This document shows, one piece after another, positions 1-64,000 of a DNA stretch of 64,000 nt. The stretch is from contig NZ_BLPG01000001.1 of the NCBI RefSeq assembly GCF_011764445.1, positions 8,015,001 through 8,079,000 of the forward strand, in the 5' to 3' direction. Every line of letters begins with the position of its first letter. The stretch's first letter is position 1. The notes under the pieces are model-generated. The model made no database searches. It was not told the DNA's origin and was given only the letters and a program-made list of their open reading frames with translations. This DNA comes from Phytohabitans rumicis. Lineage in GTDB: Bacteria > Actinomycetota > Actinomycetes > Mycobacteriales > Micromonosporaceae. The translations under genes were made by a program, and so were the position numbers.

Positions 1-95
1 ACGCGCAGACCAACGTGGCCCTGCTGCTCACCGGCAAGGTATCGCCGGACAAGTACATGGCCACGCTCCAGGCCGACCTGGACCAGGCGCGCTGA
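1..95 (+). CDS. C-terminal end of a sugar ABC transporter substrate-binding protein (partial)
   Basis: Only the last 30 residues are in the window, ending at the TGA at 93-95. The tail contains TGKVSPDKYMATLQADLDQA, the kind of C-terminal helix found in extracellular solute-binding proteins of family 1. The identification rests mainly on position: the next two genes are the paired MalF- and MalG-type permeases, and a binding protein normally precedes them. It would deliver an oligosaccharide to the importer from outside the membrane. Confidence 0.7.
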   Translation, partial: AQTNVALLLTGKVSPDKYMATLQADLDQAR

Positions 96-108
96 GGGAA
101 GGACCACG

Positions 109-993
109 TTGCACAGCGTCCTGGGTGACAAGAAGGCCGTACTGATCCTTCTCGGTCCCGCGCTGCTCGTCTACACGCTCGTCAAGCTGGTGCCGGTGTT
201 CTGGTCGTTGGGTTTGACCTTCTACACCGGTAACCCGCTTGGCGGGTTCGAGTTCGTCGGACTGGACAACTTCAGCCGGTTCATCGCCGACCCGCAGGCG
301 CGGTCGGCGCTGTGGTTCACGCTGAAGTACGCGTTCGTGCTGTCGGTCGGCCAGATCGTGCTGGGGTACGCGCTGGCCCTGTTGTACGTCTTCGTGCTCC
401 GGCGGGCGTCGAACTTCGTGCGTACCGTCGTGTTCTTCCCGACCGTGCTGCCCACGGTCGCGGTCGCGCTGCTGTTCAACAGCCTGTTCGCGACCGGGCA
501 GCAGCAGGGACCGGTGAACGCGGGGCTGGAGGCGGCCGGACTGTCCTCGGTGGACTGGTTCTCCACCGGCGGCGGCACGTTCGTGGTCGCCATCGTGATG
601 GAGCTGTGGCGGTCCATGGGCTTCTTCGCCGTCCTGCTCTACGCCGGCCTCCTCGACATCCCGGAGGAGACCCTGGAGGCGGCCAGGATCGAGGGCGCGA
701 CCGGATGGCGGCTGGTACGCCACGTGGTCCTGCCGCTGTCCCTGCCGATCCTGCTGTCCACGGTCATCTTCAGCGTGAACAACACGCTGAAGGTCTTCGA
801 CACCCTGCTGGCCCTCAACAACGGCGGGCCGGGCGGGGAGACCACGCCGCTGACGCTCTACATGTACCGCACCGTGTTCAACTACGCCGACTACGGATAC
901 GGCAGCACGATCGCGCTCGTCCTGACCATCATGTGCCTGATGGTGACGCTCGTCGTGTTCCGGTCGGCCCGACGCGACATCACGGGGTCCTGA
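109..993 (+). CDS. Carbohydrate ABC transporter permease, MalF/UgpA type
   Basis: A 294-residue inner-membrane permease with about six hydrophobic segments. The EAA loop (EAARIEGATGWRLVRHVVLP), which contacts the ATPase, lies near residues 195-215. The start is the TTG at 109, preceded by a GGAAGGA ribosome binding site and 13 bases after the binding-protein stop. It forms a heterodimer with the next gene. No ATPase is visible, which is normal for CUT1 importers that share a common MsiK-type ATPase. The adjacent beta-galactosidase suggests a galactoside substrate (inference). Confidence 0.93.
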   Translation: MHSVLGDKKAVLILLGPALLVYTLVKLVPVFWSLGLTFYTGNPLGGFEFVGLDNFSRFIADPQARSALWFTLKYAFVLSVGQIVLGYALALLYVFVLRRASNFVRTVVFFPTVLPTVAVALLFNSLFATGQQQGPVNAGLEAAGLSSVDWFSTGGGTFVVAIVMELWRSMGFFAVLLYAGLLDIPEETLEAARIEGATGWRLVRHVVLPLSLPILLSTVIFSVNNTLKVFDTLLALNNGGPGGETTPLTLYMYRTVFNYADYGYGSTIALVLTIMCLMVTLVVFRSARRDITGS

Positions 994-1816
994 TGAGGTT
1001 TCTGCGCCGTCTGCCGCTGCGCATCGGCCTCACCCTGCTGGTGGCCGTCGAGCTGTATCCGTTGGTGTGGCTGGTGCTCGGCTCGTTCAAGACGCAGGAC
1101 GAGTTCTTCTCCAAGCCGACCTGGGCGCTGCCCGAACAGCTGGACTTCCACAACTACACCGAGGCGTGGGCGGCCGGCGGCCTGGGGCGCAACGTGCTCA
1201 ACAGCGTGCTGGTGACCGTGCCGGCGCTCGTCCTCATGATCGCGCTCGGCGTCGCCGCCGCGTACGCGCTGGAAGTGATGGTGTGGCGCGGGCGCAACGC
1301 GGTCCTGCTCGCCTTCCTGGCCGGCATCATGATCCCGGGCCAGATGATCCTGGTGCCGCTGTTCACGGTGTACTTCGAGATCGGCCTGACCAACACGCTG
1401 TGGCCGCTCATCATCACGTACACCGTGATGGGCCTGCCGCTGACCGTGTTCCTGATGGCCGCGTACCTGCGGGCCATCCCGCGCGAGGTCTTCGAGTCGG
1501 CCACCGTGGACGGTGCCGGGATGCTGCGCTCGTTCTTCCGGATCGCCGTGCCGATGATGCGCAACGCCATCGTCACCATCGCGCTGGTCGAGTTCTTCAG
1601 CGTGTGGAACGACCTGCTCATCGCGCTCACCTTCACCACCCGGGACGAGCTGGCGACCGTCCAGGTGGGGCTGTTGCAGTTCAGCGACGAGTACGGATCG
1701 ACCCAGTACGGGCCGCTGTTCGCCGCCATCAGCATCAACGTCCTGGGTATCCTCGTGCTGTACCTGTTCCTGAACAAGCAGATCATGGCGGGCCTAGCGG
1801 CGGGGTCGGTGAAGGG

Positions 1817-1820
<4 letters not shown>
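993..1820 (+). CDS. Carbohydrate ABC transporter permease, MalG type
   Basis: A 275-residue second permease subunit. Its ATG shares a base with the previous stop (TGATG at 991-995), implying translational coupling. It has an N-terminal signal-anchor helix, five further membrane helices and the EAA loop (ESATVDGAGMLRSFFRIAVP) near residues 170-190. With the upstream permease it makes the CUT1 sugar channel. Confidence 0.93.
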
Positions 1821-6308
<4,488 letters not shown>

Positions 6309-6311
6309 GGC

Positions 6312-6710
6312 TCAGCCCACCCGGGAAGGGAAGTCGGCCGGCACGGGCCGAGCCGGCACCGGGTGGCCGCCGGCGTCGGCCGGGTCCCGGTGCAGGTGCC
6401 CGGCCCGGCCGCCCGCCGGGTGTCCGGTCTGCACGAAGAAGCCGCGCAGCGTCTCGTACACCTCGACGACGTCGTGCGGGTCGCCGGCCTGGATCAGCAC
6501 CACGTCACCGGCCTGCGCGTACCGCTCGGCGCCGTCCACCAGGATGCGCGCCTTGCCCTCGCTGACGAACCAGATCTCGTGGTCGTCGTGGTAGTGCCGG
6601 TCGAACCGGCCGCCCTCGACGGGGACGGCGAACCGCCCGGCCGCGGCGACCTCGCACCACTCCGGGCGGTCCGTCGGGTTGAGCCAGCGGCCCGGCCCGT
6701 ACACCGGCAT
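6312..6710 (-). CDS. Cupin-domain protein
   Basis: A 132-residue single-domain cupin. Metal-ligand motif 1 is visible as HYHDDHEIWFVSEG, and motif 2 as GDPHDVVEVYE. The ATG overlaps the stop of the next cupin upstream (TGATG at 6708-6712), so the two are translationally coupled and may form a pair of sugar-acid isomerase-like proteins. The C terminus is Pro/Arg-rich and probably disordered. Substrate unknown. Confidence 0.8.
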   Translation of the reverse strand: MPVYGPGRWLNPTDRPEWCEVAAAGRFAVPVEGGRFDRHYHDDHEIWFVSEGKARILVDGAERYAQAGDVVLIQAGDPHDVVEVYETLRGFFVQTGHPAGGRAGHLHRDPADAGGHPVPARPVPADFPSRVG

Positions 6711-7135
6711 CAGGACACCCGCCGCCACGCGGGCGCGACGCCCGGGTCGAGGAGTTGCGCGTCGGGGAGCTGGTCGAGGCCGGTCTCGGCGCCGCCCGGC
6801 GTGTAGATGACGACCAGCCGCAGCGGCCGCCAGGTGGTGTTGTAGGTCGAGTGCAGCGTGTTCGCCGGGATGTAGACGGCGTCGCCCTCGCGGATCGGGA
6901 AGGCCGGCCCGTCGCCGACGGTCTGCTCGCCCTCGCCGGAGATCACGTAGATGACCTCCTCCTCGTTGGGGTGCACGTGCGGGGCGTGCCCCTGGGCCGG
7001 GTAGATGATGACCTCGCCGGTGGTCAGCCCGGCGCCCTCGTCCAGGTGCGGGGTCACCAGCCACTTGATGGTGCCCCAGTCGAACGTGCGGGTCGGCACC
7101 TCGTCGGGCCGGCGCTGGGGGATGGTGGACGTCAT
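6710..7135 (-). CDS. Cupin-domain protein, second copy
   Basis: A 141-residue cupin with metal-ligand motif 1 HVHPNEEEVIYVISGEG and motif 2 IPANTLHSTYN. It lies 9 bases downstream of the PEP-hydrolase-family gene and overlaps the following cupin. Small cupins of this kind in sugar operons are often isomerases, mutarotases or dioxygenases; the sequence does not decide which. Confidence 0.82.
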   Translation of the reverse strand: MTSTIPQRRPDEVPTRTFDWGTIKWLVTPHLDEGAGLTTGEVIIYPAQGHAPHVHPNEEEVIYVISGEGEQTVGDGPAFPIREGDAVYIPANTLHSTYNTTWRPLRLVVIYTPGGAETGLDQLPDAQLLDPGVAPAWRRVS

Positions 7136-7144
7136 GGGGACTCC

Positions 7145-7966
7145 CTAGTCGAGGATGGACTTGAAATCGACGATCTGCTGCTTGATGCCGCGCTCGGTCG
7201 GCAGCCGCTCCACTGAGGACGCGCCGAAAAAGCCGGCCACGCCGGTGGTGTGGGCGAGGACGTAGCGGGCGTCGTCCGGCTCGGCGATGGGACCGCCGTG
7301 GCAGAGCACGATGACGTCGGGGTTGACCTCGACCGCCGCGTCGCGCATCCGCTGCACCCGCTCCGCCGACTCGGCCAGCGTCAGCGCGGTCTTCGCGCCG
7401 ATGGTCCCGCTGGTCGTCAGACCCATATGGGGTACGACGATGTCGGCACCGGCCTCGGTCATGGCCACTGTGGACTCGACGTCGAAGACGTACGGCGCGG
7501 TGAGCAGGTCGCGCTCGCGGGCCAGCCGGATCATCTCGACCTCGTGGCCGTACCCCATCCCGGTCTCTTCGAGGTTTTGCCGGAACACGCCGTCGATGAG
7601 CCCGACGGTGGGGAAGTTTTGCACGCCGGCGAAGCCGAGCCCGGCCAGCTCGTCCAGGAAGCGGCCCATCAGCCGGAACGGGTCGGTGCCGTTCACGCCG
7701 GCCAGCACGGGCGTGTCCTGGACGATCGGCAGCACCTCCCGGCTCATGTCGACGACGATCTGGTTCGCGTCGCCGTACGCCAGCAGGCCGCTGAGCGAAC
7801 CCCTACCGGCCATCCGGTACCGGCCGGAGTTGTAGATGATGATGAGGTCGACGCCGCCGGCCTCGGCGGCCTTGGCGGAGATGCCGGTGCCGGCGCCGGC
7901 CCCGATCACCGGCTGCCCGGCCGCGATGGTGGCCCGCAGCCGGGCGAGCGCGCTCGCGCGGTCCAT
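7145..7966 (-). CDS. Phosphoenolpyruvate hydrolase-family TIM-barrel protein
   Basis: A 273-residue TIM-barrel protein of the family (PF09370) related to PEP mutase and to the C-terminal half of tomato Tm-1. Recognisable segments are [20 protein letters not shown] at the start, [10 protein letters not shown] near the middle and [13 protein letters not shown] near the end. An AAGGAGG ribosome binding site (7976-7982) lies inside the end of the upstream gene, four bases away, indicating coupling to the UPF0261 gene. Catalysis in this family is poorly defined; a role in phosphonate or keto-acid chemistry is only inferred. Confidence 0.85.
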
Positions 7967-7970
7967 GCCC

Positions 7971-9215
7971 TCAAACCTCCTTGCCGATGAGTGCGTGCAG
8001 CCGGTCGGCGGCCTCGACCGCCAGCTCAGCGTCGTTGATGTGCCGCGTCGAGTCGAGCACCGACACGGCGCTGCCGCGTACCGTGTCCAGGACCGCGTCG
8101 AAGAGCGCGGCGTCGGCCGCCGGGTCGTGGAAGGCGGCGCCGTCGGTGTCCAATGCGGACACTCCGCCGCGGGGCACCACGAGCACGGTCGGCCCGGCCG
8201 CCGCGGCCAGCTTGGCGCCCACGCGGCGGCCCAGCTCCGCGTTTTCCGCGACGGTGGTACGCATCAGCGTGACGGTTGGGTTGTGGACGAAGAACGTCCG
8301 GCCGGCGAACTCGGCCGGCACGGTGTCCTCGGGGCCGAAGTTGACCATGTCGAGCGCGCCGAGGCTGACCACCTGCGGCACCCCGGCGGCCCCGGCCGCG
8401 GTGAGCCGGGCCGGTCCGGCGCTGAGCACCCCGCCCACGAGGTCGTCGGCCAACTCGGTGGTGGTCAGGTCGAGCACCCCGGCCAGCAGGCTGGAGCGGG
8501 CCAGCGCTTCGAGGGCCTTGCCGCCCGCGCCGGTCGCGTGGAACACGAGCACCTCGTACCCCAGCTCCTCCAGCCGGGCCCGGGCGGCGTCCACGGCGGG
8601 TGTGGTGACGCCGAACATCGACGCGGCGATCAGCGGCCGGTCGCCCTCCTCGGCCGCGGTGCCGGCGTGGGCGGTGGCCATGCCGGCGATCGCGGCGGCG
8701 GCGTTGCCCAGCACCGCGCGGGACACCCGGTTGATGCCGGAGATGTCCACGACGCTGTACATCATGGTGACGTCGGCGGCGCCCACGTAGGGCGAGACGT
8801 CGCCGGCGGCCATCGTCGAGACGATCAGCTTGGGCAGCCCGATCGGCAGGTCGCGGACGGCGCGCGCGGCGATCGACGAGCCGCCGCTGCCGCCGAGCGC
8901 GAGTACGCCGTCGAGCCGGCCTTCGGCGGCCAGCCCGGCGAGGACGGCCGCGGCGCCCGCACCCATCGCGGCGACGGCCGCGCCCTGGTCGTTCCCGTCG
9001 CGCAGCGCCTGGATCGTGGTGCCGGCGGACCGGGCGACCTCGTCCTGGCCGACCGCGACGGGGCCGGTGAAGCCGTCCGGCGGGCGGATCCCGGTGTCGA
9101 TGACGACCGTGTCGACGCCGTGTCCGGCCAGGCGTTGGGCCACCCACTGGTATTCGGCGCCCTTGGTGTCGAGCGTGCCGACGAGCGCGACCGCCGGCCG
9201 TATGAGTAGGGTCAC
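7971..9215 (-). CDS. Tm-1-like ATP-binding domain protein (UPF0261)
   Basis: A protein of about 414 residues homologous to the N-terminal half of tomato Tm-1. The N-terminal signature [19 protein letters not shown] and internal [20 protein letters not shown] and [13 protein letters not shown] are typical of UPF0261. It heads the minus-strand operon. The GTG at 9215 is preferred because a TTGACA / 17 bases / CAGGAT promoter ends seven bases before it, as in a leaderless mRNA. The ATG at 9224 is the alternative and adds three residues. A LacI-type operator overlaps the -35 box. Confidence 0.85.
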
Positions 9216-9222
9216 GGATTCC

Positions 9223-9251
9223 ATCCTGCGACCTACTCTGAAACGTGTCAA
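9223..9251 (-). promoter_or_regulatory. Predicted promoter of the UPF0261 operon
   Basis: Reading the minus strand: -35 TTGACA (9251-9246), a 17-base spacer, then -10 CAGGAT (9228-9223). The GTG at 9215 follows seven bases later, which would give a leaderless transcript. The operator at 9239-9250 covers part of the -35 box and spacer, so repressor binding there would block RNA polymerase. Confidence 0.5.
9239..9250. promoter_or_regulatory. LacI-type operator 1
   Basis: TGAAACGTGTCA is a near-perfect 12-base palindrome around a central ACGT and resembles operators of LacI/GalR-family repressors. It overlaps the -35 region of the minus-strand operon. The same ten bases recur 44 bp away. The LacI-like gene at 16094 is a plausible partner (inference). 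Confidence 0.55.
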
Positions 9252-9268
9252 CCGATCCGCTAAACTCC

Positions 9269-9297
9269 GTGACTGATCGACTTGAAACGTGTAAAGT
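9269..9297 (+). promoter_or_regulatory. Predicted promoter of the rhamnosidase gene
   Basis: A -35-like GTGACT (9269-9274) is separated by 17 bases from -10 TAAAGT (9292-9297). The second operator lies between and over the -10 box. A GGAAGGA ribosome binding site follows before the ATG at 9325. Confidence 0.4.
9283..9294. promoter_or_regulatory. LacI-type operator 2
   Basis: TGAAACGTGTAA repeats ten bases of operator 1 exactly, 44 bp downstream, about four helical turns. It sits in the spacer and -10 region of the rhamnosidase promoter. Two phased sites between divergent promoters suggest one repressor controls both directions, perhaps by looping. Confidence 0.5.
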
Positions 9298-9324
9298 AGC
9301 CCGCGGCGGAAGGACACCGGACCG

Positions 9325-11919
9325 ATGACCGATCCCACGCGACCGTCCGTCGAGCACCACCGGGTGCCCATCGGCATCGGCGAGCGGCGGCCGCGCCTGT
9401 CCTGGCGCGTGGACGCGCCGCCCGGCTGGCACCAGACGGGGTACGAGATCGACGTGGTCCGCGACGGCAGGTCCACGGTCGTGGCCGTCGACTCGCCCGA
9501 TCAGGTGCTCGTGCCCTGGCCCGGTGAGCCGCTGCGGTCCCGGGAGCGGGTCACCGTGCGGGTGCGCGTCCGGGGCGCGGACGGCGCGTACTCCGGCTGG
9601 AGCCCGCCCACCGCGATCGAGGCGGGGCTGCTGGAGCCGGGTGACTGGCGGGCGGTCCCGGTCGGCGCGGACTGGCCGGAGGAGGCCGAGTCCGACGAAC
9701 GCCGGCCCGCGCTGGTACGGCGTGCCTTCGAGGTCGGCGGTGAGGTGGTCGCCGCGCGCCTCTACGCCACCGCGCACGGCCTGTACGAGATCGAGATCAA
9801 CGGTCGGCGGGTCGGCGACGACGCGATGTCGCCCGGCTGGACCGCCTACCCGCAGCGGCTGCGCTACTACACGTACGACGTCACCGGGCACCTGCGCGCC
9901 GGCGCCAACGCGATCGGCTCGTGGCTCGGCGACGGCTGGTACCGCGGGCGGCTCGGCTGGCGCGGCGGCTTCCGCAACCTCTTCGGCGCCGACCTGTCGC
10001 TGCTCGCCCAGCTCGAGATCACGTACGCGGACGGCCGCCGCCAGGTGGTGGCCACCGACCCCCGGTGGCGGGCGGCGCCCGGCCCGATCGTGCGGTCCGG
10101 CAACTACGACGGCGAGGTCTACGACGCCCGGGACGAGCTGACCGGCTGGTCAGCCCCGGGGTACGACGACGAGGGCTGGACCCCGGTGCGGGTGGGGCAG
10201 CGCGACCCGGCGACGCTGGTCGCGCCGATGGGACCGCCGGTCCGCGCGACCGACGAGATCCGGCCGGTGGCGGTGCTGCGTACGCCGGGCGGGCGCCGGG
10301 TGCTCGACTTCGGGCAGAACCTGGTCGGCCGGCCGCGGATCCGGGTCCGCGGCGCGCGCGGTGACACGGTCACGCTGCGCACCGCGGAGGTCATGCAGGA
10401 CGGCGAGGTGTACCGGCGGCCGTTGCGCGACGCGGAGTCCACCGACGTGTACGTCCTGGCCGGCGCCGGGGTGGAGGAGTGGGAGCCGCGGTTCACCTTC
10501 CACGGCTTCCGGTACGTCGACGTGGACGGCTGGCCGGGCGACCTCGACGCGGCGGTGGCGGCCGGCGACGTGGTGGCCCGGGTCTACCACACCGACATGA
10601 CCCGCACCGGCTGGTTCGAGTGCTCTGAGCCGCTGCTCAACCGCCTGCATGACAACGTGGTCTGGAGCATGCGCGGCAACTTCCTGGACATCCCGACGGA
10701 CTGTCCACAAAGGGACGAGCGGGTCGGCTGGACCGGCGACATCCAGGTCTTCGGCCCGACCGCGGCGTACCTTTACGACTGCGCCGGCATGCTCGCCTCC
10801 TGGCTGGTCGACGTCGCGGCCGAGCAGCTGCCGGACGGCACCGTGCCCTGGTACGTGCCGGTCATCCCGGCGCACCACATGTGGACACCGATCCGGCCGG
10901 GTGCCGGCTGGGGCGACGTCGCGGTACTGCTGCCGTGGACGCTGTACGAGCGGTACGGCGACGTGGCGATGCTGGCCCGGCAGTACCCGAGCGCCAAGGC
11001 GTGGGTCGACCTCGTCGACCGGCTCGCCGGCCCGGACCACCTGTGGGACGAGGGGTTCCAACTCGGCGACTGGCTCGACCCGAGCGCGCCCGCCGACGAT
11101 CCCGCGGCCGCGGCGACCGACCGGTACCTGGTGGCCACCGCGCACTTCGCGTGGTCGGCGAGGCGGTTGGCCGACATGGCCGGGGTGCTCGGCGAGGCGG
11201 CCGACGCGGAGCGGTACGCGCGGCTGGCCGGCGCGGTGCGGCGGGCGTTCCAGCGGCGGTACGTGGTCGGACCCGGCCGGCTCACCAGCGACACGCAGAC
11301 GGCGTACGCGCTGGCCGTCGCGTTCGACCTGGTACCCGCCGGCGAGATCGGCGCGTGCGGCGCCCGGCTGGCCGAGTTGGTCGCCGCCGGCGGCAACCGG
11401 ATCGGCACCGGCTTTCTCGGCACCCCGCTGGTCGCCGACGCGCTGACCCGCACCGGTCACCTGGACACCGCGTACGACCTGGTGCTGCAGCGGGATTGCC
11501 CGTCCTGGCTGTACCCGGTGACCCAGGGCGCCACCACGATCTGGGAACGGTGGGACAGCATGCTGACTGACGGCACGGTCAACCCCGGGCAGATGACGTC
11601 GTTCAACCACTACGCGTTCGGCGCGGTCGCCGACTGGCTACATCGGACGGTGGCCGGGGTGGCCCCGGCGGCGCCCGGGTACCGCGAGATCCTGTTCCGG
11701 CCGCGGCCGGGCGGTGGCCTCACGCACGCGTCGGCCGCCCACGACACGCCGTACGGGCGGGCCGCCATCGCGTGGGTCCTGGCCGCCGACGGCACGCTCA
11801 CCGTGGACGTCACCGTGCCGAGCGGCACCACCGCCGTCCTCGACCTGGCCGGTCAGGAGCCGCGCACCCTCGGCCCCGGCACCCACCGTGAATTAGGGAA
11901 AGCCATTGACGGTAATTGA
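9325..11919 (+). CDS. Alpha-L-rhamnosidase, glycoside hydrolase family 78
   Basis: An 864-residue intracellular GH78 enzyme. Order: N-terminal fibronectin-III-like and jelly-roll domains, an (alpha/alpha)6 barrel from about residue 400, and a C-terminal beta-sandwich. The motif TDCPQRDERVGWTGD (from residue 458) carries the acidic catalytic centre, with Asp464 and Glu465 as expected. It removes terminal rhamnose from rhamnogalacturonan fragments or plant glycosides. The last codons are unusually AT-rich and include a TTA leucine codon (11893-11895), probably because the next gene's promoter overlaps them. It diverges from the UPF0261 operon across a two-operator region. Confidence 0.93.
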   Translation: MTDPTRPSVEHHRVPIGIGERRPRLSWRVDAPPGWHQTGYEIDVVRDGRSTVVAVDSPDQVLVPWPGEPLRSRERVTVRVRVRGADGAYSGWSPPTAIEAGLLEPGDWRAVPVGADWPEEAESDERRPALVRRAFEVGGEVVAARLYATAHGLYEIEINGRRVGDDAMSPGWTAYPQRLRYYTYDVTGHLRAGANAIGSWLGDGWYRGRLGWRGGFRNLFGADLSLLAQLEITYADGRRQVVATDPRWRAAPGPIVRSGNYDGEVYDARDELTGWSAPGYDDEGWTPVRVGQRDPATLVAPMGPPVRATDEIRPVAVLRTPGGRRVLDFGQNLVGRPRIRVRGARGDTVTLRTAEVMQDGEVYRRPLRDAESTDVYVLAGAGVEEWEPRFTFHGFRYVDVDGWPGDLDAAVAAGDVVARVYHTDMTRTGWFECSEPLLNRLHDNVVWSMRGNFLDIPTDCPQRDERVGWTGDIQVFGPTAAYLYDCAGMLASWLVDVAAEQLPDGTVPWYVPVIPAHHMWTPIRPGAGWGDVAVLLPWTLYERYGDVAMLARQYPSAKAWVDLVDRLAGPDHLWDEGFQLGDWLDPSAPADDPAAAATDRYLVATAHFAWSARRLADMAGVLGEAADAERYARLAGAVRRAFQRRYVVGPGRLTSDTQTAYALAVAFDLVPAGEIGACGARLAELVAAGGNRIGTGFLGTPLVADALTRTGHLDTAYDLVLQRDCPSWLYPVTQGATTIWERWDSMLTDGTVNPGQMTSFNHYAFGAVADWLHRTVAGVAPAAPGYREILFRPRPGGGLTHASAAHDTPYGRAAIAWVLAADGTLTVDVTVPSGTTAVLDLAGQEPRTLGPGTHRELGKAIDGN

Positions 11920-11935
11920 TGGCGATCGTTAGAGT
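11906..11935 (+). promoter_or_regulatory. Predicted promoter of the pectate lyase/pectinesterase genes
   Basis: -35 TTGACG (11906-11911), an 18-base spacer and -10 TAGAGT (11930-11935), which matches the actinobacterial TAGNNT form. It begins inside the last codons of the rhamnosidase gene. An AAGGGA ribosome binding site and the ATG at 11972 follow. Confidence 0.5.
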
Positions 11936-11971
11936 GGTCCGCGCCTGCTTCCCCTCGACAAGGGATCCGCC

Positions 11972-13426
11972 ATGCGTAGAAGATCAGTTCTGACCCTCGC
12001 CGCCGTCGGTGCCGCGCTGGTGCCGGCGACCATCCTGCTGGCCATCCGACCCGCCGACGCAGCCGCCGATCCCGCCGCCGGCGGCACCTACACCGTCGTC
12101 GCGGGCGCGAGCGGCAAGTGCCTGGAGGTCGCCGGCGGCTCGGTCGACAACGGCGCCCTGCTGCAACAGGCGACCTGCGCCGCCGGCGCCACGCAGCAGC
12201 AGTGGCGCGTCGTGGCCAGCGCCGGCCGGTACAACCTCGTCAACGTCAAGAGCACCCGGTGCGCGGACGTCCCGTCCAGCTCCACCGCCTCGGGCGTGCA
12301 GCTACAGCAGTGGGGCTGCGGCGACGGCACCAAGGTCAACCAACTGTGGTCGTTCGCCGCGTCGAGCGCGGCGGCCGGCAAGTTCCGCATCGCCAGCGGC
12401 GTGTCCAGCCTGTGCGTCAGCGACCGGGACGGCTCCACCGCGAGCGGCAACCCGGTCATCCAGGAGACCTGCGCCGACGTCGCCCGGATGCAGTGGACGT
12501 TCAACCTCGTCGGCGGTACGCCGGCGCCGGGTGTGCCGTACGGGAATGCGCCGGACGGGTTCGCGCAGGGCGTGACCGGCGGCGCGGGCGGCCAGACCGT
12601 AACGGTGACCACGCAGGCGCAGCTCAACCAGTACGTGACCGCCAGCACCCCGTACGTCATCCGGGTCGCCGCGACGATCAACATCAGCCCGAAGGGCACC
12701 GAGCTGCGGGTCGCGTCGAACAAGACGATCATCGGTGTCGGGACCAGCGGCCACATCGTCGGCGGCGGGTTCTTCCTCGCGGCCGGGGTCAGCAACGTCA
12801 TCATCCGCAACCTGACCATCCGGGACACGCTGATGCCCGACGACGACCCCGGCGACGACGCGTACGACTACGACGCCATCCAGCTGGACACCGCCAACCG
12901 CATCTGGATCGACCACAATCGACTGTCCAGGATGAACGACGGCCTCATCGACAGCCGCAAGGACACCACCAACCTGACCGTGTCCTGGAACCACTTGAAC
13001 AACAACAACAAGACCTTCGGGATCGGTTGGACCGAAAACGTCACCGCGCGGATCACCATCCACCACAACTGGTTCCAGAACACCGTCACCCGCAACCCGA
13101 GCGGGGACAACATCGCGAACCTGCACATGTACAACAACTACCTGCAGAACTGCTCCTCGTACGGCAACTACGTGCGCGGCCTGACCAAGGCCGTCATCGA
13201 AAACAGCTACTACGAGAACGTGCGCAACCCGTACTACGTGGAGGCCGGTGAGCTGGTGCAGCGCGGCAACATCACCGTCAACAGCCCCTGGGACTCGGGG
13301 AAGGTCACCTCCAAGGGCTCGGCGTTCAACCCGAGCAGCTTCTACTCGTACACCCTGCACCCGGCCGCCGACGTGCCCGCGCTGCTGCGCCAGCACACCG
13401 GCCCGCAAGCCAGCATCGGGGTCTGA
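11972..13426 (+). CDS. Secreted pectate lyase (PL1) with N-terminal ricin-type lectin
   Basis: A 484-residue secreted enzyme. The signal peptide (MRRRSVLTLAAVGAAL... ending ADA) covers residues 1-30. A CBM13/ricin beta-trefoil spans about 36-180, with repeated QQW motifs, and a PL1 parallel beta-helix spans about 190-484. Motifs WIDHNRLSRMNDGLID and IHHNWFQNT are typical of the calcium and substrate sites. The catalytic-arginine region reads RNPSGDN from Arg374, so the second Arg of the classic RxPxxR is an Asp (379). It cleaves de-esterified polygalacturonate. The pectinesterase gene starts three bases after its stop. Confidence 0.92.
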   Translation: MRRRSVLTLAAVGAALVPATILLAIRPADAAADPAAGGTYTVVAGASGKCLEVAGGSVDNGALLQQATCAAGATQQQWRVVASAGRYNLVNVKSTRCADVPSSSTASGVQLQQWGCGDGTKVNQLWSFAASSAAAGKFRIASGVSSLCVSDRDGSTASGNPVIQETCADVARMQWTFNLVGGTPAPGVPYGNAPDGFAQGVTGGAGGQTVTVTTQAQLNQYVTASTPYVIRVAATINISPKGTELRVASNKTIIGVGTSGHIVGGGFFLAAGVSNVIIRNLTIRDTLMPDDDPGDDAYDYDAIQLDTANRIWIDHNRLSRMNDGLIDSRKDTTNLTVSWNHLNNNNKTFGIGWTENVTARITIHHNWFQNTVTRNPSGDNIANLHMYNNYLQNCSSYGNYVRGLTKAVIENSYYENVRNPYYVEAGELVQRGNITVNSPWDSGKVTSKGSAFNPSSFYSYTLHPAADVPALLRQHTGPQASIGV

Positions 13427-13428
13427 CC

Positions 13429-14859
13429 ATGCGGATCAGACCATTCTTGGTACGCCGTGGCGGCGCCCTCGCCGCCCTGGCGCTGCTGGTACCGGCGGCC
13501 GTCGTCTTCGCCGCCGGGCTCTCCGAGGCCGCGGCGACCCCGGTCGACGGCGGCGTCTATACCGTCGTCCCCGCCGCCAGCGGCAAGTGCGTCGAGGTGC
13601 CGGCCGGGTCCACCGCGAGCGGCACCCGGCTGACCCAGGCCGCATGCGAGGCCGGGGCGATCCGTCAACAGTGGAGGGTCGTGGCCAACTCCGGCCGCTT
13701 CCACCTCGTCAACGTCAACAGCAACCAGTGCATGGACGTACCCGGTGGCGCCGCTACCTCGGGGCTGCAACTGCAGCAGTGGGGCTGCGGCGCCGCGCAG
13801 AACAATCAACTGTGGACGTTCACCGCCTCGGCGGCGGCCGCCGGGAAGTACCGCATCGCCAGCGCGGCCACCTCGATGTGCGTGAGCGACAAGGACGGCT
13901 CCACCGCCGGCAACAACCCGATCGTGCAGGAGGGCTGCGCCGACGTCGCCCGCATGCAGTTCGCGTTCAACCTCGTCGGCTCGGCGTCCACCCCGACCGT
14001 GGCCGCGGACGGCACGGGCCTCTACCGGACCGTGCAGGCCGCCATCGACGCGGTGCCGGCGAACAACACGACCCGGCGGGTCATCACGATCAAGGCGGGC
14101 ACCTACCGGGAGATCGTGACGGTCCCGTCGAACAAGCCGTTCATCACCCTCCAAGGGCTGGGGTCGTCGGCCGGCAACACGGTCATCGTCAACAACCACA
14201 GCTCCGCCGGCGGCTGGGGGACGTCGGGCAGCGCCACCGTCTTCGTCAACGGCCGCGACTTCGTCGCGACCAACCTGACCATGGCGAACGACTACGGCGA
14301 GGGCAGCCAGGCGGTGGCGGCCAACCTGAACGCCGACCGGCTGGTCTTCACCAACGTGCGCTTCCTCGGCAACCAGGACACGCTGCTGGTCAACAACAAC
14401 GCCCGCGCGTACGTCGCGAACTCCTACGTCGAGGGCACGGTGGACTTCGTCTTCGGCGGCGGCACGGCGGTCTTCAACGCCAGCACGATCTACGAGAAGC
14501 GCAGCACCGGCGGGCCGATCACCGCGGCGGCCACGGACCCGGCCAAGACGTACGGGCTGCTGTTCTACAAGTGCACGGTCACCGGCGCGGCGAACAACGT
14601 CACCGGACTGGGCCGCCCGTGGGGCGCCAGCGCGCAGGTGCTGTACCGCGAGTCCAACCTGAGCGCGACCATCAAGACCGCCCAGCCCTGGTCCGACATG
14701 TCAGCCAACCCGTGGCAGAACGCGCGGTTCTCCGAGTACCGCAACACCGGTGCGGGCGCGGGCGTCAACGGCAACCGGCCGCAGATGAGCGACGCGACCG
14801 CGGCCAACTACACGCCCCAGAGGTACCTCGCCGGCACCGACGGCTGGAACCCGATGTAG
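13429..14859 (+). CDS. Secreted pectin methylesterase (CE8) with N-terminal ricin-type lectin
   Basis: A 476-residue secreted enzyme. Signal peptide residues 1-35, ricin-type lectin about 40-185, CE8 beta-helix about 190-476. Catalytic residues are visible: Asp317 (QDTLL), Asp339 (GTVDFVFGG) and Arg396 (GLGRPWG). It removes methyl esters from homogalacturonan, making substrate for the lyase just upstream. The lectin domain is clearly paralogous to that of the lyase, which suggests duplication of a module within the locus. The two genes are separated by two bases and are surely co-transcribed. Confidence 0.93.
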   Translation: MRIRPFLVRRGGALAALALLVPAAVVFAAGLSEAAATPVDGGVYTVVPAASGKCVEVPAGSTASGTRLTQAACEAGAIRQQWRVVANSGRFHLVNVNSNQCMDVPGGAATSGLQLQQWGCGAAQNNQLWTFTASAAAAGKYRIASAATSMCVSDKDGSTAGNNPIVQEGCADVARMQFAFNLVGSASTPTVAADGTGLYRTVQAAIDAVPANNTTRRVITIKAGTYREIVTVPSNKPFITLQGLGSSAGNTVIVNNHSSAGGWGTSGSATVFVNGRDFVATNLTMANDYGEGSQAVAANLNADRLVFTNVRFLGNQDTLLVNNNARAYVANSYVEGTVDFVFGGGTAVFNASTIYEKRSTGGPITAAATDPAKTYGLLFYKCTVTGAANNVTGLGRPWGASAQVLYRESNLSATIKTAQPWSDMSANPWQNARFSEYRNTGAGAGVNGNRPQMSDATAANYTPQRYLAGTDGWNPM

Positions 14860-14877
14860 GCGTACTACGGTTGTCGC

Positions 14878-16086
14878 GTGAGTTGGCTTGAGCTGCCGCT
14901 GGACACCCCGTTCGGCCTGGCGAACCTGCCCTACGGCGTCTTCAGCCGCGAGGAGGGGGACCGCCGGGTCGGGGTCGCCGTCGGCGACGCGGTGCTGGAC
15001 CTGTCCGCGCTGGCCGAGCGGCTCGGCGCGGGGTGGGCCCCGCTGGTGGCCGGGCCGGTGCTCAACCCGCTGCTCGCGGCCGGGCCGGCCACCTGGCGGG
15101 AGGTCCGCGAGCAGATCGGCGAGTGGCTGGGCGAGGCACGGCGTGCGGACGCCGTCCGCCGGCACCTGGTGCCGGCGGACGGGCTCCGGATGTACCTGCC
15201 GTTCGAGGTGGCCGACTACGTCGACTTCTACTCGTCCCGGCACCACGCCGAGAACGTCGGCCGGATGTTCCGCCCCGACTCCGCGCCGCTCACGCCGAAC
15301 TGGACGCACCTGCCGATCGGGTACCACGGGCGGGCCGGCACCGTCGTCGTGTCCGGCACCGAGGTCGTCCGCCCGCAGGGGCAGCGCAAGGCGCCCGACG
15401 AGCCGGCCCCGGCGTTCGGCCCCACCCGGCGCCTGGACATCGAGGCCGAGGTCGGCTTCGTGGTCGGGGTCCCATCCACCCTCGGCGAACCGGTGCCGCT
15501 GGCGGCGTTCGAAGACCACGTCTTCGGCGCCTGCCTGGTCAACGACTGGTCCGCCCGCGACGTGCAGGCATGGGAGTACGTGCCGCTCGGCCCGTTCCTC
15601 GGCAAGTCGTTCGCCACGTCCGTGTCGCCGTGGATCGTCCCGCTCGCCGCCCTGCAGGCCGCCCGGGTGGCGCCGCCGGCCCGCGACCCGCGGCCGCTGC
15701 CGTACCTGCGCGACGAGGCCGCGCCGTGGGGCCTGGACCTCGCCCTGGAGGTACGCCTCAACGGGCACGTGATCGCCCGGCCGCCGTTCGCCACGATGTA
15801 CTGGACGGCCGCCCAGCAACTCGCCCACCTGACCGTGAACGGGGCATCGCTGCGCACGGGGGACCTCTTCGCCTCCGGCACCGTCAGCGGCCCCGAGCCG
15901 GACCAGCGCGGCTCGCTCCTCGAACTGACCTGGAACGGCCGCGACCCGCTGACGCTGCCCGGCGGCGAGGCCCGCACCTTCCTGGAGGACGGCGACGAGG
16001 TCACCATCACCGCCACCGCACCCGGCCCCGGCGGCCAGCGCATCGGCTTCGGCGAGGTACGCGGCCGGGTCGCCCCCTCCCGTTGA
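14878..16086 (+). CDS. fahA: Fumarylacetoacetase
   Basis: A 402-residue enzyme of about the usual length. It has the N-terminal SH3-like FAH domain (residues 1-115) and a C-terminal beta-roll with metal-ligand segments FYSSRHHAENVGRMF and VNDWSARDVQAWEYVPLGPF. It hydrolyses fumarylacetoacetate to fumarate and acetoacetate, the last step of tyrosine/homogentisate breakdown. The GTG at 14878 is chosen because the conserved N-terminal segment begins there. No other tyrosine-pathway gene is adjacent. Converges with the LacI-type gene. Confidence 0.92.
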   Translation: MSWLELPLDTPFGLANLPYGVFSREEGDRRVGVAVGDAVLDLSALAERLGAGWAPLVAGPVLNPLLAAGPATWREVREQIGEWLGEARRADAVRRHLVPADGLRMYLPFEVADYVDFYSSRHHAENVGRMFRPDSAPLTPNWTHLPIGYHGRAGTVVVSGTEVVRPQGQRKAPDEPAPAFGPTRRLDIEAEVGFVVGVPSTLGEPVPLAAFEDHVFGACLVNDWSARDVQAWEYVPLGPFLGKSFATSVSPWIVPLAALQAARVAPPARDPRPLPYLRDEAAPWGLDLALEVRLNGHVIARPPFATMYWTAAQQLAHLTVNGASLRTGDLFASGTVSGPEPDQRGSLLELTWNGRDPLTLPGGEARTFLEDGDEVTITATAPGPGGQRIGFGEVRGRVAPSR

Positions 16087-16093
16087 CGGTGTC

Positions 16094-17395
16094 TCAGAAA
16101 CGATCGGCGGTGGCAGGGATCGTTTCGGCAGCGGGCGGAGCGGTGCTGTCCCGGACCACCAGGGCGGTGGCCAGCTCGATGTGGGTCTGCGTGATCGCCT
16201 CGCCCGCGGCCAAGGCCAGGACCATCCTGGCGGCGGTGGCCCCCATCTCGGCGAACGGCTGCCGCACAGTGGTCATGGGCGGCCCGCACCAGCGCGCGTA
16301 CGAGATGTCGTCGAAGCCGACCACGCTGAGGTCGTGCGGGATGCGCGCGCCGGCCTGCCGGGCCGCCTCGTAGACGCCGAACGCCTGCAGGTCGTTGCCG
16401 CACAGCACCGCCGTCGGCGGGTCGGGCAGGCGCAGCAGCTCCCGGCCGTGGCTGAGCCCGTCCTCGAACGAGAACCACAGCCCGGCGCGGAGCAGGCGCT
16501 CGTCCAGCGGCATCCCGGTGGCCGCCAGCGCCGCCCGCGCGCCCTCCAGCCGGGCCCGCGCGCACACGCGTTCCAATGGTCCGGTGATCACCGCGATCCC
16601 GCGGTGGCCGAGATCCAGCAGGTGTTGGGCGGCGGCGAAGGCGCCGCGCCGGTTGGCCGCCGCCACCGAGGGAACGGGCTGCAGCGGCTCGCTGGTGGGG
16701 TCGACCGCCACCAGCGGGATCGCGCTGGCGTCCAGCAGGCCGTGCTGCTCGGGCATCGCGCCGGTGTGCACGGCGATGACGCCGGTCGGGCGGCGGGCCA
16801 GCAGGTCCTGGGCCCAGCTGCGCCCGGTCGACGCCTCCCGCAACGCGTCCGTGAAGCCGACGGCCAGGCCGTGCCCGACGGCGACCTGCTTCACGCCCCG
16901 CATGATCTCGACCGTCAGGTGGCTCATCCCGCCGTAGAAGACCACCTCCACGCAGGCGGCCCGCGCGACCTTCTCCGGGCGCCGGTAGCCGCGCTCGCGC
17001 AGCAGATCCTCCACCCGCCGGCGGGTGTCCGGTGCCACGCCGGAGCGCCCGTTGAGCACCTTCGACACGGTAGGCGGGGAGACGCCCGCCAGCCTCGCGA
17101 TCGTCGCGACCGTCAGCGTGCCGCGGGATCGCCGACCGGCCGATCCCGCCGGCGGCGCACCGGGCCCGGTCGCGCGCTCGCCGTCGGCGCCAGGGTCTCC
17201 CGGCGCCCGGCGCTGCGACGCCTCACGCAGCAGGCGGGCGCGCACCTCCTCGGCCTCCCGGATCGCCCGTGGCCCGGCGGGGACCGTCTGCACGAGGTAC
17301 TGCCGCTTCTTCGAGACCGGATCGACCCCGGCGTACACCCGCACCCGCAGCGACCCACTCGGCAGGGTCTCGATCTCACCGCGCGCCCGCGACAT
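16094..17395 (-). CDS. LacI-family regulator with a fused N-terminal integrase arm-type DNA-binding domain
   Basis: A 433-residue protein in one uninterrupted frame. Residues 1-63 (LPSGSLRVRVYAGVDPVSKK and the following helix REAEEVRARLL) look like the arm-site-binding domain at the start of actinobacterial tyrosine integrases. A Pro/Gly-rich linker spans 64-92. Residues 94-140 are a LacI helix-turn-helix with hinge (VATIARLAGVSPPTVSKVLN), and 145-400 a sugar-sensing periplasmic-binding fold ending in VVGFDDISYARWC. It therefore carries two DNA-binding domains. It lies 12 bases after the WD40 NTPase gene and near the pectin and rhamnose genes, whose TGAAACG-type operators it could bind (inference). 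Confidence 0.85.
   Translation of the reverse strand: MSRARGEIETLPSGSLRVRVYAGVDPVSKKRQYLVQTVPAGPRAIREAEEVRARLLREASQRRAPGDPGADGERATGPGAPPAGSAGRRSRGTLTVATIARLAGVSPPTVSKVLNGRSGVAPDTRRRVEDLLRERGYRRPEKVARAACVEVVFYGGMSHLTVEIMRGVKQVAVGHGLAVGFTDALREASTGRSWAQDLLARRPTGVIAVHTGAMPEQHGLLDASAIPLVAVDPTSEPLQPVPSVAAANRRGAFAAAQHLLDLGHRGIAVITGPLERVCARARLEGARAALAATGMPLDERLLRAGLWFSFEDGLSHGRELLRLPDPPTAVLCGNDLQAFGVYEAARQAGARIPHDLSVVGFDDISYARWCGPPMTTVRQPFAEMGATAARMVLALAAGEAITQTHIELATALVVRDSTAPPAAETIPATADRF
16097..16126. terminator. Hairpin at the fahA/LacI convergence
   Basis: Nine-base perfect arms GAAACGATC (16097-16105) and GATCGTTTC (16118-16126) with a 12-base loop, inside the last codons of the LacI-type gene and 11 bases after the fahA stop. 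It could end fahA transcription. No U-tract is present, as is common in actinobacteria. An operator role cannot be excluded. Confidence 0.35.
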
Positions 17396-17407
17396 GGCCG
17401 TACCGTA

Positions 17408-20400
17408 CTAGCAGGACCGGTGATCGCCCAGTACGCCGCAGAGCCGGTCGACGGCCTGCGGGACGTCCAGCGTCCACAGCCCCACCGACGCGCCGGCCGC
17501 CGCGGTGGCCAGCGTGCCGCCGTCGGGCGCGAAGTCGACCGCGTTGAGCAGGCTGAACTGCCCGGTGAGGTTGGCCGAGAGCGCGCCGGTGCGGACGTCC
17601 CAGAGCCGGACGACCCGGTCGCTCTTGGTGATGGTGGCCAGGGTGGCGCCGTCCGGCGAGAACACCGCTTCCCGGATCGTGGCGGGATGCTCGGCGAACT
17701 CCCGCCAGCCGCCGCTGCCGTCGAGCCGCCACAGCCGTACCGAACGCCCGGTGCCGACCACCGCCAGGCTGCGGTTGTCCGGGCTGACCGTCAGGTCCAG
17801 CACCTGCTCGTCGCCCAGCGGCACGCTCGCCAACTCGCTCATATCGTCGGCACGCCACCGGCGCAGCACCGCGTCCGCCCGGGTCTCGGTGGCCGAGAGC
17901 AGCTCCAGGTCGTACGTGGCGGCGAGCAGCTGCGCCCCGTCGCGGGTGAAGGTGATCGCGCTGGTACCGGCCGAGCCCAGGTCGAGGGCGCGGCGCTCGG
18001 TCCCGGTGCGGGCGTCCCAGACGTGCAGGACGTACTCCGGGCCGGCCTCCTCCTCGGTGGTCGCGATGCCCTCCAGCGGCCGGCCCGCCGCCACGGCGAG
18101 GGTGCCCCCGTCCGGCGCGAACGCCAGCGACTCCGGCCGCAGCGGCGCGATGCTGAAGCGATGCCGTTCCCGGCCGTCGGCGTCCCACAGATGGACGGTG
18201 CCGGCGGCCGTGGTGGTGGCCAGCGTGCCATCCGGTGACCAGGCGATGTCCTCGACCGCCGACCCGTGGGGGATCGTCGCGACGACCGCGTGGGAGGTGG
18301 TGTCCCACAGCCGGACCACCCCGTCGGTGGCGGCGGTGGCGAGCCGGCGCCCGGTGGGGTCGAACCGCGCGTCGAACACGGCGGCCGTGTGCGGCAGCCA
18401 CGCCGTGGCCCGCTGCCACAGGATCGTCGAGTCGTCGATGCCGGTGGCGGCGACCACCTTGCCGTTGGCCGCGACCGCGACGTCGAGCGGCGTGCCGTCG
18501 AACCCGACGTAGGAGGTCAGCGGCACGCCGGTGCTCGCGTCCCACGCGGCCAGGTCGCGGCCGCCGCCGGTGGCCAGCAGGTATCCGTCCGGGGTGTACG
18601 CCACCTGCCCGACCGTGCCACCGTCGAGCCGGTGCAGGGTGCGCAGCGGCGCGCCGTCGGGCAGCCGCCAGATCCGGACGTCGCCGTCCACCCCCGCGGC
18701 GGCCACCTCCCCGGTGGGGAGAAGGCCAGCGGTATCGCGAACTCCCCCTGGTCGAGGTGCAGGTCGATGACCCGGGCGCCGTCGGACAGGCGCCACACCC
18801 GGATGGTGCCGCCGGTCGGCAGCCCGGCCGCCAGGTACCGGCCGTCGGGGCTGACCGCCAGGTCGGACACGATGTCGCCGACCGGCAACTCGGCCGCGGT
18901 GGCGCCGGTGCGGGCGTCCAGGAGCTTGATGACCGGTTTTTCCGCGGCGCTGAACCCGAAGGCGGCCAGCCGGCCGTCCGGCAGCCAGGTGGCGAAGCCG
19001 ACCGCGGGCAGCACCCGGATCAGCTGGCCGGTGTCGGCGGCCCAGACCCGTACGCCGTCCCGCTCCAGCGCGGCGGTGGCCAGCATGCTGTCGTCGGGTG
19101 CGAACGCCAGCGACGTGACCTGCTTACCGTGGCCGGTCAGCTCCCGCATCGTGCGGTGGTCGGCACCGTCCCACAGCCGTACGGTGCCGTCGCCGTGACC
19201 GACCGCCGCGCGCGAGCCGTCGCTGCTGAGCGCCACGGCGATGCCGCCGGGCTGGCTGCCCAGCCGCCCGGTGAAGGACATCATCTGCGCGGACAGCAGC
19301 GCGCCGCGCGCCTCCGGCGTGTGGCTGGTCCGCCAGGCGTCCAGCGCCAGCCCCATCGCCCGCGCCTGGTCGCCTTCCGCGCTGACCAGCGACTCGGCGG
19401 CGTACTGGCGGGACAGCGCGTCGTCGGCCCGCCGCTGCGCCTCGGCCCGCTGCTCCACCGCGAACCCGCCGGCGCCCAACGCGACCACGAGCGCGGCCGC
19501 CAGCCCCGCCACCAGCCGGCGCAGCCGCCGACCGCGCCGCCGCTCGGTCGCCAGCACCACCTCGGCGGCCCGCTCGCTGGCCACCAGGAACCGCTGCTCG
19601 ACCTCGCCGACGTCGGCTCGCCCCGCCGCCCAGTCCTGGGCCGCGGCCAGCCGGGCGCCGCGGTAGAGGACGTCGCCGTCCTCATTGGACTCCACCCAGT
19701 AGTACGCCGCCTCGGCCAGCCGCTGCCGCGTCACGATCGCCTGGCGGTCCTCCTCGACCCAGTTCGCCAGGCGGGGCCACGCGCTCAGCAGCGCCTCGTG
19801 GCTGATCTCGACGGTGTTTTCGTCGGCGGTGACCAGCCGGGCCTGGACCAACCGGTCGAGCACCGCCGGCGTCATGCTGGACCGCGGCCCGCGGCGGCGT
19901 ACCGCGCCGGCCCCGTCGACGATCGCGACCAGGCCGAGCAGCCCGGCCCGCAACCGGGCCTGGTCGCCGCCGTCGAGCGAAACGTAGATGCGCTCGGCCG
20001 TGTCCGCCACGGCGTTGCGGACCCCGCCCGCGGCCCGGTATCCCTCGATGGTGAGCCGGTGGCCTGCCCGCCGCAGCCAGGTGCTGCGCAGGGCGTGGGC
20101 CAGCAGCGGCACCGCGCCCGACGGGTAGCCGCCGTCCCGGGCGCCGAGGTCGGCCAGCAGCAGCTCCACCAGGCCGGCCTCGAGCTCCAGGCCGGCCCGC
20201 TCGGCCGGGCGGACCACCGCGTCGCGCAGGTCGTCCATCCCCAGTGGACTGACCACGAACGGCCCGGCGGCCAGCGCCGGCAACAGCGGCCGCAGCCGGG
20301 TGCACTGCGGGAAGAAGTCCGACCGTACGGCCAGCACGACCAGCGCCGGCCCGGCACTGGCCAGCGCGGTGGCGAACATTTCCCGCTCGGCGGGGTCCGC

Positions 20401-21573
20401 GCACAGCGTGAACAGCTCCTCGAACTGGTCGATCACCACCACGAGGCGGGCCCGGTCGTCGTCGACTATGCCGGCCTGCGCGGCCAGCGCGCCGTACGCG
20501 TCCGGGGCGTCCCGCAGCTGCCGCAGCGCGTCCACCGCGGACACTCCGGCGAGCGCCGCGGTACGCGCGGCCAGCTCCGTCATCGGCCGGGCGCCGGGCG
20601 TCATCAGCAGCCACGGCCACGCCCCCGAACCGGCCGCCGGCAGGCCGCCCCGCGCGACGGCGGGCAGCAGGCCGGCGCGTACCAGTGAGGACTTGCCGAC
20701 GCCGGACGCGCCGGTGACGATGAGCGGGCCGCCCCCGGTCAGCTGCTCCGCCAGGCGGGCCAGCAGCTCCGCCGTCGGCGTCTCCCGGCCGAAGAACCAC
20801 TCCTCGTCCTCCGGCTGGAAGCTGGCCAGGCCCGGGAACGGGGAGGCCGCCAACGGATCCGGCGGGGTGGTCGCCGCCGTGGCCGGCGGGGACGCCTCGG
20901 GCAGCGCGGCGACCGGCCCGCGCAGCACCTCCTGCCGCAGCTGGGTGACGGCGACGAACACCCGCCGGGTCAGGTCGACCTGCTCGCGGTGCACGCTGTT
21001 CTGCACCGCGACGTCCTCCTGCAGCCCGTCCAGCGCGGCCACCGCGTCCCGGACCATCCAGCGCAGCTCGTCGACCTCGACACCGAGCACCGACACCGCC
21101 GCCGCCAGCTGCTGCCGCAGCTCCTGGCTGTCCTCACTGGACTCGGCGAACGCCACCGCGACCGCGTCGACGTGCCGTAGCACCTGGCTCACCTCGGCAC
21201 GCAGCGCCCGCGCCCGCTCGTCGTCCGCCGCGAGCACCGGTCCGAGCGCCTCGGCCACCGCGTCCCGCCACTGCTCGACCGTAGGCTGCGGCGTGCGGCG
21301 CCGCACGCGGTTCGCGGTCTCCGACAGCAACGCGCCGAAGTGCCCCGCGCCGATCGCGCCGAGCTGCCCGAGCAGCGCCGTGTACGCCGCGCCGGCGCCC
21401 AGGGTCACCGCCGCCACCGGCGCGACCGCGGCCGCGACCAGCAGAGCCAGGACGGTGTACGGCGTCGTGCGGGTGGCCCGCAGCCCGGCGCTCCGCACCC
21501 AGGCCCGGACCCCGCCACGCGCCCGCTCGACGGCGGCGTCCTGGCCGGGATCCTGATATTCCTCTGGCGGCAC
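17408..21573 (-). CDS. nSTAND1 NTPase with WD40 repeats (single-base frame break)
   Basis: A 1388-residue protein if one base is restored. Order: a hydrophobic segment (about 38-75), coiled regions, an nSTAND1 NTPase with Walker A GASGVGKSS (Lys294) and Walker B LVVVIDQFEELF (Asp382), a second membrane segment (LVAGLAAALVVALGAGGFAV), then WD40 propeller repeats to the C terminus. The frame breaks at a CCCC run (plus strand GGGG 18716-18719): adding one base joins LAFSP to TGEVAAAG within one WD40 blade. The start is the GTG at 21573. Such proteins act as membrane-linked sensors or signalling ATPases; the ligand is unknown. Confidence 0.8.
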
Positions 21574-21667
21574 CCATCGATTCTGCCCGAAGCCTGCAAC
21601 GCAATGGGGAGCCGGCCGGCACCTAATCCCGGAGGGATCGCACTGATCCAGCATTCAGGGAGGCTCT

Positions 21668-24600
21668 GTGAGGGTACTTCGTTGGCTCGCGGTGTCCGTG
21701 AGCGTGGCGTTGGCGGTCGGGCCGCTGCCGCACGCGTCGGGCGCGACGCTGGCGGCCGGTCCGGCGGCGGCACCGCCGGACGAGGCGGTCACGCTGGTCA
21801 CCGGCGACGTCGTCCGCGCCAGCGGCGGCCGGGTGGTGTCCGTCGAGGCGGGCACGGGACGGGACCGGGTCGGGTTCGTGGCCGAGCGGCGCGCCGGCCA
21901 CCAGTACGTCTACCCGTCCGACGTACTCGGATTGCTGGCCGCCGACCGGCTGGACCGGCGCCTGTTCGACGTGACCGGGCTGCTCGCGGCCGGGTACGGC
22001 GATGGGCGGCGGGACAGCCTGCCGCTGATCGTCCAGCACGGCGGTGGCGCGAAGCGCGCGGGCGCGCGGCAGCTGGCCGGCCTGCGGGCGACGGTGACCG
22101 CCGAGGTGCCGGTGGTCGACGCGTTCGCGGTGCGGGCCGCCAAGCGGGACGCCGGTGTGGTCTGGACCGGCCTGCGGTCCGGCCTGGACCAGGGCGCGGT
22201 ACGCGCGGTGCGGCTGGACGGGGTCCGGCGGCTCCTGCTCGACGAGAGCGCGGTACAGATCGGCGCGCCGGCCGCCTGGCAGGCCGGCCGCACCGGGCGG
22301 GGCGTCGTGGTCGGCGTGCTGGACACCGGTGTCGACGCCAGCCATCCGGACCTGGCCGGACGGATCCGCGCCAGCGAGAACTTCACCGACTCGCCGGAGC
22401 CCGGTGACACGCACGGGCACGGCACGCACGTCGCCTCCACCATGGCGGGCAACGGCGCGGCCAGCGGGGGCGGTACAAGGGCATCGCGCCGGAGGCCACC
22501 ATCCTGGCCGGCAAGGTGTGCGGGGAGGAGTACTGCGCCGAGTCGGCGATGCTCGCCGGCATGCAGTGGGTCGCCGAGCAGGGCGCCTCGGTGGTGAACG
22601 TGAGCATCGGCGGGCCGGACACCGCCGGGGTCGACATCGTGGAGGACGCCGTCAACCGGCTCAGCGCCCAGTACGGCACGCTCTTCGTGATCGCGGCCGG
22701 AAACTCCGGCGCGGACTCGGTGGAGTCACCGTCCACAGCGGACGCCGCGCTGTCGGTGGCGGCCGTGGACCGGCAGGACGCCATCGCCGAGTTCTCCAGC
22801 GGCGGTCCCCGGCAGGGCGACCTGGCGCTCAAGCCCGAGATCGCCGCGCCCGGTACGGACATCGTGGCCGCCCGCTCCGGGCAGGCCCCGCCGGAAAACA
22901 GCGACCCGGTGGACGACCACTACACGCGGATGAGCGGGACGTCCATGGCGGCGCCGCACGTCGCCGGGGCCGCGGCACTGCTCGCCCAGGCGCATCCACA
23001 GTGGAACGGTGCGCAGTTGAAGGCCGCGCTGATGGGCAGTTCCCGCGCTCTGGACGGGGTGGCCCTCGACCGGCAAGGCGCCGGCCGGGTCGACCTCGCG
23101 GCGGCCACCGCGGCGCCGGTGGTCGTGGACCGGGGAAGCCTCAACGTCGGTCGGACACTGTGGCCGCACGAGGACGACCCGGCGGTGGACACGGTCCTGA
23201 CGTACCAGAACACCGGCAAGGCGGCGGCTGCGGTGACCGTTACCGGGGCGTTGACCGGCCCCGGCGGCAGCCAGGCCCCGGCCGGGATGCTCACGGTCAC
23301 ACCGGCGTCGGTGACGATCCCGGCCGGCGGCACGGCCACCGTCACCGTCACCGTGGACACGTCGGTGTCCACACCGGACGGCCGGTACACCGGCCAGATC
23401 ACCGCCACCGCGGGCGAGCACTCGGCGCGGACCCTGGTCTCCGTGTTCCGCGAACCGGAGAGCTACGACGTCGTGGTGCGGGTGCTGGACCGGCACGGCG
23501 CCGCCTCGAACGCGTACAACAGCGCCATCACGTCCTGGACCGGCGAGCAGGTGCGGTACGCGATGACGCCGGACGGCTACACCACCCGGCTGCCGGCGGG
23601 CGACTACACGGTGGGCGCCGTCATCGCGACCGACCCGGACACCGACCAGCAGACCATCACGATGCTGGCGCGCCCCCGGCTGCGCCTGAACGCGGACGCC
23701 ACGGTCGTGCTGGACGCCCGGACCGCCGGCGCGGTCGACATCACCGTGCCGGAACCCGGCGCCGCACCGGTGATGTCACTGGCCAGCTACACCACGCCCG
23801 GCGGCGACGGGCTCGACTACTACTTCCTGTACGAGGGAACCGGCCGGCTCTTCCTCGGCCAGGTCGGTCCGGCGGCCAAGGGCTCGGCGTTCAGCTCCCT
23901 GGTCGCCACGCACTGGGCCCGGCCGGACGGCACCGGCAGCTTCTGGGACACGCCGTACATGTACAACGTGGGCATCGGGACCAAGGGCGGCGTCCCGACC
24001 GGGCTCACCCGGCACCTGCGCGCCCGGGACCTGGCCGTCGTCCATCAGTCCATGCGCGGGTTCGCCGGTACGGCCGGCGCGCTGGGCTCGCGGGTCCGCG
24101 GGGCGTTCCTGTCCGCCTCGGTCCGCTCCCGGCTGCCCGCCGGCCGGACCGACTACTTCAGCGGCACGGACGTGACCTGGGAGACCGACTTCGTCGACAT
24201 GGGCCCGCTCGACAAGCCCACCACGGTGACCTTCGCCGCCCAGACCGACCGGGTGTACCGGGCCGGTAAGACCTACCGGGAAGAGTGGAACAGGGCGGTA
24301 TTCGGCCCGGCGTTCTACGCCCGTCCCGCCGGCAGCACCTCGCCGGCCGGCGTCACCCGCTCCGGCGACGAGTTCAGCGCGTACTTCAGCATGCTGGTGG
24401 ACCCGGTGCCGGGCCGGTGGGGCGTGCCCAAGCTCAAGGCGAACGGCGGCGGCACCGCCCTGTACCGGAACGGTGAACTCGTCGCGAGCTCCGGCTTGCC
24501 CGGGAGCGTCACGGCGACGCTGCCCGGCGAGGACGCGGCGTACCGGTTGGCGGCGGAGATCGACCGCGGCGAGTCGGCCCAGATATCCACCAAGGTGACC

Positions 24601-24969
24601 GGCGCCTGGTCGTTCCGCTCCGCGCACGCGGCGGAGCCGATGACGGTCCTACCGCTGATGACCGTGCGGTACGCGCCGGCGCTGGACGCCGGCTACGCCG
24701 CGCCGGCGGGTCGCCGGTTCACCATCCCGGTACGGGTCGAGCACCAGGCCGGCTCCCGGGCACCGGCCGTCACCAGGCTCACCGTCGACGTGTCGTACGA
24801 CGACGGTGCGACCTGGCATCCGGCGGCGGTCAGCGGCGGCGGCGGGAACTGGCGGGCGACCGTCACCCACCCGGCCGGCGGCGCGCACGTCTCACTGCGC
24901 GCGGTCGCGACCGACCGCGCCGGCAACGAGTCCACTCTGACCACAATCCGCGCCTACCTCCTCCGCTGA
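21668..24969 (+). CDS. Secreted S8-family subtilisin-like protease (single-base frame break)
   Basis: An 1100-residue secreted protease if one base is restored. Signal peptide (residues 1-25), propeptide, then the catalytic domain with Asp219 (VLDTGVD), His251 (HGHGTHVAS) and Ser426 (GTSMAAPHVAG). Long C-terminal beta-rich domains follow. The frame breaks in GGGGG at 22466-22470: one more G joins NGAASGG to YKGIAPEATI, the expected subtilase text. The GTG start at 21668 has a GGGAGG ribosome binding site. It diverges from the nSTAND1 gene by 94 bases. The total length is usual for this actinobacterial protease group. Confidence 0.85.
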
Positions 24970-25355
24970 GCCCCGCCCCTTCCCCGCCCTTTCCCCGTCG
25001 ATCAAGGGCAAACGGTCGTACTTTGATCTCCGATCCACGACCGTTTGCCCTTGATCGACGCGAAATCCCTTGATCGACGCAACTCCCCATGAGTGGGGCG
25101 CCCCAGGGCCGGGTGGTTAAGGGAATCGGGTCCGTGTCGAGCGCTGATGTGACGCGGCCATCGCCCTCGACTTTGGTGACTGTGTCGAGAAGTTGCCCTC
25201 CCAGGGGCAACTGTTCGCCACGGTCGCGGCGTAGGTCGGCTCCGCGGTCGATCACATCACCGGCCCGGTGGGCGGACCCAGATCCAGCGGCCGGTTATAT
25301 CGGATACATCCGGGTGCAAGCCCGGCCCACCCTGGCCAAGTCGAAGCTGGTGGTA
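24970..25355. other. Intergenic region before the IS elements
   Basis: No convincing gene. It holds one copy of the GATCAAGGGC palindrome (24997-25080) and a short hairpin with arms AGTTGCCC (25191-25198) and GGGCAACT (25205-25212). A stretch near 25296-25315 reads YIGYIRVQ, reminiscent of the start of a serine recombinase but too short to call. With both insertion sequences removed, this frame would end LVVDLDE followed by a stop. Confidence 0.5.
24997..25080. repeat. GATCAAGGGC palindromic element, copy 1
   Basis: A perfect 23-base inverted repeat (24997-25019 and 25037-25059) with core GATCAAGGGCAAACGG, around a 17-base spacer containing TTTGATCTCCGATCC. A further half-site CTTGATCGACGC lies at 25069-25080. 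It follows the protease stop. Four related copies occur in this window, all between genes. Confidence 0.85.
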
Positions 25356-25361
25356 GATCTA
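25356..25361. repeat. First part of the split IS4 target duplication
   Basis: GATCTA at 25356-25361 is the left part of the duplicated target GATCTAGACG. Its remainder, TAGACG, lies at 26529-26534, beyond the IS630 element, with the shared TA being the IS630 target duplication. The intact second copy is at 28051-28060. Confidence 0.8.
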
Positions 25362-26528
25362 GAGAGCTTTCGGGGTCAGGGTGGGGATAGTCCGGTAGCG
25401 GTGAGGTAGCCGTCGATGATGCCTGCGCGGTATTGCATGCGTTTGAGGCGGTTCTTCACGGCTGCGGTTAGTGCGGTGGCGGTGGTGGCGGGAAGGTTGG
25501 CCAGGCTGCGTTTCATCGTGGACCAGACCTTCTCGACCGGGTTGAGTTCAGGGGCGTAGCCGGGCAGCAGGTAGACCCTCAGCCAGGGCCGGTCGGCGAT
25601 CAGTGCGCGCATCCGTGTGGACTTGTGTCCTGATAGCCGGTCCCAAACCAACACGATCGGCGCGGCGAGTTGTCGGTGGGCGGCGTCCAGCAGGTCGGCG
25701 AAGTCGGGTTCGCGGAAGCCCTTCGGGTCGCCTTTGCGGCCGCGGTAGGTGCGGGTGCGGTAGATCAGTCGGCTGGGGTGGCCGGGCCGGTAGCAGACCA
25801 GCCCGGCTATCGATACCCGGACGTTGCCTTTGGCGGTGACCTTGACGACCGGGGTGTGGCCGCGTGGGGCCCAGGTGGTCGCCTTGGCGGGGTGAAGAGT
25901 TTGGCCGGCTTCGTCGGCGAAACAGATCCAGGCGTTCAGCCTGCCCGCGAGTCTTTTACCGCTGGCCACTGATATCGGCGCCAGCGGGCGATGGCTTGCT
26001 CGTCCCGCTCGATCGCTCGCCGGGTCGGCAGTTGTGGGCTGAACCCGAGCCGCCGCATCGCTTCCCAGGTCGTGGTCACGCTGACCCGGACCTTGAACAT
26101 CAACCCGATCAACGCCGCGACCCGGGCCAAAGTCCAGCGCTGGTCCTCGCGGTAACCAGCCGCGGCCGGACCTAGTTCCAGCCGCGCCTTGAGCTTGGCC
26201 AACTGCGCGTCGGACAGTGTCGGGTCCGGGCCCGGCGCACCTTTGGACGCCAACGCCTGCACGCCACCGCCCTGCCAGACCCGCCGCCACTGGTACGCCG
26301 ACTTCTGCGACACCTCTAACCGTTTGGCGACCTCGACCGGCGCCACCCCTTGGGCGAACAGGTCCGCGGCCTGCCGGCGGACCTGCTCGCGCCGCACTCG
26401 CGCGGACTGGTTGACGCCGCCGCCATCGCCGTACCTCATACCCCCAAGCCAAGCGGACAAACCAGCAGAAAGCGATCACCCGCAAGAAGCATTGTGGACA
26501 GACAACAAACCCTAACCCGAAAGCTCTC
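25362..26528 (-). mobile_element. IS630-family insertion sequence
   Basis: A 1167-bp element flanked by TA dinucleotides (25360-25361 and 26529-26530), the target duplication of this family. Its terminal inverted repeats begin GAGAGCTTTCGGG at the left and end CCCGAAAGCTCTC at the right. It carries one two-frame transposase. It sits exactly inside the left copy of the 10-bp target duplication of the neighbouring IS4-family element, so it arrived later. Confidence 0.88.
25376..26460 (-). CDS. IS630 transposase, two overlapping frames joined by -1 frameshifting
   Basis: The upstream frame (26460-25936) encodes a winged-helix/homeodomain-like DNA-binding part (VAPVEVAKRLEVSQKSAYQW). The downstream frame encodes the DDE catalytic core: Asp in CFADEAGQ, Asp in LVWDRLSGHKS and Glu in PELNPVEKVWS. 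The frames overlap at an A-run (plus-strand TTTT 25954-25957). A -1 slip there fuses them into about 361 residues. Programmed frameshifting is normal in many IS630 elements, so the element may be active. Confidence 0.85.
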
Positions 26529-26534
26529 TAGACG

Positions 26535-28050
26535 CAATGCCGCTCAGTTAAGGGTCTGGCCGGGCGTTGTTGATGGGGCCGGGGTAGACGGGCAGCGAGG
26601 CTCCGGTAGACATGGCTGTCCTCACAAGACGGTCATGATCTGTAGGGAGCCTCGCTGTCCACGTATTTTGTCACCCGCCGGATGATCAAGGTCGCTGCGG
26701 GTGTGTTCGCCCCAGGGCACGTTGGGGAGTTGACGCAGCATGTGCCGTTCGAGATGGTCGATGCCGCGTTGGCGGAGGCCGGTCTGGGTAAGTCCCGTGT
26801 GCGTGAGGTACCAGCCCGGGTTGTGGTCTACCTGCTGTTAGCCGGCGCGTTGTTCGCCGAGGTGGGCTACCGGCAGGTCTGGGACAAGCTGGTAGCGGCC
26901 CTGGACGGTGTGCCGGTGGCGAACCCGACCTCGGGTGTGCTGGCCCAGGCCCGCCAACGCATGGGACCGGCTCCTTTGCGGGCCTTGTTCGACCTGGTGC
27001 GGGGACCGGGTCCGGCGCCGCGTACCCGTGGGCGGTGGTGGCGAGGGCTGCTGGTCTGCGCTATAGACGGGACCAGCGCGGCTGTCCCGGCCAGCGCGGC
27101 GAATCTGGCCGAGTACACCCCGCATCGCTGCAACCATGGCGGGTCGGGCTATCCGAAGCTGCGGCTGCTGGTGTTGGTGTGCTGCGGAACCCGGACCGTC
27201 ATCGACGCGATCTTCGGGCCCACCGGGGTGGGGGAGATGCCCTACGCCAAACGGTTGGTGGCCAGCCTGCGTCCGTCGATGGTCGTGCTGTTGGACCGGG
27301 CCTTTGGGGCGGCGGACCTGATCGAGGCGATCGCGCAGGCCAGGGCATACCTGGTGGTGCGGGTCAAGGACAACCGGAAACTGCCGGTGATACAGCGGCT
27401 GCCGGACGGCTCATACCTATCGGTGATCGGCCAACTGCGGGTCCGCGTGGTGGAGTGTCAAATCCACGTGCAGACCACGGCCGGGCGTGCCACGACCATG
27501 TACCGCCTCGTCACCACGCTGATTGAGCACCACCACTATCCGGCGTTCGACCTGGTCCGGCTCTACCACGAACGGTGGGAGGTCGAAACAGCGTTCCTGG
27601 AACTGAAATCGACGATCCTGGGCGGGCGGGTACTACGAGCCAGGACCCCGGCCGGGGTCCGCCAGGAGGTCTACGCCCTGCTGGTGACCTACCAGGCCAT
27701 CCGCCTGGCCATGGCCGACGCCACCGACACCCAGCCCGACCTTGACCCCGACCGGGCCTGCTTCACTACCGCCTTGAGCGCGGCGCGTGACCTGGTCGTG
27801 CAGGCGGCGAACGCCATCACCGGCGCGGTGATCGACCTGGTCGGCGCGATCGGCCGGCGAGTCCTAGCCAACCTCATGCCCGAGCGTCGGACCAGGCGCG
27901 CCCCGCGGATCGTCAAACGAGCGATCTCCAAGTACAACGCCAAAGGCCCCAACATCGACCGGAAGACCTACCAGGCCACGATCAGCATCGACATCCTCGT
28001 GCCCCAGAGCCCTTGACGACGCCACACCACGCCTTAACTGAGCGGCATTG
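26535..28050 (+). mobile_element. IS4-family insertion sequence
   Basis: A 1516-bp element with 19-bp perfect inverted repeats: 26535-26553 beginning CAATGCCGCTCAGTTAAGG, and its complement at 28032-28050. The 10-bp target duplication GATCTAGACG lies directly after the right end (28051-28060); the left copy is split by the IS630 insertion. The length and the 10-bp duplication fit the IS4 family. About 130 noncoding bases precede the transposase. Confidence 0.9.
26682..28016 (+). CDS. IS4-family transposase
   Basis: A 444-residue transposase. An N-terminal IS4 helical domain (residues 1-100, ending NPTSGVLAQARQRMG) precedes the RNase H-like DDE core: first Asp in CAIDGTSAAV, second Asp in VLLDRAFGAADL, and the YREK-type motif YHERWEVETAFLELKS with the catalytic Glu. 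The frame is complete and the length usual, so the element looks intact. Confidence 0.92.
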   Translation: MIKVAAGVFAPGHVGELTQHVPFEMVDAALAEAGLGKSRVREVPARVVVYLLLAGALFAEVGYRQVWDKLVAALDGVPVANPTSGVLAQARQRMGPAPLRALFDLVRGPGPAPRTRGRWWRGLLVCAIDGTSAAVPASAANLAEYTPHRCNHGGSGYPKLRLLVLVCCGTRTVIDAIFGPTGVGEMPYAKRLVASLRPSMVVLLDRAFGAADLIEAIAQARAYLVVRVKDNRKLPVIQRLPDGSYLSVIGQLRVRVVECQIHVQTTAGRATTMYRLVTTLIEHHHYPAFDLVRLYHERWEVETAFLELKSTILGGRVLRARTPAGVRQEVYALLVTYQAIRLAMADATDTQPDLDPDRACFTTALSAARDLVVQAANAITGAVIDLVGAIGRRVLANLMPERRTRRAPRIVKRAISKYNAKGPNIDRKTYQATISIDILVPQSP

Positions 28051-28060
28051 GATCTAGACG
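28051..28060. repeat. Right copy of the IS4 target duplication
   Basis: GATCTAGACG immediately abuts the right inverted repeat of the IS4-family element and matches the split left copy at 25356-25361 plus 26531-26534. Confidence 0.85.
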
Positions 28061-28077
28061 AGTGACCCGGCTCCTGC

Positions 28078-28137
28078 GGTGATCATGAGGTTGGCGTTGG
28101 GGAGAGCGCTTGCCCTGACGCTAACCTCATGATCACC
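28078..28137. repeat. Long hairpin downstream of the IS pair
   Basis: Arms of 20 bases, GGTGATCATGAGGTTGGCGT (28078-28097) and its complement (28118-28137), pair at 19 of 20 positions around a 20-base loop. It lies between the IS4 element and the HipA-like gene. It could be a transcription terminator, the remains of a small palindromic mobile repeat or a structured leader. I cannot decide. Confidence 0.6.
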
Positions 28138-28202
28138 ACGGCGATCGGGCTACCGTCCGCGTGCGGGCCCAAGCGGGGCGCCCTACTCTAGACTCGGCGT
28201 TT

Positions 28203-29048
28203 GTGCTGCGTACTGTGTCGGCGACGCGTTATGTCACGCCGTTCCGCGAGGGTGGTTCGCTGCCGGGGTTGATGGAGGCGGACGACCTGGGCAGCTATGT
28301 GGTGAAGTTTCACGGCGCCGGGCAGGGCCGCAAGACGCTGGTGGCGGAGGTGATCAGCGGCGGCCTGGCTCGGGCGCTGGGGCTGCCGGTGCCGGAGCTG
28401 GTCGCGATCGAGGTCGACCCGGTCCTCGGGCGGGCGGAGCCGGACCAGGAGGTGCAGGATCTGCTGCGGGCCAGCGGCGGGCTGAACCTCGGCATGGACT
28501 ACCTGCCCGGGGCGCTGGACTTCGACCCGGCGGCATTTGGTGTGGACGCGTCGCTGGCCGGCCGGGTGCTGTGGTTCGACGCGCTGGTGGGCAACGTGGA
28601 CCGCTCCTGGCGCAATCCGAACATGCTGCAGTGGCACGGGCGGGCGTACCTGATCGACCACGGGGCCACGTTGACGTTCCACCACCACTGGCCGGGCGCG
28701 GCGGCCGCCGTGACCCGCGAGTACGACGCGAAGGACCACGTGCTGGTCGAGTTCGGGCCGCTGGTCGAGGCGGCGGACGCGGACCTCGCCCCGATGGTCA
28801 CGCCGGACCTGGTGCGGGACACCGTCGCACGGGTGCCGGACGTGTGGCTGGCCGACGAGCCCGGGTTCGACGGCCCGGATCAGGTGCGCGAGGCGTACGG
28901 CGAGCAGCTGACCGCGCGGCTGCGGGCCCGCCCGCGGTGGCTGCCCGCGCTGGTGTCTGCCGCGGCGGCCAAAGGCGGCGACCGGCAGGCGCCGTCCCGG
29001 CCGGGCGGAAACCGGCCCAGCTGGCTGACCGGAAGGACGGCCCGGTGA
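28203..29048 (+). CDS. HipA-family kinase-like protein
   Basis: About 281 residues from the GTG at 28203; an upstream GTG at 28161 would add 14 residues. It resembles the HipA-like kinase domain found beside DUF3037 proteins. The ATP-site lysine is probable in GSYVVKFHGAGQGRK, and the catalytic and metal-binding segments are DALVGNVDRSWRNPNMLQW and YLIDHGATLTFHH. No HipB-like antitoxin is adjacent. The next gene overlaps the stop by four bases (GTGA), so the pair is translated together. Target unknown. Confidence 0.8.
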   Translation: MLRTVSATRYVTPFREGGSLPGLMEADDLGSYVVKFHGAGQGRKTLVAEVISGGLARALGLPVPELVAIEVDPVLGRAEPDQEVQDLLRASGGLNLGMDYLPGALDFDPAAFGVDASLAGRVLWFDALVGNVDRSWRNPNMLQWHGRAYLIDHGATLTFHHHWPGAAAAVTREYDAKDHVLVEFGPLVEAADADLAPMVTPDLVRDTVARVPDVWLADEPGFDGPDQVREAYGEQLTARLRARPRWLPALVSAAAAKGGDRQAPSRPGGNRPSWLTGRTAR

Positions 29049-29464
29049 CCGCGCGCCGCCACCCGTTCGAGTACGCGGTGCTCCGGATCGTGCCCCGGCC
29101 CGAGCGCGGCGAGGCGATCAACGCCGGCGTGCTGGTGTACTGCCGCGCCCTGGACTACCTGGGGGCCCGGGTGCACCTCGACGCGGCCCGGCTGCGCGCG
29201 CTGGATCCGGCGGCGGATCCGGCCGCGATCGAGCGCGCCCTCGGATCGGTCGTCAACGTCTGTGCCGCGGCCCCGGAGGCCGGCCCGGCCGGCCGGGAGG
29301 ACCCGGGGCGGCGCTTTCGCTGGCTGGTCGCCCCGCGCAGCACGGTCGTGCAGCCGGGCCCGGTGCACACCGGGCTGACCAGCGACCCCGACGCGGACGC
29401 CGACCGCCTGCTGCGCCTGCTGGTCCTGCCGGTCACGCCGGGCGCCTCCCGTACTGGAGGATGA
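29045..29464 (+). CDS. DUF3037 protein
   Basis: A 139-residue protein with the family's N-terminal signature FEYAVLRIVPRPERGEAINA, followed by a charged helical middle and WLVAPRSTVVQPGPVHTGLT. DUF3037 genes often sit next to HipA-like kinase genes, as here. The function of the pair is not established. The GTG start overlaps the kinase stop. The last 32 bases overlap the convergent gene at 29433. Confidence 0.82.
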   Translation: MTARRHPFEYAVLRIVPRPERGEAINAGVLVYCRALDYLGARVHLDAARLRALDPAADPAAIERALGSVVNVCAAAPEAGPAGREDPGRRFRWLVAPRSTVVQPGPVHTGLTSDPDADADRLLRLLVLPVTPGASRTGG

Positions 29465-29951
29465 CGTCCTTCATGGAGCCCATCCCGTAGCGGTCCACGT
29501 CGCTGGACATCGCGGCCACCTCGTCCAGGATCGGGCCGACGTCGATGCCGGCCGTCATGGCCCGCTCGCACATGTCCTGTAGTGCCAGGATCTCGTCGCG
29601 GGTGTCCGCACCCTGGTCCCGGGCGGACATGTGGATGAGGCGGGCGCGGAAGTCCTCCGCCGTGTGCCACTGCCGGGGCAGGTGCACCGCCCACCGAAAC
29701 GACTTGTACCGGTCGAACAGCCGCCGGATCGCGGCGCGGACCGCGTCGTCGCCGCCGGCGTACCCGCTGATGATCGCGCGTAGGACGGCCTCGGCCTGGT
29801 CGGCGACGCCGAGCCGCGCGAGGTCCGCCTCGATACGGGCGCCGATATTCTGGAACGCGTCGCGGTCCGTGATGTCGACGGGCCTGGTCGCCACCGGCCG
29901 GTAGATGGCGTCCAGCCGAGCCATTTCGCGCTCGAGGTCGGTGAGGTCCAT
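29433..29951 (-). CDS. Conserved hypothetical protein, helical
   Basis: A 172-residue, soluble, charged, mostly helical protein starting MDLTDLEREMARLDAIYRP. I do not recognise a domain. A short region reads YKSFRWAVHLPRQWHTAEDF. It converges on the DUF3037 gene, overlapping its end, and its ATG is 24 bases from the divergent start at 29976, so the two probably share a compact promoter region. Confidence 0.6.
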   Translation of the reverse strand: MDLTDLEREMARLDAIYRPVATRPVDITDRDAFQNIGARIEADLARLGVADQAEAVLRAIISGYAGGDDAVRAAIRRLFDRYKSFRWAVHLPRQWHTAEDFRARLIHMSARDQGADTRDEILALQDMCERAMTAGIDVGPILDEVAAMSSDVDRYGMGSMKDVILQYGRRPA

Positions 29952-29975
29952 GTGTCCTTTGTAGTATGCGGGTCC

Positions 29976-32106
29976 ATGACGTTGCTGCGGGGGTTCGAAG
30001 ACAACGAATACTGGCCGGAGTACGGCACGTTCCTGGTCCGGGACAGCGTTCCACATGAGACGGTGCGGCCGCGGGTGGATCCGTTGCTCGCGGAGTACGC
30101 GGTCGACAGCCAGCCGTGCGGGTCGGTGGCCCGTGGCGGTGACGGGTGGCTCGACGGAACAGCCACCGACCGGCACCACGCGGTGCGGCTGGAGCTGCAC
30201 GACGGCCCGCCCGGGCCGGACGCCGGCGACTGGGCCGAGGTGGTCGAGACCCCGATGGTCAGCGGCGGCGCCGTCGGGCTGACGATGGTCACCGGCGGTC
30301 CGGGCCGGGATCCGTTCCGGCTCGGCGGGCCCGGCCTCTACCGGGTACGGTTCGCGCGCCGGCTCGCCGACGAGGGCGACGAGTACCGGCTCCAGTTCTG
30401 GCCGGTCGACGCGCCGCCCGAGCCGCCGCGGTGGGTCAAGCGCAGCGCTGCGCTGGTCGAGAAGGGCAACCCTGGATGGCGTGAGGCGCTCGGCTCGCCG
30501 GCCATGGACCTGCACGCCGTGGTGTACGCCGCGGCGAGCGAGAGTTCGGCGTCCACTGAGGACATCGTGGCGTGGGCGGTGGAGCATCGGCGGTCGGCGT
30601 CATGGCTGGACGAGCCGTCGCCGGACGACCTCTCCGAAATCGCCGGTCAGCTTGGCGTCGCCGCGCCGGTCACCCGTGGCGACCTGCTGCCACTGCTGGT
30701 CGCCGCCGGGCTGCTGGCCGCCGAGGGCGATCCGCCCCGGTACCGGGTGACGACCCCGCCGCGGCCGGCCTGGGAGGCGCTGCGCCTGCCGGCGGAGCGG
30801 GTCAAGACCATGCGCCACCAGGACGCCCGCAGCCGGTACTGCGCCGCCGCCTCCGACCTGGTCGCGCTGGTGCTGTGGGCGGGGAGGGCCGCACCACGGT
30901 CACCGTCGGCTGGCTCGCCGACCGGCTCGGCACCTCACCCGCCGTCGTGCGCGACATCATCGGGTACGCCGTGTCCGTCCGGTTGTTCGAGCCGGTGGAA
31001 CCGCCGGACGCCGCGGACGTCGAGGTGGCCCTGGTGGTCCGGTCGCGCGAGCCGCGGCGGGAGACGCCGCCACCGCCGATGCCGAAGCCGGCCACGATGC
31101 CCCGCCGTCACGTCCGGCCCGGGCGACCGAGGCCGGCCGCGACGTGCGGATCATCCAGCGGCTCGCCACCCGGGCGGCGTCGGCGCACCGGGATCGGACG
31201 CCACCGCCACCGCCGCCGGCCGGTGCACCGCCGCGCGCGGGCGTGGTCGGGTACGGCGGCCAGCTGATCGTCTGGCGGGACGGCGCGCCGGTCGTCCTCG
31301 CCCGGTGGCCGGGGGTCCAGGTCAGCCAGGCACTGCAGACCCGGGTCGGCACCGTGCTGATCGGCGGCGGCCAGACCGCCCTCGTACGCCCCGACGGTGA
31401 CCTGCGACTGCTGGCCTCGAATACGCACTACCGCGCCGCGGTCGACCCGGCGGGCGGCCTGCTCGCCTTCGTCGAGTCGCACGTCGGCCGGCGCTCGTGG
31501 GCCCGGTTGCACCTGATCGACCTCGCCAACGGCGACCGGACCACGATGCCGACGGCCGAGGAGCACGAGTTCCTCGGCGTCATCGGGGTGTACGACGGCG
31601 TTGTCCACGTCCGCGGCGACCACATGGCCGAGCGGACCTGGCGGTGGCGACCCGGCACCGACCCGGAGCCGCTGCCGTACGCGGTGCGCCACGTCGACGC
31701 GTACACCGGAATGTTGCTGGCCGACGACGGCGAACCCGGCCGGATGCTCATCGACGCCGCGGGTGGGATCCGGCGGGTCGCCGCCGGTCCGCGGACGCTG
31801 CTGGCGCCGGGCGCCGGGCATTTCTACTCCTGGACGCAGCGGCCGACGGCGCTGGCACTCGTGCCGGTCGGCGCGCCGGCGGAGGTCGTCACGGTCGCGC
31901 TGCCGGATGGCAGCGACACCGGCAACGCCGCCTACCGCGGACCGGCCTGGGAAGACCCGCACCACGTGCTGGTCCCGGCCGAGCACGGCCGCAACCGGCT
32001 CGGCGTGCCGCTGGTCCGGGTCGACGTGCGCACCGGCGCCGTCGAGGGCATCGCCCTGCCCGCCGAGGCGACCCACCGCCCCCTGCTCGTCGAGCCGCTC
32101 CCGTAG
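29976..32106 (+). CDS. Unknown two-part protein, helical N terminus plus beta-rich C terminus (two frame breaks)
   Basis: About 710 residues if two single bases are restored: one G in GGGG at 30881-30884 and one C in CCCC at 31100-31103. The joined text runs LVLWAGEGRTTVTVGWLADRL-like, then through PSRPARATEAGRDVRIIQRLAT. The N-terminal part includes a winged-helix-like stretch (VGWLADRLGTSPAVVRDIIG). The C-terminal 320 residues contain repeated strands with GQLIVWRDGAPVVLARW, as in a beta-propeller. I recognise no family. The start is the ATG at 29976. Both breaks lie in G/C runs, so the gene is probably intact. Confidence 0.55.
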
Positions 32107-32121
32107 GGCTTGAGCGGCCCC

Positions 32122-32910
32122 TCAGCGAAACTGCTTGCCGATCAGGGCGAGCAGGGTGTCGTGCGTCGGCTGATCCGCCGACACGAGCAGGCCGTCCGCG
32201 CCCGCCTCGACGGGCTGGCCACGCAGGCCGGTCACCACGCAGCCGGCGGCCCGGCACACCGCGACGGCGCTGGCGAAGTGCACGTTGTCGCGTATGTCGC
32301 TGTCGGCGACGTACGCGGCCCGCCGGCCGGCCGCGACCCACAGCAGCGCCAGCGACGTGGACGTCACCCGGGCCCCGAACTGTTGCGTGAACGCCAAATC
32401 GCTGAGCAGCCGGACGGCCCGGAAGCCCGGCCCGTTGGCGAACGGCGGTTCGAGGTTGATGTCGACCAGGCGTACGTCCGGTGTGGGGGTGAGCGGCCGG
32501 TCGGCGCCGTCGTGGCGCAGGAGCGCCTGGTCGCCGTCGGTCCAGAAGACCTCCCCGGTGAACGGGGCGGCCGACGCCGCGGCGGTGACGCCCGCGCCGG
32601 TACGCAGGGCGACGTTGACCGCGACCAGCGGGGTCCGCGCGGCGAAGTTGAGGGTGCCGCACAGCGGATCGACCAGCCACACGCGGTCGGCCGCGGGGTC
32701 GCCGGTGCGGCCGGACTCCTCACCCAGCACGGCGTCGTCCGGCCGGGCGGCCCGCAACACGTCGAGGATGGCCTTCTCGGCTTCGAGGTCGGCGACCGTG
32801 GCGAAGTCGTTGCCGACCTTGGCGTACCGCTCCAGGGGCCGGCCGAAGTGGGCGCGCACCACGGCGGCGCCCGCTTCCGCCGCCGTGATCGCGAGTTGCG
32901 CGTCAGACAT
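32122..32910 (-). CDS. Inositol monophosphatase-family protein with altered metal site
   Basis: A 262-residue protein of the FIG superfamily. Motif GEESG (metal-ligand Glu) is present, but the key DPLDGT motif reads DPLCGTLNF: the second metal-binding Asp is Cys. The C-terminal WDxxAG motif is also absent, the region reading DNVHFASAVAV. It may use a different metal arrangement or be non-catalytic. Its start overlaps the DUF418 stop by eight bases, so the two are co-transcribed. Confidence 0.82.
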   Translation of the reverse strand: MSDAQLAITAAEAGAAVVRAHFGRPLERYAKVGNDFATVADLEAEKAILDVLRAARPDDAVLGEESGRTGDPAADRVWLVDPLCGTLNFAARTPLVAVNVALRTGAGVTAAASAAPFTGEVFWTDGDQALLRHDGADRPLTPTPDVRLVDINLEPPFANGPGFRAVRLLSDLAFTQQFGARVTSTSLALLWVAAGRRAAYVADSDIRDNVHFASAVAVCRAAGCVVTGLRGQPVEAGADGLLVSADQPTHDTLLALIGKQFR

Positions 32911-34132
32911 TCCTTGATCCTATGGGCCGGTACGTCAACCGGCGCAGCACCCGCTCGGCCGGCCCCCGGTAGCCCCGCTCGTCCATGGCCCGCGCGGCGA
33001 GCACCGACACCGCCCACACGGTCACGGCGGCGGCGACCGCGATGTACGTGGAGCCACCCAGGTCGAGGGCGAACGGCATGAAGATGGCGGTCCAGGCCAC
33101 CGACTGGAACAGGTACCCGCTCAGCGACCGCTGGCCCAGCGCGGCGACGGCGCTCACCACCGGCCGCCGCCGCCCGGCGGAGAACCGCAGCGCGAGCAGG
33201 CCGAAGAGCGCGACGTACCCCGGGCCGCCGTATTCGCCGCTGATGGCGTGCAGGTAGGTGACCGCGTCGAGGGTGTCCGGATCGACCCGCACCACGCCGG
33301 CGGCGACCAGCGCGTACGGCAGGGCGCCGAGCAGGGTGATGGCGAGGCAGCCGATGGCGGTGCGGCGCAGCAGGACGCGGTGCGCCGCCGGGTCCTCCAG
33401 GATGCGGCGGCGGCCGGCCCAGATGCCCAGCCAGACGATGAAGATGAACGGCACCACCGTGGCCGTGTGCGCCGGCCACTCCGCGAGCCGGTCCAGCACC
33501 CCTTGCCCGTACGACGTCGCGGCCAGCGACGGGTTGGGCGTGTTGACGAGAACCGCGTGGCCGCCCTCGGCCTGGGTGGCCACCATCGCGACGACGACGG
33601 CGAGGTAGCCGGTCATCAGCGCCCACAGCCACACGACGATCCGGTGGAAGCGGTCCCCGCGGCGCAGCAGGAGGAGCGTGGCGATGATCCCGACGATGCC
33701 GTACGCGCCGAGGAAGTCCCCGAAGTACAGCAGCGTGGCGTGGACGAGGCCGAAGGCGATGAGCCAGGCGTTGCGGCGCAACAGGATCCGGCGCGCGCTG
33801 GCCCCGGTGGCCTCGGTACGCCGGGCGAGCTGCACCAGCCCGTACCCGAACATCACCGCGAACACCGGGTAGGCCCGGCTGTCCACAAAGGTGACCATGA
33901 AGAAGTTGACCAACCGGTGGAGGCCGTGCGGCGTACCGTCGATGCCGGGCTGGCCGGCGAAGGCGAAGTTGGCCGCGTTGGCGAGCGCGATGAACAGCAG
34001 CATGGCGCCGCGAGCGAGGTCGGGGGCGAGCGCCCGGCCGGCGCGGGGACGGGCCCCGCGGTGGGTTTCGTAGCCGCAGTAATTGTCATGAGCCCAGGCT
34101 CGCCGGCAACGGCGGTGAAGTCCCTGGGCCAA
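32903..34132 (-). CDS. DUF418 multi-pass membrane protein (start uncertain)
   Basis: About 395-409 residues with roughly ten hydrophobic segments and the DUF418 C-terminal region (LGQRSLSGYLFQSVAW). The family usually begins just before a segment like RALAPDLARGAMLLFIALAN. As given, the frame starts with an odd Arg/His-rich leader. The natural ATG at 34089 (MTITAATKP) is out of frame, but one extra base in the run at 34054-34057 would join it, giving 395 residues. Function unknown; members are thought to act in membrane transport. Confidence 0.78.
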   Translation of the reverse strand: MAQGLHRRCRRAWAHDNYCGYETHRGARPRAGRALAPDLARGAMLLFIALANAANFAFAGQPGIDGTPHGLHRLVNFFMVTFVDSRAYPVFAVMFGYGLVQLARRTEATGASARRILLRRNAWLIAFGLVHATLLYFGDFLGAYGIVGIIATLLLLRRGDRFHRIVVWLWALMTGYLAVVVAMVATQAEGGHAVLVNTPNPSLAATSYGQGVLDRLAEWPAHTATVVPFIFIVWLGIWAGRRRILEDPAAHRVLLRRTAIGCLAITLLGALPYALVAAGVVRVDPDTLDAVTYLHAISGEYGGPGYVALFGLLALRFSAGRRRPVVSAVAALGQRSLSGYLFQSVAWTAIFMPFALDLGGSTYIAVAAAVTVWAVSVLAARAMDERGYRGPAERVLRRLTYRPIGSRNV

Positions 34133-34146
34133 GACCCCGTATTCGG

Positions 34147-34164
34147 GGTGGGCCTAGGCCCACC
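34147..34164. promoter_or_regulatory. 18-bp perfect palindrome between divergent genes
   Basis: GGTGGGCCTAGGCCCACC is a perfect 18-base palindrome centred on CTAG. It lies just upstream of the DUF418 start region and about 110 bases before the protease gene. The length and symmetry fit an operator for a dimeric repressor; the regulator is unknown. Confidence 0.4.
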
Positions 34165-34273
34165 ATCATCCTGCGATAGGGCAACTTCCGGTATTGCCCG
34201 ATGCATCGAAGCATCTGACTTAATGGATAGCGTGGTCGGGGCTACCCGCCCAACGACATTCAGGAGGTCACCC

Positions 34274-35461
34274 ATGCTCCTAAGAAGACTGTCGGCAGCG
34301 GTACTCGGTGCGGCCGTGATCGCGGCGCTCCAGATCGCCAGCGCGGCGCCGGCACAAGCGGCGCCCCGGGTGCTGTACTACGACGCCAGCCGGGCGGCCG
34401 AGTTCGTCGCCGTCGTCCACCAGGGCGCGCAGAACTGGAACAGCCGCGTCAGCAACGTACGCCTGGAGCCGGTCCCGGCCGGCCAGCGGGCCAACATCAC
34501 CGTATACGCGGACAACGGCTGGCCACGCGCGTACACCTCGTCGCTCGGCAACGGCTACTGGTACATGGGCCGCCAGGCGGTCAACCAGGGCTACCACCCG
34601 CCGCGCATCGCCGCGCACGAGTTCGGGCACCTGCTCGGCCTGCCCGACCGGCGTACCGGCTTGTGCGCCGACCTGATGTCCGGCAGCAGCGCGGCCGTCT
34701 CGTGCACCAACGCGTACCCCAACAGCGTTGAGGCCAGCCAGGTCAACCGAAACTTCGCGACCCTGGCGACGACCGGCGCCCGCGCGTACGACTGGGCGGG
34801 CACCGAGTCCGGCGGCGACTTCCAGACGATGATCGTCAACGGCCGGCCGGCGACGGAGAACTACCCGTTCCTGGTCTACACGTCCGGCTGCACCGGCTCG
34901 CTGATCAAGGCGAACTGGGTGGTCACCGCGCGGCACTGCCCGACCCCGTCCTCCGTACGCGTCGGTAGCGTCAACCGCACCAGCGGCGGGACCGTCGTCT
35001 CCGTCGCCGGGGCCGTCAACCATCCGAGCATCGACGTCAAGCTGCTGCGGCTGAGCAGCTCGGTGACGTACGCGCCGGCGCCCATCCCGACCACGTCCGG
35101 CGCGGTGGGCACCGCCACCCGGATCATCGGCTGGGGCCTGACCTGCCCGACCCGGGGTTGCGGCTCGGCGCCGGTGGTCGCCAACGAGCTGGACACGTCC
35201 ATCGTCGCGGACAGCCGGTGCGTCGGCATCAACGGCACGTACGAGATCTGCACCAACAACACGAACGGCAACGCCGGCGCCTGCTACGGCGACTCCGGCG
35301 GCCCGCAGGTGCGGATGATCAGCGGCCGCTGGAACCTCATCGGCGCCACCAGCCGGTCCGGTAACGGCAGCGCGGTCTGCGCGACGGGCCCGTCCATCTA
35401 CGAGGACCTCCCGTCGATCCGCTCCTGGATCAACACCCAGGTAGGCGGCCTCCCCGCTTAG
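34274..35461 (+). CDS. Secreted fusion of snapalysin-type metalloprotease and trypsin-like serine protease
   Basis: A 395-residue secreted protein. Signal peptide about 1-30. Residues 31-165 match M7 snapalysin, with zinc site HEFGHLLGLPD (His115, His119, Asp125) and the downstream GLCADLMSG. Residues 178-395 match the S1 fold, with catalytic His221 (VVTARHC), Asp254 (SIDVKLLRL) and Ser341 (CYGDSGGP). Both active sites look complete. An AGGAGG ribosome binding site precedes the ATG at 34274. The upstream frame is open far to the left but has no protein-like content, so this start is firm. Confidence 0.88.
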   Translation: MLLRRLSAAVLGAAVIAALQIASAAPAQAAPRVLYYDASRAAEFVAVVHQGAQNWNSRVSNVRLEPVPAGQRANITVYADNGWPRAYTSSLGNGYWYMGRQAVNQGYHPPRIAAHEFGHLLGLPDRRTGLCADLMSGSSAAVSCTNAYPNSVEASQVNRNFATLATTGARAYDWAGTESGGDFQTMIVNGRPATENYPFLVYTSGCTGSLIKANWVVTARHCPTPSSVRVGSVNRTSGGTVVSVAGAVNHPSIDVKLLRLSSSVTYAPAPIPTTSGAVGTATRIIGWGLTCPTRGCGSAPVVANELDTSIVADSRCVGINGTYEICTNNTNGNAGACYGDSGGPQVRMISGRWNLIGATSRSGNGSAVCATGPSIYEDLPSIRSWINTQVGGLPA

Positions 35462-35485
35462 TTGACTGTCCCAACCTTCTAGGGC

Positions 35486-35558
35486 GGTTTTGGGGCCGGG
35501 GCGCCTCGCGAAGCCCGTCAGGCTTGATGTCTTCGCGAGTCACCCCGGCCCCAAAACC
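35486..35558 (+). repeat. Conserved-loop hairpin, copy A
   Basis: A 28-position stem (35486-35513 with 35531-35558) pairs at 26 positions around the 17-base loop CCCGTCAGGCTTGATGT (35514-35530). The inner stem is CGCGAAG/CTTCGCG, the outer GGGGCCGGGG/CCCCGGCCCC. The loop is identical to that of copy B, but the stems differ in a pairing-preserving way. Confidence 0.85.
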
Positions 35559-35694
35559 CGACCAGGGCGTCCCAGTCGACAACCTCACCCACAAAGGAGT
35601 CCCCGCCGACCTTTGAGTCTCCAGGGACCCAAACCCCGGCGGCAACTCCAGAGTCTTTAAAGCGTGACTGTCGCTCCTAGCTGGACCAGGTCAG

Positions 35695-35766
35695 TTTTGG
35701 GGGCCAGGGTGACCTGAGAAGACATCAAGCCTGACGGGCTTCTCAGGGCGCCCTGGCCCCCCAAAA
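35695..35766 (-). repeat. Conserved-loop hairpin, copy B (inverted)
   Basis: Stem 35695-35721 with 35739-35766, loop 35722-35738. The minus-strand loop is exactly CCCGTCAGGCTTGATGT, as in copy A. The inner stem is TGAGAAG/CTTCTCA and the outer has GCCAGGG/CCCTGGC, so at least two base pairs have changed on both sides compared with copy A. Confidence 0.85.
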
Positions 35767-35778
35767 CCCCACCCGGGC

Positions 35779-36152
35779 TCAGGCGAAGGCGAAAGCCAGG
35801 GCCACCAGGGGGCCAGTCCCTGGATCGCCGCCGCGCGGGCCATCCGGAGGTTGCTGGCCAGCAGCACGAGCGCGGCGGCGAGCATGCTGGCGCAAGCGAA
35901 GACGACCACCGCGCGGCCGGCCGAGTCGTCGCTCGACCACACCACGACCAGGCCGCCCAGCGCGCCCAGGGCGAGGAAGAGGTTGTAGAAGCCCTGGTTG
36001 AACGCCCACGGCCGGACCGCCGCGAGGTCGCCGGCCCGGACGCCGAACGTGGCGTGCACCGCCGGCCGGCCGAAGAGCACGCTCTCCATGCTGAAGATCA
36101 TGATGTGGATCAGCCCGGCGACCAGGGCAGCTACCTGCGCGACAACGTTCAT
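35779..36152 (-). CDS. DUF1304 small membrane protein (single-base frame break)
   Basis: 124 residues if one base is restored. Four hydrophobic segments with the DUF1304 start AGLIHIMIFSMESVLFGRP and FNQGFYNLFLALGA. The frame breaks in the run at 35808-35812: one more base turns the C terminus into IQGLAPLVALAFAFA followed by a stop at 35779, the expected family ending. Without it the frame runs on through hairpin B. The ATG overlaps the upstream oxidoreductase stop (ATGA). Confidence 0.75.
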
Positions 36153-37501
36153 CCGGCGATTCTCGCGGGCGGCGCCGCCGCCGGTGCGGTGGGGGAGGGT
36201 CGGCGCAGGAATCCACGCAGGACGCGCAGCACGATGCCGGGCGCGAGCAGCCGGGTGGGCGGGTCGACCAGGTTCACCACGCGGAGGAACGCGGCACCGA
36301 GCACGGGGTCGGCGGTGGCGGCCCGGTGCAGGCGGTGGATGTACGCGTTGACGAACCTCACCCGTGGCCCGCGGGGCCCGTCGACCTCGGCGAACCGCAG
36401 GTCGGTGCCGACCGCGATGGCCCACGGCGCGTCGATGAGCCGGGCGGCGCCGCGGAAGAACCGCCGCGCGAGGTCGTCGGTGCCGGCGGTGACCAGGCGC
36501 CGCAGCAGCTGGGCCTCCAGCGCCGCGACGGTGATGCCCTGGCCGTAGATCGGGTTGAAGCTGCACAGGCCGTCGGCCACCACCAGGTAGCCGTCGGGGA
36601 AGCGGCGCAACCGCTCGTACCGGCGGCGCACGGTGGCAGGGAAGCGCATCTTCACCGCGTCCGTGGCGGGCTCGGCGGTGCGCAGGATCTCGGTCAGCTC
36701 GGGCAGCGGCAGCGTGCCGGCGAACTCGGCCATGCCCGCGTCGTCGGTCGGCGGCTCCTCGCCGAGCATGCCGCTCAGCGCGATCGCGAACCGGTCGTCC
36801 TCCATCGCCGCGACGATGCCGGCCCGGGGCGAGCCGGGCACGGCGTTGGTGATGGCGCCCAGCAGGTCCTCGATCAGGCCCGGGTGCCGCCGGTACGTCC
36901 GGGTCACGTAGGTGACGCCGACCCGTACCTGCTCCTCGGCCGGCGCCGGGTAGCCCAGCTCGCCCAGCCACACCGGGGTACGGGAGGCCCGTCCGCCGGC
37001 GTCCACCACCAGGTCGGCCGGGATGGTCCCGTCCACCAGGCGTACCCCGGTGACGCGCCCGCGGTCCGGGCTGGTGGCCAGTCCCACCGCCTCGGTCCCC
37101 GTGCGGATCTCGACGCCGGGCAGGGCCGTGACCCGCTCGCGGACCGCGTGTTCGAGCAGCGGCCGGCTGAGCCCTAGCGCCACCAGCGGCGACGGCGCCC
37201 GGCGCATGAGGTAGGCGTCGTTGTGCCAGGAGACCTCGCCGTGCAGGTCGACCAGCGGAGCGCCGGCCCGCCGCAGGTCTTCGGTCAGCCCCGGAAACAG
37301 GTCCTCCAGCGCCTCGCGCCCCCGGGAGAGCAGGACGTGCAGCTGCCGGCCCTGCGGCACGCCGCGCCTGGCCGCCGCCGATTCCGGCAGCGCGTCGCGA
37401 TCCACGATCACGATCTTCTGGTACGCCTCGCGGAGCGCGCGGGCCGTCAACAGCCCGCCCATGCTCGCGCCGATCACTACCGCCGTTCCCGTAGAAGCCA
37501 T
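36149..37501 (-). CDS. FAD-dependent monooxygenase/oxidoreductase
   Basis: A 450-residue flavoprotein of the PHBH-like group. The N-terminal FAD motif is VVIGASMGGLLTARALRE (residues 8-25), and a second FAD segment is GYLVVADGLCSFNPIYGQGI. The substrate domain contains VSWHNDAYLMRR. It resembles actinobacterial 2-polyprenyl-6-methoxyphenol hydroxylase-like enzymes that hydroxylate aromatic or polyketide substrates. No biosynthetic genes are nearby. Coupled to DUF1304 by a four-base overlap. Confidence 0.83.
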   Translation of the reverse strand: MASTGTAVVIGASMGGLLTARALREAYQKIVIVDRDALPESAAARRGVPQGRQLHVLLSRGREALEDLFPGLTEDLRRAGAPLVDLHGEVSWHNDAYLMRRAPSPLVALGLSRPLLEHAVRERVTALPGVEIRTGTEAVGLATSPDRGRVTGVRLVDGTIPADLVVDAGGRASRTPVWLGELGYPAPAEEQVRVGVTYVTRTYRRHPGLIEDLLGAITNAVPGSPRAGIVAAMEDDRFAIALSGMLGEEPPTDDAGMAEFAGTLPLPELTEILRTAEPATDAVKMRFPATVRRRYERLRRFPDGYLVVADGLCSFNPIYGQGITVAALEAQLLRRLVTAGTDDLARRFFRGAARLIDAPWAIAVGTDLRFAEVDGPRGPRVRFVNAYIHRLHRAATADPVLGAAFLRVVNLVDPPTRLLAPGIVLRVLRGFLRRPSPTAPAAAPPARIAG

Positions 37502-37549
37502 GTGCCGGACGTTATGCGCGCCCGGCGCGTCAGCCGTCTTCCAAAGTGC

Positions 37550-38404
37550 TCAGAAGAGAGTCGGGGGTGCGGCCGGCACCGGTTCGGGCAGCGGGGCGAG
37601 GTCGGGCACGCCGGCGCGTACCTCGTCGTGGAAGCGGCGGGCGAGCGCGAGCGCGTCGGCGTTGTCCGGGGTGTGGATGAACACGGTCGGCGATCTGCCT
37701 TCGCGCAGCCACCCGGTGGCCATCTCGACCCAGTGCCGCCAGCCCTCGACGGTGCTCGCGGTGGCGTCCCGGCCGAGGTACCGGACGATCGGGCGGTCGG
37801 TCAGCGCGCGCGACCGGCGTGGCATGCGCGGCTTCTTGGTCCAGGCGTCCCGCTCGGCGTCGCTGGTCGGCGGGCGCTGGAAGAACGCGACCGTGTCGAA
37901 CGGGATCCACTCCGCGCCCGCGCGGGCGAGCACGTCTTCGAGCACCGTCGCGGACCGGGCATCCTCGAAGAAGGCGCGATGGCGGACCTCCACGGCGTAC
38001 CGGTGGATGGTGGGCAGGCGGCGCAGAAAGCCGGCGAGGACCGGGACGTCGTCGGGCGCGAAGGAGCCCGGCAGTTGCAACCAGAGCGCGTGGGCCCGCG
38101 GGCCCAGCGGCTCGATGGCGTCCAGGAACGCGCGCACTTCCTCGTCGGCGCCGGCCAGCCGGCGTTCATGGGTGATGGTCTTGGGCAGCTTGACCACGAA
38201 CCGGAAGTCGGGGTCGGTCTGGCGCGCCCACGAGGCCACCGCGCTGCGCGCCGGGGTGGCGTAGAACGTCGTGTTGCCCTCGACCGCGTTGCAGTGGCTG
38301 GCGTAGGCCCGCAGGCGTTCGTCGGGCGGAAGCGGATGCGGGAGGAAGCGTCCTTGCCATGGCTTGTGGGTCCACATCGCGCATCCCACGTGGAGGCGGC
38401 GCAT
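37550..38404 (-). CDS. DUF72 (YecE-like) protein
   Basis: About 284 residues with a TIM-barrel-like fold. Family segments are LHVGCAMWTHKPWQGRFLP at the start, VEGNTTFYATP, FRFVVKLPKTITHE and VEVRHRAFF. The ATG at 38404 starts right at the family's first strand; an ATG at 38413 would add three residues. The biochemical role of DUF72 is unsettled; a nuclease-like activity has been suggested for relatives. Confidence 0.88.
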   Translation of the reverse strand: MRRLHVGCAMWTHKPWQGRFLPHPLPPDERLRAYASHCNAVEGNTTFYATPARSAVASWARQTDPDFRFVVKLPKTITHERRLAGADEEVRAFLDAIEPLGPRAHALWLQLPGSFAPDDVPVLAGFLRRLPTIHRYAVEVRHRAFFEDARSATVLEDVLARAGAEWIPFDTVAFFQRPPTSDAERDAWTKKPRMPRRSRALTDRPIVRYLGRDATASTVEGWRHWVEMATGWLREGRSPTVFIHTPDNADALALARRFHDEVRAGVPDLAPLPEPVPAAPPTLF

Positions 38405-38427
38405 CGGGCCCACGATATACGGGCCGT

Positions 38428-40272
38428 TCAGTCGTCGTGGATGCCGGTGCCGCTCAGCCGCTGAATCGGGACGTCCATGGTGGACAGATCATCCGTCGGC
38501 GCGTCCCGATCGAGGGCGGAACGGTCGGCGCTGGTGGGCACCTCGGCCCGGACCCGTTGCGCCAGCGGCAGGAACTTCTCCTGCAGGACGATGCTCGGGC
38601 TGCACTCGACCGCCTGCACGACCGCCTTGCCCTGCTGGTGCGTGACCAGCAGCAAGGCGTACTCGGGGATGCTCTGCAGCGTCGTCGGCTCCACCGCGTA
38701 CTCGTAGACCCGTTGCCGGGACTGGCCGCTGGACCGGCTCTGCTGCTCCGTGACGCTGACGCTGCTCACCCAGCGCCACCCGGGCGTGCCGCCCACGGTG
38801 AGCGACTCCGACTGGCCGACGCCGTGGGTGAGCTGGCTGAGGACGAAGCGGTGATCGCGGCCGATGAACTGGGCGGCCGCCGCGGCCTCGGTGTCGTCAC
38901 CCAGACGCATGAAGGCCACCGCGCCGCTGCCGATCGCCTGCCGCGGGTCGCGCCGCAGGCGGGCGTGGAAGGTCACCAGGTGCACACCGCGCCGGTCGCA
39001 GGCGCTCGCCAGCCGTTCCATGCGTTCGGTCGCGATGTCGTCGGCGCCGGCGATGACCAGTGTGCTGCGTGGCCGCTGCGCGCCGGTGTGGACCTTGTGC
39101 GTCAGCCACCGCACCAGCAGGTCGCTGAACATGCGGCGGCGGGTGGCGCCGAGCTGCGGCGGGGTGACGATGCTGAGCAGCCCGCTGTCCGGCGGTTCGA
39201 CGCCGCCGGTGGGCCGCTCACCCAGCCGCCGCAGCGGCGACAGCTCCGACTCGATGCGCTGCAGATGTCCGATGACGCCTTGCCGGTACTCGTCGGTGAA
39301 CATCTCCTCGGCGATGTGCCGGCGCTCCTCGCGGCCCAGCGGTCCGGGGTCGGCGCCCGCCGGGCCCCGGCTGTCGGGGCGTTGGCCGGCGGCCACCCGT
39401 ACCGCGGCGAGGATCCGGTTGATCGTGATGTCGGTACCGAGCGCGGCGCAGATCTCGGTGAGCAGGTAGTGGTCGATCGTCGCGTCAGGCCCCGGGTTGA
39501 TGAGATCGACCAGGGTGTCGACGGTCTGCTCGGCGTCCATGCCGGCGAACGGGTTGAACTCGGGCAGGTCGTCCGGGAGGTGGCACACGCGCGTGTCGTG
39601 GCCGTGCTCGCGGGCCAACCGGACGAGGTCCTCGGTCACCGTGGCGCCGGAGAGGTCGACCACGGTGAGCGGCACGCCGGCGCCGAGCGTGGACGAGCCG
39701 AAGACCGTGAGCAGCCCCTCCCAGCCCCAGTGCGTGCCGCCGAACACGTCGAGGCGGCGGCTGGTCGGCGGCAACTCCTGGGCGCGCCACTCGGCGAGTT
39801 CCTCGATCCGGTCCCGTTCCTGCGCCTCGTGTCGCTCGCGGGCCTGCTCCCAGGAGGCCCGGTTGACAACGTTGCCCGTACGGATGTCGGCGCACCGCCG
39901 GTCGAAGGCGTCCACATCGGCGCGAGCGCGGCGTACCGGCAACTCCGCCAGGACCGCCGCGACGCCGACGATGCCCACGAAGACGAGGGCGGCGAGCCGG
40001 ATGTCAGCCAAAAGAGTGACACACCCGAGCCCGATGAGGCCGGCCATGGCACCGCCGAGGACGACCGGCACGCGGTTGTCCCGGGCCCAGTTAACCGCGC
40101 GTTCCAGCTTCCGGCGTTCGTCCGGATCCGGGTCGGGGTTGGGCACCGGCCGGGGCCGGCGGTACGGGCGGAACGCCTGCCAGGGGTCCTCGAAGACCCA
40201 TCCCAGCCGGCGCCCGGCCGCGAAGAGCAAACGCACCCGTTCTCGTTCGTCGTCCGGTGATGGCTTCGTCAT
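38428..40272 (-). CDS. Membrane protein with a degenerate VirD4/TraG-like domain
   Basis: About 614 residues from the ATG at 40272; an upstream start at 40293 would add seven. Two transmembrane helices lie near residues 70-115 (VPVVLGGAMAGLIGLGCVTL, LAALVFVGIVGVAAV). The cytoplasmic part has FGSSTLGAG where a Walker A would be, without the usual GKS/GKT, and a Walker-B-like strand STLVIAGADDIATERM followed by RRGVHLVTFHARL. This layout resembles conjugation coupling ATPases that have lost nucleotide binding (inference). It diverges from the HerA-like ATPase gene by about 100 bases. Confidence 0.6.
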   Translation of the reverse strand: MTKPSPDDERERVRLLFAAGRRLGWVFEDPWQAFRPYRRPRPVPNPDPDPDERRKLERAVNWARDNRVPVVLGGAMAGLIGLGCVTLLADIRLAALVFVGIVGVAAVLAELPVRRARADVDAFDRRCADIRTGNVVNRASWEQARERHEAQERDRIEELAEWRAQELPPTSRRLDVFGGTHWGWEGLLTVFGSSTLGAGVPLTVVDLSGATVTEDLVRLAREHGHDTRVCHLPDDLPEFNPFAGMDAEQTVDTLVDLINPGPDATIDHYLLTEICAALGTDITINRILAAVRVAAGQRPDSRGPAGADPGPLGREERRHIAEEMFTDEYRQGVIGHLQRIESELSPLRRLGERPTGGVEPPDSGLLSIVTPPQLGATRRRMFSDLLVRWLTHKVHTGAQRPRSTLVIAGADDIATERMERLASACDRRGVHLVTFHARLRRDPRQAIGSGAVAFMRLGDDTEAAAAAQFIGRDHRFVLSQLTHGVGQSESLTVGGTPGWRWVSSVSVTEQQSRSSGQSRQRVYEYAVEPTTLQSIPEYALLLVTHQQGKAVVQAVECSPSIVLQEKFLPLAQRVRAEVPTSADRSALDRDAPTDDLSTMDVPIQRLSGTGIHDD

Positions 40273-40380
40273 GCAGGCCCCCTGCACTGGCACACGAACG
40301 GGTGACCGTGGGTAGCCGTTACACAGCGCTACGCACGGTCGATGGTACGTATGGCGGCCTTCTGTTTCTAGACTGTCGCT

Positions 40381-43269
40381 ATGGGTGACGAACGATGGCT
40401 GGACGGCCTAGCCGCGTTCGCCGTTCGGGAGTTGCCCAGACCTGCGCCGCGGCTCGACGGTGCCGCCCCCGACGACGGCGGGCAGCGGCAGCGGGCCGCG
40501 GCCGTCGCCGCCGCCTTCCACGCCGCCGGGCCGGAAACCGCCACGGTCGGGATCGCGTGGTGCCGGCCGTCCGCGCAGCAACCGGTCGGCGTGTGGGCGC
40601 TGGGCGACGTGATCGGTTCCCGCACCGTCGACGGCGGCCTGACGTTGAGCCTGCCGATCGGTGCCCGCGCGACCGCCGTACCGGAGGGCGTCGCGGCCGA
40701 ACTGCGGTCGCTTCCAGTGTGGACACGCGTCGGCGCGATCGCCGACGCGCTGGCGCTGGACACCGGCGACGGGCCCGAACGGGCGCAGGCGCGGCTGTCC
40801 CTGCCGGAGGCGTTGCTGGCGGTGTGGCACGAGCCGTTCGCCTGGCTGATCGCGGCGACGGCGGTCAGCCTCGACGAGATCGCCGACCGCGCCGCCGACA
40901 TCGCGGAGCAGGCACGCGACGCCAGGTCGCGGGCGCAGTCCTCGGCGGAGTACGCGGTGCGCTCGACCCGGCTCGAACGCCAGCTCGGCGAGTTGCGGCT
41001 CGCGTCCACGACCGGGCTGTGGCGGGTGCACCTGCTCGCTGGCGGAACGGACGAGCGTTCGGCCCGGCGGATCGGCGCGACGCTCGCCGGGGCGGCCGAC
41101 CTGGCCGGCCTGCCGCACGTGCTGGTGCCGACCGGGGTGACCGGTCCCCTCGACGACGCGCTGTACCACCCGGCCTGGGGATCGGCTCCGGCCGACGCGC
41201 CGTTCTTCGCCCCGTCGCGCCTGGTCGCGGCGCTGTTGGAGCCGCCGCGCCGGGAGGTGCCGGGCCTCCGGCTGCGGCTGCCGCCGGACTTCGACACCAC
41301 ACCGGAGGCGGACGCGTTGGCCGGGACGGACGTGGTGCATCTCGGCCGGGTGCTGGACGGCAACGGGGCACCGGTCGGCGCGCTGCCGGTCGCCGCGGCC
41401 AGCCTGGTGCGGCACGTGTTCGTCGCCGGCGCGACCGGTGCCGGCAAGTCGCAGACCGTCCGGAACCTGCTGGAAGAGGCCACCCGGATCGGCGTGCCGT
41501 GGCTCGTCATCGAACCGTCCAAAGCGGAGTACCGGGCGATGGCCGCGCGCCTGCCCGGCGTGCCGGTGATGGTGGTCCGCCCCGGCGACGTCGACACCGC
41601 GCCGGCCGGGCTGAACCCCCTCGAACCGGCGGCCGGGTTTCCCCTGCAGACCCACGTCGACCTGGTGCGCGCGCTGTTCAACGCCGCGTTCGACGCGGAA
41701 GAGCCGTTTCCGCAGGTGCTCAGCGCCGCGCTCATCCGCTGCTACGAACGCCAGGGCTGGCACCTGGCGCTCAACCGGCCGCAGGACGGCGCGCGGCGGC
41801 CGCGCTACCCGACCCTGACGGATCTGCAGCGGGCCGCCGAGGAGGTGGTCGCCGACATCGGGTACGGCCGCGAGGTCACCGACAACGTGCGGGGCTTCAT
41901 CCGGGTACGCCTGGCGAGCCTGCGGCTGGGCACCACCGGCCGGTTCTTCGAGGGCGGCCACCCGCTCGACTTCGCCGAGGTACTGCGCAACCCGGTCATC
42001 TTCGAGCTGGAGGACGTCGGCGACGACCAGGACAAGGCGTTCCTCATGGGCACCCTGCTCATCCGGCTGACCGAGCACCTGCGGGTGGACAGCCGGCGGG
42101 CGGACGGCGGGTCCGGCCGGCCCGAACTGCGCCACCTCACCGTCATCGAGGAGGCGCACCGGCTGCTGCGCCGCCAGACCGAGCAGGGTCCGGGCGCGCA
42201 CGCGGTGGAGATGTTCGCCGCGCTGCTGGCGGAGATCCGCGCGTACGGCGAGGGCATCGTCATCGCCGAGCAGATCCCGACGAAGCTCATCCCCGACGTC
42301 ATCAAGAACACCGCGGTCAAGATCCTGCACCGGTTGCCGGCCCTGGACGACCGGCAGGCCGTCGGCGCCACGATGAACCTGACCGACGGGCAGTCGGCGT
42401 ACCTCGTCACGCTGCCACCGGGCACCGCCGCCGTCTTCACCGACGGCATGGACTATCCGGTGCTGGCCCGCATGCCGGACGGCACCGCCCGGGAGGCCGT
42501 GCCCGTCGCGCCGGGAACGCCCGCGCGGCTGGTCGGCCGGCGCAGCGCCACCTGCGGACCGGAGTGCGTACGGCGGCCGTGCAGCCTGGCCGAGATCGGC
42601 ATCGCCAGCCAGCTTCCCCGTGGCCCGGAACGGTCGTGGTGGCGGCTCTGGGCGGAGTTGTGCGTGGTCGCGCACCTCACCGGATGGACCGCGCCGCGCC
42701 CGCGCGCCGACCTGCTCGCCGGGGCTCGTGGCCTGCCCCGGCGGACGTTCGACTGCGTGGTGGGCCACCTCGCCGACGCCGCGGTCGCCGTACGGTCGGA
42801 GATCGTGACGCGGTCCGCCGACCCCGACGCGCTGGCCGCGCACATCGCGCACACCATGCGCGCCCAGCTCACCCGGGCCACACCCTGTGCGGCGGAGGAG
42901 CCGCAGTGGCTGGCCCGGTCCTTCCGCTGGAGCCTGGTCTGGGACGAGCTCAAGCGGACGGCCCGCGACCGGCCGGACGCGCCGCCGCACCCGCGTGCCG
43001 CCGAGTGGCAGGAGCGGTACGGCCGCACGCTCCCGCGGACCAGCGCCGCGGACCAGCTGGCCACGGTCCAGCAGTGGTACCAGGACGACGAGCGCGACAA
43101 GCGGACCCGCCATGAGGTCTTCTTCGGCACCCACCGGCCGTCCGCGATCGAGACGGTGCTCGCCGCCACGGCCCCGGACGACCCCTGGCCGGCCCGGTTG
43201 GACCGAGCCCTGGCCGACTTTCCCAACACCCGCTGGGCGCGGCGCTATCTCGGCGCCCCGCCGCCCTAA
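40381..43269 (+). CDS. HerA/DUF87-type ATPase
   Basis: A 962-residue ATPase. The N-terminal 330 residues are family-specific, with a coiled stretch near 165-200 (IADRAADIAEQARDARSRAQ). The HerA/FtsK-like domain has Walker A GATGAGKS (Lys356), Walker B LTVIEEAHRLL (Glu590), and IVIAEQIPTKLIPDVIKNTA typical of HerA-like translocases. A C-terminal region has a CGPECVRRPC cysteine cluster. A -10-like TAGACT at 40369-40374 ends six bases before the ATG, suggesting a leaderless mRNA. Probable DNA- or protein-pumping hexamer; partners are its two neighbours. Confidence 0.82.
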   Translation: MGDERWLDGLAAFAVRELPRPAPRLDGAAPDDGGQRQRAAAVAAAFHAAGPETATVGIAWCRPSAQQPVGVWALGDVIGSRTVDGGLTLSLPIGARATAVPEGVAAELRSLPVWTRVGAIADALALDTGDGPERAQARLSLPEALLAVWHEPFAWLIAATAVSLDEIADRAADIAEQARDARSRAQSSAEYAVRSTRLERQLGELRLASTTGLWRVHLLAGGTDERSARRIGATLAGAADLAGLPHVLVPTGVTGPLDDALYHPAWGSAPADAPFFAPSRLVAALLEPPRREVPGLRLRLPPDFDTTPEADALAGTDVVHLGRVLDGNGAPVGALPVAAASLVRHVFVAGATGAGKSQTVRNLLEEATRIGVPWLVIEPSKAEYRAMAARLPGVPVMVVRPGDVDTAPAGLNPLEPAAGFPLQTHVDLVRALFNAAFDAEEPFPQVLSAALIRCYERQGWHLALNRPQDGARRPRYPTLTDLQRAAEEVVADIGYGREVTDNVRGFIRVRLASLRLGTTGRFFEGGHPLDFAEVLRNPVIFELEDVGDDQDKAFLMGTLLIRLTEHLRVDSRRADGGSGRPELRHLTVIEEAHRLLRRQTEQGPGAHAVEMFAALLAEIRAYGEGIVIAEQIPTKLIPDVIKNTAVKILHRLPALDDRQAVGATMNLTDGQSAYLVTLPPGTAAVFTDGMDYPVLARMPDGTAREAVPVAPGTPARLVGRRSATCGPECVRRPCSLAEIGIASQLPRGPERSWWRLWAELCVVAHLTGWTAPRPRADLLAGARGLPRRTFDCVVGHLADAAVAVRSEIVTRSADPDALAAHIAHTMRAQLTRATPCAAEEPQWLARSFRWSLVWDELKRTARDRPDAPPHPRAAEWQERYGRTLPRTSAADQLATVQQWYQDDERDKRTRHEVFFGTHRPSAIETVLAATAPDDPWPARLDRALADFPNTRWARRYLGAPPP

Positions 43270-43289
43270 GCCACCCCCGGAGGAGCGAC

Positions 43290-43790
43290 ATGAGCAGCAC
43301 GCTGGAGCGCGAGAGCACGCACGAGGACGACCGGCCGGACGAGCGCGGATCGGAGCAGGCCGACCAGCCCGAGCGGGACATGACGGTCGACACGGGTGGC
43401 GAGTTCGAGTCCCGGGCCGACCACCGGTCGGCGCTGGACCGGCTGCCCGGCGATTCCGGCGACGACGAAGGCCCGGAGCTGATCGACGACGACGCGGACA
43501 CCGACATCGGCACGGACAGCGCCACGGACGACGCCGGCATCGGGGTTCAGAGCGACGCCGGCCCGCGCGCCGACGCCGACGCGCACACCAGCCCGCCGTA
43601 CCCGCCCGAGCCGTCGCATTCGGCGCAGCACGCCGACAGCGGCTCGCACACGGCCGCCGACTCGCACTCGCATACGACATCCGACTCGCACTCGGCCACC
43701 CACTCGCACTCCGGCGGCGACTCCACCGCCAGCTCCACTTCCGGTTCCGGCTCCTCGTCGGGCTCGGGCTCCAGCTCCGGCGGCGGGTGA
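43290..43790 (+). CDS. Low-complexity acidic Asp/Ser/His-rich protein
   Basis: A 166-residue protein without hydrophobic segments. The first 100 residues are strongly acidic (GDDEGPELIDDDADTD), the next 40 are His/Ser-rich (DSHSHTTSDSHSATHSHSGG), and the end is a Ser/Gly tail. It looks intrinsically disordered, with possible metal binding by the His tract. A good ribosome binding site (GGAGGAG) precedes the ATG, 20 bases after the HerA-like gene, so it is probably a co-expressed partner. Confidence 0.65.
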   Translation: MSSTLERESTHEDDRPDERGSEQADQPERDMTVDTGGEFESRADHRSALDRLPGDSGDDEGPELIDDDADTDIGTDSATDDAGIGVQSDAGPRADADAHTSPPYPPEPSHSAQHADSGSHTAADSHSHTTSDSHSATHSHSGGDSTASSTSGSGSSSGSGSSSGGG

Positions 43791-43793
43791 CGG

Positions 43794-44900
43794 CTACTGG
43801 CTGGTGGATCCGGAGCGGATGCGGTCCCGGATGAAGTTTCCGGACTCGGTGAGCACGTCCGTGCCGGCGTACTCGGTGCCCTGGCACGTGCCCTGCTGGA
43901 ACGCGGAGTTGCTCTCCCGGCCGTCGGAGAAGCTCCACATCGCGTACCCGATCTTGTGGCTCTTCAGCAGGTCGAGCCACTCGGTCGCGCTCGCCAGGTC
44001 GTTGGGGCCGTCACCGGTGAACGTCTGGGTGCCGAACTCGCTGACGAACAGCGGCAGGCTCGCCGCCGCCCGGTCGACCACCGCACGCCGGTCCGCACCG
44101 TGCGAGGCGGCGTAGAAGTGGAACGTGTACATGATGTTGTCGGCGTCGACCGGGTCGTTGATGATCTCGCTCTCGTCGCTGCCGTCGGTCAGGCCCAGCG
44201 ACGAGAAGCCACGGGTGCCGACAAGCACCACGCCATCCGGGTCGGCCGCGCGTACGACGGGAATGACCTGCTCGGCGTAGCTCTTGATGTCATCCCAGCT
44301 CACCCCGTTGGGCTCGTTCGCGATCTCGTAGATGACGTTCGGCTTGTCGGCGTGCGCGGCGGCGACGTCCGCGAAGAACGTCTTCGCCCGCTCCAGGTTG
44401 AAGTTGGGATCACCCGGCGTGAGGATGTGAAAGTCGATGATGGCGTAGAGGCCCAGCGTGGTCGCCGTCTCGACGGCCTCGTTCACCTTGCTGGTGAAGC
44501 CGGCGGGGTCGGTCTCGAAGCCGCCCTCCTGCACGTACATCGAGATGCGGACGAAGTCGGCCAGCCAGTCGTTGCGGAGCGCCGCCAGCGAGTCCGGGTT
44601 GAGGCAGTCCGGGAAGAACTGGATGCCGTGGCTGCTCATGCCGCGCAACTGGATCGGCTCGCCGGCCTCGTTGCAGAGGTTGACGTCGCACACGCGCAGC
44701 TGCCCGTTGACCGCGACCGGCGACCCCGCCGGCCCGGCCAGCACCTCGGGCGCGGCCGCCGTCTCGGCCGTGCTCTCGGGTTGGACCATGCGCACCGTGT
44801 CGCCCTCGGTCTCGGCGTTCGCGATGGGTAGCACCGCCCACCCGGCGGCGACGACGGCGGCGGCGATGGCGGCGATGGCGAGGTTGCGGCGTCGAGGCAT
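43794..44900 (-). CDS. Secreted endoglucanase, glycoside hydrolase family 5
   Basis: A 368-residue secreted cellulase. Signal peptide about residues 1-29 (NLAIAAIAAAVVAAGWAVLP, then ANA). The catalytic TIM barrel has the acid/base Glu196 in YEIANEPNG and the nucleophile Glu288 in FVSEFGTQ. It lacks a carbohydrate-binding module. The ATG at 44900 is chosen because the signal peptide begins there. It converges with the low-complexity gene, three bases away. Confidence 0.92.
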   Translation of the reverse strand: MPRRRNLAIAAIAAAVVAAGWAVLPIANAETEGDTVRMVQPESTAETAAAPEVLAGPAGSPVAVNGQLRVCDVNLCNEAGEPIQLRGMSSHGIQFFPDCLNPDSLAALRNDWLADFVRISMYVQEGGFETDPAGFTSKVNEAVETATTLGLYAIIDFHILTPGDPNFNLERAKTFFADVAAAHADKPNVIYEIANEPNGVSWDDIKSYAEQVIPVVRAADPDGVVLVGTRGFSSLGLTDGSDESEIINDPVDADNIMYTFHFYAASHGADRRAVVDRAAASLPLFVSEFGTQTFTGDGPNDLASATEWLDLLKSHKIGYAMWSFSDGRESNSAFQQGTCQGTEYAGTDVLTESGNFIRDRIRSGSTSQ

Positions 44901-45000
44901 AGGGCGGGCTCCGGGGGCGTGCGCAGGTTCGCGGTTGTCGATGCCCCCTACTACGGACCTTGAGCCCCCACAGTTCACCCCTCCGCCCCGCGCCGCCCCC

Positions 45001-45063
45001 GTCCGCGGCCGCCTCCGTCCGCGGCCGCCTCCGTCCGCGCCGCCTCCGTCCGCGGCCGCCTCT
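45001..45063. repeat. 16-bp tandem repeat, four copies
   Basis: Units of GTCCGCGGCCGCCTCC at 45001, 45017, 45033 (one base shorter) and 45048 (last base changed). Extremely GC-rich and noncoding; prone to copy-number change. Confidence 0.85.
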
Positions 45064-45070
45064 GCCGCGC

Positions 45071-45224
45071 CGATCAAGGACTTCCGCGTCGATCAAGGGC
45101 ATACGGCCGTGGTTTGATCTCCGATCCACGACCATTTGCCCTTGATCGACGGCGAAGTCCTTGATCGACGTGCATGGGGTTGATCGAGGAAGCACCGACC
45201 GACGGGGAAGTCCTTGATCGACGG
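45071..45224. repeat. GATCAAGGGC palindromic element, copy 2
   Basis: Main arms at 45088-45112 and 45126-45150 (GTCGATCAAGGGC and its complement, imperfect further in) around TTTGATCTCCGAT. Extra half-sites of GATCAAGGA type lie on both sides, at 45071-45080 and near 45160, 45181 and 45212. Confidence 0.82.
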
Positions 45225-45309
45225 GGAACGGGAGGGGTGGGAACCGGGGGACGCGTCAGGGTGATCACCGATGGTCGGGCTCCCGGGGCGTCTCTAGGGT
45301 ATTGATCTT

Positions 45310-46935
45310 GTGCAGTGGCTTAACGATCTACTCGGTGGGCTGCCGCCGGTGCTCGTGTACGCCGTCGTGGGCGCGCTCGTCGCCGGCGAGGTCGCGGTCA
45401 CCGCCGGCCTCGTGCTGCCGGCCGCGACCGCGCTCATCGCGCTCGGCCTGCTCGCCAACGCGGGAACGGTCGACATCGCGCCGTCGCTCGGCGTTGCGGT
45501 CGGAGCGGCCTGGCTCGGCGGCACGCTGGCGTACCGGTCGGGCCGGCGGCTGGGGTCGCGCGCCCGCACCACCCGTTTCGGCCGCTGGATCGGGCCCCGA
45601 CGCTGGGAACGCGCCGACCGGCTCTTCACCCGGTACGGCGGCCGCGCCCTCTTCCTCGGCCAGTGGGTCGTGGTCGCGCGCACCCTCGTCCCGCGCCTCG
45701 CCGGGATGAACGGCGTGCCGTACCGCCGGTTCGCGGCCTGGCACACGCCGGCGGCGGTGCTGTGGGCGGTGTGGTTGGTGGGCGCGAGCTACGGCCTGGG
45801 CGCCTCGTACGACCGGGTCGCCAGCCGGCTCGGACACGCCAGCGGCGCCCTCGCGGTCCTGGTCGGCATGATCGTCGTACTCGTGCTCGCCGGCCGGTGG
45901 ATCGGCCGGCACCCCGACCCGATCCGGGCGTCCGGCGCGCTGCTCGGCCGCCTCCCGCTGGTCCGGGCCGTGGCCGGCCGTGACGCGCCGGCGTGGTCGT
46001 GGCGCGGGCGCCTCGAACGCCGGTACCCGCTCCTGGGCCCGGCGTTCGACGTCGCGCTCAGCGTGGCGCTGCTGTCCGCGTTGGCCGCCCTGCTCGTCGT
46101 CGCGACGCCGGTGATCGTGCGGTTCAGCGGGCTGGACGCGGTGGACGCGTCGGTCGCCGCCTGGGCCCGCTCCGAATGGGCGTCGGACACCTACCTGTTC
46201 GCGCTCTCCGCCGCGACCAGCGTCGCGCCGGAGGGAGTGATCGGGGCTGCCGCCGTGGTGTCGATCGCGCGCTGGTGCTGGGTCTGGTGGCGCGGCGGGC
46301 ACCGGCTGCGCCGCGACGACGCGGTCGGCATCCTCGCCGCACTGGGACCGGTGCTGCCAGTGGTCCTCCTCGCGGCCGTCCTGGAGGCGCTGATCCCGCC
46401 GGTGTCGACCGCCCGCGGCCTCGCGCCGGACGGGTGGCGCGCGCCCGAGTCGATCGTGCTGCCGCCGGTGGCCGAGTTCGACGGCCAACTCCCGCCGGCC
46501 GACGCCGCTGGCGCGCTCGCCGGCCTCGCCGCCGGTGAGACGGCGCTGCTGGCCGCCGCCGTCGGGCTGCTGACCTGGCTGTTGACCCGGCGCGCGCCGC
46601 GTCCGCTGCGGGTCGCGGCCTGGACAGCCGCCATCGGGTACGTCGTGGTCTGCGGCGGCGGGTGGGTCTTCATCGGCTGGAGCCGCACCAGCGAGACGGT
46701 CGCCGCGCTCCTGCTCGGGGCGGCGTGGACGGCGTTCAACGCGGCGATCTGGTCCGCCCGGCGTACCGGGGGCGCGGCACCGAACCGCCGGCATCGATCG
46801 AATATGATCTTCGCCCGTGGGAGACGATCGGGGCGCAGTCCGGGCGGTGAGCCTGCGGGCGACACACGCCGACCGGCGGAGCACAGTGGAGTTGCTCGAC
46901 GCCGCCCTGGACGAGGGCCGGCTGGACCCGCGTGA
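45310..46935 (+). CDS. DedA-family membrane protein fused to a degenerate PAP2-like domain
   Basis: 541 residues as read. Residues 1-200 are a DedA/VTT domain with GLVLPAATALIALGLLAN and the conserved FLGQWVVVARTLVPRLAGM. A second multi-helix domain (about 245-500) corresponds in place to PAP2 phosphatases fused to DedA, but the PSGH and SRxxxxxH motifs are missing; the last region reads GWSRTSETVAALLLG. DedA proteins are lipid scramblase/flippase-like. The final 40 residues are Arg/Pro-rich and overlap the next gene by 119 bases, so the true C terminus may be earlier. Confidence 0.75.
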   Translation: MQWLNDLLGGLPPVLVYAVVGALVAGEVAVTAGLVLPAATALIALGLLANAGTVDIAPSLGVAVGAAWLGGTLAYRSGRRLGSRARTTRFGRWIGPRRWERADRLFTRYGGRALFLGQWVVVARTLVPRLAGMNGVPYRRFAAWHTPAAVLWAVWLVGASYGLGASYDRVASRLGHASGALAVLVGMIVVLVLAGRWIGRHPDPIRASGALLGRLPLVRAVAGRDAPAWSWRGRLERRYPLLGPAFDVALSVALLSALAALLVVATPVIVRFSGLDAVDASVAAWARSEWASDTYLFALSAATSVAPEGVIGAAAVVSIARWCWVWWRGGHRLRRDDAVGILAALGPVLPVVLLAAVLEALIPPVSTARGLAPDGWRAPESIVLPPVAEFDGQLPPADAAGALAGLAAGETALLAAAVGLLTWLLTRRAPRPLRVAAWTAAIGYVVVCGGGWVFIGWSRTSETVAALLLGAAWTAFNAAIWSARRTGGAAPNRRHRSNMIFARGRRSGRSPGGEPAGDTRRPAEHSGVARRRPGRGPAGPA

Positions 46936-49135
46936 GCACGACACCCGGGTACGCGCCGCGCAGGCCGCCAAGCGCCCCGGGGAGCTGGCGAAACTGGTGG
47001 CCGACCTGCCGGACCGCCCCGGCGTGTGGGAGTGGACCGACCACCTGCGCATCCGGGCCACCGATCGCCAGCGGGCCACGACCTGGCTCGGGGACGGGCT
47101 CGCCGCGGGCGTGCTGACCGCCGAGGAGCACGAGCGGCGGCTGGCGAAGATCGCCGCGGCGGTCACGTACGAGTCGCTGAGGAAGCAGCTCGACGGCGTA
47201 CCCGGCCCGCCGGGCACGGTCCGCGAGCGGCTGTTCGTCACGGCGACGGACCGCGAACGCCTGACCGCCCGGCTGGCCCGGGCGCTGGCCGACGACCGGA
47301 TCGGGGCGGACGACCACGCCGAGCTCCGGGACGCCGTCGCGGCGGCGAAGCGGTACGGCGACCTGGACCGGGCGTCGGCCGCGCTGGACGAGTCCGCCGG
47401 CCAGGACCCGCGCGCGGAGGTGATCCGGCGGCTGGACGCCGCGTACGCCGACGGCCAGATCGGGGCGGCCGACCACGAACGGCGGACCAGCGCCGCCAAG
47501 GTGGCCGGGCGCAACGCCGACCTGCGGGCGCTGCTCGACGGGCTGACCGAGCCGGCCAAGGGCGCGACCCCCGAGTGGATCGTCGGGCGGGCCAAGTCGA
47601 CACTGGCCAAGCACCTGCTCACCGATGCCGAGCGCAAGCAGACCGCGCGGGCGCTCGAACGCGCCCTGCACGAGGGCCGCCTGGACCTCGATGAGTACGA
47701 CGAGCGGGTGCGCGACGCGTACGCGGCGCAGGAGGCGGCCCAGCTCCGGCCGCTGCTGGTCGACGTCGTCGCCCCGGCCGGCGCCCCCGAGCGGCCGGAC
47801 AAGGCGGCGCGGCGGTCGGCTCCGGGCCGGTTGCTCGGCGTGCTGGCCGTGGCCGGCGCGCTGGTCGCCGGGACGCTGGGCGTGGTCGCCTGGCGCTCCG
47901 GCGACCCGGCGCCGGCACCCGGTACCCCGGCCGCCCGGACCGATGTCAAGGTCGCGTGGGCGGCGCCCCTGGACCGCCCGACGGGCATCCAGGCCGTCGG
48001 CAACTGGGTGACGGGTTCGGCACTCATCCGGGCCCGCACCGACCAGGTCACCGCGTACGACCTCGCGGACGGGCGGGTGCGGTGGACCTTCCCGGTGCCC
48101 GGCCGCAACGAGCTGTGCACGATGAGCCGGGAGACCGAGGACGGCATCGGTCTGATCGGCTTCGGCCCGGACGACAGCGGCGTGAAGTGCACGACCATCG
48201 CCGCGCTCGACCTCGGCACCGGCCAGCTGCTGTGGCAGCGGTCCCGCAAGGTGTACGAGGGCGGCTCCGCCGCGCAGGGCGCGGTCAGCGACGAGGTCGG
48301 GATCGCGGCTGGCACAGCCATCGTCAAGGAGCCGGCCGGCTTCGTCGCCGTCGGCCTGCGCGACAACAAGGAGAAATGGCGCACCGCGGTGCGGGGCGAG
48401 TCGTGCACGGCGTACTCGGTGACCGCCTCCGGCACCGACGTGGCGCTGCTGTCGGCGTGCGAGGACAAGTCCGCCCGGCTGTCCATGGTGGATCCGGCAT
48501 CCGGCCGGGTCCGCTTCGGCACCGACCTTCGACTGCACGACGACGACCATCTCGTAGCCGTGGTGGAGAACAAGAAAACCACCATCGTGCTGTCGACCAC
48601 GCCACTGGTCGTCCGCACCTCTGACGACGGCAGCCGTACGCGCGACGCGGTCATCTCGTTCGATGGGCAGGGGCGGCGGCGCGCGACCGTACCGCTGTCG
48701 CAGGACGACCTCGACGTGGCGCCCCACCAGCTTCCCGCGCCGTTCGGGTGGTCGGACTCGTTTATCGCCCGGCCACCGCGTGCGTTCGCCGTCTTCGGCG
48801 ACACGCTCATCGCGCCGGTCATGCTGGCCGGTGGCACGGGCGAGGACCGGCTGGCCGCGTTCTCCCTCGCGGACGGGCGCCGGCTGTGGCAGGTCGAGCT
48901 CGGGGCGCCGGTCGCGACCGCGACCGCCGACGGCGAACGCTTCGTCGTGGCCACCACCGACGCGAGAATCCGCGCCTTCTCGGCCGCCGACGGCCGCGCC
49001 CTGGGCGACACCCGGATCGATGCCCCGGAGGACTCGGTGTACGGACCGTACGAGCTGTGGCCCGCCGGCGACCGGTACGCGATCAGCCACGTGGAGGGGT
49101 CGGCCGGACCGCCGCCGGCCCTCGTGCTCGGCTGA
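46817..49135 (+). CDS. Membrane protein with five DUF1707 repeats and an extracellular PQQ-like propeller
   Basis: A 772-residue protein. Five tandem DUF1707-type modules lie at about residues 12-65, 77-128, 138-192, 200-245 and 262-318, each with the pattern 'A...G(R/V/I)LxxxEHxxRxxxA' (for example LDEGRLDPREHDTRVRAAQA). A transmembrane helix is at 339-358, then an external beta-propeller of PQQ/BamB type with blades such as GTGQLLWQRSRK. A -10-like TATGAT (46803-46808) ends eight bases before the GTG, suggesting a leaderless start inside the previous gene. Role unknown; probably an envelope sensor or scaffold. Confidence 0.8.
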   Translation: MGDDRGAVRAVSLRATHADRRSTVELLDAALDEGRLDPREHDTRVRAAQAAKRPGELAKLVADLPDRPGVWEWTDHLRIRATDRQRATTWLGDGLAAGVLTAEEHERRLAKIAAAVTYESLRKQLDGVPGPPGTVRERLFVTATDRERLTARLARALADDRIGADDHAELRDAVAAAKRYGDLDRASAALDESAGQDPRAEVIRRLDAAYADGQIGAADHERRTSAAKVAGRNADLRALLDGLTEPAKGATPEWIVGRAKSTLAKHLLTDAERKQTARALERALHEGRLDLDEYDERVRDAYAAQEAAQLRPLLVDVVAPAGAPERPDKAARRSAPGRLLGVLAVAGALVAGTLGVVAWRSGDPAPAPGTPAARTDVKVAWAAPLDRPTGIQAVGNWVTGSALIRARTDQVTAYDLADGRVRWTFPVPGRNELCTMSRETEDGIGLIGFGPDDSGVKCTTIAALDLGTGQLLWQRSRKVYEGGSAAQGAVSDEVGIAAGTAIVKEPAGFVAVGLRDNKEKWRTAVRGESCTAYSVTASGTDVALLSACEDKSARLSMVDPASGRVRFGTDLRLHDDDHLVAVVENKKTTIVLSTTPLVVRTSDDGSRTRDAVISFDGQGRRRATVPLSQDDLDVAPHQLPAPFGWSDSFIARPPRAFAVFGDTLIAPVMLAGGTGEDRLAAFSLADGRRLWQVELGAPVATATADGERFVVATTDARIRAFSAADGRALGDTRIDAPEDSVYGPYELWPAGDRYAISHVEGSAGPPPALVLG

Positions 49136-49212
49136 GTCCGTCTAGGCTAGACCTACCAGACCTCGAGCACGCCGCCCAGCACGACCAGTATCGCGCCGAG
49201 TAGCCGGCCGGC

Positions 49213-51885
49213 TCAGGGCAGGTAGGTGGCGTCGCGGGCGGCGGCCACGACCCGATCGCCGTCCGCGGCGCCGAGCCGGCCGGTCGCCACCCACGCCTCG
49301 GCGGTACGCGCGACGTGGTCGACCAGGTCGTCCCGGCTGTGGAACGGGGCGGCCGCCCACACCTCGTCGAGCAGCGTGGTGCCGTCGTCCTTCGCCGGGT
49401 TGGCCACGCCCGCGTCGACGCCGCCGAACGCGATCCGCGGCTCGACCCGCTCGAAGTACACGTGCGTCGGATCCTCGGTGCCCTCGAAGAAGGGTGCGAT
49501 CGCGACGCCGTCCAGGGTGTAGTGCAGCGGCTGGCCCTCGACCGGGGTGAGCGCGCCAGCCAGGTCGCCGGACAGGCCCGCATTGCGGTAGAGGCCGAAC
49601 GGCAGGTATGTCGTGCGCGGGTCGCGGGCGACCAGGTTGACCGGCCCGTAGAAGAGCGCCTGGAGCGCCGGGTTGTCCAGGGCCCGCTCCACCCGCAGCC
49701 GGAACGGCATGGTGACGCGGACGGTGTCGCCGGTACGCCAGGCCCGCGAGACGGTGGCGTACGTGCCGGGGGTGAACGGGCCGGGCAGAGCCTCGCCGTT
49801 GACCGTGACCGCGAAGCCGTCGCCCGCCCACGCCGGCACCCGCAGGTGCAGGTCGAATGTGGACTGTCCGGTGATGGTGAGCGTGCTGCCCTGCTCGACC
49901 GGGAAGCCGGTGGTCTGGGTGACGGTGACGCCCTTGCCCGCCCAGTCCAGTGTGGACGGACTGTAGAGGTTGACGTACAGGCCCGTGCCGTCGGCCGTGC
50001 GGAAGTACACCGAGTCCTGGTACTTCGTGGCGCTCTCCAGCCCGGTGCCCTCGCAGCACGTGGTGCCCTGCTTCGGGGTGTAGTTGCGCACGTGGCCCGG
50101 CAGCAGCCCGACGAAGTATGTGACGAGCGGCCGCTCCGCGTCCGGACGGTCCTGTTTGGAGCCGAGGATCTGGTTGTACAGCGTCCGCTCGTAGTAGTCG
50201 ACGTACTTCGGGTCCCGGTCGTGCTGGAAGAGCATCCGGCTCAGCTTCAGCATGTTGTACGCGCAGCAGGTCTCCGCGTTCGTGTCGCTGAGCGTGCCGG
50301 CGATCGCGCCCGCCGCGCGCCAGAACTCCAGCGTGCTCGTGCCGCCGATGCTGTACATCCGGGTCGGCACGACCATGTCCCAGAGGTTCTTCGCGGCGGC
50401 CAGGTAGCGGTCCTCGCTGGTCTCCTCGTACAGCCGGACCAGCCCGACCAGGATCGGCAAATGCTGGTTGGCGTGCAGGCCGTCGAGGATGTCGGTGCCG
50501 GCCGCGCACGCGTCGGTCAGGCTGTCCAGGTCGAACAGGCGGGCCAGCGCGAGGTGCTCGGCCTTGCCGGTGACGGCGTACAGGTCGCAGATCGCCTCGA
50601 CGATGCCGCCGAACTCGCCGCTGGAGAAGATGTTCCACATCCGCTGCCGGGTGCTCGCCGGCAGCCTCGACAGCCGCGCGTACATCCAGTCGCACATGCC
50701 CTCGGCGAGGTCGAGCGCCCGCGCGTCACCGGTGTGGAGGTACGCGTCGAGCAGCCCGCGCAGGATCTTGTGGGCGGTGTAGTACGGCGCCCACACCACC
50801 GTGTAGTCGCCCTCCGTCCGCGACTCCAGGTCGATGAACTGCGTCTCCGGGTACGCCGCCAGGAAGCCCGGGTGGCTCGGCCCGCCCCAGGTACGGCGCA
50901 GCGTGGCGTGCTGCGCCCGGCCCGACGCGTCGGCGAAGGCTCCGCCGGCGGTCTCCTCGAAGCCGTACGACGCGAGGTCGCCGGCGCCCGCCGCGGAGCC
51001 GGCCGCGTGGGTGGTCTGCAGGTCGGCGATCTCGTCCGCGCCCAGCGCCCGCGACCAGACGTTGACCTCGTCGAACGCGCCGGCGAAGACCGGGTCGGCG
51101 GCGAAGTTGGACCGGCCCAGCCAGTTGTTGGCCAGCACGCCGAGCACCGCCGGGCTGAGCGTCACCGCGGTGTTCACGCCGGCCGCGACCCCGTCGACGT
51201 ACAGGGTGGCGGTGCCGCCCGCGATGGTCACGGCGAGGTGGCTCCACCGGTGCAACGGCAGCGCCGCGGTGCCGTCGATGCCCTGCTCGCCCACCGGGCC
51301 GCTGGCACTGACCGCGAACCGCGGTACGCCGTACGCGTTGCGGGCCGCCAGGTACAGGTACCGGGTGGTGCCGTCGCCGAAGTCGAAGACCCGCGCCCAG
51401 TTCGCGTCGTGGGCCGGCCGCACCCACGCGGCGAGGGTGATCGCGGCCGAGGCGTCCAGCGCGGTCGGCGGCAGCTCCACGTACTGGTGGGAGCCGCGGA
51501 CGTTCTCCGCGGCCGCGCCGAACCGGCCGGGCACGCTGAGCACCGCCGGGGCGCTCCGCAGGGCCTCCCGCACCTCGACCAGGGCGCCGACCGCGTAGCC
51601 GAGCTTGTCGGCGAAGCCCGCCTCGCCGGTGCCGCCGTACGCCTGGGCCAGCATGGTGAGGAAGTGCCCGGTGTAGTGGCCGCGCAGGTTGCCGTTCGCC
51701 TCCCCGTCGAGCCCTTCCCAGCCGCCGGGGGCGACCGCGCCGCGGGTGGACAGGCCGGCGTTGGCCCGGAAGACCTGCAGCAGCCGGTCCGGGTCGTACC
51801 CGCGGGCGTGGTCCAGCATCAGGTCGCGCTTGCGGGCGAAGATGCCGGGGCCCAGGGCCACGTCCTTGAGTGCGAACGGATGCAC
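49213..51885 (-). CDS. Beta-L-arabinofuranosidase, GH127, with an inserted LamG domain
   Basis: About 890 residues from the GTG at 51885. The GH127 barrel starts at residue 1 (ALKDVALGPGIFARKRDLML), is interrupted at about 110-290 by a LamG/concanavalin-like domain (ITLAAWVRPAHDANWARVFD), then resumes (TVVWAPYYTAHKILRGLLDA). Zinc/nucleophile cysteines are visible in NAETCCAYNMLKLSR and GTTCCEGTGLES. No signal peptide. The start fits a leaderless transcript: a TTGACA / 18 / CAAACT promoter ends five bases before the GTG. It releases arabinose from plant arabinans or glycoproteins. Diverges from the GH27 gene. Confidence 0.88.
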   Translation of the reverse strand: MHPFALKDVALGPGIFARKRDLMLDHARGYDPDRLLQVFRANAGLSTRGAVAPGGWEGLDGEANGNLRGHYTGHFLTMLAQAYGGTGEAGFADKLGYAVGALVEVREALRSAPAVLSVPGRFGAAAENVRGSHQYVELPPTALDASAAITLAAWVRPAHDANWARVFDFGDGTTRYLYLAARNAYGVPRFAVSASGPVGEQGIDGTAALPLHRWSHLAVTIAGGTATLYVDGVAAGVNTAVTLSPAVLGVLANNWLGRSNFAADPVFAGAFDEVNVWSRALGADEIADLQTTHAAGSAAGAGDLASYGFEETAGGAFADASGRAQHATLRRTWGGPSHPGFLAAYPETQFIDLESRTEGDYTVVWAPYYTAHKILRGLLDAYLHTGDARALDLAEGMCDWMYARLSRLPASTRQRMWNIFSSGEFGGIVEAICDLYAVTGKAEHLALARLFDLDSLTDACAAGTDILDGLHANQHLPILVGLVRLYEETSEDRYLAAAKNLWDMVVPTRMYSIGGTSTLEFWRAAGAIAGTLSDTNAETCCAYNMLKLSRMLFQHDRDPKYVDYYERTLYNQILGSKQDRPDAERPLVTYFVGLLPGHVRNYTPKQGTTCCEGTGLESATKYQDSVYFRTADGTGLYVNLYSPSTLDWAGKGVTVTQTTGFPVEQGSTLTITGQSTFDLHLRVPAWAGDGFAVTVNGEALPGPFTPGTYATVSRAWRTGDTVRVTMPFRLRVERALDNPALQALFYGPVNLVARDPRTTYLPFGLYRNAGLSGDLAGALTPVEGQPLHYTLDGVAIAPFFEGTEDPTHVYFERVEPRIAFGGVDAGVANPAKDDGTTLLDEVWAAAPFHSRDDLVDHVARTAEAWVATGRLGAADGDRVVAAARDATYLP

Positions 51886-51890
51886 GGTCG

Positions 51891-51920
51891 AGTTTGTTTT
51901 CGCCGCGACGACTGTGTCAA
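51891..51920 (-). promoter_or_regulatory. Predicted leaderless promoter of the GH127 gene
   Basis: On the minus strand: -35 TTGACA (51920-51915), an 18-base spacer, -10 CAAACT (51896-51891), and the GTG five bases on (51885). The -35 box overlaps the palindrome at 51916-51930. Confidence 0.5.
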
Positions 51921-51930
51921 GATCCTTGAC
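51916..51930. promoter_or_regulatory. Palindromic operator GTCAAG-N3-CTTGAC
   Basis: A perfect 6-3-6 inverted repeat between the divergent GH127 and GH27 starts. It overlaps the GH127 -35 box and ends three bases before the GH27 ATG, so a bound repressor would block both genes. No regulator gene is adjacent. Confidence 0.5.
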
Positions 51931-51933
51931 GCT

Positions 51934-53157
51934 ATGACGCGCATCCCACCCATGGGCTGGAACAGCTGGGACTGCTACGGCACCACGGTCACCGAGGACG
52001 AGGTCGTCGCCAACGCGGAGTTCATGGCCGAGCGGCTCGCCCCGTACGGCTGGGACACCGTGGTGGTGGACATCCAGTGGTACGAGCCGACCGCCCGCGC
52101 CGGCGGGTACAACGCCGACGCCCCGCTGGTGCTCGACGCGTACGGGCGGCCGCAGCCGGCGCCCAACCGCTTTCCCTCCGCCGCCGGCGGCCGCGGCTTC
52201 GCCCCGCTCGCCGCCCGCGTGCACGACCTCGGCCTGCGCTTCGGGCTGCACATCATGCGGGGCATTCCCCGCCGCGCGGTCGCCGCGAACCTGCCGGTCC
52301 TCGGCACCGCCTATCGGGCCGGCGACGTGGCGGACCGCGCCTCCACCTGCCCCTGGAACCCGGACAACTACGGGCTCGACCACACCCATCCCGGCGCCCG
52401 GGCGTACTACGAATCGCTGGCCGGGATGTTCGCCGAGTGGGGCGTGGACTACGTCAAGGCCGACGACATGCTCGTGCCGTACCACGAGGCGGAGATCGCC
52501 GCGCTGTCCCGGGCGCTGCGCGCCACGGGCCGGCCCATGGCGCTCAGCCTCTCCCCGGGCACCGGCCTCGCCGTCGAGCGGATCGACCACCTGCGCGAGT
52601 ACGCCCACCTGTGGCGGGTCTCCGACGACCTGTGGGACCGCTGGGAGGACGTGTACGCCCAGTTCGAGCGGATGGCCCGGTGGGCGCCGCTGAGCGGACC
52701 CGACGGCTGGGCCGACGCCGACATGCTCCCGCTCGGGCGCATCGGCATCCGTGCCGAGCGCGGCACCGACCGGGCCTCGCGGCTGACCTGGGACGAGCAG
52801 CGCACGCTCATGACGCTGTGGTGCGTGTCCCGCTCGCCGCTGATGTTCGGCGGCGACCTGCCCACCAGCGACCCGCGCACCATCGACCTACTGACCAACG
52901 CCGACGTGCTCGCCGTCCTCAAGCACAGCCGCGGCAACCGCCAGGAGCGGCGCGACGGCGACCTGGTGATCTGGACCGCCGAGGCCACCGACCGTGAGGC
53001 CCGGTACCTCGCCGTCTTCGCGGTGGGCGACCACCCCCTGGACCTGGACCTCCCGCTCCCCGCGGGCACCCACGCCGTAGACCTCTGGACCGGCGAGAAC
53101 GCGCCCTCCGCCGTGACCCTCCCCGCCCACGGCTCCGCCCTCTACCGCGTGACCTAA
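51934..53157 (+). CDS. Alpha-galactosidase, glycoside hydrolase family 27
   Basis: A 407-residue intracellular GH27 enzyme. It begins with the family signature PPMGWNSWDCYG. The nucleophile is Asp177 in VDYVKADD and the acid/base is probably Asp231 in RVSDDLWDRW. A C-terminal antiparallel beta domain starts near residue 315. It removes terminal alpha-galactose from galactosides of plant gums or raffinose-type sugars; relatives include beta-L-arabinopyranosidases, which would match the arabinan-active neighbour. The ATG at 51934 starts right before the signature. Confidence 0.9.
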   Translation: MTRIPPMGWNSWDCYGTTVTEDEVVANAEFMAERLAPYGWDTVVVDIQWYEPTARAGGYNADAPLVLDAYGRPQPAPNRFPSAAGGRGFAPLAARVHDLGLRFGLHIMRGIPRRAVAANLPVLGTAYRAGDVADRASTCPWNPDNYGLDHTHPGARAYYESLAGMFAEWGVDYVKADDMLVPYHEAEIAALSRALRATGRPMALSLSPGTGLAVERIDHLREYAHLWRVSDDLWDRWEDVYAQFERMARWAPLSGPDGWADADMLPLGRIGIRAERGTDRASRLTWDEQRTLMTLWCVSRSPLMFGGDLPTSDPRTIDLLTNADVLAVLKHSRGNRQERRDGDLVIWTAEATDREARYLAVFAVGDHPLDLDLPLPAGTHAVDLWTGENAPSAVTLPAHGSALYRVT

Positions 53158-53201
53158 CCCCTCGTCCCGCCGCCCGCCCCGCCGACCTTGCCCGCCGTGC
53201 G

Positions 53202-53303
53202 CCGATCAAGGACTCCGCCGTCGATCAAGGGCAAACGGCCGTGGTTTGGAGATCAAAGCACGACCATTCGCCCTTGATCGACGCACAAGCCCTTGATCGG
53301 CGC
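53202..53303. repeat. GATCAAGGGC palindromic element, copy 3
   Basis: Main arms 53220-53244 and 53260-53282, with extra half-sites at 53203-53211 and 53290-53300. The centre reads TTTGGAGATCAAAG, so the spacer is in the opposite orientation to copies 1, 2 and 4 (TTTGATCTCCGATCC). It lies between the convergent GH27 and NLP genes. Confidence 0.82.
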
Positions 53304-53318
53304 CCGCCGCGGCGGGGG

Positions 53319-54080
53319 TCAGGCGGCGGGGTTGAAGGGGATGCCGGACGGTTGGGCGCGGGCGAGCATGGCGTTGTAGCGGGTGTCTTTGAGGTCGAAG
53401 AGGGCGGAGCCGAAGTCGGCGGCGCTGAGGATGTCGCGGATGCCGGCGGGGTAGCCGTTCCAGCCGACCAGGGTCGGGTACTGCCACACGTGGTAGTGGT
53501 TCTCGGCCGGCTCGTCGTTGGCGTTGCCGAGGCGGAAGGCGTGCGACCCGGCGCCGTCCTTGTGGTACACGATCTTGGGGTGCGTGCCCTCCCAGCGGAC
53601 CGCGCTGCTGGCGTGCACGGTGAAGGCGCCGTGGGCGGAGGTGGACACGTACTGGGCCTGGTCGTTCTGGACCCACACCACGACGTGCTCCCAGTCGTGC
53701 CGGTGGCCGCTCTCGATGTTGGCGACGAGCTGGTCCTTCTCGAAGTAGAGGGCGTACGCGTACGCGCACCAGCCGTTGTTGCACTTGTAGCGGGCGTACC
53801 CGTTGGTGTTGTCCAGGTCGGACTGGTCGCGGCACTGGCCGTTGAGCGCGCCGGTGGGCTTGAGGCCGCCGTTGAGCGTGCCGGTGGGGCCGATGGCGGG
53901 GGTGGGGTAGCAGCCGTCGGTGTCGTAGTCGTAGGCCGGCTGCCACTTCTGCTCCGCCGCCTCGGCGTTGCCGGGCAGCTTGGCGGGTGGCGCGGCGAGG
54001 GCGACGCCGGCGGTGACGAGGACGATCGCGAGGGCGCTGCCTGCGACGATCAGGGGTCGGAGGGCGCGGGGGTACGCCAT
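53319..54080 (-). CDS. Secreted NPP1/Nep1-like protein (NLP), plant-cell necrosis-inducing family
   Basis: A 253-residue secreted protein. Signal peptide about residues 1-30 (VAGSALAIVLVTAGVALA). The hallmark heptapeptide GHRHDWEH is intact, followed by the conserved VVVWV strand. Cysteines occur in DTDGCYP, QCRDQ, RYKCNNGWC. NLPs of this type bind plant sphingolipids and permeabilise dicot membranes; presence suggests life with plants. An AAGGAG ribosome binding site precedes the ATG at 54080. Confidence 0.92.
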   Translation of the reverse strand: MAYPRALRPLIVAGSALAIVLVTAGVALAAPPAKLPGNAEAAEQKWQPAYDYDTDGCYPTPAIGPTGTLNGGLKPTGALNGQCRDQSDLDNTNGYARYKCNNGWCAYAYALYFEKDQLVANIESGHRHDWEHVVVWVQNDQAQYVSTSAHGAFTVHASSAVRWEGTHPKIVYHKDGAGSHAFRLGNANDEPAENHYHVWQYPTLVGWNGYPAGIRDILSAADFGSALFDLKDTRYNAMLARAQPSGIPFNPAA

Positions 54081-54129
54081 ACGAGAAACTCCTTCACGTT
54101 TGGTCCGTGCGAAAGAGTGTCCCGGCAAA

Positions 54130-54165
54130 TCCCCCTAAAAGCTAGAGTCCCCCTCAAAAGCTAGA
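54130..54165. repeat. Direct repeat upstream of the NLP gene
   Basis: TCCCCCTAAAAGCTAGA (54130-54146) and TCCCCCTCAAAAGCTAGA (54148-54165), differing by one inserted base. The second copy includes the MOSC stop codon. The spacing of 18 bases would put both copies near one face of the helix, about 50 bases upstream of the NLP start. Possible regulator site. Confidence 0.5.
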
Positions 54166-54841
54166 TCAAGCGCGCCTCGTCGCCGACGCGGATCTCGCCG
54201 GGCACCTCGACGGCGGCATACATCCCCATGATGTTGCCGAGCTCGCGCGCGACCCAGCGCAGCGTGGCGCGGTCGTGCGGGACGGTCGGCGTCTCCTTCG
54301 TGATCATGACGCACCGCTCGCAGCCCTGGGTGAAGCGCAACCGCATCGTGCCGACGGCCAGCCGGCGACCGATCCAGTCGTGCTCCGGGTACCCGGTGCC
54401 GGACTCGTCGGGCACCCCGGACAGCACCAGGTTGGGCCGGAACCGGCTGACGTCCACCGCGCTGTCCGGCAGCGCCGCGGCGAGGGTGTCCAGCGCGGTG
54501 GTCGTCAGCACGTGCAGTGCGCCGTCGGCCCAGTCCGGCTGGCGCCCGACGAGCGAGACCTTGGCCTGCACGGCGGTGCTGAGCCGGCTGCCGGCGTCCG
54601 GCGCGTCGGACCGGAACCGCTCGCCGTTCGGCAGGATCAGCTCCGCCACGCCGACGCCGGCCGTTTCGGCCCGCACCCGCATGAGCCCCGGGATGGCGCC
54701 GGCCCAGGTGAGCTCGTCCCGCTCATCGTGTACGGCGATGCGGCGGTCACCCTCGATTCCCATGGTGCCAACCGTGGCGGCACCCAGCTGCTCGCCGCCG
54801 ATCGACTTCACCGGGTACCGCCACAGTTGGTTGATTCGCAT
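54161..54841 (-). CDS. MOSC-domain molybdenum-cofactor-binding protein
   Basis: A 226-residue protein. N-terminal MOSC beta-barrel (residues 1-70, beginning INQLWRYPVKSIGGEQL) and C-terminal MOSC domain with the conserved cysteine segment FTQGCERCVMITKE. Related proteins carry molybdenum cofactor sulphur and act in amidoxime or N-hydroxy reduction. It stands alone, downstream of the PAP2 gene and upstream of the NLP gene. Confidence 0.9.
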   Translation of the reverse strand: MRINQLWRYPVKSIGGEQLGAATVGTMGIEGDRRIAVHDERDELTWAGAIPGLMRVRAETAGVGVAELILPNGERFRSDAPDAGSRLSTAVQAKVSLVGRQPDWADGALHVLTTTALDTLAAALPDSAVDVSRFRPNLVLSGVPDESGTGYPEHDWIGRRLAVGTMRLRFTQGCERCVMITKETPTVPHDRATLRWVARELGNIMGMYAAVEVPGEIRVGDEARLI

Positions 54842-54864
54842 GCGTCGATGTTATCCGGGTCGCG

Positions 54865-56675
54865 CTAGGCGGTGACCAGCCGGACGGACAGGCCGTTCCC
54901 GTTATAGATCGGCACGGCCCGCAGCCCTTCGGCGCGTACCGTGATGGCGGCGAACCGGCCGCGCAGCCGCTGCGCGTCGATGACCCGGAGCACCGCGCCG
55001 GCGCGCAGGTCGCCGTCCAGGTGGAGGTCGAGCGTGCTGCCGAGGTTCACCGTGAGGGTGCCGCCGACCAGCAGGCCGGGGTGGCCGGGCCGGCGCACGG
55101 TCACGCCGAGCGTCGCGCCGGCGTACACGTCGAGGTCGCCCTGGCCGAACGCGGTGGGTGAGCCGGCGATCAGGCCGCCGGCGACGAGCCTGGTGTCGCC
55201 GCGGTAGCGGTTCTGGCCGGTCAGGGTCAGCGTGCCGGTGCCGCGCTTGACCAGGCCGCCGCGGCCGTCGATGGCGTTGCGCCACGCGTCGGCCGCGTGG
55301 AAGCCGCCGCGCGCGGCGTCCAGGGTGACGTCCACGTCCCGGTCGAACGCGCCGTAGCCGTCGGCGGCGGCGAACAGGTCGAGGCGGCCCCACTGCTCGG
55401 GGCCGTCCAGCAGGACGTAGCCCGACGGCAGCGCGGTCGTGCGGAGCACCTCGCTCCGCTGCGCCGCGTCCAGGTACGGCAGCCGCGTCTCCAGCAGCAC
55501 CTCGGCGCCGGTGGGGACGGCCATCGCGGTGCCGCCGCCGCACCGGGGCAGGATGTACGTCAGGCGGGGCGTGTACTGGGCGGCATTCGCGGCGCGGTCG
55601 GCGTACGGGTCTGTGTCCACAGTGGACGAGTGTGCCTGGGCGAGGAGGTCGCCGGGGAAGTAGTCGAGGATCTGCTGCCGGGCGGTCGCCTTGAGGCCGG
55701 CGTACTGCGGGTCGTGCAGGGCCGCGGCCGCGAGCGCGGTGGCGAGGGTGCGGCCGCCGATGACGTCGAGCGGCGAGTGCATGCCCGCGACGATGCGGGT
55801 GTGGCTGTAGTCCGCGGCACAGGCGAGCAGCTCCTGGAAGCGCTCCGGGACCGCGTACGCGAACGCCAGCGCGGCCAGGTAGAGCGCGTTGGTGTGGCCG
55901 CTGACGAAGCCGCCGTCGTCGGCCGGGTCGGTGCCGCGCTGGCGCAGCAGCTGCGGGGCGACGGCCACCTCCGAGTCGTACACCGGAAAGCCCAGCGCGT
56001 CGGTGGCGCCGGTGGCGATCACCTGGTTGTCGGCGGTCATCCGCCACGGCCGGGGGTACTGGTAGTAGAGCTTGCTGGGGTTGCTGGAGGCGTGCGGGCC
56101 GCGCAGCGTGTCGACGAGCCGGACCACGGCGCCGAGCGCGGACGTCTGGGAGCCGGCGCCGAGGGCCGAACCGGCCGGCGCGTCGGCCGGCAGGGCGTCG
56201 CTGATCCGGGCGGGCGGGGTGCCGTCGGGCGCGGACGTGATGCCGGTGACCGCCTTGGCGCCGGCCCGGTACGCGGCCGCCAGCGGGCCGAGGCCGTCGA
56301 TGGCCGAGTAGCTCTGGTGCCGCCGGTCGATGATGAACGACCGCTTCGCCTCCTCGTCGGTGCGCGCGGCGGTGACGGTGGCGCAGTACCGGATGTTGGC
56401 GCGCAGCACGTCCAACTGGAGCGGGATGCCGGAGTCCCACGTCGGCCCGGTCTTCCAGAGCCGCTGCATCCCGGTGAGGATGCGGATCGCCGCGTTGGTC
56501 TCGGGGAGAGGTTGGCGGTCGTGTTGGTCAGGTAGTCATCCACAAAGGACAGTGGTGCGGCCGCGTGCGCGCTCGACAGCCACGACAGGGCGACGGGGCC
56601 GGCGATGACACCCGCCCCGGCGCCAGCCGCGTAACCGAGGAACCGCCGGCGATTCAGTTTGGTGCGCTCTGTCAT
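54865..56675 (-). CDS. Tat-exported PAP2-family phosphatase with autotransporter-like repeat (single-base frame break)
   Basis: 603 residues if one base is restored in the run at 56503-56506, which joins TTANLSP to ETNAAIRILTGM. A twin-arginine signal is clear (NRRRFLGYAAGAGAGVIAG). The PAP2/vanadium-haloperoxidase active site shows GFVSGHTNALY and SHTRIVAGMHSPLDVIGG, with the expected His residues. The last 150 residues contain a beta-strand repeat of the autotransporter-associated type (KRGTGTLTLTGQNRYRGDTR). Probably a secreted acid phosphatase. Confidence 0.82.
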
Positions 56676-56769
56676 GTCTTCTCCGTGAGAACGTGGCAGC
56701 CGAGGGCAGTGGGGCTGGAGCGTACCCGGTGATCAGAAAATGTCCTAACAAAGGGTCAGCCCTCGTTCA

Positions 56770-56841
56770 GACATCGGGTCGTTTCGGTGTCAACGTTCGC
56801 GTAACAAAGCTGGTACGGCACCTTGACACGATAGACATCGG
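56770..56841. promoter_or_regulatory. Paired AGACATCGG sites upstream of the fuconate operon
   Basis: AGACATCGGGTC (56770-56781) and AGACATCGGATC (56833-56844) differ at one position and are 63 bp apart, six helical turns. The second lies in the spacer between the -35 and -10 boxes. They are probably binding sites for an operon regulator. Confidence 0.45.
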
Positions 56842-56852
56842 ATCTCTAGCGT
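56823..56852 (+). promoter_or_regulatory. Predicted leaderless promoter of the fuconate operon
   Basis: -35 TTGACA (56823-56828), an 18-base spacer, -10 TAGCGT (56847-56852), then seven bases to the GTG at 56860. The spacing places the transcript start at the start codon itself, and no ribosome binding site is visible. Confidence 0.6.
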
Positions 56853-56859
56853 CCGGCAC

Positions 56860-58146
56860 GTGAGCACCATCGTCTCGTTGGAGACCGACGACGTCCGGTT
56901 CCCCACGTCCCTGTCATTGGATGGCTCGGACGCGATGAACCCCGATCCGGATTACTCGGCCGCGTACGTGCGCCTGCGTACCGACGCCGGCGACGGGCTG
57001 GCCGGGCACGGCTTCGTGTTCACCATCGGCCGCGGCAACGACGTACAGGTCGCCGCGATCCGCAGCCTGGCGCCGTACGTCGTCGCGCGGGACACCGAGG
57101 CGCTGCTGGCCGACCTCGGCGGCTTCTGGCGGGAGCTGGTGCACGACTCGCAGCTGCGCTGGCTCGGGCCGGAAAAGGGTGTGATGCACATGGCGGTCGG
57201 TGCCGTGGTCAACGCCCTGTGGGACCTCAAGGCCAAGCGCGCGGGCCTGCCGCTGTGGCAACTGCTCGCCCGGATGTCGCCGGCCGAGATCGTGGACCTG
57301 GTCGACTTCCGGTACCTGTCCGACGCGCTCACCCGGGACGAGGCGCTGAAGATCCTGGAGGAGGCGCGGGCCGGCCGGGCCGACCGCGAGACCGAGCTGA
57401 TCCGCACCGGCTATCCGGCGTACACCACCACGCCGGGCTGGCTCGGGTACGACGACGACAAGCTCGCCCGGCTCTGCCGGGAGGCGGTCGGGAGCGGCTT
57501 CGCCCAGATCAAGCTCAAGGTGGGCGGCGACCGCGACGACGACGTACGCCGGCTGCGGATCGCCCGCGAGGCGGTCGGACCGGACGTGCGGATCGCCGTG
57601 GACGCCAACCAGCGCTGGGACGTGGCCGAGGCGATCGACTGGATCGCGGCGCTGGCCCCGTTCGACGTGGCCTGGGTCGAGGAGCCGACCAGCCCGGACG
57701 ACGTCCTGGCGCACGCGGCCATCGCGCGCGCCATCGCGCCGATCCCGGTGGCGACCGGCGAGCACATGGCCAACCGGGTGATGGCCAAGCAGTTCCTGCA
57801 GGCGCGGGCGCTCGGCGTGCTGCAGATCGACGCCACCCGGGTGTCCGGGATCAACGAGAACCTCGCGATGCTCCTGCTGGCCGCCAAGTTCGGCGTGCGG
57901 GTCTGCCCGCACGCCGGCGGCGTCGGCCTGTGCGAGCTGGTCCAGCACCTGTCGATGTTCGACTATGTGGCCGTCACGGGTACGACGAACGACCGCATGA
58001 TCGAGTATGTGGACCACCTCCACGAGCACTTCGTCACCCCCGTGACGATCCGGGACGGGCACTACGTGACCCCGGTCGCACCGGGGGCCGGCGCGGAGAT
58101 GCTGGCGGTGTCCATCGATCGGTATAGGTTCACCGGCAATGCGTGA
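56860..58146 (+). CDS. L-fuconate dehydratase, enolase superfamily
   Basis: A 428-residue enzyme of mandelate-racemase type. Visible sites: the KxK base motif IKLKVGG, metal ligands in [18 protein letters not shown] and ATGEH, and the His base in CPHAGGVGL. The N-terminal [20 protein letters not shown] is typical of L-fuconate dehydratases. It converts L-fuconate to 2-keto-3-deoxy-L-fuconate in the non-phosphorylated L-fucose pathway. First gene of an operon with an aldose dehydrogenase and a sugar importer. Confidence 0.9.
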
Positions 58147-59082
58147 GCTACGACTGACCCGGTTGGGATGCGGCACGGCCAGCATCGGCAACCACCGCGT
58201 GCCGCTGACCGACGGCGAGGCCGCCGAGATCCTCGATGCGGCCTGGGACGCCGGGATCCGGCACTTCGACACCGCGCCGCACTACGGCCTGGGGCTCTCG
58301 GAGTGGCGGCTGGGGCAGTTCCTGGCCGGCAAGCCGCGCGACGAGTACGCCGTGTCCACAAAGGTCGGCCGGCTCCTGGAGCCGAACCCGGCCGGCGCCG
58401 GCGCCCTCGACGACGAGGACTTTGTGGTGCCGGCGGCGTACCGGCGGGTCTGGGACTTCTCGGCGGCCGGCGTGCGGCGCAGCCTGGAGGAGTCGCTGGG
58501 CCGGCTCGGGCTGGACCGCGTCGACGTGCTGTACCTGCACGACCCGGAGCGCTGGGACCTGGACCGCGGCCTGGCCGACGGGCTGCCGGCCCTCGTCCAA
58601 CTCCGGGAGGAGGGCCTCGCCACGGCGATCGGGATCGGCTCGATGGGGACCGAGGCGCTCGTCGCGGCGGCCCGGTCCGGGGTGGCCGACCTGCTCATGG
58701 TGGCCGGCCGGTACACCCTCGCGGACCAGTCCGGCGCCGCCGAGCTCCTTGACGCGTGCCGCGCGAACGGCGTGGGCATCGTGGCCGCGGCCGTGTTCAA
58801 CGGTGGCCTGCTCGCCGAGCCGCTGACCGCGTCGTCCACATTCGACTACCGGCCGGCGCCGGGCGCGGTCGTGGCCCGGGCACGGCGGATCGCGGAAGTG
58901 TGCGAATCGTTCGGCGTGCCGCTGCGTGCCGCTGCCCTGGCGTACCCGTTGCTGGAGCCTGTGGTGCGCGCGGTGGTCGTGGGCGCCAACAACCCGGACC
59001 AGGTCCGGCAGAATGCCGCGGACCTTGCCTTGGACGTGCCGCAAGGGATGTGGGAGCGGCTGCGCGCGGAAGGGCTGGTGGC

Positions 59083-59086
<4 letters not shown>
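58139..59086 (+). CDS. Aldo/keto reductase, probable L-fucose (aldose) dehydrogenase
   Basis: A 315-residue NAD(P)-dependent TIM-barrel enzyme. Tetrad residues are in [13 protein letters not shown] (Asp, Tyr), VSTKVGR (Lys) and LYLHDPE (His). It resembles D-threo-aldose 1-dehydrogenases, which oxidise L-fucose to the lactone, feeding the dehydratase just upstream. The ATG overlaps the dehydratase stop by eight bases. A lactonase is not seen here. Confidence 0.85.
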
Positions 59087-60638
<1,552 letters not shown>

Positions 60639-60642
<4 letters not shown>

Positions 60643-61643
60643 CGATGGCGTTCCAGCTCACCCGCGCGACGGGCGCCGACAGGTCCGCCTGGCTGGCCGC
60701 CGTCATGAACCGCCTCCAGCAACTGCTGGCCTTCGCGAGCCTCATCGTGATCTTCACGTTCTTCTCGTTCGCGAACTCGGCCTTCCCGACGTACTCGAAT
60801 GTCATCAACATCCTGTTCAGCACCGTCGTGATCGGGACGCTCGCGCTGGGCACGACGTTCGTCATCATCACCGGCGGCATCGACCTGTCCATCGGTACGG
60901 GCATGGCGCTGTGCGCGGTCATGTCCGGCGTGTTCATCGTGAACGCCGGCCTGCCGGTCGTCATCGGCGTGCCGCTCGCCATCCTCTTCGGTGGCCTGAT
61001 CGGTCTGATCAACGGCTTCAACGTCGCCGTCCTCAAGATCCCGCCGTTCATCGCCACCCTCGCGATGATGCTCGTCGCGCAGGGGCTCGCCCTGGTGATC
61101 TCCAAGAGCGCGCCGATCTACTTCAGCGACCACCCCGGCTACATCAAGATCTCGACCGGCGAGCTGATCCCGGCGCTCAACATCCCGAACGCCGTACTCG
61201 TGCTGCTCGCCGCCGCGGTGATCGCCGGCTTCGTGCTGAGCAAGACGCTCCTCGGCCGCTACACGTACTCCATCGGCAGCAACGAGGCCGCCACCGCGCT
61301 GTCCGGCATCGACGTACGTCGATGGAAGGTCGTCATCTACACCCTCGCCGGGCTCTTCACCGGCCTGGCCGGCGTGATGATCTCGGCCCGTCTCGGCTCC
61401 GCCCAACCCGCCACCGGCATGGGCTACGAACTCCAGGCCATCGCCGCCGTCGTCATCGGCGGTACGTCGCTGGCCGGTGGCAAGGGCTCGATCATCGGCA
61501 CCGTGATCGGCGCCCTCATCATCTCGGTCCTCAACAACGGCCTGCAGATCATGTCCATCCCGCAGGAGTGGCAGAACGTCATCCTCGGCCTGGTCATCCT
61601 CGTGGCCGTCTACGCCGACATGGTGCGCAAGAAGGAAGCCTGA
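60639..61643 (+). CDS. Monosaccharide ABC transporter permease (RbsC type)
   Basis: A 334-residue membrane protein with about nine helices and the family motif ITGGIDLSIGTGMALCAVMS. The C-terminal VIGGTSLAGGKGSIIGTVIGA is also characteristic. The ATG at 60639 overlaps the ATPase stop (ATGA). Confidence 0.93.
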
Positions 61644-61677
61644 CGTGACCACCCACGGACACAAGGGAGCACGAACC

Positions 61678-62643
61678 ATGAAAAGAAATCGAATTCTCGC
61701 CGCCGTTGCCGTGACCGCCATCGCCCTCGTCACCGCCGGGTGTGGCGACGACGGGTCCACTGGCACCGGCAGTGATCAGAAGTACATCGCGATCGTCTCC
61801 AAGGGCTTCCAGCACCAGTTCTGGCAGGCCGTCAAGAAGGGCGCCGAGGACGAGGCGGCCAAGCAGGGCGTACGCATCACGTTCGAGGGCCCGGCCACCG
61901 AGGCCGACATCGAGGCCCAGACCACGATGCTCACCAACGCCCTGGCCAAGAAGCCGGACGCCATCGGGTTCGCCGCTCTGGACAGCAAGGCCGCCGCACC
62001 GCTCATGGAGCAGGCCAAGTCCGCCAACATCCCGGTGATCGCCTTCGACTCCGGTGTGGACAGTGACGTACCGCTGACCACCGCGGCGACCGACAACAAG
62101 GCCGCCGCGGGCGAGGCCGCCAAGCACCTGTCCGAGCTGATCGGCGGATCAGGCAAGGTCGCTCTCGTCGTACACGACCAGACCAGCGTCACCGGCCGGG
62201 ACCGGCGCGACGGCTTCACCGATTGGATGAAGGCCAACGCGCCCGGCATCCAGGTCCTGCCCGTCCAGTACGGCGGCGGCGACCAGGCCAAGTCCGCCGA
62301 CATCACCAAGTCCATCCTGCGCGCCAACCCCGACGTCAAGGGCATCTACGGCGCCAACGAGGGCTCGGCGATCGGCGTGATCAAGGGCATCGAGGAGAGC
62401 GGCAAGAAGGGCGTGGTCGTGGTGGGCTTCGACTCCGGCCAGGCCCAGATCGACGCCATCAAGAACGGCACCGAGGCCGGCGCCATCACCCAGAACCCGG
62501 TCGGCATGGGAGCCGCCCTGGTCAAGGCCGCGGTGGACGCCCTCAACGGCACCTCGCTCCCGAAGACCATCGACACCGGCTACTTCTGGTACGACAAGAC
62601 CAACATCGACTCCCCCGAGATCCAAGCCGTCCTCTACAAGTAG
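61678..62643 (+). CDS. Sugar-binding lipoprotein of the RbsB type
   Basis: A 321-residue lipoprotein. The lipobox ends LVTAGC at about residue 21, so the mature protein is anchored by Cys. Two Rossmann-like lobes follow, with VIAFDSGVDSDVP and VVVGFDSGQAQIDAI. The ATG at 61678 is preferred over 61645 because it gives a clean lipoprotein signal (MKRNRILAAVAVT) and a GGGAG ribosome binding site. Last gene of the operon in view; palindromic elements follow it. Confidence 0.92.
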   Translation: MKRNRILAAVAVTAIALVTAGCGDDGSTGTGSDQKYIAIVSKGFQHQFWQAVKKGAEDEAAKQGVRITFEGPATEADIEAQTTMLTNALAKKPDAIGFAALDSKAAAPLMEQAKSANIPVIAFDSGVDSDVPLTTAATDNKAAAGEAAKHLSELIGGSGKVALVVHDQTSVTGRDRRDGFTDWMKANAPGIQVLPVQYGGGDQAKSADITKSILRANPDVKGIYGANEGSAIGVIKGIEESGKKGVVVVGFDSGQAQIDAIKNGTEAGAITQNPVGMGAALVKAAVDALNGTSLPKTIDTGYFWYDKTNIDSPEIQAVLYK

Positions 62644-62729
62644 CGCCCGCCCCTCTCCGCTCGCCGCCAGCGCCCCGGCGCCCGGCTCTCCCGTCGAGGG
62701 CTCTCCTCGGGCTCTCCTCGGGCTCTCCC

Positions 62730-62815
62730 CGTCGATCAAGGGCGAACGGCCGTGGTTTGATCTCCGATCCACGACCGTTCGCCCTTGATCGACGCACGAT
62801 TCCTTGATCGACGGC
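62730..62815. repeat. GATCAAGGGC palindromic element, copy 4
   Basis: Arms 62731-62753 and 62771-62793 pair at 22 of 23 positions, around TTTGATCTCCGATCC. The inner core has GGCGAACGG where copy 1 has GGCAAACGG, and the second arm carries the matching change, so pairing is kept. An extra half-site is at 62801-62812. Confidence 0.85.
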
Positions 62816-62888
62816 GCCCGCGGGCATGCCCGGGGTCCCGCGCCGGAGGCCCGGGTCCAGCCCGGCCCGTCGATCCGGCGCCAGCCTC

Positions 62889-62990
62889 GTCGATCAAGGG
62901 AAACACCCGCGATCAAGGGCGAACGGTCGTGGAAAAGAGATCCAACCACGGCCGTTCGCCCTTGATCGACGAGGAAGTCCTTGATCGGCG
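62889..62990. repeat. GATCAAGGGC palindromic element, copy 5
   Basis: Arms 62911-62932 and 62946-62970 with a short centre (AAAAGAGATCCAA), plus half-sites at 62889-62900 and 62980-62990. It lies about 75 bases after copy 4. Confidence 0.82.
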
Positions 62991-63043
62991 CGAGGCGCGA
63001 GGCGCGAGGCGCGCCGCGCGCCGCGCGCCCTCGCGTGGCGGGG

Positions 63044-63870
63044 TCAGGATTGGGTGGGGGTGGGGGAGGGAAGCGGGTGGCGAGGTCCCGCGTCAGGGTT
63101 GGCCAGGCGACCGGGTCGTGGCCGGGGATCACCGGGTAGCCGCGGCGGGCGGCGATCTGCTTCAGGCGGCGGATCTGGGCGACGGTCTCCTCGGGGGTCA
63201 CGCCGATGTACGACCCGATGGCCCGCTCCTCGGCGATGTTCTCGGTCAGGTCGGCGGCGTCGAACGCGAAGACGAACCCGCCGCCGCCCACCGACTTGTC
63301 GAGGTCGACGACGAAGCTCTGGTGCCCGGGGGTGTGCCCCGCGGTCAGCACGGCCGTCACGCCGGGTGCGATCTCGGCGTCGCCGTCGGCGAGGCGCCAG
63401 TCGATGCGCGGGTCGTCGTAGTCGATGCGGGCCATCGCGTTGCGTTCGGGCTCCGGGTGGTTGGACAGGCCGTACGCCAGTTCGGCGCGCTGGGCGTGCA
63501 CGGGTACCCGGCCGGCGAAGTGTTTGAGCCCGCCGGCGTGGTCGACGTGCAGGTGGCTGACGGCTACGGCGTACACCTGGGCGATGTCGATGCCGGCGGC
63601 GGCCAGGGCCTCTTCGAGGGGCTCGCCGGGGCCGGGGAGCACCGGCTGGTAATTCGGGCTGGGGTAGAACCGCCGGCGTAGCGCGGGGTCGCGCAGGAGC
63701 GCCGCGTTGAAGCCGGTGTCGAGCAGCAGCCAGCCACCGTCCACTTCGAGCAGTACGCCAGGCACCGGTTCGCGTACGCGTTCGGTGCGCGGCGCACCGT
63801 GTACGGAGACGGACTTCGGCAGCTCCTCCCAGCCGAGGGTGAGCGGGACGACCCGCCGTACCCCGGTCAT
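63044..63870 (-). CDS. Metallo-beta-lactamase-fold hydrolase, lactonase-like (single-base frame break)
   Basis: 275 residues if one base is restored in the C-runs at 63052-63066, giving a stop at 63044; as read, the frame would run on through the repeats and antisense to the sugar-binding gene. The zinc motif HLHVDH (SHLHVDHAGG) is intact, with further ligands in TAGHTPGHQS, FAFDAADL and PVIPGHDP. It resembles AHL-lactonase-like hydrolases; the substrate is unknown. The ATG overlaps the upstream stop. Confidence 0.8.
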
Positions 63871-64000
63871 CGGACCACCGCGCGGCCGTCGGCGCGTACG
63901 TCGCTGGCGGCGTCCAGCGTGCCGCCGCGCAGCCGGGCCACCTGGACGTGGCCCGCGTCGTCGTGCGGCCCGGAGGTGGTGGCGAGGTCGAGGCCGAGCC
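63867..64000 (-). CDS. C-terminal end of a probable gamma-glutamyltransferase (partial)
   Basis: About 43 residues reach the stop at 63867-63869. The ending GHVQVARLRGGTLDAASDVR, followed by ADGRA, resembles the C terminus of gamma-glutamyltransferase-family Ntn hydrolases, where an AASDPR-like motif is usual. Only the tail is present, so the call is tentative. Its stop overlaps the hydrolase start (TCAT on the plus strand). Confidence 0.55.
   Translation of the reverse strand, partial: LGLDLATTSGPHDDAGHVQVARLRGGTLDAASDVRADGRAVVR

Follow-up and report, generated by a model that had tools for sequence, protein, structure and literature searches.

The described systems closest to the gene treated here are the LacI/GalR regulators, among which autoregulation is common, and the tyrosine integrases that carry an arm-binding domain. 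With RbsR, CcpA, CelR and PurR the gene product shares a complete helix-turn-helix and a sugar-type effector domain, but unlike them it has an extra N-terminal domain on a variable linker, and the promoters of its relatives are of the integrase type. With the integrases, the fusions share this N-terminal domain, a leaderless-type start, an inverted repeat over the ATG and, in the case of the closest ones, the repeat TGGAGCYA, whereas they have no match to the integrase catalytic domain and their loci contain no tRNA gene, with the exception of one (L104), in which it lies about 5 kb away. Transcription control by a compact DNA-binding domain of sheet plus helix, which is thought to be kin to mobile-element domains, is also known from the plant AP2/ERF and apicomplexan ApiAP2 proteins; these differ from the fusion in being eukaryotic and having no LacI module, and we know of no co-captured sites in their case.

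With reference to the literature, the available part of PMC8138268 places actinobacterial tyrosine integrases with an arm-binding domain in the IntTn916 subgroup with the pSAM2 cluster, and on our reading of that part the integrases found in this study belong to the same subgroup. No published description of an arm domain-LacI fusion was found in limited open-access literature searches, and LacI is not named in the accessible portion of PMC8987985.

The fusion gene and its N-terminal domain

In the window, by which we mean the whole 64,000-nucleotide stretch of Phytohabitans rumicis DNA that was analysed, the fusion gene lies on the minus strand at 16094..17395 as an open frame of 433 aa, with LacI (PF00356, E 1.2e-11) and Peripla_BP_3 (PF13377, E 2e-36) both over the Pfam cut-off, so that the LacI/GalR domain order is present. 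On the same strand, the integrase-type arm-binding domain (residues 1-63; 17207..17395) is followed by a linker (residues 64-92; 17120..17206) which is variable in alignment length, by the LacI helix-turn-helix and hinge (residues 93-139; 16979..17119; Pfam LacI at 99-138) and by an effector-binding domain (residues 148-421; 16133..16954; Peripla_BP_3 at 256-418 and Peripla_BP_1 at 162-406), for which the Foldseek matches are RbsR, CcpA, CelR and PurR. The AlphaFold model gives the arm domain strands at residues 7-10, 16-24 and 31-38 and a helix at 44-63, with a mean pLDDT per ten residues of 84-95 across residues 11-60, and it leaves the linker disordered, with pLDDT below 50 at residues 67-91. 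The original prediction that one frame joins an arm domain to a complete LacI regulator is borne out, and so is the absence of the integrase catalytic domain, as Phage_integrase has no Pfam match in the window protein at E up to 10; two different DNA-recognition modules, the arm domain and the LacI helix-turn-helix, appear to stand in one protein, as was also foreseen. A gene-call artefact merging two genes was considered; it is ruled out by the single frame conserved in relatives and is also countered by a stop codon that lies in frame 15 bp before the start of the window's fusion gene.

Compared directly with the N-termini of tRNA-associated actinobacterial tyrosine integrases, which were found in related genomes with a 63-aa query and a profile, residues 1-63 show 39-72% identity over about 50-60 residues, the range being 67-72% for the integrases found by DNA pattern (n=4) and 39-65% for the protein-found ones with near-full alignment (n=18). 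Residues 1-92 alone match nothing in Pfam, PHROGs or NCBIfam, and the curated families could therefore not confirm the integrase resemblance. Pfam Arm-DNA-bind_4 does not match the window domain, and in the family its best E was 0.012, below the cut-off, with 4 of 38 members. A tblastn search with the 66-aa N-terminus in phage and plasmid records gave nothing at E up to 1, the arm profile had only two matches among PDB sequences, neither credible (E 0.48 and 9.5), and in VIA-align 2 the arm-domain model scored no better against 3rmp and 3jtz, both arm-domain entries, than against unrelated rows. Pfam and fold searches by themselves do not file the domain as arm-binding, and its assignment as such rests on homology to integrases. 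The proposed likeness to an arm-site domain accordingly stands by direct comparison while the curated libraries are silent; the profile search that had been suggested for the N-terminus does find tyrosine integrases. As to structure, the predicted fold is βββα, and Foldseek returned no match for the arm-domain model at E 0.001 or better. We regard the fusion of an integrase-type N-terminal domain to a LacI sugar regulator as confirmed at the level of sequence.

Relatives, rarity and selection

A scan of genome contigs yielded 26 loci, 14 of which (L006-L019, from Nonomuraea, Saccharothrix, Virgisporangium, Glycomyces, Plantactinospora and a MAG) share the fusion, while seven (L020-L026) hold close unfused LacI genes and five are remote. 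The seven, the nearest relatives outside the fused group, begin just before the LacI helix-turn-helix. The 63-aa query matched 14 of 41 genomes searched, of which six carry fusions, namely the window genome and L032-L036 (re-read with flanks as L078-L082), and the remainder carry integrases or fragments. With one more locus (L104, genome G430), the fusion set comprises 21 genes from at least four families: the window, L006-L019, L078-L082 and L104. Orthologues with the same fusion therefore exist and do not all start at the LacI part, and the expected rarity also holds, because in class-wide samples the fusion was present in 2 of 394 genomes, the window's own counted. The view that a mobile-element domain was taken into sugar regulation agrees with what appears to be an integrase-type N-terminal domain added to a LacI sugar regulator. 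Two paralogous fusions (L011 and L012) were noticed in the single genome of Glycomyces dulcitolivorans, each beside a GH62-type gene (called by Pfam for L011 and by similarity cluster for L012), and the fusion gene of L080 (G005) shows an apparent frame change near the C-terminus of its LacI part.

In the LacI tree (67 rows), all 21 fused proteins fall on one side of a branch (100/95) amid unfused LacI proteins, which is most simply read as a single fusion event. In the tree built from arm domains (43 rows, 66 columns only) the fusions, too, all lie to one side of a single branch (94/95), and this tree cannot place them inside as against beside the TGGAGC integrases. Transfer of the fusion between families after its origin is possible.

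Across ten fusion pairs, the arm domain has a dN of 0.04-0.13 and a dS of 0.19-0.81, giving a dN/dS of 0.06-0.35, and the LacI part lies at about 0.16-0.25, compared with 0.26-1.22 for the linker (residues 58-92; nine computable pairs, six of them at 0.8 or more, on an uncertain linker alignment). Between the window and Nonomuraea the ratios, which are averages over both branches, are 0.19 for the arm domain, 0.19 for the LacI part and 0.46 for the linker. The low ratio of the arm domain indicates that it is constrained, and as judged from these substitutions, purifying selection acts on it and much less on the linker.

Repeats at integrase and fusion promoters

ARAGORN detected a tRNA gene in 30 of 31 integrase stretches (30 places, as G060 occurs twice), its end being typically about 75-150 bp before the integrase start and about 460 bp in L111. 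Upstream of the integrase start, a 9-mer repeated 12 bp apart (at most one mismatch) was observed in 27 of 36 loci, while no other spacing from 9 to 30 exceeded 3 of 36; when the sequences were shuffled in 30 rounds, the 12-bp pair never appeared in more than 2 of 36. As L272-L276 were chosen by a pattern containing the 12-bp spacing, the 27 are not fully independent, and the count used is that of the protein-found integrases, 23 of 31, against 12 of 102 control windows, a control value that codon periodicity raises at spacing 12; L131 is the same place as L112, and the duplicate was left out of the integrase counts. The repeat sequence differs from element to element (CGTGGCAC, CGTGGTGC, CGTGACAC, TTGGGCATG, GTGGAATAC), and we propose the pair between the tRNA gene and the integrase start as a candidate general arm site of element-specific sequence. 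Phage_integrase was present in all four integrases scanned by Pfam, and three of these four, which are tRNA-associated integrases from among loci L107-L139 and L272-L276, end in a GntR-type winged helix.

TGGAGC repeats were noticed in seven integrase loci, comprising G060 and G013 (protein-found, both broken) and L272-L276 (found by DNA pattern). L272, L274 and L276 have long open frames that match Pfam Phage_integrase, and L273 is truncated; a full-length arm domain is present in four of the five, with the high identity to the window's given above. In L272, L274 and L276 the order of tRNA gene, direct pair, TANNNT, GGCTCC and ATG equals the layout of the fusions. Counted from printed sequences (and from the first frame in the frame-broken L109 and L133), Glu7 is found in 7/7 TGGAGC-repeat integrase loci, 21/21 fusions and 1/29 other integrase loci, the lone exception (L137) having TGGGGC repeats by eye and eight of the 29 having no detected 12-bp pair. 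Since the seven loci are related, this is an association and not a series of independent events, and position 7 may be considered a candidate specificity residue of the arm domain.

At the fusions, exact TGGAGCYA sites in the 20 loci other than the window number 50 in the interval -130 to +4 (2,700 bp), with 13 more spread over the 218,793 bp that remain (Fisher p about 1e-83), a count that overstates independence because the loci share ancestry and many of the copies were inherited. Of the 20 promoters, 19 have one exact site or more, L018 having near-matches only. Direct copies recur near -64, -52 and -31, and an inverted copy, GGCTCCATG, sits exactly at the start codon, over the ATG, in 15 of 21 fusion genes. 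The 12-bp pair as defined for integrases occurs in 10 of 21 fusions, the others showing spacings of 10-11 or 21-24 bp or weaker copies. TANNNT at -12..-7 precedes 20 of the 21 fusion genes, the window included (L017 is one base off), as against 26 of 315 called genes; some unfused LacI genes likewise have TANNNT before the start. So close to the start codon, the hexamer suggests a leaderless fusion mRNA, in which case the inverted site would cover the transcription start.

In searches by DNA pattern alone, TGGAGCYA pairs gave 11 matches in 61 genomes, ten of which were examined (all but a second place in G003). Three are at fusions (one of them new, in G430), one is at an arm-domain remnant (G013), one is a cluster before a GH43-like gene in G002, and those in G437, G433, G001 and G031 have no arm domain within 8-12 kb around. 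The match in G019 consists of two TGGAGCCA sites 18 bp apart (L099 8246-8270), with the truncated N-terminus of an integrase at a distance of about 700 bp. A three-site pattern gave 27 matches in 200 genomes, nine at arm-domain genes (three LacI fusions and six of integrase type) and 18 without, and is specific rather than sensitive, as it matched only two of the nine known fusion genomes in that sample. Among 396 genomes of the phylum, a looser pattern matched 12 times; three of these matches were examined, namely the G008 fusion, L146 and L151, the last two having no arm domain. When 397 genomes of the order were searched with a stricter pattern, the G013 remnant was the only match, and at least the sampled fusions of G008 and G016 were missed. 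Among viral contigs, 93 stretches fit the DNA pattern, with an arm domain in none of the 93.

The window copy retains the -10-like hexamer of leaderless type, TACGGT (17402..17407, minus strand, 6 nt before the ATG), recognised from the TANNNT count in relatives, and has no TGGAGCYA upstream; the arm sites of its relatives are missing there. In the position which they occupy in relatives, the 3' end of a WD40-like frame lies 12 bp upstream of the fusion start. This frame belongs to an nSTAND1/WD40 gene at 17408-21654 that is apparently split by a frame change (overlapping ORFs 18517-21654 and 17408-18796, the latter judged WD40-like by eye). The pair search in 61 genomes and the three-site search in 200 found no match in the window genome. 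A further pair search of that genome gave six matches, compared with 25 for a control pattern, five of them inside called genes; the sixth, a site pair at C2:622372, was rejected as an arm array, since it lies at an aldehyde dehydrogenase promoter with its own longer repeat. These searches gave no convincing TGGAGCYA array elsewhere in the window genome, and it is the domain and the hexamer that remain.

Hydrolase neighbourhood, proposed regulation and alternatives

In the window, the fusion gene closes a pectin/rhamnogalacturonan-type locus which, by Pfam, comprises a GH2 beta-galactosidase-like enzyme (2785..5499, plus strand; a putative target region), cupins, PEP_hydrolase-like and UPF0261 genes (7145..9224, minus), a GH78 alpha-L-rhamnosidase (9325..11919, plus; a putative target), a pectate lyase and a pectinesterase, both with ricin-type lectin domains (11972..14859, plus; Pfam and ORFs; putative targets), and a fumarylacetoacetate hydrolase (FAA) family enzyme (14878..16086, plus). 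Where the FAA hydrolase gene and the fusion gene converge, an inverted repeat, GAAACGATC/GATCGTTTC at 16097-16126, extends across the ends of both and is perhaps a terminator hairpin. The divergent UPF0261/GH78 promoter contains two GAAACGTGT repeats 44 bp apart (9240..9292, plus), which are the only GAAACGTG copies on the plus strand of the 64-kb window, with no reverse copy, CACGTTTC, in it. These repeats may be LacI-type operators of the window protein, an uncertain assignment; as to the sites at 9239-9294 that had been proposed for binding assays with the N-terminal domain, GAAACGTGT is unlike the inferred arm motif TGGAGCYA, and operators of a helix-turn-helix module are more plausible.

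Pfam on ten genes neighbouring other fusions revealed GH62 (L006, L011), GH115 (L007), GH30-type (L010, L013, L016, L019) and GH127 (L078), the rest having ricin-type lectin domains only (L008) or being a helix-turn-helix gene (L016, second neighbour). Other neighbours were assigned by similarity cluster only, except that one gene in L078 was judged GH43-like by eye; since the simple caller placed some gene starts wrongly and got the strand of 17505-18512 wrong, the neighbourhood calls are approximate. The palindrome TCGAAANNTTTCGA, taken from promoters of four related Saccharothrix loci, occurs nine times at up to two mismatches in 238 kb of 20 loci, eight times upstream of hydrolase-type genes (seven loci: L007, L013, L015-L019); in L016 and L018, where the fusion gene is divergent, the copies precede this gene as well. 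Owing to its derivation, only L016, L018 and L019 (1-2 mismatches) are independent support; of nine palindrome patterns counted, it alone was concentrated at genes of interest, and no copy lies in the 2-31 kb of the window that were scanned.

We consider it probable that the LacI part controls neighbouring plant-polysaccharide hydrolases while the captured arm domain binds TGGAGCYA and represses its own promoter. A LacI/GalR regulator of secreted hydrolases would have gained the 5' end of a tyrosine-integrase gene, with its leaderless-type promoter, arm sites, start codon and arm domain, and would thereby have come to hold two DNA-recognition modules. What the sequences themselves show is the homology, the single group, the co-occurrence of sites and domain and the purifying selection on the latter; the capture apparently took place once. 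The helix-turn-helix would bind palindromes at hydrolase promoters (TCGAAANNTTTCGA in some species) and be released by a sugar ligand, while the arm domain would bind TGGAGCYA at the fusion's own promoter, including the inverted copy over the presumed start and the ATG, and repress it, as it probably once did for the integrase gene. The arm module would keep the amount of regulator small in a way that does not depend on the hydrolase operators; the identity of the ligand and any cross-talk between the modules are inferred parts of the proposal. In the window copy the arm domain persists and the arm sites of its own promoter are gone.

The arrays might instead be half-sites of the LacI helix-turn-helix, with the arm domain a passive extension. 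This would suit a family in which autoregulation is frequent, and juxtaposed inverted copies of the type GCTCCATGGAGC do occur at four promoters (L006, L011, L012, L079); yet L020-L026, with a near-identical helix-turn-helix, and five more unfused LacI loci contain no TGGAGCYA (0 sites in the 146,779 bp of these 12), the same array stands at integrases without any LacI domain, and the copies are mostly direct repeats and not palindromes, which makes the half-site reading highly improbable. It is very unlikely that domain and sites are mere leftovers of the fusion event that no longer have a function: the window promoter has lost its sites and L018 keeps only near-matches, but the sites are retained in 19 of the 20 other loci across several families, and the dN/dS of the arm domain (0.06-0.35) lies against 0.26-1.22 for the linker. 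Least credence is given to binding of the arrays by another mobile-element factor, either an excisionase or the GntR domain C-terminal in many integrases; although that domain ends three of the four scanned integrases, the L108 integrase without it still has the 12-bp pair, the fusions keep the array with no GntR domain in the alignment, and arm-domain residue 7 goes with the repeat sequence.

A composite or looping regulator, in which one oligomer bridges the hydrolase operator and the fusion promoter or adjacent sites of one promoter, is rather unlikely, although several loci have the fusion gene next to, or divergent from, a hydrolase-type gene. As for the composite or looped sites that were originally suggested as possible, the candidate arm sites stand mainly on the fusion's own promoter and the LacI-like palindromes (7 of 20 loci) at hydrolase promoters; apart from the two genomes named next, arm sites away from the fusion promoter do not rise above background, and their spacing followed no rule. 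The idea stays alive because two genomes of the window's genus have arm-like site clusters near hydrolase-type genes: in G002 (L078 186-390) about 290-490 bp before the called start of the GH43-like gene adjoining the fusion, and in G005 (L080 2735-2845) between a hydrolase-type gene (cluster c1) and a transporter gene. These clusters also make a redeployment of arm sites at hydrolase targets possible in some species. Beside the preferred reading of a hydrolase regulator with a self-repressing arm module, we hold tentatively, at somewhat under even chances, that a self-regulating unit of a mobile element, made up of an operator array, a leaderless promoter and the DNA-binding domain that fits them, was captured whole and may now be a second, independent recognition system of a sugar repressor, tying its own and the hydrolase promoters into one circuit, with arm sites redeployed in some species.

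For one actinobacterial integrase group, this study predicts arm sites in the form of repeats 12 bp apart between the tRNA and the integrase gene, and it offers position 7 of the arm domain as a predicted, candidate specificity residue. In this bacterial example a host regulator appears to have received both a DNA-binding domain and its cognate sites from a mobile element, and because both were apparently donated, the origin of a new regulatory circuit may be readable from sequence.
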